Below, piece by piece: positions 1-64,000 of a DNA stretch of 64,000 bases. The translations under genes were made by a program, and so were the position numbers. The stretch comes from Aquipluma nitroreducens (GTDB taxonomy: Bacteria; Bacteroidota; Bacteroidia; Bacteroidales; Prolixibacteraceae). Each line of letters opens with the position of its first letter. Within the stretch, counting starts at the first letter, position 1. The DNA lies in the NCBI RefSeq assembly GCF_009689585.1, contig NZ_AP018694.1, forward strand, positions 2,371,001 through 2,435,000, read 5' to 3'. Under the pieces are notes generated by a model. The model did no database searches, was not told the origin of the DNA, and worked only from the letters and a program-made list of their open reading frames with translations.

Positions 1-159
1 TTGCCTTACTTTAAACGGATGCTCGTAAATTTCATTGGCCTGAAGCGCTATTTTATCAGTTTGTTGCCACGAAATTATTCCAAGAAAGATGATTAACAGT
101 ATAATTATTCCGAAACCAATTTTTAATTGCGTTCCAATTTTAAGGTTAGATAGTTTCAT
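1..159 (-). CDS. Sensor protein with 4HB_MCP-like N-terminus, partial
   Basis: The 53 visible codons begin at the ATG at 159 and run off the left edge. They start MKLSNLKIGTQLKIGFG, followed by a hydrophobic stretch (about residues 15-30) and a polar segment typical of the periplasmic four-helix-bundle (4HB_MCP) sensor domain. In this family the N-terminus belongs to methyl-accepting chemotaxis proteins or hybrid sensor histidine kinases. Which of the two follows cannot be seen. A CheR-like methyltransferase lies about 450 bp upstream on the same strand, which fits a chemosensory or CheB/CheR-kinase locus. The S23 cassette sits between the two. Confidence 0.6.
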   Translation of the reverse strand, partial: MKLSNLKIGTQLKIGFGIIILLIIFLGIISWQQTDKIALQANEIYEHPFKVRQ

Positions 160-172
160 AAATTAGTATTTA

Positions 173-194
173 AGGCATTAGGCAACAGGCAATG
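173..194. repeat. Left boundary repeat of S23 cassette 1
   Basis: Three imperfect copies of GGCAnnnG (GGCATTAG, GGCAACAG, GGCAATGG) lie just downstream of the S23 gene. They are the reverse complement of the CCATTGCC-type repeats on the other side of the same gene (599-651), so the gene is bounded by an inverted pair of simple repeats. Confidence 0.5.
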
Positions 195-211
195 GTAAAA
201 GTTATTCATAT

Positions 212-568
212 CTATTTGATTTTTGCTATTAATGAGGACAACATTTTATTTAAAGATTCAATTTTATTTAACAGGAAGCCTGATTCCTCCGAATCAAAAT
301 ATTTGAGCCTGATACAAAGCAATATTTGTGTTTCAACTTCTAATAACGACCCCCGACTAATAGAAAGAAATTGTTTATAGCTACCTGTCGATTGCCTTCC
401 ATATCCTTCAGCAATATTTGAGGGTATTGAAACAGAAGCTCTCCTCAATTGCGATACCAGACCAAATTGTTCCGCATCTGGCAACTTTTTTGTGAAATTA
501 TAGACATCTTCAACCAAATCTATTCCTCTTTGCCAAACCAATAGATCTTTATAGCTATTTATTACCAT
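212..568 (-). CDS. Four-helix bundle (S23 / rRNA-intervening-sequence type) protein
   Basis: This 118-residue protein has the S23 family signature: a start near YKDLLVWQRGIDLVEDVY, the central RRASVSIPSNIAEGYGR motif (about residues 42-58), then FLSISRGSLLEVETQ. It matches the usual family length (110-130). Homologs were first noted inside intervening sequences of Leptospira 23S rRNA. In Bacteroidota they are common as stand-alone genes of unknown function, and they form pentamers of four-helix bundles. The gene lies between a sensor gene and cheR, in the same direction as both, and is bounded by inverted GGCAATGG/CCATTGCC repeats. A second member occurs at 18326-18715. Confidence 0.85.
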   Translation of the reverse strand: MVINSYKDLLVWQRGIDLVEDVYNFTKKLPDAEQFGLVSQLRRASVSIPSNIAEGYGRQSTGSYKQFLSISRGSLLEVETQILLCIRLKYFDSEESGFLLNKIESLNKMLSSLIAKIK

Positions 569-598
569 CTTAATCTAATTTGCTTCTATATCTTTCTG

Positions 599-651
599 TT
601 ACCCAATGTCTGTTACCCAATGTCTATTGCCCATTGCCCATTGCCCATTGC
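599..651. repeat. Right boundary repeat of S23 cassette 1, overlapping the cheR 3' end
   Basis: A run of near-tandem units (TTACCCAATGTC twice, then CCATTGC-type heptamers three times). It covers the last codons and the stop codon of the CheR-like gene (stop at 613-615), so the repeat supplies that protein's C-terminal tail. It is inverted relative to the copy at 173-194. Confidence 0.7.
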
Positions 652-1473
652 TTTTTTCTGAAATATGGCTGAATTAGCAAAAACTTCGCGGTAATTATTC
701 CCTTTTGCTATTTCCCGTTCAGTTTCACTGGTGATCAAGTAACCGCCGTTGGCCAAGCTGTTTCCTAGCTTATCAAGTATCCGGTTACGGTATACGGGTT
801 TATAATAAAACAGCAAATTACTGCAAAAAATCAGATCGAAATTTCCATAAATACTTGCTGGCGGGCATGTTCCTTCTCCGGAAAGCAGATCAAAAACCGA
901 AAAGTTGATGATCTCTTTAAGTCGTGGAATTACAGAGTATGTTTCTTCCTTTTGAATAAAATAAGTTTGAATTCGATTCAGCGATACTTTGCCCAGAGTC
1001 GCTGATGTATAATCGCCCACTTGAGCTTTTGTTAATTCACTTTCATTGTGGTCGGTAGCAAAAATCAGACATTGGGTTTCTTTCGGTTTATTTTGAGTCA
1101 GTTCATCACATAAAATTGAAAGGCTGTATGCTTCCTGTCCGCTTGCACAAGCTGCCGACCAAATCCTGATTTTCTTTTCGCGACTGATTCTTCTTTTCTC
1201 CAATAAGCCTGGCAGAATAATTTGTTCAAGGTAGGCAAAAGTCAATGGATTCCTGAAAAATTCACTGTACGAATTGCTCAGATTTCTTGCTAATTCTGCT
1301 TGTTCTTCCTTGTTTTCCTGAAGATTACTCAGGTATAAATCAGCGCTTTTAATTGATTTTGAAGCCATCCGCGCAGCGATTGTTCTTTCCAAAAAAGCAG
1401 GATCGAACACTGAAAGATCGATTGCCAATTTGTCTTTTAAGGACAGAATATGGTTTTCAAGGATGGATTTCAT
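613..1473 (-). CDS. CheR-type SAM-dependent methyltransferase
   Basis: The 286-residue protein has an all-helical N-terminal CheR domain (about 1-90, with the SYSEFFRNP motif) and a Rossmann methyltransferase domain. The SAM-binding loop is WSAACASGQEAYSLS. CheR enzymes methylate glutamates on chemoreceptors using S-adenosylmethionine; in Bacteroidota many act beside hybrid sensor kinases instead of true chemotaxis arrays. The adjoining sensor fragment (1-159) has a chemoreceptor-like N-terminus, in keeping with such a pair. Oddity: after FQKK the last dozen residues (AMGNGQWAIDIG) are encoded by the simple repeat at 599-651, so the original C-terminus has probably been replaced. Confidence 0.85.
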   Translation of the reverse strand: MKSILENHILSLKDKLAIDLSVFDPAFLERTIAARMASKSIKSADLYLSNLQENKEEQAELARNLSNSYSEFFRNPLTFAYLEQIILPGLLEKRRISREKKIRIWSAACASGQEAYSLSILCDELTQNKPKETQCLIFATDHNESELTKAQVGDYTSATLGKVSLNRIQTYFIQKEETYSVIPRLKEIINFSVFDLLSGEGTCPPASIYGNFDLIFCSNLLFYYKPVYRNRILDKLGNSLANGGYLITSETEREIAKGNNYREVFANSAIFQKKAMGNGQWAIDIG

Positions 1474-1828
1474 TTAAGAGATTGGAATTAAGTCTTTAAC
1501 AACTCCTAATTTAAAAATAAAATGTAGGTCTGCAAGTCGGAATGAGAAACATTAAATTAAAACAGCAATTAAAAAAACAGCTAAATTACATTTCAATTGT
1601 TTTATCACTATTTTTGTTAGCGTTAAAGCTCAACGATTTCATTTCATGTACTATGGAAGAATTTGTTTACAACACAACCCTTGTTAAAACCTACCGGCGA
1701 TTATTCAGTTGCCTGATGTTCTATAATTAGCCTCTTTCTGGTTTGTGACTTCGTGCACAAATTCTAGCTTTCTCTTTTTCTTTTTATCCATTAATCATTT
1801 ATAATTAATCATTCATCATTGCTTTGCC
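1474..1828. other. Intergenic region upstream of hypD
   Basis: A 355-bp gap between the divergent cheR and hypD genes. It is AT-rich. A 62-codon frame is open at 1542-1730 but has no recognisable family. The last 50 bases hold imperfect repeats of ATTAATCATT-like words just before the hypD start. The promoters of both genes must lie here, but I see no clear box. Confidence 0.4.
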
Positions 1829-4291
1829 ATGTTTGAAAAAATCACGCAACATACCGCAGCCCCTTTGAGGGTGGCTGCTTCCGAAGGTAATTACTACGAA
1901 ACAAAAGCCAACCCGATTGGTCCGGGAATGAACGAACGTATTCAGAAACTCCGGAAACTGAGCGTTGAGGCCGAACCTTCTTTGACCATCGAGCGCGCCT
2001 TGTGCGAAACTGCTTTTTATAAGGAAAACTTCGGAAAGCTTTCTGTTCCCGTATTGCGGGCAGCGAACTTTCTGGATTATTGCCAGAAGAAAACAATTTA
2101 CCTTGGCGAAGGCGAACTCATCGTGGGCGAACGTGGTCCAAAACCCAAATGCGTTCCTACTTTTCCTGAACTAACTTGCCACAGTGTGGAAGACCTGAAC
2201 GTGCTTAACACCCGTGAATTGCAGCGCTACACCATCAGTCAGGAAGACATTGATACTTATGCCCGCGAAGTAATTCCATACTGGGCCGGAAAAACCCAGC
2301 GCGAACGCATCTTCAGCCATGTTCCGCAGGAATGGCGCCTGGCCTACGAAGCAGGAATGTTTACCGAATTTATGGAACAACGCGCTCCAGGCCATACCGC
2401 GCTTGACGGGAAAATCTACCGCAAAGGCATGCTGGATTACAAATGCGAAATAGCTGCTCATCTAGCCTCTCTCGATTACCTCAATGATCCCGAGGCTACC
2501 GACAAAGCTGAAGAATGGAAAGCCATGGACATTTCGTGCGATGCCGCTATCCTTTTTGCTGAACGTCATGCCGACCTTGCCGAAGAAATGGCTGCTTCTG
2601 AAACCGACTCTACACGAAAAGCCGAACTCCTGAAAATTGCCGAAGTTTGCCGTTGGGTTCCGGCCAATGCACCGCGCAACCTGTGGGAAGCCATCCAGAT
2701 GTACTGGTTTGTTCACCTCGGAACCATTACCGAACTGAACGGCTGGGACGCCATGAATCCCGGACATTTCGACCAACACCTGACTCCTTTTTACAACAAA
2801 GGAATTGCCGATGGAACACTCACTCGCGAACAGGCCAAAGAACTGATTTCGTGTTTCTGGATCAAGGTAAACAACCATCCGGCGCCTCCGAAAGTAGGAA
2901 TTACAGCTCGCGAAAGCGGAACTTACAACGACTTCACCAACATCAACATTGGCGGTATCAAAAACGATGGCAGCGACGGAACCAGCGAAGTTTCGTACAT
3001 CATGCTCGAAATTGTTGAGGAACTTCACATCCTTCAGCCCGGAAGTTCAGTGCACATCAGTGCCAAAACTCCCGACAAATTTCTGCATGCCGCAACCCGT
3101 GTTATCCGCCAGGGACATGGTTACCCTTCGGTATTCAATCCCGATGTGTATGTTCAGGAATTGATGCGTCAGGGAAAATCACTCACCGATGCCCGCGAAG
3201 GCGGATGCAGTGGATGTATTGAGGTTGGCGCGTTTGGCAAGGAAGCATACCTGCTAACTGGTTACCTCAACGTTCCTAAAATCATTGAAGTCACTTTAAA
3301 CAACGGCATTAATCCGGTGACCGGAATTCGGGTTGGCCCCGAAACCGGCGATCCACGCACGTTCAAAAGCTACGATGAATTGTACGAAGCTTTCCTGAAA
3401 CAGCTTCACTATGTCGTCGATCTGAAAATGCGCGTAAGCAATTACATCGACCGCATGTTTGCCAAATATGCACCGGCACCATTCCTTTCGATTGTCACCG
3501 AAGATTGCGTGAGCCGTGGAAAAGATTATTACGATGGCGGCCCTCGCTACAACACCAGTTACATTCAGTGTTGCGGATTGGGAACCGTAACCGACAGTTT
3601 GGCTGCCCTCAAAAAACATGTATTCGAAGACCAGACCTTCAGCATGGACCGGGTTTTAAAAGCTGTTCTGAACGACTTTAAAGGCGAAGAAGTTTTACGC
3701 CAAACCATCATGAACCGTACGCCTTTCTTCGGGAACGATGACGACTATGCCGATTCGATTGCCGTGAAAGTGTACGACGATCTGGTTTCAGCTATCGACG
3801 GAAAACCAAACATCAAACCCGGCGGAAAATATCACCTGAATATGCTTTCGACCACTTGCCACGTGTATTTCGGGAAAGTGATGGGTGCCACACCAAACGG
3901 ACGTATGGCCGGTAAATCCATTTCCGACGGCACATCGCCATCGCATGGTGCCGACACGCACGGACCTTCGGCTGTCATTAAATCACTGACCAAGTTCGAT
4001 CAGGTAAAATCGGGCGGAACTTTGCTTAACCAGCGCTTTCTCCCAAGTTTGTTGCGGAAAGAAGACGATGTCAAAAAACTTGGGCACCTTATCCGGAGTT
4101 ACTTTACGCTGGGTGGTCACCACATTCAGTTCAACATTGTTGATACGGCTACTTTGCTGGCAGCTCAGGCTTGCCCGTCGGATTACAAAGATCTGATGGT
4201 GCGCATGGCTGGTTACAGCGACTATTTCAACGACATGAATACCGACCTTCAGCAGGAAGTGATTGAACGCACCGAAAATGATGGGTTTTGA
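1829..4291 (+). CDS. hypD: trans-4-hydroxy-L-proline dehydratase (glycyl radical enzyme)
   Basis: The 820-residue protein is a full-length glycyl radical enzyme. The C-terminal radical loop reads VRMAGYS with the glycyl site at Gly795, and the thiyl-radical motif GCIE gives Cys463 and Glu465. Segments such as EAGMFTEFMEQRAPGHT, MYWFVHLGT, GWDAMNPGHFDQHL and PAPPKVGIT match my recollection of Clostridioides difficile HypD rather than pyruvate formate-lyase, CutC or glycerol dehydratase. HypD removes water from trans-4-hydroxy-L-proline to give (S)-1-pyrroline-5-carboxylate, which a P5C reductase (not in this window) turns into proline. The enzyme is oxygen-sensitive and needs the activase encoded just downstream. 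A second, non-radical hydroxyproline route lies at 9.4-14.2 kb. Oddity: an extra Cys460 precedes the GCIE motif. Confidence 0.9.
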   Translation: MFEKITQHTAAPLRVAASEGNYYETKANPIGPGMNERIQKLRKLSVEAEPSLTIERALCETAFYKENFGKLSVPVLRAANFLDYCQKKTIYLGEGELIVGERGPKPKCVPTFPELTCHSVEDLNVLNTRELQRYTISQEDIDTYAREVIPYWAGKTQRERIFSHVPQEWRLAYEAGMFTEFMEQRAPGHTALDGKIYRKGMLDYKCEIAAHLASLDYLNDPEATDKAEEWKAMDISCDAAILFAERHADLAEEMAASETDSTRKAELLKIAEVCRWVPANAPRNLWEAIQMYWFVHLGTITELNGWDAMNPGHFDQHLTPFYNKGIADGTLTREQAKELISCFWIKVNNHPAPPKVGITARESGTYNDFTNINIGGIKNDGSDGTSEVSYIMLEIVEELHILQPGSSVHISAKTPDKFLHAATRVIRQGHGYPSVFNPDVYVQELMRQGKSLTDAREGGCSGCIEVGAFGKEAYLLTGYLNVPKIIEVTLNNGINPVTGIRVGPETGDPRTFKSYDELYEAFLKQLHYVVDLKMRVSNYIDRMFAKYAPAPFLSIVTEDCVSRGKDYYDGGPRYNTSYIQCCGLGTVTDSLAALKKHVFEDQTFSMDRVLKAVLNDFKGEEVLRQTIMNRTPFFGNDDDYADSIAVKVYDDLVSAIDGKPNIKPGGKYHLNMLSTTCHVYFGKVMGATPNGRMAGKSISDGTSPSHGADTHGPSAVIKSLTKFDQVKSGGTLLNQRFLPSLLRKEDDVKKLGHLIRSYFTLGGHHIQFNIVDTATLLAAQACPSDYKDLMVRMAGYSDYFNDMNTDLQQEVIERTENDGF

Positions 4292-4299
4292 AAAAAAGC

Positions 4300-4510
4300 C
4301 CCCTTCTAATTCCCCCATTGGGGGAAGGGTAGCCTCCCCTAACCCCTCCGAAGGAGGGGAACTTGTGCGACCGGCTTGAGGAGTTTCTCGCCATGAAAGG
4401 GCAGAATAATCTAGTTTCAGGCAAATGAGGAACGAATATGGCCTGGATAATACTCATATTGCTTTTTTTAAGCCTCACCCTTCGGGGGAGGTTTGGAGGG
4501 GGCTTAATTA
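4300..4510. repeat. G/C-tract intergenic repeat between hypD and its activase
   Basis: Two related blocks (about 4300-4365 and 4468-4507) are built from words such as CCCCCTTC, CCCCATTGGGGG, CCTCCGAAGGAGGGG and TTCGGGGGAGG. They contain several short palindromes that can fold as hairpins. This C/G-tract style is unlike the surrounding coding DNA and resembles dispersed intergenic repeats of Bacteroidota. The blocks could act as RNA-processing or attenuation hairpins between the two cistrons. Confidence 0.55.
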
Positions 4511-4516
4511 CAAATC

Positions 4517-5425
4517 ATGAATCAACCTTTTATCTTCGATATCAAGCGTTACGCCATCAACGATGGTCCGGGTATCCGGATTGTCATTTTTCTGAAAGGC
4601 TGTAACCTGAACTGCGCCTGGTGCCACAATCCGGAAAGCATTTCCAGCGAAACCGAACGGATGTATGCTCCTGCAAAGTGCATCAAATGCGGAACCTGCG
4701 TAATGGCTTGTCCTGAAAAAGCCATCACTTTAACTTCGGAAGGAATTATTACCGATACCGAACTTTGCAAAATGTGCGGAAAATGTGCCGAAGTTTGCCC
4801 AACCAAAGCCATCGAAATTTCAGGTCATCCGATGTCGGTTACCGAAATCATGAACGAAATCGAGAAAGAACGGGTTTTCTTCGATCAGTCGGGTGGTGGA
4901 GTAACTTTTTCGGGTGGCGAACCTTTGCTTCAATCCAAATTTCTCGTCGAACTGCTTGACGAATGCAGTAAGCGGGGAATTCACACGGCCGTTGATACTG
5001 CAGGATTGTCCAATACTGAAATTATTCTGGATGTTGCCCGTCGAACCGATCTTTTTTTGTACGACCTGAAAATGATGGACTCTGAACGACACCGTAAATG
5101 GGTTGGCGTTCCGAACGAAAAAATTCTGGAAAACCTGAAGGCCGTAGCCGCGACCGGAGTGAAAATAATCATTCGTATTCCGCTGATTGGCGGCGTAAAC
5201 GATCATGCCGAAAACATGGAAGCCACAGCGCGCTTTGTTGCCGAACTTTCAGGAGAAAAGAAACCCGTGAACTTGTTGCCTTACCACAAGATTGCCCAGA
5301 CGAAATATCAGAAACTTGGGCGGCCTGACGATTTTCAACTTCTTGAAGAACCAACAAAAGAGGCTCAACAGCAAGCCATTGCCATTTTTGAAAAATACGG
5401 AATTGAAGCCAGCATTGGCGGGTAG
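4517..5425 (+). CDS. hypE: Glycyl-radical enzyme activating enzyme (radical SAM) for HypD
   Basis: The 302-residue protein has the radical-SAM CxxxCxxC motif at Cys29, Cys33 and Cys36. An inserted two-cluster ferredoxin domain follows (Cys55/58/61/65 and Cys84/87/90/94), then SGGGVTFSGGEPLLQ. This layout is that of GRE activases, which cleave S-adenosylmethionine and abstract hydrogen from the target glycine. Its place 225 bp after hypD, on the same strand, makes Gly795 of that enzyme the likely target. The length is normal for an activase with two extra [4Fe-4S] clusters. The substrate assignment rests on context; the family is certain. Confidence 0.92.
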   Translation: MNQPFIFDIKRYAINDGPGIRIVIFLKGCNLNCAWCHNPESISSETERMYAPAKCIKCGTCVMACPEKAITLTSEGIITDTELCKMCGKCAEVCPTKAIEISGHPMSVTEIMNEIEKERVFFDQSGGGVTFSGGEPLLQSKFLVELLDECSKRGIHTAVDTAGLSNTEIILDVARRTDLFLYDLKMMDSERHRKWVGVPNEKILENLKAVAATGVKIIIRIPLIGGVNDHAENMEATARFVAELSGEKKPVNLLPYHKIAQTKYQKLGRPDDFQLLEEPTKEAQQQAIAIFEKYGIEASIGG

Positions 5426-5470
5426 CGGGAATGGGGCTAATGACCTTGGTTAGAAAAGATGTCAACTTTA

Positions 5471-6073
5471 CTATTTTGAAATACATGTGAAATCAAATAT
5501 CAAATGCTTCAAAACTCCAATATCAGAATGATTCGATTCGTAATACTTGTTAAAAAGTTTATTTGATTTGAAAATTAAAGTTTCAGCATTTCTTTTGTCT
5601 TTTATCAATAAGGAGTTGATCCCTTCGACGGTTTCTTCTGATTCGCCTTCAAGAAGATAGCCAATCAAACTACCATTTTCGTATTTCCCGGAAACGAAGT
5701 TATTAATTCCAGTGTTAATGTATCTGCGTTTTAATGCAGAATCGTTTTGCTTCAAATTTTTTGCTTCAAAGAAATACTCATATTCATTACTTTTAGCAAA
5801 AGTAGTCAGCCTAAAATCGATTCTTGGAAATTTGTCGGAAAAACCTTTCATTTTCGGAATGTCTTTCGGAATGTCTGCTTCCACATTGGTTGACACTTTC
5901 CACTTTAGTCTTAACGGATTTCCTTTTATGTGACGGTGCAATTCAGAAGAAATATCGTTTTCATTCCAGTCTAATTGTATCACTTTTTCTGTCAATGAAG
6001 ATTGATATGCTTCAATAATTAACCGAAAGCATTTTTGCTCAAAAGCATCTTTATAGATATGATTTAATGCCAT
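5471..6073 (-). CDS. Putative PD-(D/E)XK restriction endonuclease subunit
   Basis: I do not recognise this 200-residue protein by family. It shows a nuclease-like core: RIDFRL (Asp86), then, after 16 residues, FFEAKNL (Glu103, Lys105). That spacing and pattern fit a PD-(D/E)XK active site. The gene starts two bases after the stop of the large methyltransferase gene upstream and is surely cotranscribed with it. An endonuclease partner of that methylase is therefore likely. Like the methylase, it is more AT-rich than the hydroxyproline genes on both sides, suggesting joint transfer. It could instead be a specificity or regulatory subunit. Confidence 0.6.
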   Translation of the reverse strand: MALNHIYKDAFEQKCFRLIIEAYQSSLTEKVIQLDWNENDISSELHRHIKGNPLRLKWKVSTNVEADIPKDIPKMKGFSDKFPRIDFRLTTFAKSNEYEYFFEAKNLKQNDSALKRRYINTGINNFVSGKYENGSLIGYLLEGESEETVEGINSLLIKDKRNAETLIFKSNKLFNKYYESNHSDIGVLKHLIFDFTCISK

Positions 6074-6075
6074 CG

Positions 6076-9000
6076 TTAATTCTCAGTTAAAAGCTCTAAA
6101 ATTAACTCCGATGCATCTTCTAATGCCATTGACTGTGACCAAAATCTACGTTGATTAGGACGAATGATGTAAATGTCATTTTCATTCTTGTAATTGAGCT
6201 TTTTGCGGAAATAGATATTTTGTGATTTCTTTTCCCAAAGTGATTGATCTATTTTGCTTAGTTCAGAATCAATCATTTCATCTGACTTTTGAATATCAAT
6301 TTTTATTGGCTGATGAGAAATTTTAATCATCATCAACGGACTATATTGGCTGACATTATAAACAGTTACGTTTGCAAACAAATCTTGACCATCAAGAAAT
6401 TCATTGAGTTCAGCGCTAATTAATTTTCCGTATTCTATTATTTGTTCCTGTATTACGGGATATAGGGCAATTGATTTTTCTTGCTTGTGAAATAAGTCTA
6501 AGCTATACTTTATTCCATCACTAATCAATGTCGTCTCATTATTTGTTAAATTAAAGCTTTCAAAAATTATTTTGTCAACATTCTCAAAAATATAATTTTC
6601 GAGATTTTGAGAATCAAAATCATTACTTAAAAAACTTTTAGACTTTAGCTCTCCTATAATATCCTTTGATGCATTAGCTAACGATTCTATTTGTTTTTCA
6701 TTAAGGTTTATAGGAATAGATAGGTATTCATTTTTCATTATTTGCTCTCTTTCAATTCCATATGATGAAATTGTCATAAAAAGATAGTAAGAACTAAGCT
6801 TTGAATTAAAATAAGACGTTAGTAAATATAATACATTAATATTTTGACTATCAGTATAAAATCCATATACTCCATCTTTAAAAGAACAAGGTATTTCAAT
6901 AAACGAAGAACATACTCTATTCTTTTCCAATCCTTTTTTAACGACAATATGGGGTTGAACAAATGATTCTAAATCTCCTAATCTCCTAAAAGCGGTCAAT
7001 TTATCAACTTCATCAATACTTGAAATATTGTAGAAATTTCTATAGAAATTTAATGCCTTGGTTGTTTTAATTGATTTTTTTACATCTAACAATAAGTTCT
7101 CAGGTGTGAAATACCTAGTTATTACATCTGCATCTAAATATTTTATGTTTGTTAAAACTTCGGAATATCTCGGTTTGTCGTTTACATTTGTGAGTAATCC
7201 AAATCCAACGCCAGATTTTATTTTTTTCTCTTTATTAAAAGTCTTAACCGTGTTAAATTTAGAATTGTCAAAACGTTGAATTAACTCCCAATCATTCATT
7301 CCGCCCCACATCGCTACTTTCCAGATTTTTGTGTCGGATTTCTGACATTCTTCTCTTGGTAGATATTTTAAATCCGTAAAATCAATACTCAACCCATCAA
7401 TTACATTTGATTTGATAAAGGTTTTTGGAGCATAATATACAATTTTATCAGAGGCTTGTTCTGGTTGTTCTTTCTGAAAATATACAATGCTTATTGGTCC
7501 TGTTGCATCTCCGAACAGTTGGCCTCCAAAATCTTTCTTTGCATTTCGAAGAATTGAAAAGTTGAATACTTTCTCCACGTAACAATCAGTGAATAACCAT
7601 TTTCTGAACTTTTGAAAAGTCCCACCAGTATTGGTTAAAACTTTGGTATTGAATATCAATGCAATTTCTCCATTCGGGGCAAACGTTGTTGATTTATGCA
7701 AAAATGGTAAAACCATTTCTTTTGCAAAATTATATTGGGTACAATAATTTCTGATATTTTTTTGCTTTTCATCTACATCTTTGTCCTCAGATAATAATTC
7801 GCCAAAAGGTGGATTTCCAACAACCAATTTGAAATCTTGTAGTAAATTTTCCTTTGATAGATCAGAAATTGTATCTCTTAGAAAAAGGTTATAACCTTGT
7901 TTTTGGGGATTATCTTCTTCAGGGTCATTTATTAAATATGGTAATTGATGATTTTTATCTTGCCAAAGATTTTTTGGATCCAATTTGTCAACTAATGCCA
8001 GATACAAACTGAATGCAGCCACTTTAATAGCTTGTGGATGAATTTCGATTCCGAAAATATTTTTCTTTAATAGCTGAACTAAAACTCTAAAATCAGAAAG
8101 TTTTTTTAGTTGATGAGCATTTTCATACCTTCTTACCAAACGGTTAAAACTTTCCACTAAAAAAATTCCGGATCCACAACTTGGATCTAAGATTTTAATA
8201 TTATACTCCTCTTTATTTACCGGGAGTTTTTCATTAAGAATAAATTCCACCAAAGATGGTGGAGTATAATACGTTCCCGAATCTTCCTTTAAAGTAGGGT
8301 CGGTCTCAGAAAGAAAATTTTCATAAATCTCGCTGAGTAATTCAATTTGAATAATTTTAAAATTGAACAATCTGAAAATTCGCCAATCTTCAAAGAGCTG
8401 TTGAGTATCATTCTTTTCTCTACCTCTTATAAAGCAGGTTTTTATGTTTTGTAATTGTTCTTCGTTTAGCTTTTCTTCGTTCGAATCTAACGTAAATACA
8501 TTTCCATTAAAATGCTCCTTTAGTCTTTTATACAAATCATATGTAGCATCTACGTCATTAAGTATATCGAAATATGATTCTGCTCCGTCTAAAAACTGAC
8601 AATAGAAATTTTTATCGGTAGCACCTCGATCTTCAAGATATAAGAGAAATAAGGATCTAAGAATTATTTTGTGGATTAAATCTAGCTTTAGTCCATCACC
8701 TTTAAGCTTACTGGCGGTATTTACCAAACTTGACACTAAGTATTTATCAACCCGGCGTTGTAAATTAATTTTTAGTCGAATTGAAACAGCTTCTTCAGAA
8801 GTCCAGATAATTCCCGTGTCAATTGCAATCCTTGAAAAAAGTTTGTTGAGTTCTTGAAGTTGATTTCTATCTGAAAAAATATAGGTTCCTATTTCAATAT
8901 TTTTCAGTTCCTTCTCGTAATCAAACCGTTCTTTGGTTTTAATGAGTGGTTTTTCAGAACAATTGTAAATGCGTATTTCAGTTTCTGAATAAACATATAA

Positions 9001-9273
9001 GAACAGTACTTTTTTGTAATTCCAGATTTTTCTGTGAATATCTGCTATTACAGGTAATGTTTCTTCATCAAAAGAGGTTACTTTTTTCAGAAACACGGCA
9101 GGAAAACTATTCCCATTTTCATCGGTATTGAAATAAACCGAATCAATAGTAAAATCTTTTTCTTTTAGTTCATTTAGAATAGCAGATTCGCTTTCTGAGG
9201 GGTTTTCATTCCTAGAATTCACAGATCTAGCTCTATCTAAGCCAATTGATTTTATTACTTCTTGTCCTGTCAT
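6076..9273 (-). CDS. Eco57I-type DNA adenine methyltransferase (restriction-modification)
   Basis: The 1065-residue protein carries the N6-adenine methylase motifs: YYTPPSLVEF (about 335), SAM-binding DPSCGSG (363-369) and catalytic NPPF (about 488-491). A long C-terminal half with alternating conserved blocks resembles the target-recognition part of type IIG/Eco57I-like enzymes. The N-terminal 150 residues (with YVYSETEIRIYNC) look like a degenerate nuclease-type fold, but I see no convincing PD-(D/E)XK triad there, and the small downstream partner does have one. The enzyme would methylate host DNA and may also take part in cutting. It lies, with its partner, between the two halves of the hydroxyproline locus and is strikingly AT-rich. 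Confidence 0.85.
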   Translation of the reverse strand: MTGQEVIKSIGLDRARSVNSRNENPSESESAILNELKEKDFTIDSVYFNTDENGNSFPAVFLKKVTSFDEETLPVIADIHRKIWNYKKVLFLYVYSETEIRIYNCSEKPLIKTKERFDYEKELKNIEIGTYIFSDRNQLQELNKLFSRIAIDTGIIWTSEEAVSIRLKINLQRRVDKYLVSSLVNTASKLKGDGLKLDLIHKIILRSLFLLYLEDRGATDKNFYCQFLDGAESYFDILNDVDATYDLYKRLKEHFNGNVFTLDSNEEKLNEEQLQNIKTCFIRGREKNDTQQLFEDWRIFRLFNFKIIQIELLSEIYENFLSETDPTLKEDSGTYYTPPSLVEFILNEKLPVNKEEYNIKILDPSCGSGIFLVESFNRLVRRYENAHQLKKLSDFRVLVQLLKKNIFGIEIHPQAIKVAAFSLYLALVDKLDPKNLWQDKNHQLPYLINDPEEDNPQKQGYNLFLRDTISDLSKENLLQDFKLVVGNPPFGELLSEDKDVDEKQKNIRNYCTQYNFAKEMVLPFLHKSTTFAPNGEIALIFNTKVLTNTGGTFQKFRKWLFTDCYVEKVFNFSILRNAKKDFGGQLFGDATGPISIVYFQKEQPEQASDKIVYYAPKTFIKSNVIDGLSIDFTDLKYLPREECQKSDTKIWKVAMWGGMNDWELIQRFDNSKFNTVKTFNKEKKIKSGVGFGLLTNVNDKPRYSEVLTNIKYLDADVITRYFTPENLLLDVKKSIKTTKALNFYRNFYNISSIDEVDKLTAFRRLGDLESFVQPHIVVKKGLEKNRVCSSFIEIPCSFKDGVYGFYTDSQNINVLYLLTSYFNSKLSSYYLFMTISSYGIEREQIMKNEYLSIPINLNEKQIESLANASKDIIGELKSKSFLSNDFDSQNLENYIFENVDKIIFESFNLTNNETTLISDGIKYSLDLFHKQEKSIALYPVIQEQIIEYGKLISAELNEFLDGQDLFANVTVYNVSQYSPLMMIKISHQPIKIDIQKSDEMIDSELSKIDQSLWEKKSQNIYFRKKLNYKNENDIYIIRPNQRRFWSQSMALEDASELILELLTEN

Positions 9274-9377
9274 TCCTGCCTATATGCTTATAACATTATA
9301 TAAAACACAAGATTATTCATTCTCAAAGATACTCTTTTTTGAGAAAAAATGTGACAACATTTGGCCAAGAACAAGAT

Positions 9378-10619
9378 CTATCGATCAAGCCTGAACGGAT
9401 TCAAATTCAGGCTTGTTTTTTCTCCTGAAATGAGTTCGGTAAGCAACAATCCGGTTGCCGGCGCAAGCGTAACACCCATCATGGAATGCCCGGTCCCTAC
9501 AAACACATTTGGGAAAGCCTGAATCTGTCCGATAAAAGGCAATCCGTCGAACGAACACGGGCGGTGCCCCTGCCAGATTTGTCCGGGTTCTATTTGCATT
9601 CCTTTTTCCAATGGGTAAAATTCGCCTACCGCTTTGGCGATATTTTGAACACGTTGCTCCCTGATTTTCAGATCGCCGTAACCCAATTCCATTCCTCCGC
9701 CAAACTGGGTGATCCCATTGCCCAACGGAGTTACTGCAACATTCGCATCGGACAAAAGTGCCGGATAATGAATCGTGGATGAGGTTTTCACTTTAAAACT
9801 ATAACCTTTGCCGGGCTGAACAGCTATACGGGTTTGCAATTGTTTCAGGATTTTGCTGCTCCACATTCCGGCGGTTATCACCAGATGATCGAACCCGAAC
9901 GGACCTTTTTCGGTTTCCAGCGTAATGGCTTTTGATCCTGATGTCTTGATTTTTTCGACGGCACAATTGCGTACCAGAGTTACTCCTGATTGCTCTAACT
10001 TTGCAATCAGCGACTTCATCAAAGCCGACGGATTCAAATGATCGTCAGAATGATAATGTACTCCGCCTGAAACTGTTGGCAAGGCATCGGGTTCCAGCTT
10101 TTGAATGTCGGAAGCTGAAAGTTCGCTGACCATAAGTCCAGCGTGGCGGGCAATCTCAGCTTCCTCGCGCAATTCATCGCCGGTTTTCTGCGATTGGTAA
10201 AGCATCAGTAACCCTTTGTGCCAAAGTGGAAAATCAAGTTCTCCGGTTTCTTTGATTGTGCCATAAAGGCTTTTGCTCAGCAAACTCAGTTCCTTCAACA
10301 CAGGTATCGATTCCTGAACATGCTTGTCGGTTGCTGCTCCGGTAAAGCGCAAATACCAGAGAATCAGGTCAGCGTCGGGTGACATTCGGGCGGCCACAGG
10401 CGACGAGGTTCGAAACATGTTTTTCATGCCCTTGTGTAACATTCCCGGCGAGGCCAGCGGAATCACGTGACTGGGAACAATCAATCCGGCATTTCCATAC
10501 GAGCAGCCATCGGTTAGGTCGTCGCGATCAATTACGGTTACTTCAGCTCCTTTCTTTCGGAGATAAAAGGCAGTAAATAAGCCAACTACACCTCCACCAA
10601 CAATTACTATTTTGCTCAT
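9378..10619 (-). CDS. FAD-dependent D-amino-acid dehydrogenase (probable cis-4-hydroxy-D-proline dehydrogenase)
   Basis: The 413-residue protein has an N-terminal dinucleotide-binding motif (IVGGGVVGLFTAFYLRKKG, residues 5-23), an acidic end to strand two (VTVIDRDD), and a C-terminal GTGHSMMGVTLAPATG flavin-binding loop. This is the DadA/DAO family architecture and usual length. It is the last gene of the minus-strand hydroxyproline set after the epimerase, 63 bp downstream. The likely step is oxidation of cis-4-hydroxy-D-proline to 1-pyrroline-4-hydroxy-2-carboxylate, with electrons passed to a respiratory acceptor or oxygen. The stop codon lies in an AAGCCTGAA/TTCAGGCTT inverted repeat (9386-9413). 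Confidence 0.85.
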   Translation of the reverse strand: MSKIVIVGGGVVGLFTAFYLRKKGAEVTVIDRDDLTDGCSYGNAGLIVPSHVIPLASPGMLHKGMKNMFRTSSPVAARMSPDADLILWYLRFTGAATDKHVQESIPVLKELSLLSKSLYGTIKETGELDFPLWHKGLLMLYQSQKTGDELREEAEIARHAGLMVSELSASDIQKLEPDALPTVSGGVHYHSDDHLNPSALMKSLIAKLEQSGVTLVRNCAVEKIKTSGSKAITLETEKGPFGFDHLVITAGMWSSKILKQLQTRIAVQPGKGYSFKVKTSSTIHYPALLSDANVAVTPLGNGITQFGGGMELGYGDLKIREQRVQNIAKAVGEFYPLEKGMQIEPGQIWQGHRPCSFDGLPFIGQIQAFPNVFVGTGHSMMGVTLAPATGLLLTELISGEKTSLNLNPFRLDR

Positions 10620-10682
10620 ATCAAACAGAAATTAGATAATAGACACACCCCTTTTTGACCGTCAGGAAAAGATTTAAAATAC

Positions 10683-11687
10683 TCAGATCACCTGAAACCC
10701 GAATGCATACGGATCGTCCTCGTCATCAATGAAAATATTATTGTACCCTGTTATTTTGGCCCAGCCTTCTATGCTCGGAATAATGGCATCCTGATCACCA
10801 ATTTTAGTCAGCTCTTCCACCCGTCCCATAAACTGGCTGCCAATAATGCTTTCGTGCAAAAACTGATCGCCTTTGTTTAGTTTTCCACGAGCGGTTAATT
10901 GCGCCATACGTGCCGATGTTCCGGTTCCGCAAGGCGAACGGTCGATGGCTTTGTCGCCGTAAAAAACAGCATTTCGTCCATCGGCTTCCTCCGAAAGCGT
11001 GGCGCCTGTCCATTCAATGTGACTGACTCCTGAAATCTGCGGATTTTCAGGATGCTGAAACTTGTACTTATCATTAATCAGCGTACGAAGTGGCCGGCTG
11101 AAAGCAATCAACTCATCTGCCGAATATTTTTCAAGTCCTTTGAAGTTTTCCTGAGGATCGACAATCGCATAGAAATTTCCGCCATAAGCCACATCAAATG
11201 TAATTTTTCCCAAATGAGGCGATTCAATTTCCAGATCTTTTCCGGCCAAATACGAAGCCACATTGGTGAGTTTTACCGAACTTACTTTTTTACCGTTCAT
11301 CTGGTATTTCACCTTGATTAATCCTGCCGGAGCTTCCACCAGCAATTCTCCCGGAATTTTTGGAGTTATCAAGCCCTGTTCTATCGCAACGGTTACAGTC
11401 CCGATGGTTCCGTGGCCGCACATTGGCAAACATCCGCTGGTTTCGATAAACAAAATACCCATATCGTTAGCCGGATCGGATGGCGGAAACAGAATACTTC
11501 CCGACATCATATCGTGGCCGCGCGGCTCAAACATGAGTCCTTGCCGAATCCAGTCGAATTCTTTCATGAAATGAAGGCGACGTTCAAACATATTTTTTCC
11601 TTCCAGAATCGGAGCGCCACCGGCAATCACCCGAACCGGATTTCCGCAGGTATGGGCATCTACACAAAAAAATGTCTTTGCTGCCAT
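10683..11687 (-). CDS. 4-hydroxyproline 2-epimerase (proline racemase superfamily)
   Basis: The 334-residue protein has both catalytic cysteines of the proline racemase fold: Cys90 in MCGHGTIG and Cys253 in DRSPCGTGTSAR. Two cysteines rule out the 3-hydroxyproline dehydratase branch, which carries Thr in the second place. The N-terminal DAHTCGNPVRV is typical of 4-hydroxyproline epimerases. The enzyme interconverts trans-4-hydroxy-L-proline and cis-4-hydroxy-D-proline and feeds the adjacent FAD dehydrogenase. It is 5 bp from the aldehyde dehydrogenase upstream, so the four genes are one transcript. The same substrate is used by HypD at 1829-4291. Confidence 0.92.
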   Translation of the reverse strand: MAAKTFFCVDAHTCGNPVRVIAGGAPILEGKNMFERRLHFMKEFDWIRQGLMFEPRGHDMMSGSILFPPSDPANDMGILFIETSGCLPMCGHGTIGTVTVAIEQGLITPKIPGELLVEAPAGLIKVKYQMNGKKVSSVKLTNVASYLAGKDLEIESPHLGKITFDVAYGGNFYAIVDPQENFKGLEKYSADELIAFSRPLRTLINDKYKFQHPENPQISGVSHIEWTGATLSEEADGRNAVFYGDKAIDRSPCGTGTSARMAQLTARGKLNKGDQFLHESIIGSQFMGRVEELTKIGDQDAIIPSIEGWAKITGYNNIFIDDEDDPYAFGFQVI

Positions 11688-11692
11688 GAGTG

Positions 11693-13282
11693 TTAATTTT
11701 TAATGGGTTCTTTAGTTAATTGTCCGTCAACCCGGCGCCAGATGTTGAGCGGATTGGCATTTTTTAATTCGTCAGGCAAATAGCCATCTGGGGCATCCTG
11801 AAATGCGACTGGCCGGACAAACCGCTTGATGGCATCAACGCCAATCGAGGTAAAACGGCCATCGGTTGAAGCCGGGAACGGGCCGCCGTGCTGCATCGAA
11901 TAACCAACCTCAACACCAGTAGGCATTCCGTTAAAAATCAAACGGCCAACCACTTCCTGAAGCAATTCAATTTGATCCCTGAAAGTTGTAATATCGCCGG
12001 AAGTTCCAATTACCGAAGCGGTTAATTGCCCCCGGAAGGCTTTCACGACTTCAGTCAATTCATTCGTTCCATCGCATTCGATAAGGAGCGAAAACGGGCC
12101 AAATATTTCTTCGGCCAAATTGGGGTTGGCAATAAAATCAGCACCTGAAACTCTTGCAACAACTGGTCGTCCCTGTAATTCAGCAGAAAGTTTTTCCGAT
12201 TCGGCCAATTTCGCTACTTCTTTGTTTTCGAAAATGTATTTGGCCTTTCGCTCAAAATTTTTGCTGATGTTTTGGTGCAACATTTTTTCAGGCAAAAGCT
12301 GACTGATCTGATTGGCCAATTCAGTTTTAAACACTTCGGTTTCTTCTGATTTCAACGCGATCAAAACTCCCGGATTGGTACAAAACTGTCCGGCTCCCAA
12401 GTTGATTGATCCGGCAATGGTGGCGGCCAGTTTTGCAGTATTTTCTTTCACTTTCTCAGGAAGGAGCAAAACGGGGTTCACGCTACCCATTTCAGCAAAA
12501 ACAGGAATGGGCTCTTCGCGTTTTTGAGCCAACTCGTACAAACTTTTTCCCCCAACGAAAGAACCGGTAAAAGCTACTGATTTCACTTCAGGATGAAGGA
12601 CAAGCGCCTGCCCCACGGAAAAATCGAATGCGTTTAGCGAAGAGAATACTCCATCGGGCATATCGGTTTTTTGTGCTGCCCGAATAATGGCGCCGGCAAC
12701 CAATTCGTTGGTTCCGGCATGGTACGGATGAACTTTAACGATAACCGGATTTCCGGCAGCAAGAGCCGAAGCTGTATCGCCACCAGCCGTTGAAAATGCC
12801 AATGGGAAATTGCTCGCGGTAAAAACCACTACCGGGCCAACCGACTGAAGCATTTTGCGGATATCTGGACGAGCCATTGGTTTGCGTTCAGGCATTGCCG
12901 GATCAATAGATGCTTCGACCCACGAACCGTCCTCCAAAACTGAGGCAAATAGCCGAAGCTGACCCACAGTTCGGCCACGCTCACCTGTGATACGGCCTTC
13001 GGGCAAACCCGATTCTGCACAGGCTCGCCCAATCAGTTCGGGCCCTAAAAGCTCAATTTCATCGGCAATGGCGCGAAGAAACGCGGCCTTTTCTTTTCCA
13101 CTTTTCTTTTTGTAGATTTTATATGCTTCGCAGGCCTTAGCAACTGCCAGCTCTGTTTCCATTTTGGTAGCCTCAACAAACAGCTCTGGTAATTCTGTCA
13201 GGTTTAGCGGGCTAAAAGTCTGAAAACTTCCAGAACCTTCTGCCGACAATTCGCTGCCGATAAAGTTTTTTCCGTGAATCAT
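11693..13282 (-). CDS. 2-oxoglutarate semialdehyde (2,5-dioxopentanoate) dehydrogenase
   Basis: The 529-residue aldehyde dehydrogenase has catalytic Cys301 (GAGQFCTNPG), general base Glu264 (VFAEMGSVNP) and the SNFPLAFSTAGGDTASALAAGNP cofactor segment. This sequence style marks the NADP-linked alpha-ketoglutarate semialdehyde dehydrogenase branch. It would perform the last step, oxidising 2-oxoglutarate semialdehyde made by the neighbouring deaminase to 2-oxoglutarate. Its gene follows the DapA-like gene by 10 bp. The operon context makes hydroxyproline the likely source, though glucarate and arabinose routes use related enzymes. Confidence 0.9.
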   Translation of the reverse strand: MIHGKNFIGSELSAEGSGSFQTFSPLNLTELPELFVEATKMETELAVAKACEAYKIYKKKSGKEKAAFLRAIADEIELLGPELIGRACAESGLPEGRITGERGRTVGQLRLFASVLEDGSWVEASIDPAMPERKPMARPDIRKMLQSVGPVVVFTASNFPLAFSTAGGDTASALAAGNPVIVKVHPYHAGTNELVAGAIIRAAQKTDMPDGVFSSLNAFDFSVGQALVLHPEVKSVAFTGSFVGGKSLYELAQKREEPIPVFAEMGSVNPVLLLPEKVKENTAKLAATIAGSINLGAGQFCTNPGVLIALKSEETEVFKTELANQISQLLPEKMLHQNISKNFERKAKYIFENKEVAKLAESEKLSAELQGRPVVARVSGADFIANPNLAEEIFGPFSLLIECDGTNELTEVVKAFRGQLTASVIGTSGDITTFRDQIELLQEVVGRLIFNGMPTGVEVGYSMQHGGPFPASTDGRFTSIGVDAIKRFVRPVAFQDAPDGYLPDELKNANPLNIWRRVDGQLTKEPIKN

Positions 13283-13292
13283 GATAAACTTC

Positions 13293-14207
13293 TTAAAGGT
13301 TCAGATAGTCGGGTAGCTCTGGGCGTACAGCCAGCGCTTTGTTTAAAATGGTCAGGATTCGTTCGCGTTCGGCGCCAACCAAAGGAAGTCGAGGTGCGCG
13401 TACATTTTCATTCCCCAGTCCGGTCAGTGTTTCAGCCAACTTAATGTTCTGCACCAGTTTGGTTGAAACGTCGAGTTCGAGAACAGGCAAAAACCAGCGG
13501 TAAATTTTCAGGGCTTCCTGAATTTTTCCGGCTTTAATCAGGCGATAAATCGCAACCGTTTCGCGCGGGAAAGCGCAAACCAAACCAGCCACCCAGCCAT
13601 CGGCGCCCATTAGCAGGCTTTCCATTCCAAGGGTATCCACACCAGTTAAAACAGCAATGCGGTCGCCAAATTCGTTTTTCATTCGGGTGATATTCGAAAT
13701 GTCGCGGGTCGATTCTTTCACAGCCTGAATGGTTGGCAGATCTTCCAACTGATGGAACATTTCAGGAGAAATCCAGATTTTGTAATCGGCCGGATTGTTG
13801 TACAGAATGATTGGCAACTCGGTTGCCTGAGCAACGGTACGCAGGAAAGTTACCGTTTCGCGGTCGTCGGAAGTGTAGCGCATCGGTGGTAAAAGCATCA
13901 AACCGTCGGCGCCGTTATTGCGGGCACTGATTGCTGCTGCAACAGCCGCTTTAGTTGACTGCTCGGCAACATTCATCAATACCGGCACTTTCCCGGCAAC
14001 AGCCTTAACAGTATGCACAAGTAATGCATCTTTTTCTTCAGGAAGCAAAGTGCTTGCTTCTCCAAGCGATCCGCCCAGAATGATTCCATCCACTCCAGCT
14101 TCGAGTTGAGCGTTCAGGTTCAGGTCGAAGGCTTCAAAATCCAGTTGATCATCAGCCGTAAATTTGGTTGTTACTGCGGGAAAAACCCCTTTCCATTCGA
14201 ACTTCAT
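13293..14207 (-). CDS. DapA-family 1-pyrroline-4-hydroxy-2-carboxylate deaminase
   Basis: The 304-residue TIM-barrel protein has the DapA/N-acetylneuraminate lyase core, with Schiff-base Lys164 (QAVKEST) and Tyr136 (ILYNNPADY). It also has the phosphate-loop-like GGSLGEASTL near residue 45. In hydroxyproline operons this family member deaminates and dehydrates 1-pyrroline-4-hydroxy-2-carboxylate to 2-oxoglutarate semialdehyde. As first gene of the minus-strand operon it lies back to back with an AraC regulator. True dihydrodipicolinate synthase is less likely, given that the four neighbours form a complete hydroxyproline pathway. Confidence 0.88.
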   Translation of the reverse strand: MKFEWKGVFPAVTTKFTADDQLDFEAFDLNLNAQLEAGVDGIILGGSLGEASTLLPEEKDALLVHTVKAVAGKVPVLMNVAEQSTKAAVAAAISARNNGADGLMLLPPMRYTSDDRETVTFLRTVAQATELPIILYNNPADYKIWISPEMFHQLEDLPTIQAVKESTRDISNITRMKNEFGDRIAVLTGVDTLGMESLLMGADGWVAGLVCAFPRETVAIYRLIKAGKIQEALKIYRWFLPVLELDVSTKLVQNIKLAETLTGLGNENVRAPRLPLVGAERERILTILNKALAVRPELPDYLNL

Positions 14208-14281
14208 GTTTTCAGGTATTAAATGTTATACAATTCAGATTTTTTTAAAAAGATTTAATGATCTTCTACTCCGCAAATCTA

Positions 14282-14298
14282 TTTAGAATCATTCTGAA
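14282..14298. promoter_or_regulatory. Possible operator between the hydroxyproline operon and its AraC gene
   Basis: The 209-bp divergent spacer holds a near-perfect dyad, TTTAGAAT-C-ATTCTGAA. It lies 75 bp upstream of the deaminase start and about 120 bp upstream of the AraC gene. It is a plausible binding site for the regulator, but this is inferred only from symmetry and position. Confidence 0.3.
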
Positions 14299-14416
14299 TA
14301 AATACTTCAATCTTATCCTGAACCAATACGATCTTATCATTGTTTGTTGGAAATGTATAAATGAACGGAATATTTTATACCATATTCAATAAAGATGGAA
14401 ATTTGAAAGACTTAAT

Positions 14417-15283
14417 ATGAAAATTCTAGCATTCAAAATAGCAAAGCCAGTTAATGAGTCGGTTTGGGTTCAAAATGATCATCTCCCACATTTGTATGAT
14501 ATTCTGCACCAGCACGATGAATTTCAAATTACCTTAATTCAGGAAAGTACAGGAAACGTGATTGCAGGTAACCGAATCTGCGAGTTTAATGCCGGAGATA
14601 TTTTTGTCTTTGGAACCAAATTACCACATGCTTTCCGAAACGATGCTGCGTATTATCATTTGGAGAATCAGCTTCAGGCAAGGGCGCTTTCAGTTTATTT
14701 TGAATGGACAGTATTTGGCGCCACATTTTGGGATCTTCCTGAAACCAAATTGTTGAGTGACTTTGTGAAAAAAGCAGAGCGGGGAATTTATTATCCCGGA
14801 AACTCTCATCCTGAAATTGCTGAAAGTATTGAAAAACTAGCCAAAGTGAACGAGACCGAACGGATGATTATGCTGTTCACCGTTTTAAACCAATTGGCAA
14901 CTTCGGCTAAATGCGTGGTTTTATCGAACGAAGGAACTTACAACAAGCTGAACGAAACTGACGAAAAAAGGCTGGATGCGGTTTACCGATTCACATTAAA
15001 AGAATACTACCGGCCAGTGAGCCTGGAAGAAATTGCGGGAATTGCCAATATGACGGTCAACTCGTTTTGCAGGTATTTCAAAACCCGGACCCGCAAATCG
15101 TACCTCGATTTTCTGACTGAGTTTCGAATCGGGCAGGCTTGCAAATTGCTTCAGCAAGAAGAGTATAGTATTGCAGATGTAGGGTTCCGGGTAGGATTTG
15201 GAAATTTATCGAACTTCAACCGGAAATTCAAAGAGTTAAATGGCTGCACTCCCAAAGAGTATCGCTTAAGATTACGACTTTAA
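14417..15283 (+). CDS. AraC family regulator with cupin sensor domain (hydroxyproline operon)
   Basis: The 288-residue protein has an N-terminal cupin-like ligand domain (about 10-130, with HQHDEFQITLI and FNAGDIFVFGTKLPH) and a C-terminal double helix-turn-helix. The latter contains VSLEEIAGIANMTVNSFCRYFK and the family signature IADVGFRVGFGNLSNFNRKFK. It is transcribed away from the four-gene hydroxyproline operon and probably switches it on in response to hydroxyproline or an intermediate. Whether it also acts on hypD, 10 kb away, cannot be told. Confidence 0.88.
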   Translation: MKILAFKIAKPVNESVWVQNDHLPHLYDILHQHDEFQITLIQESTGNVIAGNRICEFNAGDIFVFGTKLPHAFRNDAAYYHLENQLQARALSVYFEWTVFGATFWDLPETKLLSDFVKKAERGIYYPGNSHPEIAESIEKLAKVNETERMIMLFTVLNQLATSAKCVVLSNEGTYNKLNETDEKRLDAVYRFTLKEYYRPVSLEEIAGIANMTVNSFCRYFKTRTRKSYLDFLTEFRIGQACKLLQQEEYSIADVGFRVGFGNLSNFNRKFKELNGCTPKEYRLRLRL

Positions 15284-15318
15284 GAGTATTGAAAGAAATT
15301 ACAAGTTTTTGATATAGT

Positions 15319-15741
15319 TTACTTCAGCTTTACTTTCAATTCGAGAAGTTTCACCACATTTTCGAAATCTTCAGGCGAGCGCACCTCAATAGATACAGCG
15401 CGGCTATGGGCATATCGTTTGGCATTTCGAAATTGTTCCTTCATGTTTTCAGGAAGTATACTTGCCTCAATTACGGGTTCAGCTTTATCGCCAAACCAAA
15501 AACTTATCCGGAATGTATCTTTTATGATTCCAGCCCAATAAAGCGTCTTTTTCTTCCGGAGAGCCCGGTATAACCAACTTTTACCATCGTTGTAGAACCG
15601 CCATTCTTCGGTAATGTCGAAATGATTTTCGTAGACGTATTCAATTAGTTGTTCCCAGTAAACGCTGTTTTCGCCAATGATAGAAAAGATTAGTTCTTCG
15701 GTTGGCTGTACGTTGGGGTCGGTTAATACGATGGGTTCCAT
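15319..15741 (-). CDS. DUF3788 family protein
   Basis: A 140-residue soluble protein with the DUF3788 pattern: an EWRFYNDGKSWLYRALRKKKTL segment (about 46-67) followed by FRISFWFGDKAEPVI. The fold is thought to be YdhG/DUF1801-like; no biochemical role is known. It is convergent with the AraC gene and lies downstream of the queA terminator as a single-gene unit. The length is typical for the family. Confidence 0.8.
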   Translation of the reverse strand: MEPIVLTDPNVQPTEELIFSIIGENSVYWEQLIEYVYENHFDITEEWRFYNDGKSWLYRALRKKKTLYWAGIIKDTFRISFWFGDKAEPVIEASILPENMKEQFRNAKRYAHSRAVSIEVRSPEDFENVVKLLELKVKLK

Positions 15742-15810
15742 AAGTTTCAGGTTAAAAAATGGGTTTCAGAAAGCTTTACTAAGGTACGAAGTTAAGTTAT
15801 TCTGGAAAGC

Positions 15811-15847
15811 AAAAATCCCCGCCAACACAAAAGTTAACGGGGATTTT
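15811..15847 (-). terminator. Intrinsic terminator after queA
   Basis: A perfect 10-bp stem (AAAATCCCCG / CGGGGATTTT) with a 16-nt loop lies 20 bp after the queA stop. T-runs lie on both sides, so it may work in either direction. Confidence 0.8.
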
Positions 15848-15866
15848 CTATCTGAAATGAAAAATA

Positions 15867-16916
15867 TTACAGAATCAGCATGGCATCGCCATAAGTCCCG
15901 AAACGGTATTTTTCCTTGATTGCTTCTTTGTAGGCTTTCATCAGGTTATCGTATCCGGCGAAACCGGCAACCATCATCTGAAGTGTTGAAAGTGGTAAAT
16001 GAAAATTGGTAATCATCCGGTTAGCCACACTAAATTCATATGGAGGGAAGATAAATTTATTGGTCCAGCCTTCATATGGTTTTAAATGTCCCTGGGTCGA
16101 TACCGAACTTTCGATGGTGCGCATTACGGTTGTTCCAACAGCACATATATTTTTCTTGGCATCACGGGCAGTATTTACTATCTGGCAGGCTTCTTCCGAA
16201 ATCCAGATTTGTTCGGAGTCCATCTTGTGTTTGGTCAAATCTTCAACATCAACACTTCTGAAATTTCCTAGTCCAACGTGAAGGGTAACATAGCTGAATT
16301 TAACTCCATTAATTTCCATGCGTTTCATCAGTTCGCGGCTGAAATGCAATCCGGCAGTTGGAGCGGCAACGGCACCTTCGTTCTTTGCAAAAATAGTCTG
16401 ATAGCGATCCTTATCTTCAGGTTGAACGGTACGCTTAATGAATTTGGGAAGCGGAGTTTCGCCTAAACCATAAAGCGTTTTCTTGAACTCGTCGTATGGT
16501 CCGTCGAATAAAAACCTCAATGTACGTCCTCTGGAAGTTGTGTTATCAATAACTTCGGCAACCAATAAATCGTCCTCGCCAAAATACAGTTTGTTTCCAA
16601 TACGAATTTTACGGGCAGGGTCGACCAATACATCCCAAAGGCGTTGTTCGCGGTTCAACTCACGTAACAGGAAAACCTCGATTTCAGCGCCTGTTTTTTC
16701 CTTGTTGCCATACAAACGGGCCGGAAATACTTTGGTATCATTGAAAATTAGTACATCATCATCCCCAAAATAATCAACAATATCCTTAAATATCTTGTGT
16801 TCAATTTTGCCGGTTGCACGATTCAAGACCAATAGTTTTGACTCATCTCTGTTAGGAGCAGGATGCAACGCAATTAATTCTTCAGGTAAATCGTATTTAA
16901 ACTTTGATAATTTCAT
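15867..16916 (-). CDS. queA: S-adenosylmethionine:tRNA ribosyltransferase-isomerase
   Basis: The 349-residue protein has the QueA hallmarks: an [19 protein letters not shown] start, the [18 protein letters not shown] block (about 52-70), [10 protein letters not shown] and THVGLGNF-like motifs, and a C-terminal [21 protein letters not shown]. It moves the ribosyl part of SAM to 7-aminomethyl-7-deazaguanine in tRNA during queuosine synthesis. The gene follows truB in the order usual for Bacteroidota and ends in a clear terminator. Confidence 0.97.
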
Positions 16917-17002
16917 ATGTCTTTAATTTATTTTTTCTTGGATATTGAATAATCGTTTCTTTAATCACCAGCTTAACAGAACCACGTTCTACGCACGAGT
17001 TT

Positions 17003-17716
17003 TCAATTAGTTTCGTTTGGTGTAAAATTTTCTATAAAATCTTGCACATTCCAGGCATCTTCCAATTTCAGATCTCCAATTCTGGTCCTTATTAAACCCA
17101 CAAGATAAGCACCACTTGCAAGTTCGATACCCAAATCGCGAGCCAATGCCCTGATGTAAGTCCCTTTACTGCAAACAACTCTCAGCTTTATTTCCTGTTT
17201 GGAAAAATTTAACAATTCCAATTCGGAGATTGTAATTTTTTTTGGAGCAAGTACCATGTCGCTACCTTTTCGTGCATGTTCATATGCCCTTTTCCCCTCA
17301 ATTTTTATTGCGCTAAATAAAGGCGGAACCTGATCGTTTTCGCCGATAAAACGCTCTAATGCCTTTTGTATAAGTTCAGGGGTGAGATGGTCTGTAGGAA
17401 AAGTCTCGTTTTCAGCCGTTTCCAAATCGTATGATGGCGTTGTTGCTCCAAGTTTAATGGTTGCCACGTATTCTTTTTCCTTTGCCTGAATTTGATCGAT
17501 GTTCTTCGTTTCTTTTCCGGTACAAACGATCATTAAACCAGTAGCTTTCGGATCGAGTGTTCCGGCGTGACCAACTTTTAATTTTTTAACCCCGGTTCTG
17601 CGGCAAAGAAAATTGCGAAGTTTCCTTACCAGATCAAAAGATGTCCAATCCAATTCTTTATCAAAGAGAAGAATCTCTCCCTTTTCAAAATCGTACTCTT
17701 CAATGGATTTACCCAT
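17003..17716 (-). CDS. truB: tRNA pseudouridine(55) synthase
   Basis: The 237-residue protein has the TruB catalytic motif GHAGTLDPKATG with nucleophile Asp55, and the later VCSKGTYIRALARDLG motif. It isomerises U55 in the T-loop of tRNAs. It is shorter than the E. coli enzyme and lacks the C-terminal PUA domain, as is usual in this phylum. It is followed by queA after 86 bp. Confidence 0.97.
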   Translation of the reverse strand: MGKSIEEYDFEKGEILLFDKELDWTSFDLVRKLRNFLCRRTGVKKLKVGHAGTLDPKATGLMIVCTGKETKNIDQIQAKEKEYVATIKLGATTPSYDLETAENETFPTDHLTPELIQKALERFIGENDQVPPLFSAIKIEGKRAYEHARKGSDMVLAPKKITISELELLNFSKQEIKLRVVCSKGTYIRALARDLGIELASGAYLVGLIRTRIGDLKLEDAWNVQDFIENFTPNETN

Positions 17717-17993
17717 CCTAAAACGCTTTAAAATAAGTGATTTGTATCGGAAAAACCAGTCCGATTTTCAGGCCGCAAATATAGCGATTCGATAAGTATA
17801 ATACCAACAGTAGATTTAACAATTACTGATGAATTACAAAGAAATACTGAAGTTTAGGGTTAGTTACAATAAAAAATTCAGGAAAGAAACGAAACAGGAG
17901 CGATAAAATGATGTGTAACAATTTGAATTAAAGAGTGTAACAGGAATAACTGATAACAAATGTCCATCAGACATAGACCTTGTTAACCGTTTG
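17717..17993. other. Gap where uppP would be expected
   Basis: A 277-bp AT-rich stretch without a gene lies between DUF3098 and truB. In many Bacteroidota an undecaprenyl-diphosphatase gene (uppP) sits exactly here. I see no piece of it in any frame. Confidence 0.45.
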
Positions 17994-18239
17994 TTATTTC
18001 TCTGATTTAGGTTTTTTCATAATGGCATAAATCTCGAAAAGAAAGCCGAAGAGAACGACCATTGGTGCCAAGGTTATTCTCCTGAAGCTAAAAATTTCAG
18101 GATTAAAAGTAGATGGACTACTCGCTTTTCCTCCTGTCATGAGAAGAAAACCAAACACAATAATGACCAAGCCAATAACCATTAATTTTAGGTTTTCTTT
18201 GCCTAAGGCAAAGCCTTCCATATTGTCTAAATCTTTCAT
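17994..18239 (-). CDS. DUF3098 small membrane protein
   Basis: An 81-residue protein with two hydrophobic segments (about 18-36 and 56-74) separated by a PSTFNPEIFSFRRITLAPM linker typical of DUF3098. The family is restricted to Bacteroidota, usually lies directly after ftsX, and has no known function; a role with the FtsEX division apparatus has been guessed from context. Here the link to ftsX is broken by an inserted S23 cassette. Confidence 0.85.
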   Translation of the reverse strand: MKDLDNMEGFALGKENLKLMVIGLVIIVFGFLLMTGGKASSPSTFNPEIFSFRRITLAPMVVLFGFLFEIYAIMKKPKSEK

Positions 18240-18273
18240 CTGTTTATTTAAAAAATTTGCGTAAAGGTAGCTG

Positions 18274-18312
18274 AAAAGTTTAAAGTTTTGTGTTCAAAGT
18301 TTAAAGTTTTGT
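18274..18312. repeat. Left boundary repeat of S23 cassette 2
   Basis: Two copies of an AAAGTTTAAAGTTTTGT unit in tandem, 13 bp from the S23 stop codon. They are inverted relative to the AACTTTAGACTTTAAAATTTT run at 18718-18750 on the other side of the gene. The unit differs entirely from that of cassette 1. Confidence 0.55.
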
Positions 18313-18325
18313 AGCACGTAGATCG

Positions 18326-18715
18326 TCACTTGTATTTAACCCCCTTAATTTCTGTCTGATTAAGGTATACCATAAAACCACTTATCAATTTACTTACTTC
18401 TTCACATAATTGGATTGCCTGATCAAATTCTTCATTTGTAATATATTTATTGTCGTATGATCTATATAGCTGAGATCGCAATTCGCCTGAAGAGCCTTTT
18501 GCTATCGACAAGAATTGAATAAACTCCCTTCTTCCATTTCGTTCAAACCCTTCAGCAATATTATCCATAATGGATCCTGAAGATCCTTTTACCTGACCAA
18601 CAAGTCGATAATCTTTTGAAAATAAATCTTTCTGCGTAAAAAAATGAATTAGTTTACAAAGCTCACGAGCAAGTTGCCATGATTTAATGTCTTCAAACTT
18701 TTCAATATTAGCCAT
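18326..18715 (-). CDS. Four-helix bundle (S23 type) protein, second copy
   Basis: The 129-residue protein belongs to the same family as 212-568: FEDIKSWQLARELCKLIHFFT at the start, then GSSGSIMDNIAEGFER (about 46-61) and FLSIAKGSSGELRSQLYR. The two are clearly not recent duplicates, since they differ at most positions outside the motifs. The gene has been placed between ftsX and DUF3098, normally neighbours, reading in the operon direction. It is bounded by an inverted pair of simple repeats. The function is unknown. Confidence 0.88.
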   Translation of the reverse strand: MANIEKFEDIKSWQLARELCKLIHFFTQKDLFSKDYRLVGQVKGSSGSIMDNIAEGFERNGRREFIQFLSIAKGSSGELRSQLYRSYDNKYITNEEFDQAIQLCEEVSKLISGFMVYLNQTEIKGVKYK

Positions 18716-18717
18716 AA

Positions 18718-18750
18718 CATTAAACGTTGAACTTTAGACTTTAAAATTTT
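18718..18750. repeat. Right boundary repeat of S23 cassette 2, abutting the ftsX stop
   Basis: A run of related words (TTAAACGTTGAAC, TTTAGACTTTAAAATTTT) that is inverted relative to 18274-18312. It reaches the last base of the ftsX stop codon, mirroring how the cassette 1 repeat meets the cheR stop. Confidence 0.55.
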
Positions 18751-19631
18751 CAGTAATACAATTCGTCAAACTTTAGCCTAATGAATTTATTAACTGCCAT
18801 ATAGGTTGAACTCCATGAAATTAATATGCCCAAAAACAAAACAGAGGCAAACACAATCCCAAAAATCGTAAAATCATCCAAACTTATAATGCCCGTCAAC
18901 TCCGAAGCATATGACATCATGAGCATAAACAGAACCAAATTAGCGGCTAAAGCTCCAATGAGTCCATATTTTATACTTCTCTTGACAAAAGGAGCCCGGA
19001 TAAAACTGTCGGTGGCGCCAACCATCAGCATGGTATTGATAATGAATCGTTGGGAGTAAATCGAAATCCGGATGGTATTGTTAATGAGCGCAAAAAAGAT
19101 AACTAACAAAAGAACCGAGAAAAAAATCAAAATCAGACCGATCTTCTGTACGTTTTCGTTGATAATCTTAACCATATCGTGCTGATACGATACTTCCTTT
19201 ATCTGAGGATATTCCATGAATCTTTTTTCAAGAATAACCAGTTGTTCCGGAGTGGCAAAATCGGCATTCAACTTCACATCAACCGAGGAAAGCAAAGGAT
19301 TATATCCCAGAAAACCCGTAAAATCCTCACCCAATTCGGTCTTTAATCTTTCTGCGGCAGTAGCTTTATCAATGTATTCAGCCTCTTTTACAAAGTTGGC
19401 AGCTTTTAGAGATTTCAACAGATCGGCAATTTCGTTTTCCGGTACATCATCTTTTAACACGAGCGTAAAACCAATGTTTTCGCGGACATATTTGGCAAGC
19501 CGTTCGGCATTGAGCAATACAACTCCAAGCATGCCGATCAGGAACAAAACCATCGAAATACTGATTGTAGAGGTCAAGTATGACCTGAAAATCCGTTTGT
19601 TCAGCTTTTGATGCTGCGCTTTGCCTGCCAT
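18750..19631 (-). CDS. ftsX: Cell division ABC-transporter-like protein FtsX
   Basis: The 293-residue protein has the FtsX layout: one membrane segment near the N-terminus (about 20-45), an extracytoplasmic domain (about 50-165, with VLKDDVPENEIADL), and three C-terminal membrane segments (about 168-190, 215-240, 258-283). With FtsE it regulates peptidoglycan hydrolases at the division site; ftsE is not in the window. It follows the YfhO gene by 6 bp and is probably cotranscribed with it. Confidence 0.93.
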   Translation of the reverse strand: MAGKAQHQKLNKRIFRSYLTSTISISMVLFLIGMLGVVLLNAERLAKYVRENIGFTLVLKDDVPENEIADLLKSLKAANFVKEAEYIDKATAAERLKTELGEDFTGFLGYNPLLSSVDVKLNADFATPEQLVILEKRFMEYPQIKEVSYQHDMVKIINENVQKIGLILIFFSVLLLVIFFALINNTIRISIYSQRFIINTMLMVGATDSFIRAPFVKRSIKYGLIGALAANLVLFMLMMSYASELTGIISLDDFTIFGIVFASVLFLGILISWSSTYMAVNKFIRLKFDELYY

Positions 19632-19637
19632 TATTTC

Positions 19638-22109
19638 TTAATTTTTCATTTTAAAACTATAAAACAAATATCCGCCAATTGCCAAAAGAAGCAAAATTGA
19701 ACTGGCCAATGAAACTTTATTTCCTAAATAATAAGAGCTTGGCTCAAATTTAAACTCAACCTGATGTTTTCCTGCAGGAATAACCAATCCGCGAAGCACA
19801 TAGTCAACCTGAATATGCGGAGTTTCCTTACCATCGATAAAGCTTTTCCAACCTTTAGGGTAATAAATTTCAGAGAAAACAGCCAGCTGCGATCCACTGT
19901 TCACGGTAGCTTCGTATTTCAGGTCATTGGGCTGATATTCGGTAAGTTTTATCTCGCCTTCTCCTGAACCAGAAGTAAAGCCGCCTAAGCCTTTGTCGAA
20001 GCTTTTATTTACAATGGCTGTCGATTTCGGGTCGAAATTTTTCATTGAAGTGACTTCCTGATCGGCGCTGTCGACCACTTTGGCTGATTTTACGAACCAT
20101 GCATTCCCTAAAGCATGAGTATTTGGCAACGGTGGCTGATTCAAATCGTAGATGTAATATTTCGTGTTCAGCATATTAATCACAGGCAGCAGGGCCATCG
20201 CCGAATCAATTGATTCAGGCTTTTGGAACGCGGAAATTAGTGAGCGCATTTCAGGCTCTATGGCATAACTGTAAAGTTCGTTGTAGCGTTTCATTTTTGC
20301 ACCATGGTATCCACCAATCGATTTGTGGAAGAATGAAGTACGCGCATCGGCCATTGGATTCTGAAGATTCAGAACGCGGTAATATAAATCTTTGTCTTTC
20401 TTTATTTCCTTATCAACCGGCATTTCCTGAAAAGGAACGGCTACTTCTTTTTTCGAAGTAAAATTATCGTTATTGAAGTATTTTTTGTCTATCGGCCACA
20501 TATCGATTGCAACAAGACCAACCCATAAAATGATGGCATATTGCGCTTTTATTTTATTGTTCCAGTAGGCCCACAAACCGGCAGCAGCAAGCAGTACAAA
20601 GATAAAAGAACGGAAAGCATCGATACGAAGAGCCGATTGACGGTCAGCAATTAAGGCATCAATAAACTGTTGCGGATATCCCATTTTCAGATATTGAGCA
20701 TCAGTACTTCCGGAGAAACTACCAGCCAAACCCGGAATAATGGCAAATATCAAAGCCAGTCCACCAGTAATTCCGAAGGCATATTTCAGCCCGTTCATAA
20801 ATTCTACTGAAGAAATTTTACGCTGATAAACTTCTTTAATGGCAAGCGCGCCCAGCAAAGCCATAGAAAACTGCTCAATGACAATGATATTTTTTACATC
20901 CCTGAATTTGTTGTATCCGGGGAAATAGTCGAGCATGATGTTAGTTAGGAAGGAAAAATTCTTTCCAAGCGACAACAGCAGTGAAAAGACGAAAACTGCG
21001 ACCAGCCACCATTTGTCCTTCCCTTTTACCAGAAAAATCCCGAGTACAAAAAGGAAGCACAAGACTGCGCCAAAATAGAACGGGGCTCCTGAAATAGGCT
21101 GACTTCCCCAATACATCGGCATTCCGCTTTGCACCATTTTTTTTGCTTTGTCAGCTCCCTGAGCCTCAGCCAGAAATTTATAGGTTTCAGAACTTGTAGT
21201 CAACGGTTCGCTCATGCCACCACCTTTGAACCGTGGAATAAATGCGGTCATGGCTTCTCCCAAATCGTAGCTGTAATCGAGAATGTATTCTTTATCGAGA
21301 CCACTCGATTTGTTTTCATTATTCAGGCTTAATTCAGACTGACTCCGGATTGAATATTTTCCGTATTCGTAAGTGGTATATAAACGTGAGAAATTGGTGC
21401 CTACCGCAAATAAAACGGCAATCAATAAAAGTCCTGCTGTTTTGGAAAAATCGGGAAGGGTTTTTTCCCTGATGGCATAAATCAAATATGTAATTCCTAT
21501 GACCAGAGAAAGAATAGCCGCATAATAAGTCATTTGCAAGTGGTTGGCGCTCAACATCAGCGATAAACCAATAGCGGCCATCAAACTTCCGCCGATTTTA
21601 TTTTTCTTGAAGGCAAGCAAAATTCCGGCAACAATAAGCGAGGTATAAGTTAATGCGTGCGCCTTGGTTAAGTGCCCTGTGACCATTACCACGAAAGTAA
21701 AGGTCATAAAACCATAGGCTAAACTGGCTGCAAACGCTGTCCATACGCCCATATCCAATAAAATACAAAGCATGAAAAAGAACGAAAAGCTCAGGGTAAG
21801 AATCATTACCGGTTGTGAAATTGCGGTAACTGATTTCTGTATCTTCGAAATTAACTCGCCCGAATAAATTGTTGAAGTCAGATAGGCAGGCATTCCGGAG
21901 AACATATTGTTCGACCAAAGCGCTTCTTTCCCGGTTGCATTGCGGTAATCGACAATTTCTTTCGACATGCCTTTAAATTGAGCTCCGTCAGAACTTTGCA
22001 ACCTTTTTCCTTCCAAAACAGGCGAGAAATAGATCACGCTGATAACCAGAAACAACACAATAGCAAGGATATAAGGTCCTGATTTACGAAGGAGATTTTT
22101 TGTATCCAT
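19638..22109 (-). CDS. YfhO family multispanning membrane protein
   Basis: The 823-residue protein begins with a membrane segment, then SSDGAQFKGMSKEIVDYR and WSNNMFSGMPAYL. About a dozen further hydrophobic segments follow (90-600), then a soluble region with AGKHQVEFKFEPSSYYLGNKVSL and a last membrane helix. This is the YfhO architecture. The best studied Gram-positive member glycosylates lipoteichoic acid as a GT-C type transferase; Bacteroidota members lack an assigned substrate. It heads the ftsX transcript and is divergent from the flippase gene, which may hint at a cell-envelope glycan role. Confidence 0.88.
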   Translation of the reverse strand: MDTKNLLRKSGPYILAIVLFLVISVIYFSPVLEGKRLQSSDGAQFKGMSKEIVDYRNATGKEALWSNNMFSGMPAYLTSTIYSGELISKIQKSVTAISQPVMILTLSFSFFFMLCILLDMGVWTAFAASLAYGFMTFTFVVMVTGHLTKAHALTYTSLIVAGILLAFKKNKIGGSLMAAIGLSLMLSANHLQMTYYAAILSLVIGITYLIYAIREKTLPDFSKTAGLLLIAVLFAVGTNFSRLYTTYEYGKYSIRSQSELSLNNENKSSGLDKEYILDYSYDLGEAMTAFIPRFKGGGMSEPLTTSSETYKFLAEAQGADKAKKMVQSGMPMYWGSQPISGAPFYFGAVLCFLFVLGIFLVKGKDKWWLVAVFVFSLLLSLGKNFSFLTNIMLDYFPGYNKFRDVKNIIVIEQFSMALLGALAIKEVYQRKISSVEFMNGLKYAFGITGGLALIFAIIPGLAGSFSGSTDAQYLKMGYPQQFIDALIADRQSALRIDAFRSFIFVLLAAAGLWAYWNNKIKAQYAIILWVGLVAIDMWPIDKKYFNNDNFTSKKEVAVPFQEMPVDKEIKKDKDLYYRVLNLQNPMADARTSFFHKSIGGYHGAKMKRYNELYSYAIEPEMRSLISAFQKPESIDSAMALLPVINMLNTKYYIYDLNQPPLPNTHALGNAWFVKSAKVVDSADQEVTSMKNFDPKSTAIVNKSFDKGLGGFTSGSGEGEIKLTEYQPNDLKYEATVNSGSQLAVFSEIYYPKGWKSFIDGKETPHIQVDYVLRGLVIPAGKHQVEFKFEPSSYYLGNKVSLASSILLLLAIGGYLFYSFKMKN

Positions 22110-22327
22110 ATTAATGATAAGTGTAATTTTTAAATTCGTATTTTCGTGCGAAGCAAAAATAAACCTTTTAATTCTACTTTGACTGTTTTCGGAATGAAAA
22201 GATTCTTAAGCTCAGCACCAGATCGTTTAGGCAACGTGATTGATAACATTGAGGTTGTTACGCTGATAATCAGGGGTTTTGTTGAGTAAATTGCAAATAG
22301 TACATTGTTTAATCGTAAATAATATCA

Positions 22328-23809
22328 ATGGGCGTAATTAAAAGGCAAACGATCAAGGGCTCAATTTACTCGTACCTGGGCGTGGCACTTGGATTCCTTT
22401 ACACAATTCTGTCGATCAAACTACTCTCTTCAGAACAAATTGGACTTACGGCTATTTTGGTTGCAGTTTCGGCGCTTTATTCTCAATTTTCAACCCTTGG
22501 ATTCACTAAAGTTATTGAACGACTTTTCCCGTATTTCAGGGATAAGGAGCATAATCACAATGGTTTTTTGTTTATTACTTTAGCCGTTGGGATGGTAGGT
22601 TTTGCCATTTCACTCATCACCTTTTTTATTCTGAAACCTTATATCATCGAAAGTAATCAGGCCAAATCACCCCTGCTGGTGCAATACATCTGGTACCTGA
22701 TTCCACTTATCTTTTTCAGAATGTTTTCGGTAATGCTCGACACTTACAACAAAATGCTTTTCGATGCAACCACCGGATCGATTCTTAGCGACTTTGTTTA
22801 CCGGGTAGGCACTCTGTGTATGCTTGGTGCATTTTTCCTGAAATGGATCAATTTTTCGCTGTTTATTCTCGGTTTTGTATTTTTTCTCAGTCTACCGGCA
22901 ATCTATTTGGTGGGCTTGCTCATTTATCGCAAGCAGTTCAATGTTCAGCCTAAGCTGGATTTTATCAAGCCTCCTCTTCGGAAAGAAATGATCAGTCTTT
23001 CGGTATTTGGAATTATTGGCGGATTGAGTAGTGTAGCTCTCAAACAAATTGACACTGTCATGCTTAACAGTTATACCGATTTGGCAATGACCGGTAAATA
23101 TTCGATCATATTCTATTTCAGCACCGTAATCCTGATTCCAAGTGTAGCATTGGGCAAAATTTCATCGACCATTATTGCCGATGCCTGGAAAAATAAGGAT
23201 ATGGACACAATTGCCGACATTTATTACAAGAGCAGTATCAATCAGCTTTTTGCAAGTTTATTGCTTTTTATATTGGTGGCTGCCAATTTGCAAAACATTA
23301 TTCATCTGCTGGGTTCCGGATACATTGGAACCGAATGGGTAATCATCCTGATTTCACTTTCAAGTTTGATTGTTTCCTCTACCGGATCGAGTGTGCAGAT
23401 CATCGGTACTTCGCATAAATACAAAATTCAAACCTATTCGCTGGGAGTGTTGGTCGTGCTGGTTGTCATCTTTTACTCTATTTTTATACCCATGTGGGGA
23501 ATGGTTGGCGCAGCGTTGGGTTCGTTATTGTCGGTTGCCGGAGCATCGCTTTTGCGTGTTTTCTACCTTCAACGCAACATGAAACTATTTCCGTATAAGC
23601 TGACTCATTTGAAATGTGTAGCCATCGGAGTTTTGGCTCTGGTCGTCGGAAAGATCATTCCGGTGATGGATCATTTTCTGATCGACCTGATCATGCGCTG
23701 TTCGTTCATCAGTGTGGTTTTTATAGGATTGTGTTACCTGTTTAATATTACAGGCGATTTAAACCTGATAGTAAATAAATTTTTGAAGCAAATCGGAATC
23801 ATCAAATAA
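22328..23809 (+). CDS. Oligosaccharide flippase family protein (Wzx-like)
   Basis: The 493-residue protein has about 12-14 hydrophobic segments and a typical MATE/Wzx start (MGVIKRQTIKGSIYSYLGVALGFLYTILS). Proteins of this family move lipid-linked glycans across the inner membrane for capsule, O-antigen or exopolysaccharide. No glycosyltransferases sit next to it here; an SpsF/NeuB/KdsC-like sugar set lies 2.5 kb further on. The substrate cannot be inferred from sequence. Confidence 0.85.
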   Translation: MGVIKRQTIKGSIYSYLGVALGFLYTILSIKLLSSEQIGLTAILVAVSALYSQFSTLGFTKVIERLFPYFRDKEHNHNGFLFITLAVGMVGFAISLITFFILKPYIIESNQAKSPLLVQYIWYLIPLIFFRMFSVMLDTYNKMLFDATTGSILSDFVYRVGTLCMLGAFFLKWINFSLFILGFVFFLSLPAIYLVGLLIYRKQFNVQPKLDFIKPPLRKEMISLSVFGIIGGLSSVALKQIDTVMLNSYTDLAMTGKYSIIFYFSTVILIPSVALGKISSTIIADAWKNKDMDTIADIYYKSSINQLFASLLLFILVAANLQNIIHLLGSGYIGTEWVIILISLSSLIVSSTGSSVQIIGTSHKYKIQTYSLGVLVVLVVIFYSIFIPMWGMVGAALGSLLSVAGASLLRVFYLQRNMKLFPYKLTHLKCVAIGVLALVVGKIIPVMDHFLIDLIMRCSFISVVFIGLCYLFNITGDLNLIVNKFLKQIGIIK

Positions 23810-23837
23810 CCAGAAGTCAAAACTAAACTATACGACC

Positions 23838-25241
23838 ATGAAAATTCGTTTTATCGGTGCAGCACGCGAGGTTACAGGCAGCAAGCACCTCATCACTACC
23901 AAACAAGGAAAAAAAATATTACTCGACTGCGGAATGTTTCAGGGAAAAGGACTGGAAACCGATGCAATGAACCGCAAACTTGGGTTTAATCCTGAGGAAA
24001 TTGACCACATTATTCTCAGCCACGCCCACATCGATCACTCCGGCTTGATACCGTATCTGTACAAATTAGGCTTTAGAGGTTCGGTCATATGCACCAATGC
24101 TACACGCGACCTGTGTTCGCTAATGCTTGTTGATTGTGGGCATATACAAGATTACGATACGAAGACATTTAACAAGCGGCGTATTGCGAAAGGACTTCCG
24201 TCTGTCGATCCTATTTATACAGAGGAAGATGCACGCGCGTGTATGGACTTGTTTATTGGAATTGCTTACGACAGGCGCTTTTATATCAACAGCGATATTT
24301 CAGTCAGGTTTACCAATACCGGGCACATGTTGGGCAGCGGAGTTGTTACTCTGGAGGTAAATGAAGACGGCAAAAAAATACGTGTAGCCTACACCGGCGA
24401 CATTGGCCGGCCGGAAAGCCGCTTATTGAAATCTCCGGCGCCTTTTCCTCAATGCGATTACCTGATTACTGAAACCACATACGGCAATCGACTTCACCCA
24501 AAGATGCAGGATGCTGAAAAGGAATTACTAAGGGTAATCGAGGAAACATGTGTCAAGAACCGAGGGAAACTAATTATTCCGTCATTTGCTATTGGCCGTG
24601 CCCAGGAAATAATTTACTCGCTAAATAATTTCTTCAACGAGCGAAAATTACCTAAAGTAAATATTTATTTAGACAGTCCGCTGGCCATTAATGCAACCGA
24701 GATATTTAAGATACATACGAACGAACTAAACGATGATGTTGCCAAAGTGATGTTATATGATAGCGATCCATTTGGATTTAATTCGTTGTTTTACATCAAA
24801 AGTGCCGAAGAATCGAAGTCGCTTAACTCCTACAAGCAACCCTGCGTTATTATTTCGGCATCGGGCATGATGGAAGCTGGAAGGGTAAAACATCATATTG
24901 CAAACAACATCGAAAATCGTCGAAATACCATTCTCGCAGTTGGGTATTGCGCCCCGACAACCCTTGGAGCTCGAATTTTAAGAGGCGATCAGGAAATTTC
25001 AGTATTTGGTCAAAGGCATCAGGTTCGTGCTACCATCGAAAAAATTGAAGCTTTTTCGGGGCACGGCGATTATCAGGAAATGGCTGATTTTATTGGTTGT
25101 CAGAACGCAGGAGAAGTTAAGAAAACTTTTTTGGTACATGGCGAATACGAATCGGCAAAATTCTATGCCAATGTCATAAAAGAGAGAGGGTTTAAAAACA
25201 TTGAAATCCCGGAAGCTGGTAGCGAGTTTGAACTGAAATAA
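23838..25241 (+). CDS. Metallo-beta-lactamase / beta-CASP RNA exonuclease-like protein
   Basis: The 467-residue protein carries the metal site HAHIDHSG (His62, His64, Asp66, His67), later GHMLGSG and GDIG motifs, and a beta-CASP insert with ISASGMMEAGRVKHH. A C-terminal RxK-type segment with GHGDYQEM and LVHGE follows. This is the archaeal-CPSF-like/YsxJ-type RNA nuclease family, which cuts or trims RNA using two zinc ions. The natural target is unknown. It starts 28 bp after the flippase gene and ends 2 bp from the convergent nitrilase gene. Confidence 0.92.
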   Translation: MKIRFIGAAREVTGSKHLITTKQGKKILLDCGMFQGKGLETDAMNRKLGFNPEEIDHIILSHAHIDHSGLIPYLYKLGFRGSVICTNATRDLCSLMLVDCGHIQDYDTKTFNKRRIAKGLPSVDPIYTEEDARACMDLFIGIAYDRRFYINSDISVRFTNTGHMLGSGVVTLEVNEDGKKIRVAYTGDIGRPESRLLKSPAPFPQCDYLITETTYGNRLHPKMQDAEKELLRVIEETCVKNRGKLIIPSFAIGRAQEIIYSLNNFFNERKLPKVNIYLDSPLAINATEIFKIHTNELNDDVAKVMLYDSDPFGFNSLFYIKSAEESKSLNSYKQPCVIISASGMMEAGRVKHHIANNIENRRNTILAVGYCAPTTLGARILRGDQEISVFGQRHQVRATIEKIEAFSGHGDYQEMADFIGCQNAGEVKKTFLVHGEYESAKFYANVIKERGFKNIEIPEAGSEFELK

Positions 25242-25243
25242 GC

Positions 25244-26188
25244 TTAGTCGAGCCAAACTACCTTTTGTTCCGATTGGTGTGGCTGTCCGATAATGTCTCT
25301 GTATAATTCAGGTCTCCTTGCCTGAATGTACCGGTGTCCTCCTGCCTGAGTATTTTTTTCAGGAGTAAAAGTTGCTGTTACAAAACTGTCATCAAATGTA
25401 CGGCACTCAGCAATAACATCTCCAAAAGGATCGATAATCATGGAGCAGCCATTTTTTAGCTGGTCATCATCCATCCCGATGGGATTTGTAAAGACAGCGT
25501 AAATGGCATTATCGTAAGCTCTTGCCGGGAGCCATTTCATCAGCCAGCCCCGTCCTTTCATCCCGTCAAACTCCAATCGCAGCGAAGTCGGATCAGTCTC
25601 GCGATTCTCCCAAAGTTTGGGGTCTACAAAACCCGCTCCGGGTCTGGTTGAAGGTGTACACATCGTAACATGAGGCATAAAAATAATGTCAGCTCCAAGT
25701 AATTTGGTGGCTCTCACATTTTCAATGATGTTATTATCGTAACAAATTAAAATGCCGCATTTCCATCCCAAAAGATCGAATACGCAATAGCTATCGCCTG
25801 ACAACAAATACGGATTTATAAACGGATGCAATTTCCTGAATTTTACCACCAGTCCGCTTTTATCAACGCAAACATACGCTTTGAATAAATTATCATTTTC
25901 ATCTTTTTCGAAGAGCCCAGCCAACACAACAATATTATGGTCTTTTGCGATTTGCGCGAGCCTTAAAATGCTTTCTCCTTCTGGAATAAATTCAGCCAAA
26001 TCAAGCATCTGTTGTTTAGAAAGGTTTCGGGCAAAAGTATACCCGGTAATTGAGCATTCATGAAAAGCAATTACGTGTGAACCTTCATCGGATGCCTTTT
26101 TGGAAAGTTTTTCAATGACACCCAAATTGTAGGCCTTGTCGCCACTTCTATTTTCAAATTGCGCTGTCGAAATTTTCAGGTTGTCCAT
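25244..26188 (-). CDS. Nitrilase superfamily carbon-nitrogen hydrolase
   Basis: The 314-residue protein has the full catalytic triad: Glu44 (AFHECSITGY), Lys119 (KFRKLHPF) and Cys149 (CGILICYDN). Enzymes of this fold hydrolyse amides, N-carbamoyl compounds or nitriles; the sequence looks closest to the aliphatic-amidase/carbamoylase group, but the substrate cannot be named. It is a single gene, convergent with the beta-CASP nuclease gene and divergent from the sugar cluster. Confidence 0.9.
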   Translation of the reverse strand: MDNLKISTAQFENRSGDKAYNLGVIEKLSKKASDEGSHVIAFHECSITGYTFARNLSKQQMLDLAEFIPEGESILRLAQIAKDHNIVVLAGLFEKDENDNLFKAYVCVDKSGLVVKFRKLHPFINPYLLSGDSYCVFDLLGWKCGILICYDNNIIENVRATKLLGADIIFMPHVTMCTPSTRPGAGFVDPKLWENRETDPTSLRLEFDGMKGRGWLMKWLPARAYDNAIYAVFTNPIGMDDDQLKNGCSMIIDPFGDVIAECRTFDDSFVTATFTPEKNTQAGGHRYIQARRPELYRDIIGQPHQSEQKVVWLD

Positions 26189-26268
26189 GCTGTAATCAAT
26201 TTATTATTACCTGTCAAAGTTAATCCGAAAAGAACTGAATGAGAAAAAATCTGTAAAGAACATTTCTG

Positions 26269-26276
26269 TACTTTTG
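26269..26276 (+). promoter_or_regulatory. Bacteroidota-type promoter -7 box of the sugar cluster
   Basis: TACTTTTG matches the TAnnTTTG consensus and lies 25 bp before the ATG of the SpsF-like gene. No convincing -33 TTTG is seen at the right distance. Confidence 0.45.
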
Positions 26277-26301
26277 TCTTTATTCGAAACGATTAATTAT
26301 C

Positions 26302-27054
26302 ATGTCGCAATTAGGAATTATACTTCAAGCCCGAACCGGATCTACCCGAATGCCTGAAAAGGTTATTCTGCCCTTTTTTCAGGAGCAATCTATTCTGGAT
26401 TTGCTGCTCGAAAAGGTGAAAAAATTAGGTGTTCCGTTTGTGTTGGCAACCACCGATAATCCAACAGATGATCGGATTTGTGCCCTGGCCGTCAGACATG
26501 AGGTTCCGGTTTATAGAGGTTCTGAAAATGATGTGCTCGATCGTTTTATTCAAGCCGCAAAGTCGTTCGGTTTCAGTAAAATCATTCGCGTTTGCGCCGA
26601 CAATCCATTTTTAGATTTAGCCGGAATGCAAACTCTGGTAACCGAGTTCAGCGATTCGGATGCCGATTACCTGAGCTTTCAATTGGCCGGAAATAAACCT
26701 TCCATTCTCACACATTTTGGATTTTGGGCTGAAGCGGTTCGCCTTGTTGCGCTTGAAAAAGCACAGAAACTGACTTCAGAAAAGTTGTACCACGAACATG
26801 TAACCAATTACATTTACGGTAACCCCGATCTGTTCAATGTTCGGTTTATTAAAACTGATCCTCTGGTCTTTTCGCGTACCGATATCCGCATGACACTGGA
26901 TACCCCGGAAGATTTTGAAATTCAGCAAGAAATATTTGCGACTATCAGCAAGGAAAATCCTAATTTTGGCATCCCTGAAAGTATCAGTTGGCTCGACCAA
27001 CATCCGGAAATCCTGGAACTGATGAAAAAGGAAATCGTGAAAAATCAGAAATAA
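26302..27054 (+). CDS. SpsF-like nucleotidyltransferase / cytidylyltransferase-family protein
   Basis: The 250-residue protein begins with LGIILQARTGSTRMPEKVI, the nucleotide-binding signature of SpsF and acylneuraminate cytidylyltransferases. RVCADNPFLD (about 98-107) and DTPEDFEIQ (about 204-212) follow. Such proteins activate acidic nine-carbon or related sugars as CMP derivatives, or act in spore-coat-like glycan synthesis. It is directly followed by an NeuB-like synthase and a KdsC-like phosphatase, which supports a nonulosonic-acid role. Confidence 0.82.
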   Translation: MSQLGIILQARTGSTRMPEKVILPFFQEQSILDLLLEKVKKLGVPFVLATTDNPTDDRICALAVRHEVPVYRGSENDVLDRFIQAAKSFGFSKIIRVCADNPFLDLAGMQTLVTEFSDSDADYLSFQLAGNKPSILTHFGFWAEAVRLVALEKAQKLTSEKLYHEHVTNYIYGNPDLFNVRFIKTDPLVFSRTDIRMTLDTPEDFEIQQEIFATISKENPNFGIPESISWLDQHPEILELMKKEIVKNQK

Positions 27055-27062
27055 AATTGAAA

Positions 27063-28621
<1,559 letters not shown>

Positions 28622-28671
28622 TTGGAATTTTACCAGTTCGGAAGGATAGCGCCTGTATCAAGAGAATTTAA

Positions 28672-30819
28672 CTAGTGTTTCAGAGTTGTCGGAAGGGTAA
28701 ATGAAACGACAGTACCTTTACCCTTTTGGCTATCAATTGTGATTGTTCCGTTATTTTTCTCAATGAAATCTTTAACAAGGATTAATCCTAATCCCGTACT
28801 CAATTCATTTTCGGTACCGGGAGTATGAAGCGTATTGGTTATATCAAAGATCTTTACGAGTGAAGATTTTTCAATTCCAACTCCATTATCTGTAATACTT
28901 ACAGTTGCTTTATTCAGGTTAGTAATTTCGCTCTTGATAATTACAGAACCTCCTCGATGTGTGAACTTTATGGCATTGCTTAGGAGATTTCGTACGATAG
29001 TTTGAATCATGTTGAGGTCGGCCTTCACAAAAATTTCATCGTTTAATTCAAAACTGACATTAATCTGTTTGTTATCAGCAGATTGAATTAGCCCTTTTGT
29101 AGAATTCTGAATAACATCGGTGAGTTTTAACTCACTCGGATTGAATTCAATTTTGTTTAATTGCGATTGACCCCAAATAAGAAGATTTTCAAGCAATACA
29201 CTTACATTTTCAGCAGATTTATGTAGCGATGATAATATCTTTTTTAATTCGTTTGGACTTAGTTCATTAAATGTATCGTTAAGATGTCCCAGAAAAGCGG
29301 CAAGATTGACGGTTGGTCCGCGCAAATCGTGTGCAATGATTGCAAAGAATTTGTCTTTCGCAGCGTTAGTCTCTTTTAGTTCGAGATTTTTATGTCTCAT
29401 TTTAGTGTAAAACCAATAAATCAAAATTGAGATTAAGATTGCAATAAAGATTCCTATGATCATGATTAATTGAGAAGTTCTATGCTGCTTGATTATGAGT
29501 GAGTTAATTTCGTTTTGTTTTTCCAATTCTAAAATCAGCCCATTTTTTTTATCAATCTCATAAATAGCCTGCAACTGTTCCATTTTTATATCAGCATCAC
29601 CCGAAAGAAGAGAATCTTGAATTTCGATTTGTTTCTTCTGACAATTGACAGCATTTTCAAGATCATTCATCTTTAAATAGACCTTGGTCAACTTTGAATA
29701 TATGTTTAATTGTATGCTTTTTTGGTTGTTCGATTTTGCTAGATTTAATGCTAACTGCAATTTGTTAAACCCATCCTCTTTTTGTCCTTGTTCAATGAGG
29801 CTTAATCCGAGGTACTCATAAACCGAAGGAAGACCAAGAAAGTCATCGACTTCTTTCTTTATCTTAAACGATTCATTCAAATGAGTTTCGGCCAGTTTAT
29901 ATTCTCCAACGGCATAGTCAATCATCCCCAGATTTTTATAGGCGTTTGACAGACCGTATTTTTCTTTACTGGCGCTGTACGTTTTTAAAGTAAAATCAAT
30001 GTCTTTGTATGCTTCTTTGAAATTTCCTGCCTCCAGATTGAGAAGACCAATCTGAGAATAACATATCGCAACGCCACTTTGGTTTCCGTCAATAGTTGCC
30101 ATTTGGGAGTATATTTCCAAAGCTTCCCGAAAATACTCTAAAGCTTTTTGAGACAGTTTTAAGTCAGCGTATATTCGACCCAATAAATAGGCTGCCCACG
30201 CCTTTCCCTCTGTGAAACCTGCTTTTTCATAATTGAGCTTCGAGTTAATAATGTATTCTATTGATCTGTCATATAATCCATTAACTCTAAATATGGTTCC
30301 CATCATCGAGTAAGATGAACCCATAACTTTAAAATTGTTTGATAGGCGACAAGACTGGATAGAGGCATTAAAATTTTCGAGTGCGATTATATCCTCATTG
30401 AGGCTGTGCTTAATTACTCCTTTACGGAATAGAATTTCTCCTTTGTACCAATTATCGTGAATAGCTTCTGAGATGGTAAGTGATGTATCAAGATAAGCCA
30501 AAGAAATATCCTTTAGCTCCAACGCCTGATTTATTCTCCCCAATGTAAAATAGGCCTGCATTTCCAGGCTTTTGTGGTTTGCTGTTTTGGCAGCTAACAG
30601 GGCAGAATTTGCCAGATTCTTCGATTCATGGCTGTCGTTACCGACAATTAAAAGTGAGAGTTTAAGTTGGGCGGAGATTCTATCTAATCCTTTAGTGTTG
30701 TTTATCGCTTTGCGAAGGCTGTCAATTTGAGTAAGGTTAAATTTTTCCTCAGAGATGGCTGAGTATGTAATTGCAATAGTCAATAAAAACAGAGTAGACC
30801 AGAGAATCTTTTTATTCAT
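28672..30819 (-). CDS. TPR-containing sensor histidine kinase
   Basis: The 715-residue protein has an N-terminal signal or anchor segment (about 5-22), roughly eight tetratricopeptide repeats (40-400), a membrane segment (about 445-468) and a cytoplasmic kinase. The H-box is FFAIIAHDLRGP with His497, the N-box is RNLLSNAIKFT, and the G boxes are ITDNGVGI and GLGLILVKDF. Such kinases are common in Bacteroidota and sense through the periplasmic TPR domain. No receiver or DNA-binding partner is adjacent, so this is an orphan kinase. It is convergent with the KdsC-like gene. Confidence 0.92.
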   Translation of the reverse strand: MNKKILWSTLFLLTIAITYSAISEEKFNLTQIDSLRKAINNTKGLDRISAQLKLSLLIVGNDSHESKNLANSALLAAKTANHKSLEMQAYFTLGRINQALELKDISLAYLDTSLTISEAIHDNWYKGEILFRKGVIKHSLNEDIIALENFNASIQSCRLSNNFKVMGSSYSMMGTIFRVNGLYDRSIEYIINSKLNYEKAGFTEGKAWAAYLLGRIYADLKLSQKALEYFREALEIYSQMATIDGNQSGVAICYSQIGLLNLEAGNFKEAYKDIDFTLKTYSASKEKYGLSNAYKNLGMIDYAVGEYKLAETHLNESFKIKKEVDDFLGLPSVYEYLGLSLIEQGQKEDGFNKLQLALNLAKSNNQKSIQLNIYSKLTKVYLKMNDLENAVNCQKKQIEIQDSLLSGDADIKMEQLQAIYEIDKKNGLILELEKQNEINSLIIKQHRTSQLIMIIGIFIAILISILIYWFYTKMRHKNLELKETNAAKDKFFAIIAHDLRGPTVNLAAFLGHLNDTFNELSPNELKKILSSLHKSAENVSVLLENLLIWGQSQLNKIEFNPSELKLTDVIQNSTKGLIQSADNKQINVSFELNDEIFVKADLNMIQTIVRNLLSNAIKFTHRGGSVIIKSEITNLNKATVSITDNGVGIEKSSLVKIFDITNTLHTPGTENELSTGLGLILVKDFIEKNNGTITIDSQKGKGTVVSFTLPTTLKH

Positions 30820-31160
30820 CTTTTTATTTTACTTAAGAATCAAAAACTGAAGCAAGCAAATGTAGTTGTTCTAACCTGCTTCAATTTGAACCCATAAAGG
30901 TTTAAAAAAAATAATCATTTTCAGGATGAAAAATACAAAGAAAAATTGGATAGCCAATGCCAGGTTATTGTAGCATTTTTATAAGTATTAACATCTTTAT
31001 GGATCCTGGACTAAACTCCTTTGCGATGCTTACGTCAAAATAATTCATTATTGGAATCAGGGTAATAGAATCCCTTGGTTAGAAACATTGTACCACGACA
31101 TATGTAATTGATAATATAGTACTTTGACCATGAGATGCAAGTATTATTGATAGTAGTCTT
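30820..31160. other. Intergenic DNA left of the element array
   Basis: AT-rich DNA upstream of the kinase gene with no coding signal. A weak hairpin (TGAAGCA / TGCTTCA, about 30849-30883) is present. It is the last chromosomal stretch before the decayed attachment site. Confidence 0.4.
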
Positions 31161-31248
31161 AAATGAAAAAAGAGTCACACTTATGTGTAACTCTTTGATT
31201 ATTAAGTTTGACTAACTGAGCTTAAGTCAGTTACTTTCTGATTATGAT
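31161..31248 (-). pseudogene. Decayed attachment site: tRNA-Met 3' half plus terminator relic
   Basis: Read on the minus strand, 31204-31248 matches about 33 of 45 positions of the tRNA-Met 3' half found intact at 36647-36689 and 60196-60238. It is followed, in the same order and spacing, by a hairpin (AAAGAGTCACAC / GTGTAACTCTTT, 31169-31196) and a T-run. The order terminator-tRNA end is identical in all three copies. It is best read as the oldest, mutated joint of a tandem array of integrated elements. Confidence 0.7.
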
Positions 31249-31324
31249 CATGTTGAGCTGTAAATTATTTTTTAATTTTATAAACATCTGATAATCAATG
31301 ATCTATTTTTTACTTTTTTGAAAT

Positions 31325-31364
31325 ATTACATTGGATTATCATGATCTATCACAAAACCTAGCTC
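31325..31364. repeat. Left-end repeat of element A, shared with element C
   Basis: A 40-bp segment that matches 60321-60360 at 38 positions. Both copies lie 76-82 bp to the right of a tRNA-Met 3' relic, so elements A and C share the same end sequence. Element B does not have it. Confidence 0.8.
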
Positions 31365-31387
31365 AGTTTTTGGGAATAAATAAAAAG

Positions 31388-32296
31388 CTATTCTAAGCGC
31401 TTGTTATCCATATAAACTCCTTCCCATTTGATCTTTCCGTTGTTATCAAAGCCATGCGATAGCATGACCGGGATATTGGACTTTTTCTTGCCATCCATAG
31501 TTGTAACAGACAATACCCACCAGGAATAAACAACGTAGTATTCTTTTTCATAGGCTACACAGACCGGCTCTCCCGATTCAACTAATTCAATTGTATTGTA
31601 TGTTGCAAAGGTCTTTTGATCATCGGCTTTTTTTGTCTTCAGATCAATTGATTCACCATCTTTAAGTGAAAGACTTCCAAAAACGGCATCAGGGGTATAA
31701 AAACTTAACCAGGTTTCAATATCCTTTGCTGCCCATGCGTTCACAGCTTTTCGGGTGACATTGATGTATGGGTGGTACTTGTAAATGACCCCACTTTCAA
31801 TTGTTTTCTGGCTCTTTTCTATTTGCTCAAAAATGTTATCACTGAAGTATTGATTCGCAACAGCTATCTTCCCGTCTTTATTGAAGCGATATAAATCATG
31901 AACATGAATTTTAACTTTTATTCCAGTAGCCTTATGTGTTCCTGTCCATAGTAACCAATCCTGGACCCAAAGACCTCCATTTTTATAATCAATAGCGTCA
32001 GGAAAAGCAGGTTTATCGTCTTGAATTATAAAATTGTCAAATCCGTTCCACCAATCAACAAAACCGCTCATATATTTTTGGGGCTTTTTTTCGTATTCTC
32101 CATTTGAACCCACCCAAATTGTATCAGCGAAAAAACTTACAAATGCTTCTTTGTCTCCTTTGACAAATGCTGCCCACATTGCTTTTGTCTTATTAATGGC
32201 TTCATGTTCTGAATAAACAATGCCATTCTCTTTTTGAGCATTAACCGTCAAAAATGTGGTTAATACAAGTACTAACACGAAACCTATCTTTTTCAT
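31388..32296 (-). CDS. Secreted protein with two NTF2/SnoaL-like domains
   Basis: The 302-residue protein starts with a signal peptide (MKKIGFVLVLVLTTFLTVNAQ). Two NTF2-like repeats follow: one at about 28-160 (AMWAAFVKGDKEAFVSFFADTIWVG) and one at about 180-300 (AWAAKDIETWLSFYTPDAVFG). The cone-shaped fold binds small ligands, but no catalytic residues can be named. It is the only intact non-transposon gene in element A, between the decayed attachment site and the IS21 element. A smaller secreted NTF2-like protein is part of the element B cargo at 48610. Confidence 0.8.
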   Translation of the reverse strand: MKKIGFVLVLVLTTFLTVNAQKENGIVYSEHEAINKTKAMWAAFVKGDKEAFVSFFADTIWVGSNGEYEKKPQKYMSGFVDWWNGFDNFIIQDDKPAFPDAIDYKNGGLWVQDWLLWTGTHKATGIKVKIHVHDLYRFNKDGKIAVANQYFSDNIFEQIEKSQKTIESGVIYKYHPYINVTRKAVNAWAAKDIETWLSFYTPDAVFGSLSLKDGESIDLKTKKADDQKTFATYNTIELVESGEPVCVAYEKEYYVVYSWWVLSVTTMDGKKKSNIPVMLSHGFDNNGKIKWEGVYMDNKRLE

Positions 32297-32631
32297 ACCT
32301 ATTGAGTTTTAGTTGTTAAATTATCTTTGATTTTTAATCTCGAATTATTGCATAGTGTTTAAACTCATTGAATAAATCTCAAGAGTCAACCATTAGAAAA
32401 TCAATGGAGGAGAATGATCAAAAGCAAGAAAAATAATAGTGGCAAGATGTACCCAAATCTGATTTTTCATGATTCGGATTTGAGATATTTATCAAACACT
32501 TGATAATGGCATTTAACAGATTAAAATATCAATCAAATGTCCAGATAGAGTGATATAGAGTTGATTTTCATATAAATATACGAAAATTGGAAGACATTAA
32601 TATTTAAAATTTCGAAGAAAATTTCAAAATA
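32297..32631. other. AT-rich intergenic DNA left of IS21
   Basis: No gene or clear signal was found. It contains the upstream region of the NTF2-like gene and ends at the IS21 left terminus. Confidence 0.4.
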
Positions 32632-32777
32632 TGTAAAAGTGGATTTGCCGGTTAAATTGACCAGTCCGCGCCGTTTTATATTGACCACCTTTCGCCGGAG
32701 TAAATTGACCACCTATTTTCAATATTGAGAACGATCATTTCCTTGTTTTGATTAGAGTTATACAAAATTAGATTTAT

Positions 32778-33557
32778 TTATTCTGATTCAACAGTTTCTA
32801 CGATTTTGTTTCGTTGTCTTCTTCGTATTGATTCTCCTACAAGTTCCATTCGATGAGCATCATGAACAATGCGGTCAAGTATTGCATCCGCTATTGTTTG
32901 TTCTCCGATAACCTCATACCATTGTGCCACTGGCAACTGAGAGGTTATAATGGTTGAACGGTTTCCGTGACGATCTTCCACGATTTCCATAAGTACCGAC
33001 CTGTTTGATGCATCAAGCGGCTGCAAGCCAAAATCGTCCAGAATCAAAAGATCCTGTCTTTCTATCTTTGCAACTTCTCTGATGTACGAACCATCTGCTT
33101 TGGCCATTTTTAATCTTGTAAACAGCTTTGTAGTGTTGGCATAAAGTACTTTGAACCCAAGGGTACAGGCTTGATTTCCGATAGCAGAAGCAATGAAGCT
33201 CTTGCCTATTCCGGTACTCCCGGTGATCAGAAGATTCTCTTTTCTTCCGATAAAAGTACACTCAGCCATACGCATGAACTGATTTTTGTCCAGGTTGCGA
33301 TCTATATCAAAGTGCAACTGCTCAATGTTGGCTTTATAACGGAACTTTGCATTGCGCATTTGCCTCTCTATGCGGCGATTGTTACGATCATCCCATTCGG
33401 CATCAATAAGCATCGATACCATTTCATCGCCTGTCATTTGAATCATGCTGCCATTCTCGATGCTTGTTCTAAAGGCACGAACCATACCGAAGAACTTCAT
33501 CTGTCTCATTTTTTGAAGCGTTTGCTCATTCATTTTATTCGATTTAAGGTTAAACAA
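32778..33557 (-). CDS. istB: IS21 helper ATPase
   Basis: The 259-residue protein is the AAA+ IstB helper, with a Walker A ITGSTGIGKSFIASAIG (about 110-126), a Walker B LLILDDFGLQ, and the IstB-typical LLIDAEWDDRNNRRIERQMRNAKF region. It assists IstA in target choice and strand transfer. The start may be the inner Met at 33533, since the first eight codons look like leader sequence. It follows istA after a 42-bp gap. Confidence 0.95.
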   Translation of the reverse strand: MFNLKSNKMNEQTLQKMRQMKFFGMVRAFRTSIENGSMIQMTGDEMVSMLIDAEWDDRNNRRIERQMRNAKFRYKANIEQLHFDIDRNLDKNQFMRMAECTFIGRKENLLITGSTGIGKSFIASAIGNQACTLGFKVLYANTTKLFTRLKMAKADGSYIREVAKIERQDLLILDDFGLQPLDASNRSVLMEIVEDRHGNRSTIITSQLPVAQWYEVIGEQTIADAILDRIVHDAHRMELVGESIRRRQRNKIVETVESE

Positions 33558-33599
33558 TACCCGGAGGGGTAGCCGTTACAGCTTTCCTCCGGGGAGATA

Positions 33600-35192
33600 T
33601 TACCGGTAATAGTTTTTACCACGTATGTTCAGGTGAGGGGGCATTGACTGATCAACATGCTGCTGATCATCAACGTTTCGGTCAAGTCCTTTTTCAAGGA
33701 TTACCCGGATGGTCTGATAGCTGTAATCGCCATATTGAAGTGCACGCAGACAAGCATTGTTAAGCCGCTCTTTTCCGGCACGTACCGAAAAACTTAAAAC
33801 TCCCTGGCAGGATCGATAGGTCTGCTCCGGATGCTGCCGGGCATTTAGCAACTGGATAATATATTCTTTTGTTTGAGGGCCTACCTCTGCGGCTCGTTCG
33901 ATAAATTTATCGGGGTTCCAGTCGCTCATGAAGCGGTGCTGCGAGGCCAGATGATCTGTTATTGTTGTGTGTCCAAAAAGGTGCCTGTTCCTTTTGTGCA
34001 CTGCAATTCGCTCGTAGCGGTGATAAATTTCAACCTCAGATTGGCTGTAAAGCAAGGTTACCTTCTTGCCGATAAAATGGTAAGGAACACTGTAATAATG
34101 CTTATCCTCGGCAAGGCAGACGTAATTGTTCTTCATCACAGAAGCGATATAGCGTCGCTTCAACTCATATCTCTTTTCAGGTAAAGGGTGCAAAAAGTGT
34201 CGTTCAGTATCTTCGAATAACTGTCGCCTGCTGAATGGCCTTCCTGTAAGCGGCCTGTTATTATGAGCTTCCAGTGCCTCCCTGATCGCGCTATTTAGCA
34301 GTTCAATGCAAGAATATACATTACCCTTTAAAATGCTGTAAATCGAACGGTAAATGATTTTGACGGCACCTTCTACCAACGCTTTGTGTTTGGGTTTATA
34401 CGGAGCTGCCGGTAAAGCCGCCATCGAATAATAGCTTACGAAGTCACGAAAAGCCTCATTAAGTGTTGGCTCATAACGATTACTCTTGATTACCGCCGAT
34501 TTTAAGTTATCCGTAACGATGGCATTAGGAACACCTCCGAAGTAATGTAATGCATTTTCGCAGGAGTTGATGAAGTCTTCCTTCTGTTGGGTATAACTGG
34601 CCTCTACGTAGGTCAACTGGCTTGCACCCAGTATGGCGACAAAAACCTCTACCTCTGTGATGTCTAATGTTTCCGGATCTAAAACCTTGAGTTTTTCGCC
34701 TGCATAATCAACATACATCTTCTCCCCGGCCTTATGCTCAATGTGCATAACCGGATTACGAACCTTCTTCCAGAGAAGATAATAATGCTTGAACTGTGAA
34801 AACCGATAGCCTGCAGGATGCTGTTCAAAATATTGCTCCCAAAGCTTCTCCTTGGTGTTTCCCCGGATCTTCAATGCTTTTTCCATGGTGGGGAAAAATG
34901 CTTCCAGAGATTGATAACGCAGATCATTCTCAATATGATTGCGTGGAACCATATCCAGAAACATCTGCTCAAGTTCAGTGTCACTCATCAGTTGAATCTC
35001 CTGGGGCGATTTGCCCGAAGCCAGGAACAACCTGATATACTTCTTAACACTATTGCGGGGAAGACCTGTCCGTTCCCCGATGGACTGTTTACTTACACCC
35101 TCGGTGTAAAGCCTGATAATGCTTCTTACCTTGCTCATAATGATTAGTTTATTTGACATTTTGATTATATTGAACAAAGCCAACTTAATCAT
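33600..35192 (-). CDS. istA: IS21 transposase
   Basis: The 530-residue protein has an N-terminal helix-turn-helix (IIRLYTEGVSKQSIGERTGLPRNSVKKYIR) and a DDE core starting at KMYVDYAGEKLKV and running through IVTDNLKSAV and HKALVEGAVKIIYRSI. A C-terminal beta domain and zinc-free tail follow. The real start is probably one of the inner methionines near 35159 or 35138. The reading frame is intact along its whole length. Confidence 0.95.
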   Translation of the reverse strand: MIKLALFNIIKMSNKLIIMSKVRSIIRLYTEGVSKQSIGERTGLPRNSVKKYIRLFLASGKSPQEIQLMSDTELEQMFLDMVPRNHIENDLRYQSLEAFFPTMEKALKIRGNTKEKLWEQYFEQHPAGYRFSQFKHYYLLWKKVRNPVMHIEHKAGEKMYVDYAGEKLKVLDPETLDITEVEVFVAILGASQLTYVEASYTQQKEDFINSCENALHYFGGVPNAIVTDNLKSAVIKSNRYEPTLNEAFRDFVSYYSMAALPAAPYKPKHKALVEGAVKIIYRSIYSILKGNVYSCIELLNSAIREALEAHNNRPLTGRPFSRRQLFEDTERHFLHPLPEKRYELKRRYIASVMKNNYVCLAEDKHYYSVPYHFIGKKVTLLYSQSEVEIYHRYERIAVHKRNRHLFGHTTITDHLASQHRFMSDWNPDKFIERAAEVGPQTKEYIIQLLNARQHPEQTYRSCQGVLSFSVRAGKERLNNACLRALQYGDYSYQTIRVILEKGLDRNVDDQQHVDQSMPPHLNIRGKNYYR

Positions 35193-35359
35193 AAATGCCC
35201 GCTAATCAACAAGGATAAATCGTTCTTAGAGGGTGGTCAATTTGCTCCGGCGCAACCCAACCATTTTGACCGGCGGAAGGTGGTCAATTTGTTCCGGCGA
35301 ACACTGGATATTTTATCCGGCGTGTCCACTTTACTGGGACTATTACTTTCTTGAAGCTT

Positions 35360-35548
35360 TTAAAATCGTTGTTCATTGTCATCTTGTATTAAAATCGTTC
35401 TTAATTCATTTATGTTACTGATTTTAAATACAAGGAATCTGAATACTTTCGATTGGGTATTTCCGGGTAGTAATTCGCATAACCGGAGCCAATCTTCTTT
35501 TTCTACTGGGGTCAAACGGATATCAACTCTCTCTGACTTTCGTTTCAT
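35360..35548 (-). CDS. Small ribbon-helix-helix-like protein
   Basis: A 62-residue protein opening with MKRKSERVDIRLTPVEKEDWLRLCE, which resembles the beta strand and first helix of MobC or ribbon-helix-helix DNA-binding proteins of Bacteroides plasmids. It lies 24 bp outside the IS21 end, in the decayed element A, and may be a leftover of a mobilization or regulatory operon. The family is not certain. Confidence 0.45.
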   Translation of the reverse strand: MKRKSERVDIRLTPVEKEDWLRLCELLPGNTQSKVFRFLVFKISNINELRTILIQDDNEQRF

Positions 35549-36606
35549 GGTTTCATTTTTATAATTCTGAACATTGGAGTAGCTGTAGCGCTAATCTATT
35601 TTATCGAAAAGATTATAGTAAATTAGAATCATTTTGTGTGGCATTGTATTGTAAATTGTACACCAAATAAGCATAGGTTTCCTTTGTTTACGCCTGAAGG
35701 TATTGTAAGTGGAATTTTGCTTCATCCGAACACAAAGTATTTTTCCCTCGCCGAAACTTTCAAGGGTAATACGAGCCGGATGGATTAATTATTTCTGGTA
35801 TCCGGCCCTTGCAAATTTCTTCGCTGGAGAAAGCCGGGTTGTTTATCGGATGGAAGCCAGAGATTTATTCAGCGATTAAAGTGGTGCAGTAGCGAAACCG
35901 CAAAATGAGGTTTTGGGCTTAAAGGTACTTGTAAAGGTAGATGCATGACTAACGATGTCTTGGTCGTTAAATTCAAATACCTCAAATTGGGGAGTTAGTC
36001 TAAGATTAGTCCACGTGTTTCTAAATGCCGACATTCAAACAGACTATTACCGATTCATACCTTTAAGGTAGTTGGTCCTATGTTGTATTGTCGATTGAGA
36101 CTTTTCCACCAACCTAAAAGCAAAGTGAAATACTGAATCGGTTTAGGGCGTGCGCACGTTCGATTTTGCTTGTAATCTTCTTACTTCTGCTATGTAGGGT
36201 ATTAGAAGGCACATATTACTGTCCGGGGGCTACTCTTTCTCTTTCGATTTTATAGGATATCGAAAACCTATAAAACCGTTTGGCCGTATCGCTTTGTAGT
36301 TAGGTGCTGATCTATTCTCACATAATACGAATTCTATAACAGGGAACACCAGGACTGTCCTAGAATTCGGTATTATATGGAATATCTCTTAGCTTGCTAT
36401 TATTATCTGCTCGATGGAGGTAACATCTGTTATTCTCATCATTTCTCTGGTTGCAAAAATCTGCACAAAGAATGTCGTTGACGTTCATTTTTATATTCTG
36501 AACCTTATTCTCCAATCGTAAATACGGTTGCTGAAGTACTATCTAATGCTAAGAAACGCTAGGTGAAAATATGAAATGTTGGTACTTTTGTTGGTAAGCC
36601 TAAATA
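35549..36606. other. Gene graveyard at the right end of element A
   Basis: About 1.05 kb without an open frame of useful length. Short plus-strand stretches still read like protein: one around 35686-35790 (with FTPEGIVSGILLHPNTKYF) and, after a frame change, one around 35795-35893 (with GLFIGWKPEIYSAIKVVQ). The rest shows only scattered stops. It is probably the remains of element genes; I cannot name them. Confidence 0.4.
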
Positions 36607-36609
36607 AAA

Positions 36610-36637
36610 AAGCAGCCACAACTTAATGTAACTGCTT
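36610..36637 (-). terminator. Terminator hairpin carried by the left joint of element B
   Basis: AAGCAG..ACA / TGT..CTGCTT with an A-run on the plus strand (a T-run on the minus strand). It lies 10 bp past the tRNA 3' end in the tRNA direction. The stem has two internal mismatches, unlike its perfect counterpart at 60153. Confidence 0.6.
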
Positions 36638-36646
36638 GATTTTGAA

Positions 36647-36689
36647 GTGGGCCCAACTGGGCTTGAACCAGTGACTCCCTGATTATGAG
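36647..36689 (-). repeat. attL of element B: 43-bp tRNA-Met 3' half
   Basis: The segment is identical over 43 bp to 60196-60238. On the minus strand it reads from the anticodon loop (CTCATAA, anticodon CAT) through the T-arm (ACTGGTTCAAGCCCAGT) to TGGGCCCAC, that is, the 3' half of an elongator tRNA-Met. No 5' half is present to its right. It is the target core used by the integrase gene that begins 193 bp away. Confidence 0.9.
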
Positions 36690-36810
36690 TATTAAGACTA
36701 CCGGTTTCTTTCATTTTCTTTTTATTTTATTTGCTGTTTAAATAGCTGGTATTTAGTTATATAACAGATTTTAATATTTTTTAAAATAGTATCTATTTTG
36801 AAATAATCGC

Positions 36811-36857
36811 TATATTTGTGTGCAAATTGTGTGCAAATATCCGTTTTGCACACATGA
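36811..36857 (+). promoter_or_regulatory. Integrase promoter overlapped by arm-type repeats
   Basis: TATATTTG (36811-36818) fits the -7 consensus TAnnTTTG, 64 bp before the integrase start. It runs into two direct copies of TGTGTGCAAA (36817-36839) and one inverted TTTGCACACA (about 36846-36855). The same double repeat occurs at 60123-60145 next to the other joint. This suggests integrase arm sites that also repress the integrase promoter. Confidence 0.6.
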
Positions 36858-36881
36858 AATAAGCATTTAAATATAGCGATA

Positions 36882-38114
36882 ATGTTCAATTATGCAAACA
36901 GTGGAGTTACCGTATCTTCTATTTTAGATAACAGGAGGGCAACCAATGACAATTTATATCCTATCAAAATCCGTGTTACATTCCAGCGTATCCGTAAATA
37001 TTATTCAACTGGGAAATATCTTAAATCAGAAGCATGGGAAAAGCTGCCGGAAACTAAGAGTAAGAAGATGCTTTCTATAAGATTTGATATTCAAAATACG
37101 TTTGATATAGTGAAAGATACCGTGCAAGGGTTGTTATATGAAGGTGGCTTTTCCTTTGAAGCATTAAATAGCCGCCTGAATAAGTCCCCTTCGGATACAT
37201 TAAATGCCGGATTCAAAATAAAAATTCAGGCTTTATTGGATAATGAACAGGTTGGAACCCATCTTTTCTATCAGGATGCACTTAAAAGCGTGGAATCTTA
37301 TGGAGGAGAGAATATTTCTTATACGGTAGTCACAGTAGATTGGCTAAAATGCTACGAAAAGTATATGTTAAAATTAGGAAGGGCATATACAACCATAGGG
37401 ATGTACTGTCGTGCCATTCGTTCTATTATCAATGAAGCAAAAAGGGCAGGAATAATAAAAGAAAATCAATATCCATTTGGAAATGGGAAGTATGAAATAC
37501 CAACAGGTACAGGTCGTAAATTGGCTCTTACATTACAACAAATAAAATCGGTTGCAAGTCATTCTGACGGAACTGAAACAACAGAAAAATATCGTGATAT
37601 GTGGTTTTTCTCCTACCTGTGTAATGGTATCAATTTTGCGGATATGCTTACTCTGAAATATTCCAATATACGGAACGGTGAGATTTGTTTTTTACGTGCC
37701 AAAACAACCCGAACATCCAAGGTGAAAAAAGAAGTATGCGCGATATTGACACCTGAAATGAACGCAATTATCAAGAAATGGGGCAATAAATCCCAAAAAC
37801 CGGATGAATATATTTTCAAGTATCTGACAGGCAAGGAAACACCTTTTAAGGAAAAAGATGTAATAAAATCTGTGACCAAGCTTTGTAATAAGAGATTAAA
37901 AAAGATCGGAACAACTTTAGGAATTGAATCGTTAAGCACTTACACCGCGAGACATTCCTACGCCACGGTTCTGAAACGGTCAGGAGCGAATATTGCTTAC
38001 ATTTCGGAAAGCTTAGGTCATAATGATTTGAAAACGACTGAAAATTATTTAGCATCTTTTGAGAGGGATGAGCGAGTAAAGAATGCAAGCTTATTAACCA
38101 ACTTTGGAGAATAA
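36882..38114 (+). CDS. Tyrosine recombinase/integrase of element B
   Basis: The 410-residue protein has an N-terminal arm-binding domain, a SAM-like core-binding domain (about 110-205) and a catalytic domain. Visible catalytic residues are Lys274 (RAKT), Arg357 (YTARHSYAT), His380 (SLGHND) and nucleophile Tyr389. At the position of the first conserved arginine it has Asn248 (LCNGINFADML). Loss of Arg I is known in IntDOT, which has Ser there. The gene lies just inside attL and reads inwards. It would join attP to the tRNA-Met 3' end. Confidence 0.93.
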   Translation: MFNYANSGVTVSSILDNRRATNDNLYPIKIRVTFQRIRKYYSTGKYLKSEAWEKLPETKSKKMLSIRFDIQNTFDIVKDTVQGLLYEGGFSFEALNSRLNKSPSDTLNAGFKIKIQALLDNEQVGTHLFYQDALKSVESYGGENISYTVVTVDWLKCYEKYMLKLGRAYTTIGMYCRAIRSIINEAKRAGIIKENQYPFGNGKYEIPTGTGRKLALTLQQIKSVASHSDGTETTEKYRDMWFFSYLCNGINFADMLTLKYSNIRNGEICFLRAKTTRTSKVKKEVCAILTPEMNAIIKKWGNKSQKPDEYIFKYLTGKETPFKEKDVIKSVTKLCNKRLKKIGTTLGIESLSTYTARHSYATVLKRSGANIAYISESLGHNDLKTTENYLASFERDERVKNASLLTNFGE

Positions 38115-38144
38115 GCAATATGTTTGTTTTATAAATAAAATTGC

Positions 38145-39725
38145 ATGGCAATACACATTAATGTCGAGAAATTGATTTCAGGAAAAATCGTTGAAGGGGA
38201 GCGGATTGAGTACAAAAAAGGTTGGAATCCGGCAGCGATTTACCGGACGATTTGTGCATTTGCCAATGATTTTGAAAATATTGGCGGAGGTTATATCATT
38301 GTTGGAGCCGAAGAAGAAAAAGGAAGGGCAAAACGCCCGGTTACCGGTATTGCGACAAATGAATTGGATTCTATTCAAAAGAAGATGGTTGAATTCAATA
38401 AAATGATAAATCCTCACTATGATCCTAAAATCAGTATTGAAACAATTGATAATGCCTCAATTCTAGTAATATGGGTTCCTGGAGGAAATCAACGGCCATA
38501 CGAAGTTCCTGAAGATGTTACGATTAAGAAGGACAAGAAATACCGTTACTATATTCGAAGGTATGCAAGTACTGTTCAGGCAGATAAGGACGAACGGGAT
38601 GAATTGATAAGTCTCACCCGACAAACTCCATTCGATGACAGGATTAACACTCAGGCAAGTGTTGAAGATATTTCTCCATTATTAGTCAGGGAATATCTGC
38701 AGAATGTGAAAAGTTCACTGATCGAGCAAATCGAAACAACTCCCATTAATGATATTTACAGAGCAATGGATTTAGTGAGTGGTCCCGACGAATTGCTTTA
38801 TCCGAAAAATATTGCCTTGATGATGTTTAATTATCGGCCGGAAAAATTCTTTCCTTATTCCCGAATTGAGATTGTTGAATTTCCTAATGGATTGGGAGAT
38901 CCTGTATTTTATGAAAAGCCTACAATAACAGGTCCGGTTTATTTGCAGATACAGAAGGCGCTTGCCCAGTTAGAAAGTATCGTGTTAAAAGAGCGAATAT
39001 ATAAATTGCCTGATAGAGCAGAGGCGGAACGTATATGGAATTATCCTTTCCGGGCTTTGGAAGAAAGTGTTGTGAACGCCTTATATCACAGAAATTGGGA
39101 AGTTAGAGAGCCAGTTGAAATACGGATTTTACCGGATTGCATTGAGATTGTTAACCAGGGAGGTCCTGACCGAAGTGTCAAAATGGAAGAGCTACAAAAA
39201 GGAATTATTCATAACCGGAGATATCGAAACCGGAGAATTGGCGATTTTCTAAAAGAATTAGACATGACTGAAGGAAGGGGAACGGGCATTCCAATTATCC
39301 GCAAGGAAATGGAAAAGAACGGCTCGCCTGAACCTCGCTTTGAAACAGACGAAAATCACAGTTATTTTATAACAACACTTCCAATACATCCTGCCTTCCT
39401 TTTGGAAGAAGAAATGAGTGAAGGGGTACACAAAGGGGTTAAACTTTCTGATGGACAGCATGATGCTATTTTTAATCTTATTCATGAGGGTGTAAATGAG
39501 GGTGTAAATGAGGGTGTAAATGAGAATGTGTATGATATCATAAACATTCTCAAAAATGTAGCAGGATTAAACGCAGTGGAGATAGCATCCCGAACAAAAA
39601 GAGGACTCTCTACTGTTGAGCGATACCTTCGTTTGTTACGGAAAAAAGAAATCGTTGAATTCAAGGGAGTACCTAAAACAGGGGGTTATTATCTGACCAA
39701 GAAAGCGAAAGATAAACTGAAATAG
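38145..39725 (+). CDS. AlbA_2/Schlafen-like ATP-binding protein
   Basis: The 526-residue protein opens with an AlbA_2 (divergent AAA-4, Schlafen-like) domain: ERIEYKKGW, FANDFENIGGGYIIVG (about 12-130). A GHKL-like or HATPase_c_4 region follows (about 290-420: FPFRALEESVVNALYHRNW, EGRGTGIPIIRKEM). The C-terminus is a winged helix (about 455-525: NAVEIASRTKRGLSTVERYLRLL). Such proteins are usually annotated as ATP-binding transcriptional regulators, and some act in phage defence. It is 30 bp after the integrase and 2 bp before the next gene, so it is part of the integration operon. Confidence 0.85.
   Translation: MAIHINVEKLISGKIVEGERIEYKKGWNPAAIYRTICAFANDFENIGGGYIIVGAEEEKGRAKRPVTGIATNELDSIQKKMVEFNKMINPHYDPKISIETIDNASILVIWVPGGNQRPYEVPEDVTIKKDKKYRYYIRRYASTVQADKDERDELISLTRQTPFDDRINTQASVEDISPLLVREYLQNVKSSLIEQIETTPINDIYRAMDLVSGPDELLYPKNIALMMFNYRPEKFFPYSRIEIVEFPNGLGDPVFYEKPTITGPVYLQIQKALAQLESIVLKERIYKLPDRAEAERIWNYPFRALEESVVNALYHRNWEVREPVEIRILPDCIEIVNQGGPDRSVKMEELQKGIIHNRRYRNRRIGDFLKELDMTEGRGTGIPIIRKEMEKNGSPEPRFETDENHSYFITTLPIHPAFLLEEEMSEGVHKGVKLSDGQHDAIFNLIHEGVNEGVNEGVNENVYDIINILKNVAGLNAVEIASRTKRGLSTVERYLRLLRKKEIVEFKGVPKTGGYYLTKKAKDKLK
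39486..39524 (+). repeat. 12-bp in-frame tandem repeat
   Basis: Three copies of GAGGGTGTAAAT plus a partial copy within the AlbA_2 gene encode an EGVN repeat. Changes in copy number would keep the frame and lengthen the linker between the ATPase part and the winged helix. Confidence 0.85.
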
Positions 39726-39727
39726 CT

Positions 39728-40135
39728 ATGCCCCGACGCAAGCAATACAAAATATCAGCCAGGCAGACTGCAATTTATGATGTTATTGTGGCCGAACTTC
39801 AGCAAAATCCCGAATTGGCTGATTACGATATGGGAACCATTGAAATATCCATAAAGAAGAAAATTACTCCCCGGATTCAAAACATTGATTTGGCGATAGC
39901 CAACCTGAAAAGATACATCGCAATTAATAGGGAACATATCCAGACCATTAACGGCGAAATGATTGTATCCAAAAAGGAGATAGCCAGGATGCTGAAAATC
40001 TCGCGGCCAACCCTTGATAAGTGGATTAGGGAAGAATTTGTAACTCCCGTTCAATCAAGTGTTCTGAAGGGTGCAATAATCTTTCCTCCCGACCAGATTC
40101 TGAAGCAGCTTCAAAATAAAAAGAGTAAAAAATAA
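39728..40135 (+). CDS. HTH DNA-binding protein, excisionase-like
   Basis: The 135-residue protein has a central helical part and a C-terminal MerR/excisionase-type helix-turn-helix (about 85-130: VSKKEIARMLKISRPTLDKWIREEF), with a hydrophobic wing (GAIIFPPDQILKQL). It follows the AlbA_2 gene by 2 bp. A directionality factor or regulator of the integrase operon is likely. I do not recognise the N-terminal domain. Confidence 0.65.
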   Translation: MPRRKQYKISARQTAIYDVIVAELQQNPELADYDMGTIEISIKKKITPRIQNIDLAIANLKRYIAINREHIQTINGEMIVSKKEIARMLKISRPTLDKWIREEFVTPVQSSVLKGAIIFPPDQILKQLQNKKSKK

Positions 40136-40214
40136 AATAAATTTTTCAGCTTTACATCTGTTACGATTGGCATAATTTTGCATTTGCAAGTAAATAAAAA
40201 AGTGCTTTTAAAAA

Positions 40215-40269
40215 CTTTACATGGTGAGGTTTGATCTTATTTGGCATCATTTGTCTTGTTCATGTAAAG
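40215..40269. promoter_or_regulatory. Inverted repeat upstream of the mobilization gene set
   Basis: CTTTACATG and CATGTAAAG form a 9-bp inverted pair 37 nt apart in the 223-bp gap before the excisionase-like gene; CTTTACAT also occurs at about 40151. It may be an operator or a weak structure. No gene is present in this gap. Confidence 0.3.
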
Positions 40270-40358
40270 CTATTTATCTATTTGATTATCAATTATATTC
40301 ATTTTTATTTTACACTTAAATTCAATCAGTACTATGTGTAATTTTAAATTTGAGTATC

Positions 40359-40706
40359 ATGTCAAACATTATTCTAACCACGCCCGACGAACTGCGGGCA
40401 ATCGTAAGCGAAGCGATCTCCGGTGCTTTTCCCAAACCGGTATCCAATCCATCACAGATCGACACCATCACACTGAACGACACATTGGAGTTGTTGAAAG
40501 AACATGGTTATCCAACGTCCAAGGCCAAGCTTTATAAGCTGACCTCAACCGGTAATATTCCCTGTAAAACGTACGGAAATAAACTGGTCTTTTCCCGAAA
40601 AGAAATACTGTTGTGGGCCGATAATCAGACTAAACCCAAACACGATTCAGGTAGAATAACCATGACTTTAGCACGGAGTGCCAGACGTAAAAGGCTAAAG
40701 CTATGA
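40359..40706 (+). CDS. Helix-turn-helix excisionase family protein
   Basis: The 115-residue protein has the excisionase/MerR-like fold near the end: LNDTLELLKEHGYPTSKAKLYKLTSTGNIPCKTYGNKLVFSRKEILLWA (printed here only as the region 48-95, key words SKAKLYKL and GNKLVF). The start is placed at the ATG at 40359; a TTG three codons earlier is less likely. In Bacteroides mobilizable elements such a gene regularly precedes the helicase/primase and mob genes. It may control excision or transcription. Its stop overlaps the next start (ATGA). Confidence 0.8.
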   Translation: MSNIILTTPDELRAIVSEAISGAFPKPVSNPSQIDTITLNDTLELLKEHGYPTSKAKLYKLTSTGNIPCKTYGNKLVFSRKEILLWADNQTKPKHDSGRITMTLARSARRKRLKL

Positions 40707-41905
40707 AAGGAAAAATAAATGATTGCGGAAAATATATCCGCATTGGGACGACTTTGTACAAAACGGTACAACGTCCACTCATCAGCGGCGATTACATCGA
40801 GGAGAAAATCCCCTGGAGTTACGAAACACTACGGCAGGACTATGGCAAAAACAATCTTCCGGAGATCGAAAAGTACGATGGGTTTTGTATTATTCCCGAC
40901 CATGTTAACTATAAACAAGTGCATGGGACATACCTTAATCAATATGAACCTATATCTCATTTACCCAGCTCTGGGGACTTTCCCAACATTCGCAGTTTCC
41001 TGAATCATATTTTCGGAGAACAGATCGAGTTGGGTATGGATTACCTGCAGATCCTTTATACCCGGCCAACGCAAATGTTGCCGATTCTGTTACTGGTTTC
41101 CAATGAACGTAATACGGGAAAAACAACATTCCTGCGGTTTTTAAAAATGATTTTTGGCAAAAATGCAACGTTCAACACGAATGAAGATTTTCGAAGCCAG
41201 TTTAATGCAGACTGGGCCAACCGCCTGTTGGTTTTGGTTGATGAATTGCTTTTGAATAAAATGGAAGATACAGAGAAAATCAAGAATCTTTCAACGGCAG
41301 GCGACTATAAAATTGAGGCCAAGGGCAAAGATCGAAGGGAGATTGAGTTTTTTGCAAAATTTGTTCTTTGTTCCAACAATGAACGAAATCCAATAATTAT
41401 TCCCAAAGAGGAGGTACGGTTTTGGGTCCGCAAAATCAATCTGATTGAAAAGGACAATATTCATCTCCGGGGACAGATGGCGGCAGAAATTCCGCATTTC
41501 TTAAATTTTCTTCTTTGCCGGGAACTCTCTTCTAAAAATGAATCCCGGATGTGGTTTCATCCATTAACCCTCGACACACCAGCCTTACAGAAAATCAAAA
41601 AGTACAACACCAATAAGATTGAAATAGAAATGGCTGCTTATTGTTATGAGGTAATGGATGGTTTGAAACAAACCAAATTGCGATGTTGCCCCAAAGACCT
41701 TATGGACGTATTGCGCGAATCAGGGTTACGTGCTGATATTAACATCATCCGAAATATACTAAAAGACAGTTGGGGTCTGAATTCTGAAAAGAACGGTGAA
41801 TACAGTTTTTATCTTATTGGCATTGATGGAGAATTCATCCCGGTGAAAAGAAAAGGACGATACATGGAAATTGAAATATCGGTGGTAGATAAAATACTGT
41901 TGTAA
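40703..41905 (+). CDS. Primase-helicase family protein (DUF5906-like SF3 ATPase)
   Basis: The 400-residue protein has a P-loop NERNTGKTTFL (about 133-143), a Walker B LLVLVDEL (about 173-180) and a sensor-like FVLCSNNERNP, the pattern of the SF3-type helicases found in Bacteroidota mobile elements. The N-terminal part lacks an obvious primase motif, and a separate Toprim primase is encoded next. Together they would start or support replication of the excised circle. It is coupled to the excisionase-like gene by a 4-bp overlap. Confidence 0.82.
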   Translation: MKGKINDCGKYIRIGTTLYKTVQRPLISGDYIEEKIPWSYETLRQDYGKNNLPEIEKYDGFCIIPDHVNYKQVHGTYLNQYEPISHLPSSGDFPNIRSFLNHIFGEQIELGMDYLQILYTRPTQMLPILLLVSNERNTGKTTFLRFLKMIFGKNATFNTNEDFRSQFNADWANRLLVLVDELLLNKMEDTEKIKNLSTAGDYKIEAKGKDRREIEFFAKFVLCSNNERNPIIIPKEEVRFWVRKINLIEKDNIHLRGQMAAEIPHFLNFLLCRELSSKNESRMWFHPLTLDTPALQKIKKYNTNKIEIEMAAYCYEVMDGLKQTKLRCCPKDLMDVLRESGLRADINIIRNILKDSWGLNSEKNGEYSFYLIGIDGEFIPVKRKGRYMEIEISVVDKILL

Positions 41906-41946
41906 TGTTGAGTTTTAGATTTAAAGCATTGAATGATAATAATTTT

Positions 41947-42100
41947 AACAACACAACACGGCCACAACAATCCCACAACAATTTTTATTCTGTTGAATTC
42001 CAACTGCGACAAATCAGACTTTTGTTGTGCTTTTGTTGTGTTTGTAATGATTTGACAAAATGTGTTTTAACCTCATTTACAACAAAACAACAAAAAATTG
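41947..42100. repeat. CACAACAA/TTGTTGTG repeat cluster, possible replication origin
   Basis: The gap between helicase and primase genes holds direct CACAACAA words (41947-41981), two inverted TTGTTGTG words (about 42020-42042) and ACAACAAAACAACAA (42080-42094). Direct and inverted arrays of this kind between replication genes resemble iterons. The window shows no other candidate origin in element B. The function is inferred. Confidence 0.45.
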
Positions 42101-42106
42101 ACGACT

Positions 42107-43039
42107 ATGGCATTACAGGAAATAAAACAAATAAGTATCAGGCAATACCTGGCAGATTTGGGAATCTACCCAGCAAAAGACAGTTCCCGTTACGGAATGT
42201 ATAATTCGCCCTTCAGAGAGGACCGTAACGCAAGTTTGAAAGTAGATTATCCTAAAAATCTGTGGATAGACTACGGCGCAAATGAAGGCGGAACATTGAT
42301 CGACCTGGTGATGAGAATGGAGCATTGTTCTCTGCATGAAGCCATCACAATGTTGGAACGAAAATACAGTCGTGCGGACATAGGTACGTTCCAAAATGCC
42401 AATATACCAACAAGTAATTTTTCTTTTCACCGGAAGAATGCGGATTCGGATCTTAAATCACCTGAATCATCAATAATGTTACAGAACGTTCAACCAATCA
42501 GTAATCCGGCATTGATTGAGTATCTGAAGGAGCGCCAGATCAGTATAGACATTGCCCGGATTCATTGCAGCGAAGTTTATTATTCGGTGAATAAGAAGCC
42601 TTATTATGCTGTCGGGTTCCAGAATGACAAAGGCGGATATGAGTTGCGAAGCAAATATTTTAAGGGATGCACTTCGAAAGACATTACATCGGTAAAGCGA
42701 AATAAAGACCATTGCCTGCTGTTCGAAGGTTTTATGGACTACTTGAGTTTCCTGACAATGAAGAATATCCAAAATTCCCCTATAGATGTAATCGTTCTAA
42801 ATTCATTGACAAACCTTCTCAAAGTAAAAAACACCCTTGAATTATATAAAAGCATTTCGACATTTCTTGATAATGACCTAGCCGGGAAAAGAGCTGTTCA
42901 GGAATTGGAATCAATCTATAAAGATGTCATTGACCAGTCATTTCTCTATTCCAAACACAAAGACTTAAACGAATACCTGTGTCATTGGCAGCCGATACAA
43001 CATCAGAATTTAAAGAAAAAATCAGGATTAAAGCCATAG
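42107..43039 (+). CDS. DNA primase with CHC2-like and Toprim domains
   Basis: The 310-residue protein starts at ATG 42107 (a TTG nine bases earlier is in frame but less likely). The N-terminal part resembles the zinc-finger CHC2 region without all metal ligands (YNSPFREDRNASLKVD, WIDYGANEGGTLIDLVM, about 25-70). A Toprim domain follows (about 200-290) with LLFEGFMDYLSF and FLDNDLAGKRA carrying the acidic metal-binding residues. It would prime replication of the element after transfer or excision. It is typical of Bacteroides mobilizable transposons. Confidence 0.88.
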   Translation: MALQEIKQISIRQYLADLGIYPAKDSSRYGMYNSPFREDRNASLKVDYPKNLWIDYGANEGGTLIDLVMRMEHCSLHEAITMLERKYSRADIGTFQNANIPTSNFSFHRKNADSDLKSPESSIMLQNVQPISNPALIEYLKERQISIDIARIHCSEVYYSVNKKPYYAVGFQNDKGGYELRSKYFKGCTSKDITSVKRNKDHCLLFEGFMDYLSFLTMKNIQNSPIDVIVLNSLTNLLKVKNTLELYKSISTFLDNDLAGKRAVQELESIYKDVIDQSFLYSKHKDLNEYLCHWQPIQHQNLKKKSGLKP

Positions 43040-43152
43040 CCTGACTGAAGTAAAATACTATGTTTTTTAGGGTAGCAAGTTTATGTTTTGGTTATACCAA
43101 AACTCTCGTTTCATCCCGCTGGTCTAATTTATAAATGTTCAGAAACGTGAAA

Positions 43153-43506
43153 ATGAAAACAGAAAACAAAGGAGGCAGACCTGCAAAAGTGGCTGGTCAG
43201 AAAAAAGGCTATTTCATCGGCGTCAAGATGGATACCGAGGAGTATTATACTTTAAAAGCCAAAGCGCGTGAAGCCGGGATTTCCATTAGTGAATGTGTTC
43301 GCCAATCTGTTTTGCGAGGCGTAATTAAACAGCGACTCAACACCGAAATGTATGACTTGATCCGGAAACTTTGTGGTATGGCCAATAACCTGAATCAGAT
43401 TGCCCGAAAAGCCAATGCCCAGGGGTACCAGAATGCTCAGAGTGAAAACCTTCAGCTGGCGAGCAGCATCCGAAAACTGGTAAATCATCTACGCCATGAT
43501 AGCTAA
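43153..43506 (+). CDS. mobC: Mobilization accessory protein MobC
   Basis: The 117-residue protein has an N-terminal KGGRPAKVAGQKKGYFIGVKMDTEEYY ribbon-helix-helix part (region 5-35) and a C-terminal LIRKLCGMANNLNQIARKANAQG motif typical of MobC relaxosome proteins. It would bind oriT and help the relaxase. The start at 43153 is preferred; an in-frame ATG at 43135 would add six residues. Its end overlaps the relaxase start by 11 bp. Confidence 0.9.
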   Translation: MKTENKGGRPAKVAGQKKGYFIGVKMDTEEYYTLKAKAREAGISISECVRQSVLRGVIKQRLNTEMYDLIRKLCGMANNLNQIARKANAQGYQNAQSENLQLASSIRKLVNHLRHDS

Positions 43507-44443
43507 AATTGTCAAAGGTCAAGGATTCCGGGGTGTGGTCAATTACATCCTGAATCAGGAAAAGAAAGCTGAAATTCTGGACAGCGATGGGGTAATGCTT
43601 GATGATCCTGAAGCCATCATTGAAAGCTTTAACTTTCAGACCGAACTAAATCTACGGATATTAAAACCCGTAGGACATATCTCACTGAATTTCTCAGTAC
43701 AGGATCAGGAAAAGCTTTCCAGCGAATTAATGGTTAAAATCGCACGGGATTATATGGCACAAATGGGAATTACCGATACTCAATATTTGATTGCCAGACA
43801 TTACGACAAGGAACATCCACATATTCACTTGGTCTTTAACCGGATAGATTACAATGGGAATACAATCTCTGACCGGAATGATCGCTTCCGAAGTGAGAAG
43901 ATCTGCAAGGGACTGACTCGGGAATATGGCCTGTACTTTGCCCAGGGAAAAGAAAATGTTAAGGAGCATCGGTTAAAAGAACCCGATAAAACCAAATACG
44001 AAATTTATCATGCACTCCAATCAGCTATATCTAAATGTCGGAACTGGCAGGAATTAAAAGCAGAGTTACTCAAATCAGGGATTAAAACCGAATTCCAAAA
44101 TAACGGAGCTACAGACAAAATACAAGGAGTACGGTTTGGAAAGAATGGGTATGAATTCAACGGTTCCAAAATTGACAAGACCTGCAGTTATTCCAAAATC
44201 AATTACCGGTTGCAGCAAAACGAGAGATTACAACAGGCTCAAAAACACCAAGCGGAACAACCTGCATGGGAGGATGACATGGAATTTTCCTCGACCATGA
44301 AAAGCATAACTTCCTCATTGGGGGGGCTATTCGATATACTACAACCTTCACCCGTCTATGATGAAAATCAGGCAGAAGTTTTTAGAAAGGAAGCAAAAAA
44401 GCGAAGGAAGAAGAAAGCAAACCAATACAGACAACGATTGTAA
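43496..44443 (+). CDS. mobB: Relaxase/mobilization nuclease
   Basis: The 315-residue protein has the relaxase fold with GHISLNFS (His61) and the metal-binding cluster ARHYDKEHPHIHLVFNR (His102, His107, His109, His111). It nicks at oriT and pilots the DNA strand into the recipient, using a conjugation channel supplied by another element since no T4SS genes are present here. The gene makes the element mobilizable rather than self-transmissible. The C-terminal tail is basic and short. Confidence 0.92.
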   Translation: MIAKIVKGQGFRGVVNYILNQEKKAEILDSDGVMLDDPEAIIESFNFQTELNLRILKPVGHISLNFSVQDQEKLSSELMVKIARDYMAQMGITDTQYLIARHYDKEHPHIHLVFNRIDYNGNTISDRNDRFRSEKICKGLTREYGLYFAQGKENVKEHRLKEPDKTKYEIYHALQSAISKCRNWQELKAELLKSGIKTEFQNNGATDKIQGVRFGKNGYEFNGSKIDKTCSYSKINYRLQQNERLQQAQKHQAEQPAWEDDMEFSSTMKSITSSLGGLFDILQPSPVYDENQAEVFRKEAKKRRKKKANQYRQRL

Positions 44444-44464
44444 TTTATTTAAAAATCAATACTT

Positions 44465-45139
44465 ATGGGTACAAGCAAAATGGATTCTTCGGCAGTTTAT
44501 ACACTGTTCGAAGAATTAAAACAAAAGATAGATGAATTGAGCAAAAAGTCAATTCCAGATAACCAGGCTAATTCAACTTTTGATACAGAGGAACTAATAT
44601 CGCTTATCGAAGATTTACAAATCAGGATTAACCAACAGCAGTTTACACCGGAACAAATAAAAAACTTGGGACAGATTTCGGCCTATTCGGTAAACAAGGT
44701 AAGTGAGAATCTCAATAAAGGATTTACTGAAATTAAAGCGGTAATTACTCCTATCGATGAAAAGGTCTCCCTGCTGAGGTTCCCTCAAAATATAGCTATC
44801 CGCAATGATCATTTTTTTAGTGTGGATTTTCGAAATAGCAAGGCTGCTATAACAATGATCTCAATGGCTTTAATCATTTTGCTTTCTTTTGGCGGCAATA
44901 TCTGGCAATTAAACAGGAATAGCCAACTAAAAGATAATGATCTGAAATACCGCTATATTAAATCGACGAATGGGATTGATCCGGAGAACTTGTACAAACT
45001 TGAAGACATTTTTCAATATAATCGGGATAAGAAACTGATCAAAGAGATTCGCGGAAACGTGGAGGAATATGAAAGGAATGTAAAGGAGGTTGCGGAGAAG
45101 ATTGAACGTGAAAGACTTAAGAATGACAACACAAAATAA
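44465..45139 (+). CDS. Mobilization-region membrane protein with coiled coil
   Basis: The 224-residue protein has a helical N-terminal half, one hydrophobic segment (about 137-157, with ITMISMALIILLSFGG) and a charged, probably coiled-coil C-terminus. Proteins of this layout regularly follow the relaxase gene in Bacteroides mobilizable elements, but their role is unknown; a link between relaxosome and membrane is a guess. It is 21 bp after mobB and ends at a strong terminator. Confidence 0.65.
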   Translation: MGTSKMDSSAVYTLFEELKQKIDELSKKSIPDNQANSTFDTEELISLIEDLQIRINQQQFTPEQIKNLGQISAYSVNKVSENLNKGFTEIKAVITPIDEKVSLLRFPQNIAIRNDHFFSVDFRNSKAAITMISMALIILLSFGGNIWQLNRNSQLKDNDLKYRYIKSTNGIDPENLYKLEDIFQYNRDKKLIKEIRGNVEEYERNVKEVAEKIERERLKNDNTK

Positions 45140-45170
45140 TAATAACAATTTGGGGTAATCAGAAAAGGAA

Positions 45171-45216
45171 AAGTCAGTAGTCATTGCAAAACGTTCCGAA
45201 TGACTTCTGACTTTTT
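45171..45216. terminator. Bidirectional terminator at the left edge of the cargo
   Basis: The stem AAGTCAGtAGTCATT / AATGACTtCTGACTT with flanking A- and T-runs lies between the convergent mob operon and AraC gene. Its left arm shares AAAAGTCAGTAnTCATT with the hairpin at 57825, at the opposite edge of the cargo. Confidence 0.85.
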
Positions 45217-45230
45217 TCTGACTGAAAAAC

Positions 45231-46139
45231 TTAATTTTGAAACCGGTATTCATTGGGCGTAAAGCCTGTTACGTTTTTAAACAGTCTGGTAAAGTGCTGA
45301 GGATATTTGAAACCCAATTCGTAAGCAATTTCATTTACACTTTTATTGCTGTCAAAGGTTTTGTTCTTGGCAATGTCAATAATTTTGTTCTGAATGTATT
45401 CCTTGGCTGATTTTCCGGTTTCTTTTTTAATCAAATCGCCAAAATAGTTGGGCGACAAATGAAGCTCTTCTGCACAATATGAAACAGATGGTATCCCAAT
45501 TGTTTGGGGTTTGGCTGATGAAAAATAGCCATTCAGCAGTTCTTCAAACTTTTCCAGAATGCCTTTATTGACATTATCTCGTGTAATGAATTGCCGGTCA
45601 TAAAATCGGTCGCAGTAATTCAGGAACAATTCGATATTTGAGGCAATCAATTTTTTGCTGTGTTTGTCGATGTTTTGCTGCAATTCAAAGTCTATTTTTG
45701 AAAAACAATCAAGCACAATCTGCCTTTCACGTTCTGACAGGTGCAACGCTTCGTTAGCGTTGTAGCTGAAGAAGTTATACTCATGGATGATCCTGCCCAG
45801 AGACGTCCCGCGGATCAGGTCGGGATGAAACACCAGAGCATATCCTTTAGGCTGATACACTTGTCCGTCGGTTTCAACAACCATCATTTGCCCGGGCGAA
45901 ACAAAAACCAGCGTGCCTTCCTGGTAGTCGTAATAGTTACGTCCGTATTTTAAATCGCAGCCTTTAAAATCTTTCAGGAAAATACAATACAGCCCATAAT
46001 TTATCCTGACACTCTTTTCTCCCCACGACCTTGGATTCGCTTTTGAAAAATTGATGACACTGACCAAAGGGTGCAATGTTTCGTGATTGTTCAGGGCATT
46101 GTATTCAGTAACCGTATCAAATTTGAAAATCCGTTCCAT
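45231..46139 (-). CDS. AraC family regulator of the element B cargo
   Basis: The 302-residue protein has an N-terminal cupin-like region (about 20-120, with YDYQEGTLVFVSPGQMM) and a C-terminal AraC domain (LSPNYFGDLIKKETGKSAKEY; VNEIAYELGFKYPQHFTRLFKNVTGFTP). It is divergent from the hydrolase gene at 46280, and the next ten genes all run away from it. Its job is probably to control this cargo in response to an unknown, perhaps aromatic or ester-type compound. Confidence 0.88.
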   Translation of the reverse strand: MERIFKFDTVTEYNALNNHETLHPLVSVINFSKANPRSWGEKSVRINYGLYCIFLKDFKGCDLKYGRNYYDYQEGTLVFVSPGQMMVVETDGQVYQPKGYALVFHPDLIRGTSLGRIIHEYNFFSYNANEALHLSERERQIVLDCFSKIDFELQQNIDKHSKKLIASNIELFLNYCDRFYDRQFITRDNVNKGILEKFEELLNGYFSSAKPQTIGIPSVSYCAEELHLSPNYFGDLIKKETGKSAKEYIQNKIIDIAKNKTFDSNKSVNEIAYELGFKYPQHFTRLFKNVTGFTPNEYRFQN

Positions 46140-46266
46140 AGCTTTTATTGTTTTTCTGAAACAAATTTAAGTATTCTAACCTAGTTGTAATCATTCAAGA
46201 TGTGCAATCAGTAAAAATGGTAGAAGATACAGTAATTTATATACCAATGCCTGAATAACAAGTCCT

Positions 46267-46274
46267 TACATTTG
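46267..46274 (+). promoter_or_regulatory. Bacteroidota-type -7 box before the first cargo gene
   Basis: TACATTTG fits TAnnTTTG but lies only 5 bp from the annotated ATG at 46280. The message may therefore be nearly leaderless, or translation may begin at a later Met such as codon 7. Confidence 0.4.
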
Positions 46275-46279
46275 TAGTA

Positions 46280-47428
46280 ATGAAAAATTTATACACCATG
46301 AGAAGAGAAACAAAAGATCTAGAATCGGTGAGATTCAATGATGCATTGGTAAGTTGTATAAAGCGTTACCTGATGCTTGCGTTTTTGTTGTTTTTGACGG
46401 TCATCAGCCTGTCGGTTAATGCCAAACCCAAAGAAAAGCCATTGATGATTCAGGAGCAAGGCAGTTTTGCCGTTGGCGGCACTGTGGTTACCAATCCCGG
46501 TACTTTTAATCCGTATAATCAGACTACGGAAGGGCAAACCTTTCATGGCGACCATGCCTATATTTTTTATCAGGTTCCGGTTAAGGCCCGCAAATATCCG
46601 CTAGTGATGTGGCACGGTATCGGACAGTTTTCCAAAACATGGGAAACCACTCCTGACGGACGTGAAGGATATCAGAACATCTTCTTGCGCCGTGGATTTG
46701 GTGTTTATCTTATCGACCAGCCAAGGAGAGGCAATGCCAGCCGCAGTACTGCGACAGCCACCATTGCACCAACCCCCGATGAACAAGGTTGGTTTGGTAC
46801 TTTTCGGGTAGGAATCTGGCCAAACTATTTTGAAGGTGTACAATTTTCAAAAGATTCAGAGACACTAAACCAGTATTTTCGCCAAATGGTACCCAACCTT
46901 GGACCTATCGATATCAATGTCAATACCGATGCTGTTTCGGCGTTATTCACTAAAATTGGCCCGGCAATTTTGGTTACACACTCACATTCAGGCGGTATGG
47001 GTTGGGGTACCGCAATCAAAAATCAGAATATAAAAGCCATCGTTTCCTATGAGCCGGGAAGCGGTTTTGTATTTCCTGACGGAGAAGTGCCTGCTCCTAT
47101 CCCAATGGCCGGGGGTACACTTGCCGCGATTGGAGTTCCTATCTCCGATTTTATGAAGCTCACGAAAATCCCGATCATTATTTACTACGGTGATAACATC
47201 CCTGAAAAACCAATGGATAACCCGGGACAGGATGGTTGGCGGGCTCGTTTGGAAATGGCTCGTTTGTGGCGCGATTGTGTGAACAAGCATGGCGGCGATG
47301 TTACCGTGATTCACCTTCCTGAAATTGGCATAAAAGGCAATACACATTTCCCATTTTCAGATTTAAACAACATTGAAATAGCCGATTTGATGTCGGCGTG
47401 GTTAAAAGAAAAAGGACTGGACAAATGA
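46280..47428 (+). CDS. Secreted alpha/beta hydrolase
   Basis: The 382-residue protein has a long, charged N-terminus and a signal-like hydrophobic segment (about 32-50, LMLAFLLFLTVISLSVNA). An alpha/beta hydrolase fold follows: YPLVMWHGIGQFSKTWE around the oxyanion region, nucleophile Ser in THSHSGGMG, and a late histidine in KGNTHFPFSD. It probably acts on esters or lactones in the periplasm. It is the first gene of the plus-strand cargo. The start may be downstream, at codon 7 or 32. Confidence 0.82.
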   Translation: MKNLYTMRRETKDLESVRFNDALVSCIKRYLMLAFLLFLTVISLSVNAKPKEKPLMIQEQGSFAVGGTVVTNPGTFNPYNQTTEGQTFHGDHAYIFYQVPVKARKYPLVMWHGIGQFSKTWETTPDGREGYQNIFLRRGFGVYLIDQPRRGNASRSTATATIAPTPDEQGWFGTFRVGIWPNYFEGVQFSKDSETLNQYFRQMVPNLGPIDINVNTDAVSALFTKIGPAILVTHSHSGGMGWGTAIKNQNIKAIVSYEPGSGFVFPDGEVPAPIPMAGGTLAAIGVPISDFMKLTKIPIIIYYGDNIPEKPMDNPGQDGWRARLEMARLWRDCVNKHGGDVTVIHLPEIGIKGNTHFPFSDLNNIEIADLMSAWLKEKGLDK

Positions 47429-47465
47429 AAGGTTTACAGGCAGTCTTTAATTATCAATTAAAACG

Positions 47466-47535
47466 CCACAAAATCACAAAGTTTCACTAAGATTTTCTTT
47501 GTGATTCTTGGGGCCTTAGTGACTTGGTGGCATCT
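47466..47535. repeat. Short dispersed-type hairpin repeat
   Basis: AATCACAAAG (47472-47481) and CTTTGTGATT (47497-47506) form a hairpin inside a stretch rich in CACAAAG / CTTTGTG and CCACTAAG-like words. It resembles the dispersed intergenic repeats common in Bacteroidota genomes. It sits between two cargo hydrolase genes. Confidence 0.55.
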
Positions 47536-47548
47536 AAAAATCATTAAT

Positions 47549-48598
47549 ATGAAAAGTATAAGAAACTATTTTTTGATAATCATGGTTACGTCAATCAACT
47601 TCATTTCGTCAGCTCAACCCAAACCTGCCAATGCATTTGGTCTGGTTTACAGGGATGCTATTACAGAAAATGTGCCCGGAAAGGTGAATATTCATCCTGT
47701 TACCTATAAACTGAATGACATTGATATCGCAGCCAATATTTATACACCTGCCAACTACGACCCGATGAAGAAATATCCAACGGTAGTGGTAGCTCACCCC
47801 AACGGCGGTGTGAAAGAGCAGGTAGCCGGACTATATGCGCAGCATTTAGCCGAATCGGGTTATATCGTCATTGCTGCTGATGCGTCGTACCAAGGAGCAA
47901 GTGGCGGAATACCCCGTAATGTGGATAAACCGGCTAATCGAATTGAAGACATTCGTGGCATGGCCGATTTCATTACCCAATATGCAGGAGTTGATGCCAG
48001 TCATTTAGGTTTATTGGGCATTTGCGGGGGTGGCGGCTATGCTTTAAAAGCGGCTCAAACCGACAAACGCTTTAAAGTAGTGGCTACCCTGAGTATGTTT
48101 AATTCCGGCGTGGTCAGGCGCAACGGATTCATGGATTCAGGACTGGCCACCATTCAGCAACGTTTAAAACAGGCTTCTGAAGCCCGTGCCTTGGAAGCGG
48201 CTGGCGGCGAAGTGCGTTATGCTGCCGATACTAAAATGACCGATGAAGAAATAGCTAAGCTGCCGTTTGATCTGTATCGCGAAGGCTACTTATATTATGG
48301 CAAAACCCATGCACACCCCAATTCCACCTTCAGGTACACCATGAGCAGCCTGCTCGATCTGATGGCTTTTGACGCATCCACCAACATGGATTTAATCAAC
48401 CAGCCACTGTTGATGATGGCGGGAAGCAAAGCCGACACGTACTACATGACCGACAGTGCTTTCAACCTTGCTACCGGCACAAAGGAGAAAGAAATCTTTC
48501 TGATTCCGGGAGCTACCCACATTCAAACCTATTATGTTCCTGAATATGTAGCTCAGGCAATGAATAAACTCAACGAATTCTTTGGTAAATACTTATAA
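47549..48598 (+). CDS. Secreted dienelactone-hydrolase-like alpha/beta hydrolase
   Basis: The start is set at ATG 47549, giving 349 residues with the signal peptide MKSIRNYFLIIMVTSINFISSAQ. The core has YPTVVVAHPNGGVKEQ and a nucleophile elbow GICGGGGY, in which cysteine replaces the usual serine, as in dienelactone hydrolases. A late ATHIQTYY supplies the histidine. Likely substrates are lactones or activated esters. It is one of three hydrolases in this cargo. Confidence 0.82.
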   Translation: MKSIRNYFLIIMVTSINFISSAQPKPANAFGLVYRDAITENVPGKVNIHPVTYKLNDIDIAANIYTPANYDPMKKYPTVVVAHPNGGVKEQVAGLYAQHLAESGYIVIAADASYQGASGGIPRNVDKPANRIEDIRGMADFITQYAGVDASHLGLLGICGGGGYALKAAQTDKRFKVVATLSMFNSGVVRRNGFMDSGLATIQQRLKQASEARALEAAGGEVRYAADTKMTDEEIAKLPFDLYREGYLYYGKTHAHPNSTFRYTMSSLLDLMAFDASTNMDLINQPLLMMAGSKADTYYMTDSAFNLATGTKEKEIFLIPGATHIQTYYVPEYVAQAMNKLNEFFGKYL

Positions 48599-48609
48599 AT
48601 AAAAGCAAT

Positions 48610-49083
48610 ATGAAAACAACAATTCTCGGTTTATTTTTAATTATTATGAGTACTCAATTGTCCTTTGGGCAACCTGGTTTAAATCCGACAAATAGAACCT
48701 TTACTGCTGTGGAACAGGAAGTTATTAATCTTTCAAAAGAAAAGTGGCAGTGGATGGCCGACAAAAATGCAGATAAACTGGCCGGTCTTTTTCACGAAAA
48801 ATCGATGTTTGTTCACATGGGAGGATCGTGGGGAAAAGAACAGGAAGTCAATATCATTAAAAACGGCATGATCTGGTACAAGAAAGCGGACGTCCATGAG
48901 GTAACGGTTAATATCATTGACAATACTGCCATCCTGTTAAACCGAATCACACTTTTGGCTGTGGTTGGTGGAAACGAAGTAACCAATCCATTTATGGTTA
49001 CAGAAGTCTATGTGAAACTGAACGGCAACTGGATCTTGGGCTCACTTTCGTTTTCCAAGTTAATGACACCAGGCGGACAGTAA
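48610..49083 (+). CDS. Secreted NTF2-like protein
   Basis: The 157-residue protein has a signal peptide (MKTTILGLFLIIMSTQLSFGQ) and one NTF2-like domain (about 32-150, with LSKEKWQWMADKNADKLAGLFHEKSMFVHMGG). Single-domain members bind small hydrophobic ligands or act as ketosteroid-isomerase-like enzymes; no catalytic pair can be assigned. It lies 11 bp after the DLH-like gene and belongs to the same transcript. Confidence 0.8.
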   Translation: MKTTILGLFLIIMSTQLSFGQPGLNPTNRTFTAVEQEVINLSKEKWQWMADKNADKLAGLFHEKSMFVHMGGSWGKEQEVNIIKNGMIWYKKADVHEVTVNIIDNTAILLNRITLLAVVGGNEVTNPFMVTEVYVKLNGNWILGSLSFSKLMTPGGQ

Positions 49084-49107
49084 ATTATCATTAAAACAAA
49101 TATTAAG

Positions 49108-50748
49108 ATGAAAAAAATAGTAGCAGGTTTAGCCATTCTTATCAGTTTTAGTTTGAATGCCCAGCAAACTGTTGTCAATACTTCTCCGGAAGATGCACCA
49201 AAAGTTCAAACAGCTTCAGGGATCGTGCGCGGTATAACGGAAGGAGATGTTGAAAGTTTTAAAGGAATTCCTTATGCTGCTGCACCGGTTGGTGAGTTTC
49301 GCTGGCGTCCGCCTCAACCTGTGAAAACATGGCAGGGAGAGCGTGATGCGAGCAAATTTGGCGCAAGTTGCGCTCAGGCAGGATGGGGCGCTGCTCCGGG
49401 AGCTATTCAGGCGGGCTCGTCTGAAGATTGCCTGTTCCTGAACATCTGGAGACCTGCCGGTGCTGCAAAAAAAGCAAAACTGCCAGTCATGGTATGGATT
49501 CATGGTGGCGGCTTCACAGGTGGTAGCGGTAACACATCCGGAGACGGATTTGCAAAAAAAAGAGTTGTCCTGGTTACCATCAATTACCGTCTGGGGCGCC
49601 TGGGCCATTTCGCTTTCCCCGCATTGAGCAAGGAGCATCCAGAAGAACCCAAAGGCAGTTACGCCTTTATGGACCAGATTGCCGCATTAAAGTGGGTTCA
49701 GCAGAATATTGCTGCATTTGGTGGCGATCCTAAAAATGTGACCATTTTCGGTTTCTCTGCAGGTGGTGTTTCGATTCATTCACTTCTGACCATACCCGCA
49801 GCCAAGGGGCTTTTCCATAAGGCAATCGGTCATTCCAGCGGTGGCCGTGATGGTGTTTTGACTGGCAGACCGATCAATAAAGAAAATGCGAGTCCATATT
49901 ATCCGGTTTCAGCAGAAACCATTGGCATTAATTTCGCCCGCAAACTTAAAATAGAAGGTACTGATGCAGCCGCTTTGGCTAAGTTACGCGCTTTGCCAGT
50001 AGCAGAGATTGTGAGTGGTGGGGAAACTGATGGCCAAGGGGGACCTCGTATCTATCCAGGCCCGATCCTCGACGGTAAGTTTGTCACAGAAACTGCTGAG
50101 AGCGCCTACAAGGCAGGTAGGCAAGCCCGCGTTCCGCTCATGATCGGGTGCAATAGTGCCGAAATAGGCGGCGGCTTTGTGAATACCAGCAGTTCAAAGG
50201 AAGAATTGTTTTCGATGTTCGGTGCACTAAAAGAAGAGGCAAAAGCCGCTTACGATCCTGATGGAACCAAAGAATTTGCTGAGGTACAAACAAGATTTAA
50301 TACAGATAAAGTTTGGGCAGAGCCTGCGCGGTTCACCGCAAAATCTTTTGCAGCCGTTGGAGATCCGGCCTACGTTTTTCTCTTTTCGTACGTACCATCT
50401 GCAATGAAGGAACGGATGAAATATGGCCCCGGACACGGAACCGATATTTCGTTTGCGTTCGACAATCTGGGTATAGGAGGCTTCGGACCGCCTCCACCAC
50501 CTCCTACAGCAGAGGACAAAGAGGTTGCCAGAATAATGAACGCCTATTGGGTAAACTTCGCGAAGACAGGCAATCCGAATGGCAAGGATCTTCCGAAATG
50601 GCCTTTATACAGTCCAAAATCCAACGAGATTCTCGATGTTCAATCGGATGGTAAACCCGTTGGTAAACCCGATCTATGGAAAGCGAGACTGGACGTGATT
50701 GAAAAGGCCGTGAACATGGGGGATAAATTGCAACCAAATGGAATTTAA
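49108..50748 (+). CDS. Secreted type-B carboxylesterase
   Basis: The 546-residue protein starts with a signal peptide and has the carboxylesterase type-B signature: [19 protein letters not shown] and [11 protein letters not shown]. The oxyanion block is [13 protein letters not shown] and the nucleophile elbow GFSAGG. A late [10 protein letters not shown] supplies the histidine. It would hydrolyse carboxylic esters outside the inner membrane. A proline run ([11 protein letters not shown], near 455-466) marks a surface loop. It ends just before a strong terminator. Confidence 0.92.
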
Positions 50749-50800
50749 CCGGCGAAGTGACGCAATGCAAAATTGCGAATCGCTATAATTTGCTTATAAC

Positions 50801-50857
50801 AACAGGAATCTTGATCGGGAATAGTGAAGTTTTCGGATCTCAAGGTTCCTGTTGTTT
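50801..50857 (+). terminator. Terminator splitting the cargo into two transcripts
   Basis: AACAGGAATCTTGA pairs with TCAAGGTTCCTGTT (one mismatch) around a 25-nt loop, followed by GTTTC. It divides the hydrolase half of the cargo from the CMD/cupin/AKR half. Confidence 0.65.
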
Positions 50858-51030
50858 CATCTAAAAGGCAAACAATTCATAATCGTATCGTCTTATAAAA
50901 GATATAATTAGTATTGATAATCGAAAAAGATTGGATAAGTAAAAATGGTAGGATATTCCGTAATCCAGATACCATTATTCCCTATTATTCTTTAGACCTT
51001 TGTTTGGGAAAACATGAAAAAAAAGAAAAT

Positions 51031-51768
51031 ATGAATTCATTCCTTAAAATACCAGTAATAGTATTGTTGATGATTGTTGTTGGCTTGCCGTCAGGAGTAA
51101 ATGCACAACAAGAAAGTACAGTTGAAGAACCGTTAAGCCGTAAATACCAGAGCATTATTTCCATTGCTGCATTAACGGCAAAGGGCGATTTAATAAAATT
51201 AAAGCCCGAGCTAAATGCAGGGCTTGATGCAGGTCTGACAATTAACCAAATTAAGGAAGTCCTCATTCATTTGTATGCCTACTGCGGTTTCCCAAGAAGT
51301 ATTCGCGGGTTGCAAACTTTTATGGAAGTATTAAATGAACGCAAAGCCAAAGGAATCAACGATGAAACAGGCGCTGATGCATCGCCTATCAGTCAGGAAC
51401 CGAACAAATACGAGCGTGGTAAAAAGGTATTGGGAGAACTCACAAAAGCGCCACAGAACGGCGCCTTGACCGGTTATTCAGCTTTTGCCCCTGTAATCGA
51501 TACCTTCCTTAAAGAGCATTTGTTTGCCGATATTTTCGAACGGGATGTTTTAACTTATACCGAACGGGAATTGGTAACCATCTCGGTGATCAGTGCAATT
51601 GGAGGCGCAGAACCGATGCTGCGTTCGCACTTGAATATCTGCATTAGTTTAGGCTTAACTTCCTTACAGTTAAAGCAATTCATAAGTGTTATAAAATCAA
51701 CAGCAGCTGAAAAAGAAGCCAATGATGCACAGACTGTTTTAGATGAGGTGCTGAAAAACGCACGGTAA
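51031..51768 (+). CDS. Carboxymuconolactone decarboxylase family protein, secreted
   Basis: The start is taken at 51031, which gives the signal peptide MNSFLKIPVIVLLMIVVGLPS; the frame is open further upstream but without such sense. The 245-residue protein has two CMD domains (about 35-100 and 150-235: LIHLYAYCGFPRSIRGLQTF; ELVTISVISAIGGAEPMLRSH). A CxxC pair, as in AhpD-type peroxidases, is absent. The cytoplasmic family opens lactones; a secreted pair with cupin and AKR partners occurs in many Bacteroidota AraC clusters, with no defined reaction. Confidence 0.82.
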   Translation: MNSFLKIPVIVLLMIVVGLPSGVNAQQESTVEEPLSRKYQSIISIAALTAKGDLIKLKPELNAGLDAGLTINQIKEVLIHLYAYCGFPRSIRGLQTFMEVLNERKAKGINDETGADASPISQEPNKYERGKKVLGELTKAPQNGALTGYSAFAPVIDTFLKEHLFADIFERDVLTYTERELVTISVISAIGGAEPMLRSHLNICISLGLTSLQLKQFISVIKSTAAEKEANDAQTVLDEVLKNAR

Positions 51769-51791
51769 TTAAACTCAAAAAATGGATCAAA

Positions 51792-52280
51792 ATGAAGACT
51801 ATTTTAAAATTAAGTGTAATGTTTCTTTCGGTTTTATTGGTTGCCTGTAACAATATGAAGACTGAAACAGCGAAGGAACAAAATGCAGAGCTTGTTTTCC
51901 CAAAAGGGAATAAAGTTACCAACAACAACTTTACCGGTTCGGCGTGGGTGCAAATGTTTATGACCAACGACAGTACATATAATACCTCAATTGGTAATGT
52001 AACCTTTGAGCCAGGAGCAAGGACGAACTGGCACAAACATCCGGGCGGACAAATCCTCCTTGTTACCGACGGAAAAGGGTATTATCAGGAAAAAGGCAAA
52101 CCCGCACAACTCATCCAAAAAGGCGATTTCGTCAGAATCCCGCCTGATACAGAGCACTGGCACGGTGCAGCGTCCGGTAGCGGACTTACTCATATCGCGA
52201 TAAACCCTAATATCGACAAAGGAAGTGTGGTTTGGTCACAACCAGTTACAGATGAAGAGTATAACAAGGTGAATGAATGA
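51792..52280 (+). CDS. Cupin domain lipoprotein
   Basis: The 162-residue protein has a lipoprotein signal (LSVLLVAC, lipobox Cys at about 20) and one cupin barrel. The barrel carries the metal-type motif pair WHKHPGGQILLVTDGKGYY and IPPDTEHWHGA. It probably binds one metal ion at the outer face of a membrane. It follows the CMD gene by 23 bp. CMD-cupin pairs are a recurrent module in this phylum. Confidence 0.85.
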   Translation: MKTILKLSVMFLSVLLVACNNMKTETAKEQNAELVFPKGNKVTNNNFTGSAWVQMFMTNDSTYNTSIGNVTFEPGARTNWHKHPGGQILLVTDGKGYYQEKGKPAQLIQKGDFVRIPPDTEHWHGAASGSGLTHIAINPNIDKGSVVWSQPVTDEEYNKVNE

Positions 52281-53150
<870 letters not shown>

Positions 53151-53182
53151 TTAGATAATTCTTAAACACATATAAAAATATC

Positions 53183-53980
53183 GTGAGGAAGTATTTTTTA
53201 TTCAGTAATTTAAGATTTCCGACAAATAGTTCATTATTGCTATTTGTCTCTTTATTGCTTGGTTATAAGTCGTTTTCGCAGACCACCGAGAACAAAAAGT
53301 CGTATCGTTTCGGGACGGTTATAACAGTTACCAACAAAGGGATTTCAACAATTCCGAATTTAACCTTGGGGAAACCTGCCGTTTTATTCGATTTTGTCAT
53401 TGGCGGCGACAGGCTTAGTTTCGAACCCTCGTTTCGGTTTGCCATGGAAGGTAAACCCTGGTCGTTTCTGTTTTGGTGGCGATATAAACTGATTGAATCG
53501 GAAAAAATGCATTTCACCATTGGCGCCCATCCGGCACTCTCATTTCGCCGAATGGTTGTGACCAAAAATGGTGTTACTAAGGAAGATATGCTTTTACGGC
53601 GTATCCTTGGCGCCGAACTTTCGCCAAACTACTCGTTTACAAAAAATATTAATGTTGGCTTATATTATTTGTACGCCTACGGAATAGAAAGCGATCTTTC
53701 GAAACACACAAACTTCATCAATTTGCGAACTACCATTTCTAATATTAAATTGTCAGATCAATATTCCCTGCGATTTTCGCCTCAATTTTACTACCTGAAC
53801 ATTGATAAAAAAGATGGTTTCTATTACAACCTAATTTTATCGATGAACAAAAAGAATTTTCCGCTCTCGGTTTCGGCTCTGGCCAATCGGGCTTTTACAA
53901 CCAACATTACCACTAAAAAAGATTTGCTGTGGAATGTCAGCTTGATTTATAGTTTTAATGGCCGATTCAGCAAAATGTAG
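53183..53980 (+). CDS. Predicted outer-membrane or secreted protein of unknown family
   Basis: The 265-residue protein begins with GTG. It has a signal segment (about 15-30, LLLFVSLLLGYKSFSQ) followed by alternating beta-rich strands with aromatic residues (FEPSFRFAM, FLFWWRYKL, YSLRFSPQFYYLNI). It ends in a Phe-containing strand (SLIYSFNGRFSKM). This suggests a small outer-membrane beta-barrel. I do not recognise the family. It sits in the cargo transcript after the AKR gene. Confidence 0.6.
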   Translation: MRKYFLFSNLRFPTNSSLLLFVSLLLGYKSFSQTTENKKSYRFGTVITVTNKGISTIPNLTLGKPAVLFDFVIGGDRLSFEPSFRFAMEGKPWSFLFWWRYKLIESEKMHFTIGAHPALSFRRMVVTKNGVTKEDMLLRRILGAELSPNYSFTKNINVGLYYLYAYGIESDLSKHTNFINLRTTISNIKLSDQYSLRFSPQFYYLNIDKKDGFYYNLILSMNKKNFPLSVSALANRAFTTNITTKKDLLWNVSLIYSFNGRFSKM

Positions 53981-54058
53981 AATGAGCCTTTGAAGCATAG
54001 AAATAACTGATGTAAATAAACCAAAACAAATAATTTAAAATCACCTAATTTTTTAATT

Positions 54059-55306
54059 ATGAAACTTTTACTCTTATACTTTCTGGTGTCATTGATGCTC
54101 TTTAAGGGTGTTAACGCACAGCAAATCAGTGAATTTCGCGAAGCAAACAGGACCGGTGTTTCATCTGAAACCGGGCTGTTGAAATCGTGGCCTGCCGAAG
54201 GCCCGAAACTGCTTTGGACAAACCTTGAACTCCCCAAAGGCAATTCTTCGGTTTCGTTTGGAAATAATGTCATATACACCACTGGCAAGGTTGGGGCGGA
54301 TGACGTCTTGTTTGCACTGGACATGAATGGAAAAATTTTGTGGCAAACCGTCACTGGCCGTGCATGGACACAATCCTATCCGGAAAGTAGGTCCACTCCT
54401 ACTGTTGAAGGCAATAAAGTATATACAACCAGCGGATATGGTGACATTGCCTGCATCGATGGAACTTCAGGAAAAGTAATCTGGAGCTACAAAGCCAGTG
54501 AAATGAACAAGGGCACGTATGGCATGTGGGGAATCGCAGAATCGCTGATAATCGATGGCGACAAACTTTATTTCACCCCGGGAGGGTCTGAAACAATGAC
54601 AATGGCATTAAACAAAACAACCGGCGCAGTGCTTTGGAAGTCGGCAAGCCTGAATGATAAACCGGGCTATGTATCTCCTATCCTTGTCAGTTACGCAGGC
54701 AAAAAAATGATTGTTAATGTATCGTTGGGAAATGTTTTTGCCGTTGACGCCTCGAACGGGGAAATCCTTTGGAAGGTGCCCATTGACAAACCTGCCGGAT
54801 TTAACTGGGACCTTATTTTGTGTGTTACCCCGTTATATCAGGATGGTATGGTTTACGTAACCGGTGGATACGATGTAGGCGGCATGATGGTCAAGATTGC
54901 AGATGATGGTAAAAGTGCCAGTGCCGTTTGGAAAGATCAGGTTCTGGATGTTCACCATGGCGGAGTTGTTCAGGTAGGTGGTTATATCTACGGTGCGAAT
55001 TGGCTGAACAATGCCGATGGCAACTGGTGCTGCATCGATTGGAAAACCGGAGCAAAAAAATGGGAACAACATTGGGAATGTAAAGGTTCAATCATTTCAG
55101 CCGAAGGCATGCTTTATGTTTACGACGAGAAAAGAGGAAATGTGGGACTGCTAAAAGCCAACCCTGAAAAGTTCGATCTTGTCAGCAGCTTTCAGATTAA
55201 GCAAGGAGACGCCGGACCATTCTGGGCACATCCGGTAATCCACAACGGAGTCCTTTACATCAGGCACACCAATGCGCTGATGGCTTACGACATTAAGGCC
55301 ATGTAG
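54059..55306 (+). CDS. PQQ-like beta-propeller protein 1
   Basis: The 415-residue secreted protein has a signal peptide and repeated blades of the type GKILWQT, GKVIWSY, GAVLWKS, GEILWKV, the tryptophan-docking pattern of PQQ-like (quinoprotein dehydrogenase-like) propellers. No PQQ-binding residues or cytochrome domain are visible, so it may be a scaffold or ligand-binding protein. A second, different member lies at 56412. The sirtuin gene is between them. Confidence 0.85.
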   Translation: MKLLLLYFLVSLMLFKGVNAQQISEFREANRTGVSSETGLLKSWPAEGPKLLWTNLELPKGNSSVSFGNNVIYTTGKVGADDVLFALDMNGKILWQTVTGRAWTQSYPESRSTPTVEGNKVYTTSGYGDIACIDGTSGKVIWSYKASEMNKGTYGMWGIAESLIIDGDKLYFTPGGSETMTMALNKTTGAVLWKSASLNDKPGYVSPILVSYAGKKMIVNVSLGNVFAVDASNGEILWKVPIDKPAGFNWDLILCVTPLYQDGMVYVTGGYDVGGMMVKIADDGKSASAVWKDQVLDVHHGGVVQVGGYIYGANWLNNADGNWCCIDWKTGAKKWEQHWECKGSIISAEGMLYVYDEKRGNVGLLKANPEKFDLVSSFQIKQGDAGPFWAHPVIHNGVLYIRHTNALMAYDIKAM

Positions 55307-55460
55307 GCTGACTACTGATTAGATATTGGGATGCGTTATTGGAGATCTTGTCTGTCTGCAAGGCGGAATCCCAGTATCTTTTCAAAATTTCCTTAATGGA
55401 TTAATGAATTTATAATCAATGTGTTTTGGTTAGGAGTTCTTCTGAAATAACAGCTACAGA

Positions 55461-56330
55461 ATGAAAGAAATTACCACAATTAATAATAACGATTTAGCGA
55501 TAGCCAAAGAAATTATCGACAATTGCGACACCGTTTTAATTGGAGCAGGTACAGGGTTGTCGGCTGCCGCGGGATTCTTAACTGACGATTTTGAAACGTT
55601 TAAAAGATTATTCCCGGGCTATACGCGCCGCTACGGATTACGAACTGTCGCCGAAGCTGTTTCCTTTTATTTTCCAAGCGCAGAAGAGCATTATGCTTTT
55701 CTGGCCCGCTATATTTCGGCCTTCCGATGTTCAACTCCTCCGGAAGATGTGTACACCAATTTACTCGATATGGTAAAAAGCAAACCGCATTTTGTGATTA
55801 CCACTACAACCGACGGACAGTTTGTCAACGCTGGGTTTGAAAAGCAAAGAATCTATTCTCCGCATGGCGATCTTTCCTTTTTTCAGTGTTCAATGCCTTG
55901 CACGAAGAAATTAGTACCAAACCGAAAAATGGTTGAATTGATGCTGGATGATTTGTCTGAAAATCCATTCGCCATCCGAAGTTCAAATATACCAACCTGT
56001 CCACGGTGCGGAAGTTTTCTCGAACCCAATATCCTCGAATCGGTCAATTTTAATAGTATCCCGTGGATGCAAAAATCAACAGATTATATTGATTTTCTGA
56101 GAAATTCAGTAAAGGGGAAACTTGTTTTACTTGAGCTGGGTGTGGGCAGTGAAAGTTCAACAATAATCAGGTATCCATTCGAATATATAGCTGCCAATTA
56201 TAAAAATTCGATCCTGATCAGGGTTAACCTAAACGATTACCTGACAGAAGTACCTTTTGCTGACAAACAAACATTATCCTATCGCATTGATATTAAGGAA
56301 TTTTGCTCCTCTGTAACTCAGTATGTTTAG
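55461..56330 (+). CDS. Sir2 family protein, class-M (SirTM)-like
   Basis: The 289-residue protein has the sirtuin NAD loop LIGAGTGLSAAAG (27-38), a catalytic-type His135 (YSPHGD), and a zinc site Cys143/Cys147 and Cys180/Cys183. Its flow (GLRTVAEAVSFYFPSAEEHYAFLARYI, FFQCSMPC, LVLLELGVGSESSTIIRYPFE) resembles the macrodomain-linked SirTM group, which ADP-ribosylates lipoylated GcvH-like proteins, rather than CobB deacetylases. Differences: Thr116 stands where TTNVD has Asn, and His stands where SirTM usually has Gln. No macrodomain, GcvH or lipoate ligase gene is nearby. Confidence 0.8.
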   Translation: MKEITTINNNDLAIAKEIIDNCDTVLIGAGTGLSAAAGFLTDDFETFKRLFPGYTRRYGLRTVAEAVSFYFPSAEEHYAFLARYISAFRCSTPPEDVYTNLLDMVKSKPHFVITTTTDGQFVNAGFEKQRIYSPHGDLSFFQCSMPCTKKLVPNRKMVELMLDDLSENPFAIRSSNIPTCPRCGSFLEPNILESVNFNSIPWMQKSTDYIDFLRNSVKGKLVLLELGVGSESSTIIRYPFEYIAANYKNSILIRVNLNDYLTEVPFADKQTLSYRIDIKEFCSSVTQYV

Positions 56331-56411
56331 TTTTTATTCGAAATCATTTAAAAATAGATCAAAAAAAACCTTATAACCCATTGTATAAATAACATTAATA
56401 AATCAACAACC

Positions 56412-57794
56412 ATGAAACTAAGGAAAGCTTTCATTTTAACCGTTATTATTTTTGCTTGTTTTACAAGTTTAATGGCCCAGGACTGGCCACAATACCTGGG
56501 TCCAAACCGGAACAGCATTTCAGACCAAAAGGGTATTTTACGCACATGGCCTGCAACCGGGCCGGAAGTTCTGTGGACTGTCAATGTAGGTATTGGCTAC
56601 GGCGGTCCGGTAATTAAAGACGGAAAAGTTTATTTACTCGACCGCGACGATAAAGTAGGCGATATCCTTAAATGCTTCGATCTGTCTTCAGGAAAAGAAC
56701 TTTGGAGCTTTGGATACGAAGCCCCAGGCTCGGTCATGTTTCCAGGTTCACGTAGTGTTCCGGCAATTGACGGTAATTATGTATATTCCTGCGGACCTTA
56801 CGGAAACCTGTATTGCATCGACATCAACACACACAAACCTGTTTGGAATAAAAACGTCTGGACCGACTTTGGAGGCGATTCGGGCAATGCTCCCTCAAAA
56901 GAGCCGGCAGGTGGACAGGGCGGTTTTGGGGGGCGTGGAAATTTTCCAATCTGGGCTATTTCGCAGTGTCCTCTGGTTTATGGCGATTTACTTATTCTTG
57001 CATCTCAGGCACCTGGAGCCGGTGTGGTTGCTTACAACAAAAATACGGGCGACGTAGTGTGGAAAACACCCAATTTGGGTAACGAAAATTATGTCAGTCC
57101 GTCGGTTGTTAAAATAGATGGGAAAGACCAGATTGTAATGGTTATTTCATCTACAAATCCATTCGGACGATCAGAACAGGCTAAAACTTTGGGCAGTATA
57201 GTTGGAATAGAACCCTCTTCGGGAAAGATTCTATGGAAATTCGAAGGATGGGAATGCCATATTACTGTGGCAAGTGCAGTTGATGCCGGAGAAAACAGGA
57301 TACTTGCTGTGGGGGGATATGAGTACGGCGCTTTGATGATAAAAGTAGAAAAACAGCCCAATGGTAGTTATGGCGCAAAAGAACTTTTTAAGACGGTAGA
57401 ATTTGGTGATCAGACCAAAACTCCACTTTTATACAACGGTTATTTCTATGCCCAGTACGGAACCAATAACCGCCGCGACGGTTTGGTTTGCATGAACATG
57501 AATGGTGAAATCATGTGGAAAACAAAAAAGGAACCTGACTTTAATAAAGGCAGCATGATTTTGGCCGATGGTTTGATTTTGGCTACCGATGGTGCAAAAG
57601 CTTTGTACCTGATTGAACCCGATCCGACAGCATTTAAGCCCTTGGCAAAAACTGAATTGCTTACTGAAGTTAAAAGCGACAACCCGGGAGCAGCAAGGTT
57701 TGGAACTCAAAACTGGGCGCCAATCGCACTCGCTGATGGCAAACTATTGATCCGTGATCAAAGCCGGATGATGTGCGTGAAAGTTGCTAAATAA
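56412..57794 (+). CDS. PQQ-like beta-propeller protein 2
   Basis: The 460-residue secreted protein has a signal peptide ending LMAQ, the start DWPQYLGPNRNSISDQKGILRTWP common to Bacteroidota and Planctomycetes outer-membrane PQQ-like proteins, and blades such as GKELWSFG, GDVVWKTP, GKILWKFEG and GEIMWKT. A Gly-rich loop (GGQGGFGGRG, near 175) is inserted. No heme motif is seen. It is the last cargo gene and ends at a strong terminator. Confidence 0.87.
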   Translation: MKLRKAFILTVIIFACFTSLMAQDWPQYLGPNRNSISDQKGILRTWPATGPEVLWTVNVGIGYGGPVIKDGKVYLLDRDDKVGDILKCFDLSSGKELWSFGYEAPGSVMFPGSRSVPAIDGNYVYSCGPYGNLYCIDINTHKPVWNKNVWTDFGGDSGNAPSKEPAGGQGGFGGRGNFPIWAISQCPLVYGDLLILASQAPGAGVVAYNKNTGDVVWKTPNLGNENYVSPSVVKIDGKDQIVMVISSTNPFGRSEQAKTLGSIVGIEPSSGKILWKFEGWECHITVASAVDAGENRILAVGGYEYGALMIKVEKQPNGSYGAKELFKTVEFGDQTKTPLLYNGYFYAQYGTNNRRDGLVCMNMNGEIMWKTKKEPDFNKGSMILADGLILATDGAKALYLIEPDPTAFKPLAKTELLTEVKSDNPGAARFGTQNWAPIALADGKLLIRDQSRMMCVKVAK

Positions 57795-57824
57795 CATTTT
57801 GAGAATATTAGCAAAACGAAATGA

Positions 57825-57874
57825 AAAAGTCAGTAATCATTCAGTATGTTACTCAATAGCTACTGACTTTTTTC
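57825..57874. terminator. Terminator at the right edge of the cargo
   Basis: AAAAAGTCAGTA pairs perfectly with TACTGACTTTTT around a 25-nt loop, followed by a T-run. The left arm AAAAGTCAGTAnTCATT nearly repeats that of the terminator at 45171 at the other cargo edge. Confidence 0.85.
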
Positions 57875-58475
57875 ATTTCTTAAAAACTACCAACTTAATT
57901 TTGTTGCTGGTGTAACCCACAAAAAGCCCAACCACCCATCTAAGGTGCAGTCCATGAATTGTTTTACGGCCAAAGCCTGTGGCAGGAGCCTTCCGCTTCT
58001 CTACATTACACTTCAGGGCTGCACTTCGTTCCGCCACCTTTCGTTACATTCCGTTCATTGTCAACCCCCAGCCTAGGCTACCCACGCAAGAGTGCTTCAT
58101 TCATTCCATTTCGCTCAGGCCAACCCGCCGTTTCATTGCGCTCCCCTTTGGCTTTCCTGTCCCACGTTCCGAAACTCAAAGCCAAAACGGGAAGCTCCAT
58201 TCCACCCACCCCAATTCGCTTCTTTGCATTCAGTCACCACACTTGCTTTTCCCTACCCAAACAGCAGTATGCACTGCGGTATAGTTTGCCCCGAAAGATA
58301 AAAACCTTAAATACTCCACCGCCCTTTATTGGTACAGGTAAAGATAAAGGAGCATTCGCGATTGGCCTTTGTGCTTGCAGCCGGTTCGTTTCACTCATTC
58401 AACCGTTCCATTCGTATCTCATTTCACTATTTCATTCGTTCACCTCACCAGCTTCAGCACCCTGCGTATAAGTGT
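57875..58475. other. Non-coding conserved-looking region, interrupted by IS3
   Basis: About 0.6 kb of C-rich plus-strand DNA, less AT-rich than its neighbours, in which several plus-strand frames stay open (the longest 57959-58471). The predicted peptides are full of Pro, Phe, His and Ser, lack any fold pattern and overlap each other, so I do not call a gene. The region continues across the IS3 insertion (58476-59936) into 59940-60118. It may be an RNA or a repeat of element ends. Confidence 0.45.
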
Positions 58476-58514
58476 TGACTTGTCCTAAAATAGGTTTACA
58501 CTAAAAAGTGTAAA

Positions 58515-58955
58515 ATGGAAGAGAAAAGTAAAGCTATTTCAGGATTAAAAAGGGGTAATTATTTTACCGATTCGGAACGTCACCAGATTATTCAAGAAAT
58601 GATTTCATGCAAGTGTACCAAGCAAGAAATCTGGAAAAAGTACACAGGCGAAGAAGAAGAACATGGGCAATTGCTGCGCTGGATGCGCAAATTAGGTTAC
58701 AATACCAAACTTCCAACAAGAAGGCCTAACTTCGTTGAAAATAATGGCGTTATGGCTAGAAAGAATACTGTTGTTGCATCAATTGGCGACTCATTTGAAA
58801 ATCTTCAATTGAAAAAAAGGAACCTTGAGTTGGAATCCCAGTTGAGGGATGCAGAAATGAAAGCAGTTGCATTCTCGACTATGATTGACATTGCTGAGAA
58901 AGAATTTAACATTTCTATCAGAAAAAAAGTCAATACCAAACCATTGAAGAAATGA
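58515..58955 (+). CDS. IS3 family transposase OrfA
   Basis: The 146-residue protein has an N-terminal helix-turn-helix (SERHQIIQEMISCKCTKQEIWKKY, about 23-46) and a C-terminal leucine-zipper-like coiled coil (LQLKKRNLELESQLRDAEMK). It binds the element ends and forms oligomers. It overlaps OrfB by 4 bp (ATGA), so coupling by reinitiation is likely rather than the classic -1 frameshift. Confidence 0.88.
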   Translation: MEEKSKAISGLKRGNYFTDSERHQIIQEMISCKCTKQEIWKKYTGEEEEHGQLLRWMRKLGYNTKLPTRRPNFVENNGVMARKNTVVASIGDSFENLQLKKRNLELESQLRDAEMKAVAFSTMIDIAEKEFNISIRKKVNTKPLKK

Positions 58956-59866
58956 AGACTAATTTTTCACACATAGGCCTTGCCAAGCTATGTGGATGGT
59001 TTGGTTTAACCAGGCAGGCATACTATCAAAATGGATGGAAAGGTATGGAAGTTAGCATAGAAGAAGATATATTGCTATCAGAAGTCTCAAAAATCCGGGA
59101 AGGCCACAAAAGAATGGGTACACGTAAGTTGCATGACAAGCTTTGTAAGTTTATGATAGACCATCAAATCAAGATGGGCCGGGATGCTTTATTTGACTTG
59201 TTGTCATCAAACCACATGCTTGTAAGAAAAAGGACGAGGCGGATACAGACCACCCAGTCGCATCATTGGCTCAGGAAATATAAGAATTTGATACGAGGGT
59301 TTGTCCCAACAGGTCCGAACCAGCTTTGGGTGAGCGATATTACGTATTGGAAAATCAATGGGATTTATGTTTATATAAGTTTTATAACCGATGCATTTTC
59401 TCGCAAAGTAGTAGGCTATCATGTTGCCCTTTCATTAGAAACCGTTGAAACCATAGAAGCTCTTAAAATGGCACTCAGCGAACTGATATTAGGGCCGAAT
59501 ATCCAGTTAAACCTAATTCATCATTCCGACAGAGGAGTTCAATATTGCTGCAATGAGTATGTAAGATTATTGAATGAAAATCACATTCAAATTAGCATGA
59601 CAGAAAACGGTGATCCTTTAGAGAATGCAATTGCCGAGAGATTAAATGGAATATTAAAAGACGAATATCTTAATGACAGTCCTGTTAAATCAATATACGA
59701 AGCAAGGTTATTATTGGCCAAGTCTGTTCGTCTGTATAATGAAGATAGGCCTCATATGAGTATTGGAAATCATTACCCAAGTCAAGTTCATCAACAAGGT
59801 TTAAAAACAAATAGATTATGGAAAAATTATTACAAGAAAAAACCTACCATTGTAAACCAATCTTAG
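58952..59866 (+). CDS. IS3 family transposase OrfB (DDE)
   Basis: The 304-residue integrase-core protein has an HTH_21-type N-terminus (LSEVSKIREGHKRMGTRKLH) and a DDE triad: Asp in LWVSDITYW, Asp in IHHSDRGVQY, and Glu in NAIAERLNGILKDEYL. It is complete and probably active. It carries out strand cleavage and joining at the ends of the element. Confidence 0.95.
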   Translation: MKTNFSHIGLAKLCGWFGLTRQAYYQNGWKGMEVSIEEDILLSEVSKIREGHKRMGTRKLHDKLCKFMIDHQIKMGRDALFDLLSSNHMLVRKRTRRIQTTQSHHWLRKYKNLIRGFVPTGPNQLWVSDITYWKINGIYVYISFITDAFSRKVVGYHVALSLETVETIEALKMALSELILGPNIQLNLIHHSDRGVQYCCNEYVRLLNENHIQISMTENGDPLENAIAERLNGILKDEYLNDSPVKSIYEARLLLAKSVRLYNEDRPHMSIGNHYPSQVHQQGLKTNRLWKNYYKKKPTIVNQS

Positions 59867-59939
59867 GATTAATTTCTTGTGTAAACTTATATCAGGATTT
59901 AAGTATTAATCTGTAAACTTTTTTCAGGACGAGTCATGT

Positions 59940-60118
59940 TTCCTACCTCACACCCACACTTTTCCCCACCGACGGCAACGGCATTTTGAATTAATTTTAC
60001 AAAAAAGCTTTATGGAATTACCTAGTCGAATGTAAGAACCCACGATTTTTCACGTTCGATTAGTTATGGAGGATAAATTGAAGGAGATGAGATAGAAGCT
60101 GACCTAGGGAGATAATGT
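59940..60118. other. Right continuation of the IS3-interrupted region
   Basis: Non-coding. It begins with a C-rich piece (CACACCCACAC, CCCCACCGACGG) that continues the style of the DNA left of the IS3, then turns AT-rich up to the arm repeats of element B. Confidence 0.4.
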
Positions 60119-60122
60119 AAGT

Positions 60123-60145
60123 TGTGTGCAAATTGTGTGCAAATA
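60123..60145. repeat. Right arm-type repeats of element B
   Basis: Two direct TGTGTGCAAA words, identical over 23 bp to 36817-36839. They lie 51 bp inside the right joint, while the left copy lies 128 bp inside the left joint. They are probable integrase arm-binding sites. Confidence 0.7.
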
Positions 60146-60152
60146 AAGAAAA

Positions 60153-60183
60153 AAGCAGTTACAAAATATTTTTGTAACTGCTT
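60153..60183 (-). terminator. Perfect terminator hairpin at the right joint of element B
   Basis: AAGCAGTTACAAAA / TTTTGTAACTGCTT with the T-run on the minus strand, 13 bp beyond the tRNA 3' end. It would terminate a transcript of the tRNA fragment or of an intact tRNA-Met before integration. Confidence 0.85.
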
Positions 60184-60195
60184 CTATTTCAATGC

Positions 60196-60238
60196 GTGGG
60201 CCCAACTGGGCTTGAACCAGTGACTCCCTGATTATGAG
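60196..60238 (-). repeat. attR of element B / left joint of element C: tRNA-Met 3' half
   Basis: Identical over 43 bp to 36647-36689. On the minus strand it is the anticodon loop (CAT) to 3' end of an elongator tRNA-Met. The DNA to its right is AT-rich and does not contain the 5' half, so this is a remnant too; the functional tRNA gene must be further right, outside the window. Confidence 0.9.
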
Positions 60239-60551
60239 GATGTTACGAATAATTTTAATTAGTTTTATTTTTGTTAAGTTATTGATTATCAATATTCATT
60301 TTTTTGACGTTTTCAGTAAAATTACATTGGTTTATCATGATTTATCACAAAACCTAGCTCATAACCTAGCGTGGTTTTTGAAACAAACATTTGTCAGGAT
60401 CAAACAAGAAATCTACAATGTTATTTGAAGTTAGAGAATGGTTGGGAGTGCTACAAACGCATGAAGCAAATTTAAACCAATTTAGACGTATTTCCTGTAC
60501 ATGGGAAAAAGCTTCTACATTCATTCCGAAACTACAATAATATCTAATCTA
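60239..60551. other. Left end of element C
   Basis: AT-rich, non-coding. It contains the 40-bp segment 60321-60360 shared with element A, followed by a second ACCTAGC word (about 60367), and then the 3' side of the FISUMP protein gene. Confidence 0.5.
60321..60360. repeat. Left-end repeat of element C, shared with element A
   Basis: It matches 31325-31364 at 38 of 40 positions. Both lie at the same side and a similar distance of a tRNA-Met 3' relic. A likely integrase-binding end sequence. Confidence 0.8.
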
Positions 60552-63365
60552 TTATAAATGAGGAACAATTTCAGTGATCGTTATACTGCTATTGGCATTA
60601 CCTCTAACGCAAAAGAAAGTCAATTTACCATTTATTTTAAATCCTTTGACAAATTCAGGTATAACACCATAAACGATAATATCTTTCTTAAGAAGACTGA
60701 ACTTTCCCGTTGAGTTTTTCCATATTAAATTGTTAAGTATTATTCCTTCAGTTTTATCGAGGTCCGACGATTCAGCATCTATGCGGAATAGTTTGCCATA
60801 ATGAAATGGATTTAAAACAATATCAAGATACCCATCATTGTCAATATCCATAACCTGAAACTCTCTAAATTGTAAATCTATCGGGCTAAACTCTATTTTT
60901 TGATCACTTGGTGTAAAATTGCCAGCACCGTCATTTAGCCAAATCTCTATTCCATTAAAATCTGTCCCCTCAGTGGCTACAGCCAAATCCAAATCTCCGT
61001 CATTATCAAAATCTGCCTCTTTTATTGATGTTGCACCTCTATCAGGGTTTTCAAAAACTCCCAGAGGACCTGGAGACTTGACCAATTCATAATGTCCCGT
61101 GTTCTGGTCAAACGAAAATATTGCAAAACTGTATCTTGGAGAAGGATATGTCGGGTTCTGACCATAATCAGCTTTTATAATTTCAGGTCTTGAATCTCCT
61201 AATACATCCGCTACTAATACAGCTCCTCCGCCATAGTTTTCAGTCACCTTAGATAATGAAATAATATCTCTATTTTCACTAAAAGTACCATCTGCATTTT
61301 GGGTATATGTATGCAAATTGTCGTTCGTCCAACTTCCTTTAGTTCCCATGTGTAAACCCACAATATCTTTCAATCCGTCATTATTTATATCTCCAGTGGA
61401 AACTGAATGATAAAAGCTCCGATCATTCGAAACGGTCGACCAACTTAATTTATCCCCAATTGTTCTGGCAACCATTAAATTCCCCATCGGCCATGTTCCT
61501 TCTTTTAATTCTAATCCTGTGTCTGAAAATACTATTGTTCCACGATCATCTAAAAAGTCATAATTTCTTGCACAACCCATTGACCCTGAAGAATAGTTAT
61601 CTCCATAAACCCAAGAGTCTTCCTTTTTAATAAGATGAATTGCGGGAATAAGAGGTTCATTAAAAAATAAGGTAGGAGTGATAATCATGTTTTCAACGCC
61701 ATCTTTCATATAAACTACAGTTCCCGATATACTTCCATTAACACCAGTATTTAAATTGTCATCTGAAATTCCAGGAATATTTATATTTATTGTGGAAGTT
61801 TTAGACGAATAAATTTCAGGACATAAAGTGGTAACTTGGTTTCCATACCCAGTTCCATAGGCATTTTTTGCATAGGCCCGAATATAATAACATGATTCTT
61901 CATTTAACCCATTAATTGCGCTAGTGAATGAACTACTACTCGATTTATCAATAATCTTATTGTCTAGAATTGTCGGGTTTTGAAAAATACTCCAGCAAAC
62001 TCCTTGTTCCAGAATTGGACTATCTCCATTATCAGTGATATTCCCTCCCGTTGTTACTGAGGTTGAATTATTATTATATGGCGCTATTGTAGCTAATTGC
62101 GGTATATCACCTTTTATACATCTAACAGACAATCCATAAAGTTTATTTATCGTAGTAATTTGGCAAGAAGGATCGTTGATAATAAGACCCACACGGTAGG
62201 CATCTGAAGTAGAAGATTCGGTAGAACTCCACCAATATCCTTCATGTCCAATTCCCCAAAAGCCACTGTAACGATAACCTCCTGGTCCTGCGCTATATCC
62301 ACTTTCGTTTGTTCCAGCTTGGATCGGTTGCTCCCAATGGGTTTTACCAGATTCTTTAAGCTTGTTTCCTGCTGAATTACCATCTAAATATGCGATCAAA
62401 GTTTTCCATTCTTCAGACGTTGGAATGTGCCAGCCAATTGGGGCAATCTTTAAAGTATCAGTTACTGTTGAATACTGATATAATGCACCAAAAAACTTAA
62501 TATTGTTGGCGTTATTTTGGTACCAACAATATCCTCCAATATTTAATGAGTTGAGAGAATCCCAATCTTTGTCGTCATAAATTTGAGGGATTACATCTCC
62601 AGTTCTATATTTGGTTGTTCTTAAGTTTTCAGCCATCCAAAGCTGATTGCCAATTTTGACAACAGGATAATTATTACCGTCAGCATCGGCACATTCAACG
62701 AAATCAAAGGATAGTGTCTTGCTTTGAGTCGGAACATCCATTACAATAGTGCTGTACTTGCCAGAAGTTCCTTGAAATTTCAATCGATCACCTTCATTAT
62801 ATTGCCATGTTTGCTCTATGGATGCATTTTTAAGTGTTGTTTTATTTTGATTGACCTCGCTTAATCCATTATAAGTGATAGAAACGTTTGAATTCGTTTT
62901 GCCGTTGCAGACTACTTTTTGGGTAAACTTTCTATCTTCGAGTAACACCTGAATGGTAAAAACTCCATTACCTAATCCATCAATTTTAAAAGACTGAAAT
63001 CCACTCTTAATTCTTTGTTGTTGCTCGTTAATCTCTCTTCCGCTAATATCATAAATGGCGACAGTAACCATTCCAGATTTTTGAGCTTCAAATTGGACTT
63101 GGAAATCACCAGAAGATGGATTCGGGTATACAATCATCGGATAGTCTATGTACTCCAATAATGGAGTGTTCCCGGTAACCTTATCCATCAAATGAAGCGT
63201 CTTTGAACCTGCAAAAGTGATGCTCTTACCTTGGGTAAGGTTTTCGACAGTTACAGTTTCAACCGTAGTACTTGATCCGGTACCTGAAAAATTGATTAGA
63301 TAATTCTGAGCGTGAAGGATTAATACACTTAACGAGAGAAATATGAATAGAATTGGTTTTTTCAT
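60552..63365 (-). CDS. Secreted FISUMP / VCBS-repeat protein with internal T9SS-like domain
   Basis: The start is placed at 63365, which gives the signal peptide MKKPILFIFLSLSVLILHAQ; the frame is open for 82 further codons without sense. The 937-residue protein has a T9SS type-A-like domain near the N-terminus (about 70-150: YPNPSSGDFQVQF, VAIYDISGREI). A Fibrobacter-succinogenes-type major paralogous (FISUMP) domain follows (about 240-420: VVKIGNQLWMAENLRTTKY, GWHIPTSEEWKTL), then a fibronectin-like part. Four or more FG-GAP/VCBS calcium-loop repeats complete it (DINNDGLKDIV, DFDNDGDLDLAV, DIDNDGYLDIV). It is probably exposed on the cell surface. It is the only complete gene seen in element C. 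Confidence 0.85.
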   Translation of the reverse strand: MKKPILFIFLSLSVLILHAQNYLINFSGTGSSTTVETVTVENLTQGKSITFAGSKTLHLMDKVTGNTPLLEYIDYPMIVYPNPSSGDFQVQFEAQKSGMVTVAIYDISGREINEQQQRIKSGFQSFKIDGLGNGVFTIQVLLEDRKFTQKVVCNGKTNSNVSITYNGLSEVNQNKTTLKNASIEQTWQYNEGDRLKFQGTSGKYSTIVMDVPTQSKTLSFDFVECADADGNNYPVVKIGNQLWMAENLRTTKYRTGDVIPQIYDDKDWDSLNSLNIGGYCWYQNNANNIKFFGALYQYSTVTDTLKIAPIGWHIPTSEEWKTLIAYLDGNSAGNKLKESGKTHWEQPIQAGTNESGYSAGPGGYRYSGFWGIGHEGYWWSSTESSTSDAYRVGLIINDPSCQITTINKLYGLSVRCIKGDIPQLATIAPYNNNSTSVTTGGNITDNGDSPILEQGVCWSIFQNPTILDNKIIDKSSSSSFTSAINGLNEESCYYIRAYAKNAYGTGYGNQVTTLCPEIYSSKTSTININIPGISDDNLNTGVNGSISGTVVYMKDGVENMIITPTLFFNEPLIPAIHLIKKEDSWVYGDNYSSGSMGCARNYDFLDDRGTIVFSDTGLELKEGTWPMGNLMVARTIGDKLSWSTVSNDRSFYHSVSTGDINNDGLKDIVGLHMGTKGSWTNDNLHTYTQNADGTFSENRDIISLSKVTENYGGGAVLVADVLGDSRPEIIKADYGQNPTYPSPRYSFAIFSFDQNTGHYELVKSPGPLGVFENPDRGATSIKEADFDNDGDLDLAVATEGTDFNGIEIWLNDGAGNFTPSDQKIEFSPIDLQFREFQVMDIDNDGYLDIVLNPFHYGKLFRIDAESSDLDKTEGIILNNLIWKNSTGKFSLLKKDIIVYGVIPEFVKGFKINGKLTFFCVRGNANSSITITEIVPHL

Positions 63366-63504
63366 TGCATTGGGTTTTGTTAGCAGCCTGAAATTTACAA
63401 AATCTGTCTGAATGATTTCTATCCATTTTATAAATGGTGCCTTTGATGGATGAACCTTTGAATTTGAACGATTATTGGAAAAGTAAAGACCTTGCTCACT
63501 ATTT

Positions 63505-64000
63505 TTAGTAAAGACAATCATTAATATCAAAGGTCTTTTCCATGTCAAGGCTAGCCAGATAATGTTCGGTAACCACACTATTGGAATGACCCAGCATTTC
63601 AGAAATCTCATCCTTGGATTTACCAGCTCTTTTCAGGGTTGTGGCGTAGCTATCGCGTGCCGTTTTCAGCTTCAGTTCCACCGATAAATTCAGTTTCTTA
63701 CTGATTTCACCGAGTTTTTTGTTGATGGGTATTGTTACCCTGTTGATTTTATTTCGGAAGGTATTATCATTAAAATCTTCCTTGAAATACCCCAAAATAA
63801 ACGGACTATCCTTCACTCCAACCTTGTCAATCAGTTCCTGCACCTTTGGAGTTATCGGAACTACAATGTCCTTTTTGTTATACCTGCGGGTTGTTTCGGT
63901 TTTCATTCTTTTGAACACGAAGTAATCACCTTTAATATTTGTCCACTTCATTCTGAGCAGGTCTGCCATGTTAATCCCGTTGCAGCGATACAGAAACAAC
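63505..64000 (-). CDS. Tyrosine recombinase/integrase of element C, partial
   Basis: The 164 visible residues are the C-terminal catalytic domain: CNGINMADLLRMKW at the Arg I position (Asn instead of Arg), ARDSYATTLKRAG with the second Arg, MLGHSNSVVTEHYLASLD with His and nucleophile Tyr. The N-terminus lies beyond the right edge. It is related to, but clearly different from, the integrase at 36882. It reads towards the element interior and presumably belongs to element C. Confidence 0.92.
   Translation of the reverse strand, partial: LFLYRCNGINMADLLRMKWTNIKGDYFVFKRMKTETTRRYNKKDIVVPITPKVQELIDKVGVKDSPFILGYFKEDFNDNTFRNKINRVTIPINKKLGEISKKLNLSVELKLKTARDSYATTLKRAGKSKDEISEMLGHSNSVVTEHYLASLDMEKTFDINDCLY

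Follow-up and report, generated by a model that had tools for sequence, protein, structure and literature searches.

A heptad-armed S23 gene at the ftsX-DUF3098 junction of Aquipluma nitroreducens: a probable copy of a mobile cassette resembling 23S rRNA intervening sequences

Background

S23 proteins are widespread, and their genes have been described in intervening sequences (IVSs) of 23S rRNA. According to passages of PMC4990558, the IVS of Coxiella burnetii contains an S23 open reading frame and an inverted-repeat stem, is excised by RNase III and carries tandem heptameric repeats before the reading frame. What 23S rRNA IVSs do and how they arose is termed unclear in the same passages, which also describe an S23-family protein of Xanthomonas as a five-fold ring of four-helix bundles. 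The family profile, PF05635, resembles Avd, a related four-helix-bundle family of diversity-generating retroelements, and in the part of PMC10053308 that concerns this point structures are taken to suggest homology.

Heptameric repeats are also known from bacterial genomes in their own right, and the relevant passages of PMC4692102 and PMC4679880 report them without a mechanism. GGGAATC units occur in Xanthomonas and GGGGA(C/T)T units in Nostoc (PMC4692102), whereas TAACTGA heptamers were found in Beggiatoaceae, Cyanobacteria and Bacteroidetes, with no transfer mechanism evident (PMC4679880). In these passages each paper deals with one heptad type and draws no link to S23, a term with zero occurrences in the main texts of both. 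A literature search that had most subscription journals and bioRxiv outside its reach gave, among the matches listed, no paper tying S23 genes to operon junctions or heptad arms, barring the heptamers of the Coxiella IVS (PMC4990558).

A further system for comparison is that of RAYT genes and REP sequences, in which, too, a small gene lies inside a fold-back pair. REPs also have gene-free relatives in the same genome. To our knowledge S23 is not a nuclease family.

Here we describe an S23 gene in a window of 64,000 nucleotides of the Aquipluma nitroreducens genome (contig NZ_AP018694.1, positions 2,371,001 to 2,435,000) and compare it with S23 loci of the same genome, of the genus, of other Bacteroidota and of a second phylum.

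Results

The S23 cassette between ftsX and the DUF3098 gene

The gene at 18326..18715 (minus strand) codes for a four-helix-bundle protein of 129 amino acids, which belongs to the S23 family by its matches to PF05635 (108.3 bits in hmmscan, cut-off 33.8, profile positions 1-106 of 106) and TIGR02436 (103.5 bits, cut-off 24). Its relatives in the PDB, found by sequence, are 2gsc and 2rld. The upstream host gene is ftsX (18750..19631, minus strand, PF18075 and PF02687) and the downstream one a DUF3098 gene (17994..18239, minus strand, PF11297, 104 bits); with truB (17003-17716, minus strand), the minus-strand order is ftsX, S23, DUF3098, truB.

The downstream arm (aaaagtttaaagttttgtgttcaaagtttaaagtttt, 18274..18310, minus strand) consists of about five heptads, of the AAACTTT type in the S23 sense, and the upstream arm (18716..18753, minus strand) is its reverse complement. 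Aligned with each other, the arms are identical in 31 of 38 columns; the alignment starts at CTGAAAA and includes the TGA of ftsX. This stop codon (18750-18752) lies inside the outer end of the upstream arm and is abutted by the part 18716-18749. Both statements of the initial annotation on this point, that the S23 gene sits in an inverted pair between ftsX and DUF3098 and that the right-hand repeat reaches the ftsX stop codon, were thus confirmed. At its outer end the stem consists of native flank: the CTTTTCAG there is present also in relatives without S23. The units are imperfect, and the strict lag-7 threshold of our genome scan (21 of 28 matches) is missed by them.

The inverted-repeat score of the cassette, 42, was the highest of 306 genes scored alike in 464 kb of the genome, a set that includes this S23 gene itself and at least one other. 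In another version of the scoring, with a motif filter that dropped seven loci, comparison with swapped flanks of 33 loci gave p=0.0047. A RAYT link was considered on account of the best non-S23 gene of the set (score 32), which codes for a Y1-type protein; it was abandoned, the arms of that gene being REP-like palindromes and not heptads. The RAYT-like Y1 transposase gene of this genome, identified by eye (L071:10191-10652), has REP-type palindromes without heptads on its flanks. The ftsX cassette differs from the REP/RAYT arrangement in that the gene between its arms is S23 and not a Y1 transposase between REP palindromes.

The probable extent of the element, 18277..18752 (minus strand), is given by DNA homology with the S23 cassette L124, which lies at a different gene junction, followed by a gene that by eye encodes a dehydrogenase E1 subunit. 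The two share 76% DNA identity (476/479 nt) over a stretch that begins at the ftsX stop codon and ends close to the outer edge of the other arm.

The likeness to the 23S rRNA IVS, as far as the latter is depicted in the passages mentioned above, lies in an S23 reading frame within terminal inverted repeats (31/38, with the pairing into a stem a prediction), in tandem heptameric repeats and in an insertion tolerated by the host RNA. In contrast to the IVS, the insertion here is in the RNA of a protein-coding operon, there are many copies that differ from one another, and the junctions are at stop codons. Because the cassette lies at the ftsX/DUF3098 junction instead of within a 23S rRNA gene, we do not class it as an IVS. 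In the way it appears to work, it resembles one.

Predicted pairing of the arms

The predicted RNA fold joins the two arms of the ftsX cassette, with 38.7 expected arm-arm pairs. The fold of the whole 494 nt is unremarkable in stability (z -0.97; 18 of 100 shuffles were at least equal). Across 59 loci, with one swapped partner each, the expected arm-arm pairs numbered 21.8 for own and 9.1 for swapped arms (p=3e-8). Within eight same-site groups the values were 31.0 and 27.0 (p=0.007), several groups being without a difference, and no base-by-base covariation of the arms was found inside the lineages of these groups. Since own and swapped arms pair about equally well there, the same-site groups provide no covariation proof of an RNA stem, and we regard the arm-arm stem as plausible on the basis of the fold model. 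The genome has one RNase III gene. A search of Rfam with 17900-19000 gave no match.

S23 genes of this genome

Assembled as one contig of 5.71 Mb and 99.7% complete, the genome contains 12 matches to PF05635, 11 of them above the cut-off; 14 control genomes contain none. All 12 loci lie between co-directional protein-coding genes on the strand of the S23 gene, and the junctions, named by eye, include mutA/mutB, hisH/hisA, hisC/hisB, nuoJ/nuoK, leuC/leuD, a macA/macB-like pair and hydrogenase genes. In 120-bp flanks the mean inverted-repeat score was 27.9 for these 12 and 30.9 for the 40 loci of own genome and genus together; the 1560 swapped pairs averaged 16.7 and the control genes 16.8. The 95th percentile of the controls was passed by 10 of the 12, 35 of the 40 and 16 of the 306 controls.

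Cassette 1 (L003), the other S23 cassette within the window, is of the same design, with its S23 gene at 212..568 (minus strand, PF05635 132.4 bits), a downstream arm recognized by eye at 171..195 (minus strand, ccattgcctgttgcctaatgcctta in the S23 sense) and, as upstream arm, a heptad array at 613..662 (minus strand, 24/28 lag-7 matches). The upstream arm extends into the final part of the preceding gene (613-1473, minus strand) and codes for its C-terminal tail, GNGQWAIDIG. Elsewhere in the window, at 1784-1823, a bare heptad array (TTATCCATTAATCATTTATAATTAATCATTCATCATTGCT) stands just ahead of the gene at 1829, with no adjoining S23.

S23 is under strong purifying selection: dN/dS had a median of 0.059 and a maximum of 0.204 over 38 pairs, all with dS between 0.05 and 2. 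Such low values, kept up for long at a single site, are compatible with a host function no less than with a selfish element. Among the genus matches listed, seven S23 matches have internal stops.

Generality of the design

The flank survey of Bacteroidota S23 genes that the initial annotation had called for was carried out on 120 loci: the 12 above, 28 from the genus, in which PF05635 is present in 23 of 23 genomes (own included), and 80 further contig loci. The latter are the best 80 of at least 80 relatives of one S23 subfamily; their phylum labels are those of the record titles, nearly all Bacteroidota, with one (L131) titled Planctomycetes. Three contig loci near contig ends were left out of flank scoring, leaving 77 contig loci and 117 in all.

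In the 77 contig loci the score of a gene's own flanks was 33.8 and that of swapped flanks 20.4 (p=1.5e-25); for the 12 loci of the own genome the same comparison gave p=2e-8. The survey thus did not refute the design, and supports it as a general one rather than a product of chance. Singly, 31 of the 77 loci pass the 95th percentile of the swapped pairs and 13 the 99th. Lag-7 self-similarity (16 of 21 matches) was found in 68 of 154 near flanks and in none of 151 flanks 320-400 bp away, while control lags of 5, 6 and 8-11 were seen in 0 to 6 of the same near flanks.

As to placement, 69 loci have both an upstream array and a called gene before it; the median array start there is 1 nt past the upstream stop codon (quartiles -4 and +4), and 59 starts fall within -21 to +10. 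Both neighbours are in the sense direction at 109 of the 120 loci; four are mixed, seven could be assigned on one side only and none has both neighbours antisense. In the background, 121 of 228 genes have same-strand neighbours on both sides. Strict inversion is less general: inverted arms are clearly better at 79 of 117 loci and direct arms at 16, close relatives of the ftsX cassette (L121, L122, L059) among the latter, and 47 of 117 exceed neither 95% threshold. Of the common layout proposed earlier, the co-directional position where an upstream gene ends therefore stands, but not inversion as a fixed rule.

Recurrent junctions, by eye, are sufA/B, sufB/C, sufC/D, his genes, mutA/B and a dehydrogenase E2 or E3 gene before E1, and the same junctions of suf, his, mut and pdh operons recur across genera. 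At leuC/leuD (L106, L096) S23 is present in G000, the genome studied here, and G003, and other palindromic repeats take its place in G017 and G013; the junction is maybe a hot spot for small elements. At nuoJ/nuoK of G013 (L114) a 154-bp gap holds an apparent S23 remnant which, by eye, looks like a decayed cassette.

Through the record titled Planctomycetes a second phylum was reached, in which PF05635 was present in 37 of 79 genomes (34 above the cut-off). Its 37 loci scored 29.9 with their own and 14.8 with swapped flanks (p=6e-17), and lag-7 similarity marked 21 of 74 near flanks and 2 of 68 distant ones, against 4 and 6 near flanks for lags 6 and 8. Sense placement was weaker (12 loci sense, 3 antisense, 7 mixed, 15 without a call). 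S23 also occurs in 21 plasmid records, and the three loci read, on two cyanobacterial plasmids, have the arm-S23-arm design.

The heptad

From the 240 flanks of the 120 loci, 145 arrays (77 upstream, 68 downstream) could be aligned in phase. Downstream arrays have the consensus T-T-R-A-A-C-T with a variable second place, which can be written (YTNRAAC)n, and upstream arrays have its reverse complement. The information of the downstream set was 4.51 bits, compared with 3.00 (sd 0.06, maximum 3.11) in 30 permuted sets, in which base order was shuffled inside heptads and which, here as for the G072 motif below, were fitted with fewer restarts. Joining the downstream with the reverse-complemented upstream arrays gave 4.47 bits; joining them in the same sense gave 3.89. 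The shared consensus and polarity indicate that the arms are divergent versions of one polar heptad, not unrelated sequences. The view that the ftsX repeat shares nothing with that of cassette 1 has to be given up: both are period-7 arrays, and S23 arrays have this degenerate consensus and polarity in common.

The arms agree with the heptameric simple repeats, as these appear in the cited passages, in period, in mostly intergenic position near gene ends or starts and in patchy spread. They are tandem 7-base units in intergenic DNA near gene ends, those of the ftsX cassette imperfect. Stops in all three frames, expected of heptads as 7 = 1 mod 3, were found in 24 of 77 upstream arrays (13.4 after shuffling) and 29 of 68 downstream arrays (10.3); this modest excess left them a side idea and not the reason for heptads.

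Heptads without S23

In the 464-kb sample of the own genome there are eight lag-7 arrays (21 of 28), and 0 to 2 at each of the lags 4-13 except 7, with three at the multiple, 14. S23 cassettes account for two of the eight; another, L079:11158-11248, is a bare hairpin. Far more arrays were found in G072 of the second phylum, where 353 kb (L243-L262) contain 79 lag-7 and 39 lag-8 arrays, among which are many bare hairpins that differ in their units, a density biased upward because 11 contigs had been chosen for holding S23. G072 has 12 S23 genes, five of them in the sampled stretches. Its arrays, mostly without S23, have the common motif C-A-A-K-T-A-T (4.17 bits, at most 3.35 in permuted sets), which is only partly like the Bacteroidota heptad.

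Comparison of the second-phylum samples shows, at the level of sequence, that S23 co-occurs with period-7 arrays. The 11 sampled genomes with S23 contain 90 lag-7 arrays in 670 kb (arrays in seven genomes, none in four), and outside G072 there are still 11 in 317 kb, spread over six of ten S23 genomes; none of 21 sampled genomes without S23 has a lag-7 array in 824 kb. Control lags did not differ between genomes without and with S23 (lag 6, 10 and 13; lag 9, 9 and 7), and lag 8 gave 1 and 39, all of the latter in G072. The number of lag-7 arrays correlates with that of S23 genes with a Spearman coefficient of 0.75 over 32 genomes, kinship ignored, in a small sample of two contigs each for 30 of the 32.

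Empty sites and movement

Counting the genome itself, 58 of 61 genomes have an FtsX match. In 28 of 29 relatives the DUF3098 gene (by eye) follows ftsX directly, with no S23, and in one another gene does; the site is empty of S23 also in the sister species G017, whose FtsX is 97% identical. Insertion at ftsX appears recent because S23 is absent from this site in the relatives. The empty site of G017 carries the heptad-like GAACTTG GAATTTG GAACTTT. The idea derived from this, that arms stem from the target, was dropped as an overall explanation, since across sites it is mainly the S23 lineage that arms follow (see below).

For ten further cassettes of the genome, 28 orthologous sites in three relatives were compared. 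S23 was present at seven, an S23-free hairpin (judged, like this whole tally, by eye) at six and neither at 15. The same S23 lineage occurred in the sister at only two of 11 junctions compared, L003 being left out. At hisH/hisA the sister has an S23 seemingly of another subfamily, with other arms; mutA/mutB shows four states in four species; and different S23 lineages can occupy one junction with 27-32% identity (L007 versus L052-L068).

The converse, one lineage at different sites, was also observed. At 78% protein identity, the nearest relatives of the ftsX cassette are located ahead of a dehydrogenase E1 gene, and their arms have the same AAACTTT heptads. Homology with the ftsX cassette starts at -32 from the S23 start in L122 and at -6 in L121; in the latter it excludes the upstream arm and the arms are direct, which counts against movement as a unit. 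L056 and L130 have 82% DNA identity over the 513 nt between their arm edges, and their neighbours are unrelated (4% and 6%).

The strongest argument for a mobile unit is that arm similarity tracks S23 identity across different sites. In pairs from different sites with 75-85% S23 identity (n=18, non-independent) mean arm similarity was 53.9, against about 25 for pairs below 45% identity. At 45-65% identity, 43 same-site pairs (26.5-26.9) were no better than different-site pairs (32.4, 35.4), whereas same-site pairs were more similar at 65-75% (59.0 versus 43.6) and at 75-85% (79.6 versus 53.9). L126 and L129, at different sites and with about 80% S23 identity, nevertheless have an arm similarity of 26. 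L003 and loci near contig ends were left out of these comparisons. Arm type goes mainly with S23 lineage, and the site is not without effect.

No fixed terminal inverted repeat is common to the copies: swapped arms pair at background level and share only the degenerate heptad. The only gene seen between arms is S23, with no transposase gene; a mobilising enzyme might act in trans. A search for phage carriage gave no match in 50,697 phage records, and one for defence genes with PADLOC gave none either. By eye, direct duplications of about 30-45 bp are present at L010 and L006 and none is evident at the ftsX site. At L010, L006 and L012 the fold-back arms recur as direct repeats to either side of S23, possibly as duplications made at insertion.

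Discussion

The S23 gene at ftsX is probably a copy of a mobile, hairpin-closed S23 cassette, the messenger-RNA counterpart of the S23-bearing 23S rRNA IVS. The cassette, laid out as outer heptad arm, S23 gene and outer heptad arm, would by parsimony have entered the short gap between the ftsX stop codon and the next gene after the split from the sister species. Placed in the sense direction of the operon, it would be read by host transcription, and the two arms are predicted to pair in the transcript into a stem closing off the S23 message. By analogy with the S23-bearing IVS, RNase III would cut this stem. The S23 protein, with a five-fold ring as its solved relative, may bind the heptad arms, and the unit would presumably be copied into new junctions. 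The unit, its arms, the heptad, the preference for junctions and the movement are what genome comparison shows, on sequence grounds. The arm-gene-arm units at other junctions in relatives suggest a widespread, little-noticed kind of mobile element.

Of the alternatives, the one closest to this reading takes the heptad hairpins themselves as what moves or recombines, in the manner of REPs or MITEs, with S23 a passenger spread by recombination between pre-existing hairpins at gene ends. It would account for the excess of bare arrays over S23 genes in G072 (79 to 5 in 353 kb), for the arms that are direct repeats and for L010 and L006, where the sister has a similar S23-free hairpin and the S23 gene of our genome is flanked, by eye, by a direct duplication of one arm. 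Arm type, however, mainly follows the S23 lineage, the 21 genomes without S23 lack lag-7 arrays in 824 kb, and several targets are without any hairpin in relatives: the junctions of G003 corresponding to L002, L008 and L012 measure 5, 2 and 5 bp, and at L005 three relatives have 51-52 bp of unremarkable sequence. On balance we hold this alternative to be unlikely. We give still less weight to the view that S23 is a normal gene of the host, with a regulating or stabilising effect on its operon, and that the arms are processing or termination signals under selection. The median dN/dS of 0.059, the recurrence of junctions across genera and the placement at stop codons are what such a gene would show, but its patchy presence (the same lineage at 2/11 junctions in the sister), the occupation of one junction by lineages of 27-32% identity and the occurrence of one lineage in unrelated operons are not.

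Mobility of the diversity-generating-retroelement type, in which S23 would act like Avd with a reverse transcriptase copying the cassette, is suggested by the resemblance of PF05635 to Avd noted in the cited part of PMC10053308. The single-contig genome, 99.7% complete and with 12 S23 matches, contains no match to the reverse transcriptase profile RVT_1, for which the same search was positive in three of 14 control genomes; a step dependent on reverse transcriptase would need another place or another enzyme. We consider this explanation very improbable. As to low-complexity sequence lying by chance beside an unremarkable gene, background flanks do score about 17 for inverted repeats, and singly 47 of 117 loci pass neither threshold. 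Against this are the excess of own over swapped pairs (p from 2e-8 to 1.5e-25), a period of 7 near S23 that is absent 320-400 bp away and a consensus of 4.51 bits where permuted sets reach at most 3.11, and we attach next to no probability to chance.

The cassette reading ties together three puzzles, namely S23 genes, 23S rRNA IVSs and heptameric repeats, and this tie opens direct tests of questions for which we had found none. Outside rRNA, S23 genes appear as heptad-armed units at suf, his, nuo, mut, pdh and other conserved-operon junctions (names by eye). A bolder proposal, which we put forward tentatively and consider possible though doubtful, is that S23 is the missing factor behind bacterial heptameric intergenic repeats. 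It would be a ring-forming nucleic-acid-binding protein without a nuclease or reverse transcriptase of its own; its gene would be carried in heptad arms as autonomous cassettes, and its product would make, keep or spread the S23-free hairpins, each subunit contacting one heptad. Copies that landed in rRNA would then be what is known as 23S rRNA IVSs. If true, this would define a new class of mobile element.

A further observation concerns another part of the window. A large gene at 6076-9273, beside a gene for 200 amino acids at 5471-6073, contains an NPPFG motif, which we take to be typical of N6 DNA methylases, and the two genes maybe form a restriction or defence unit.
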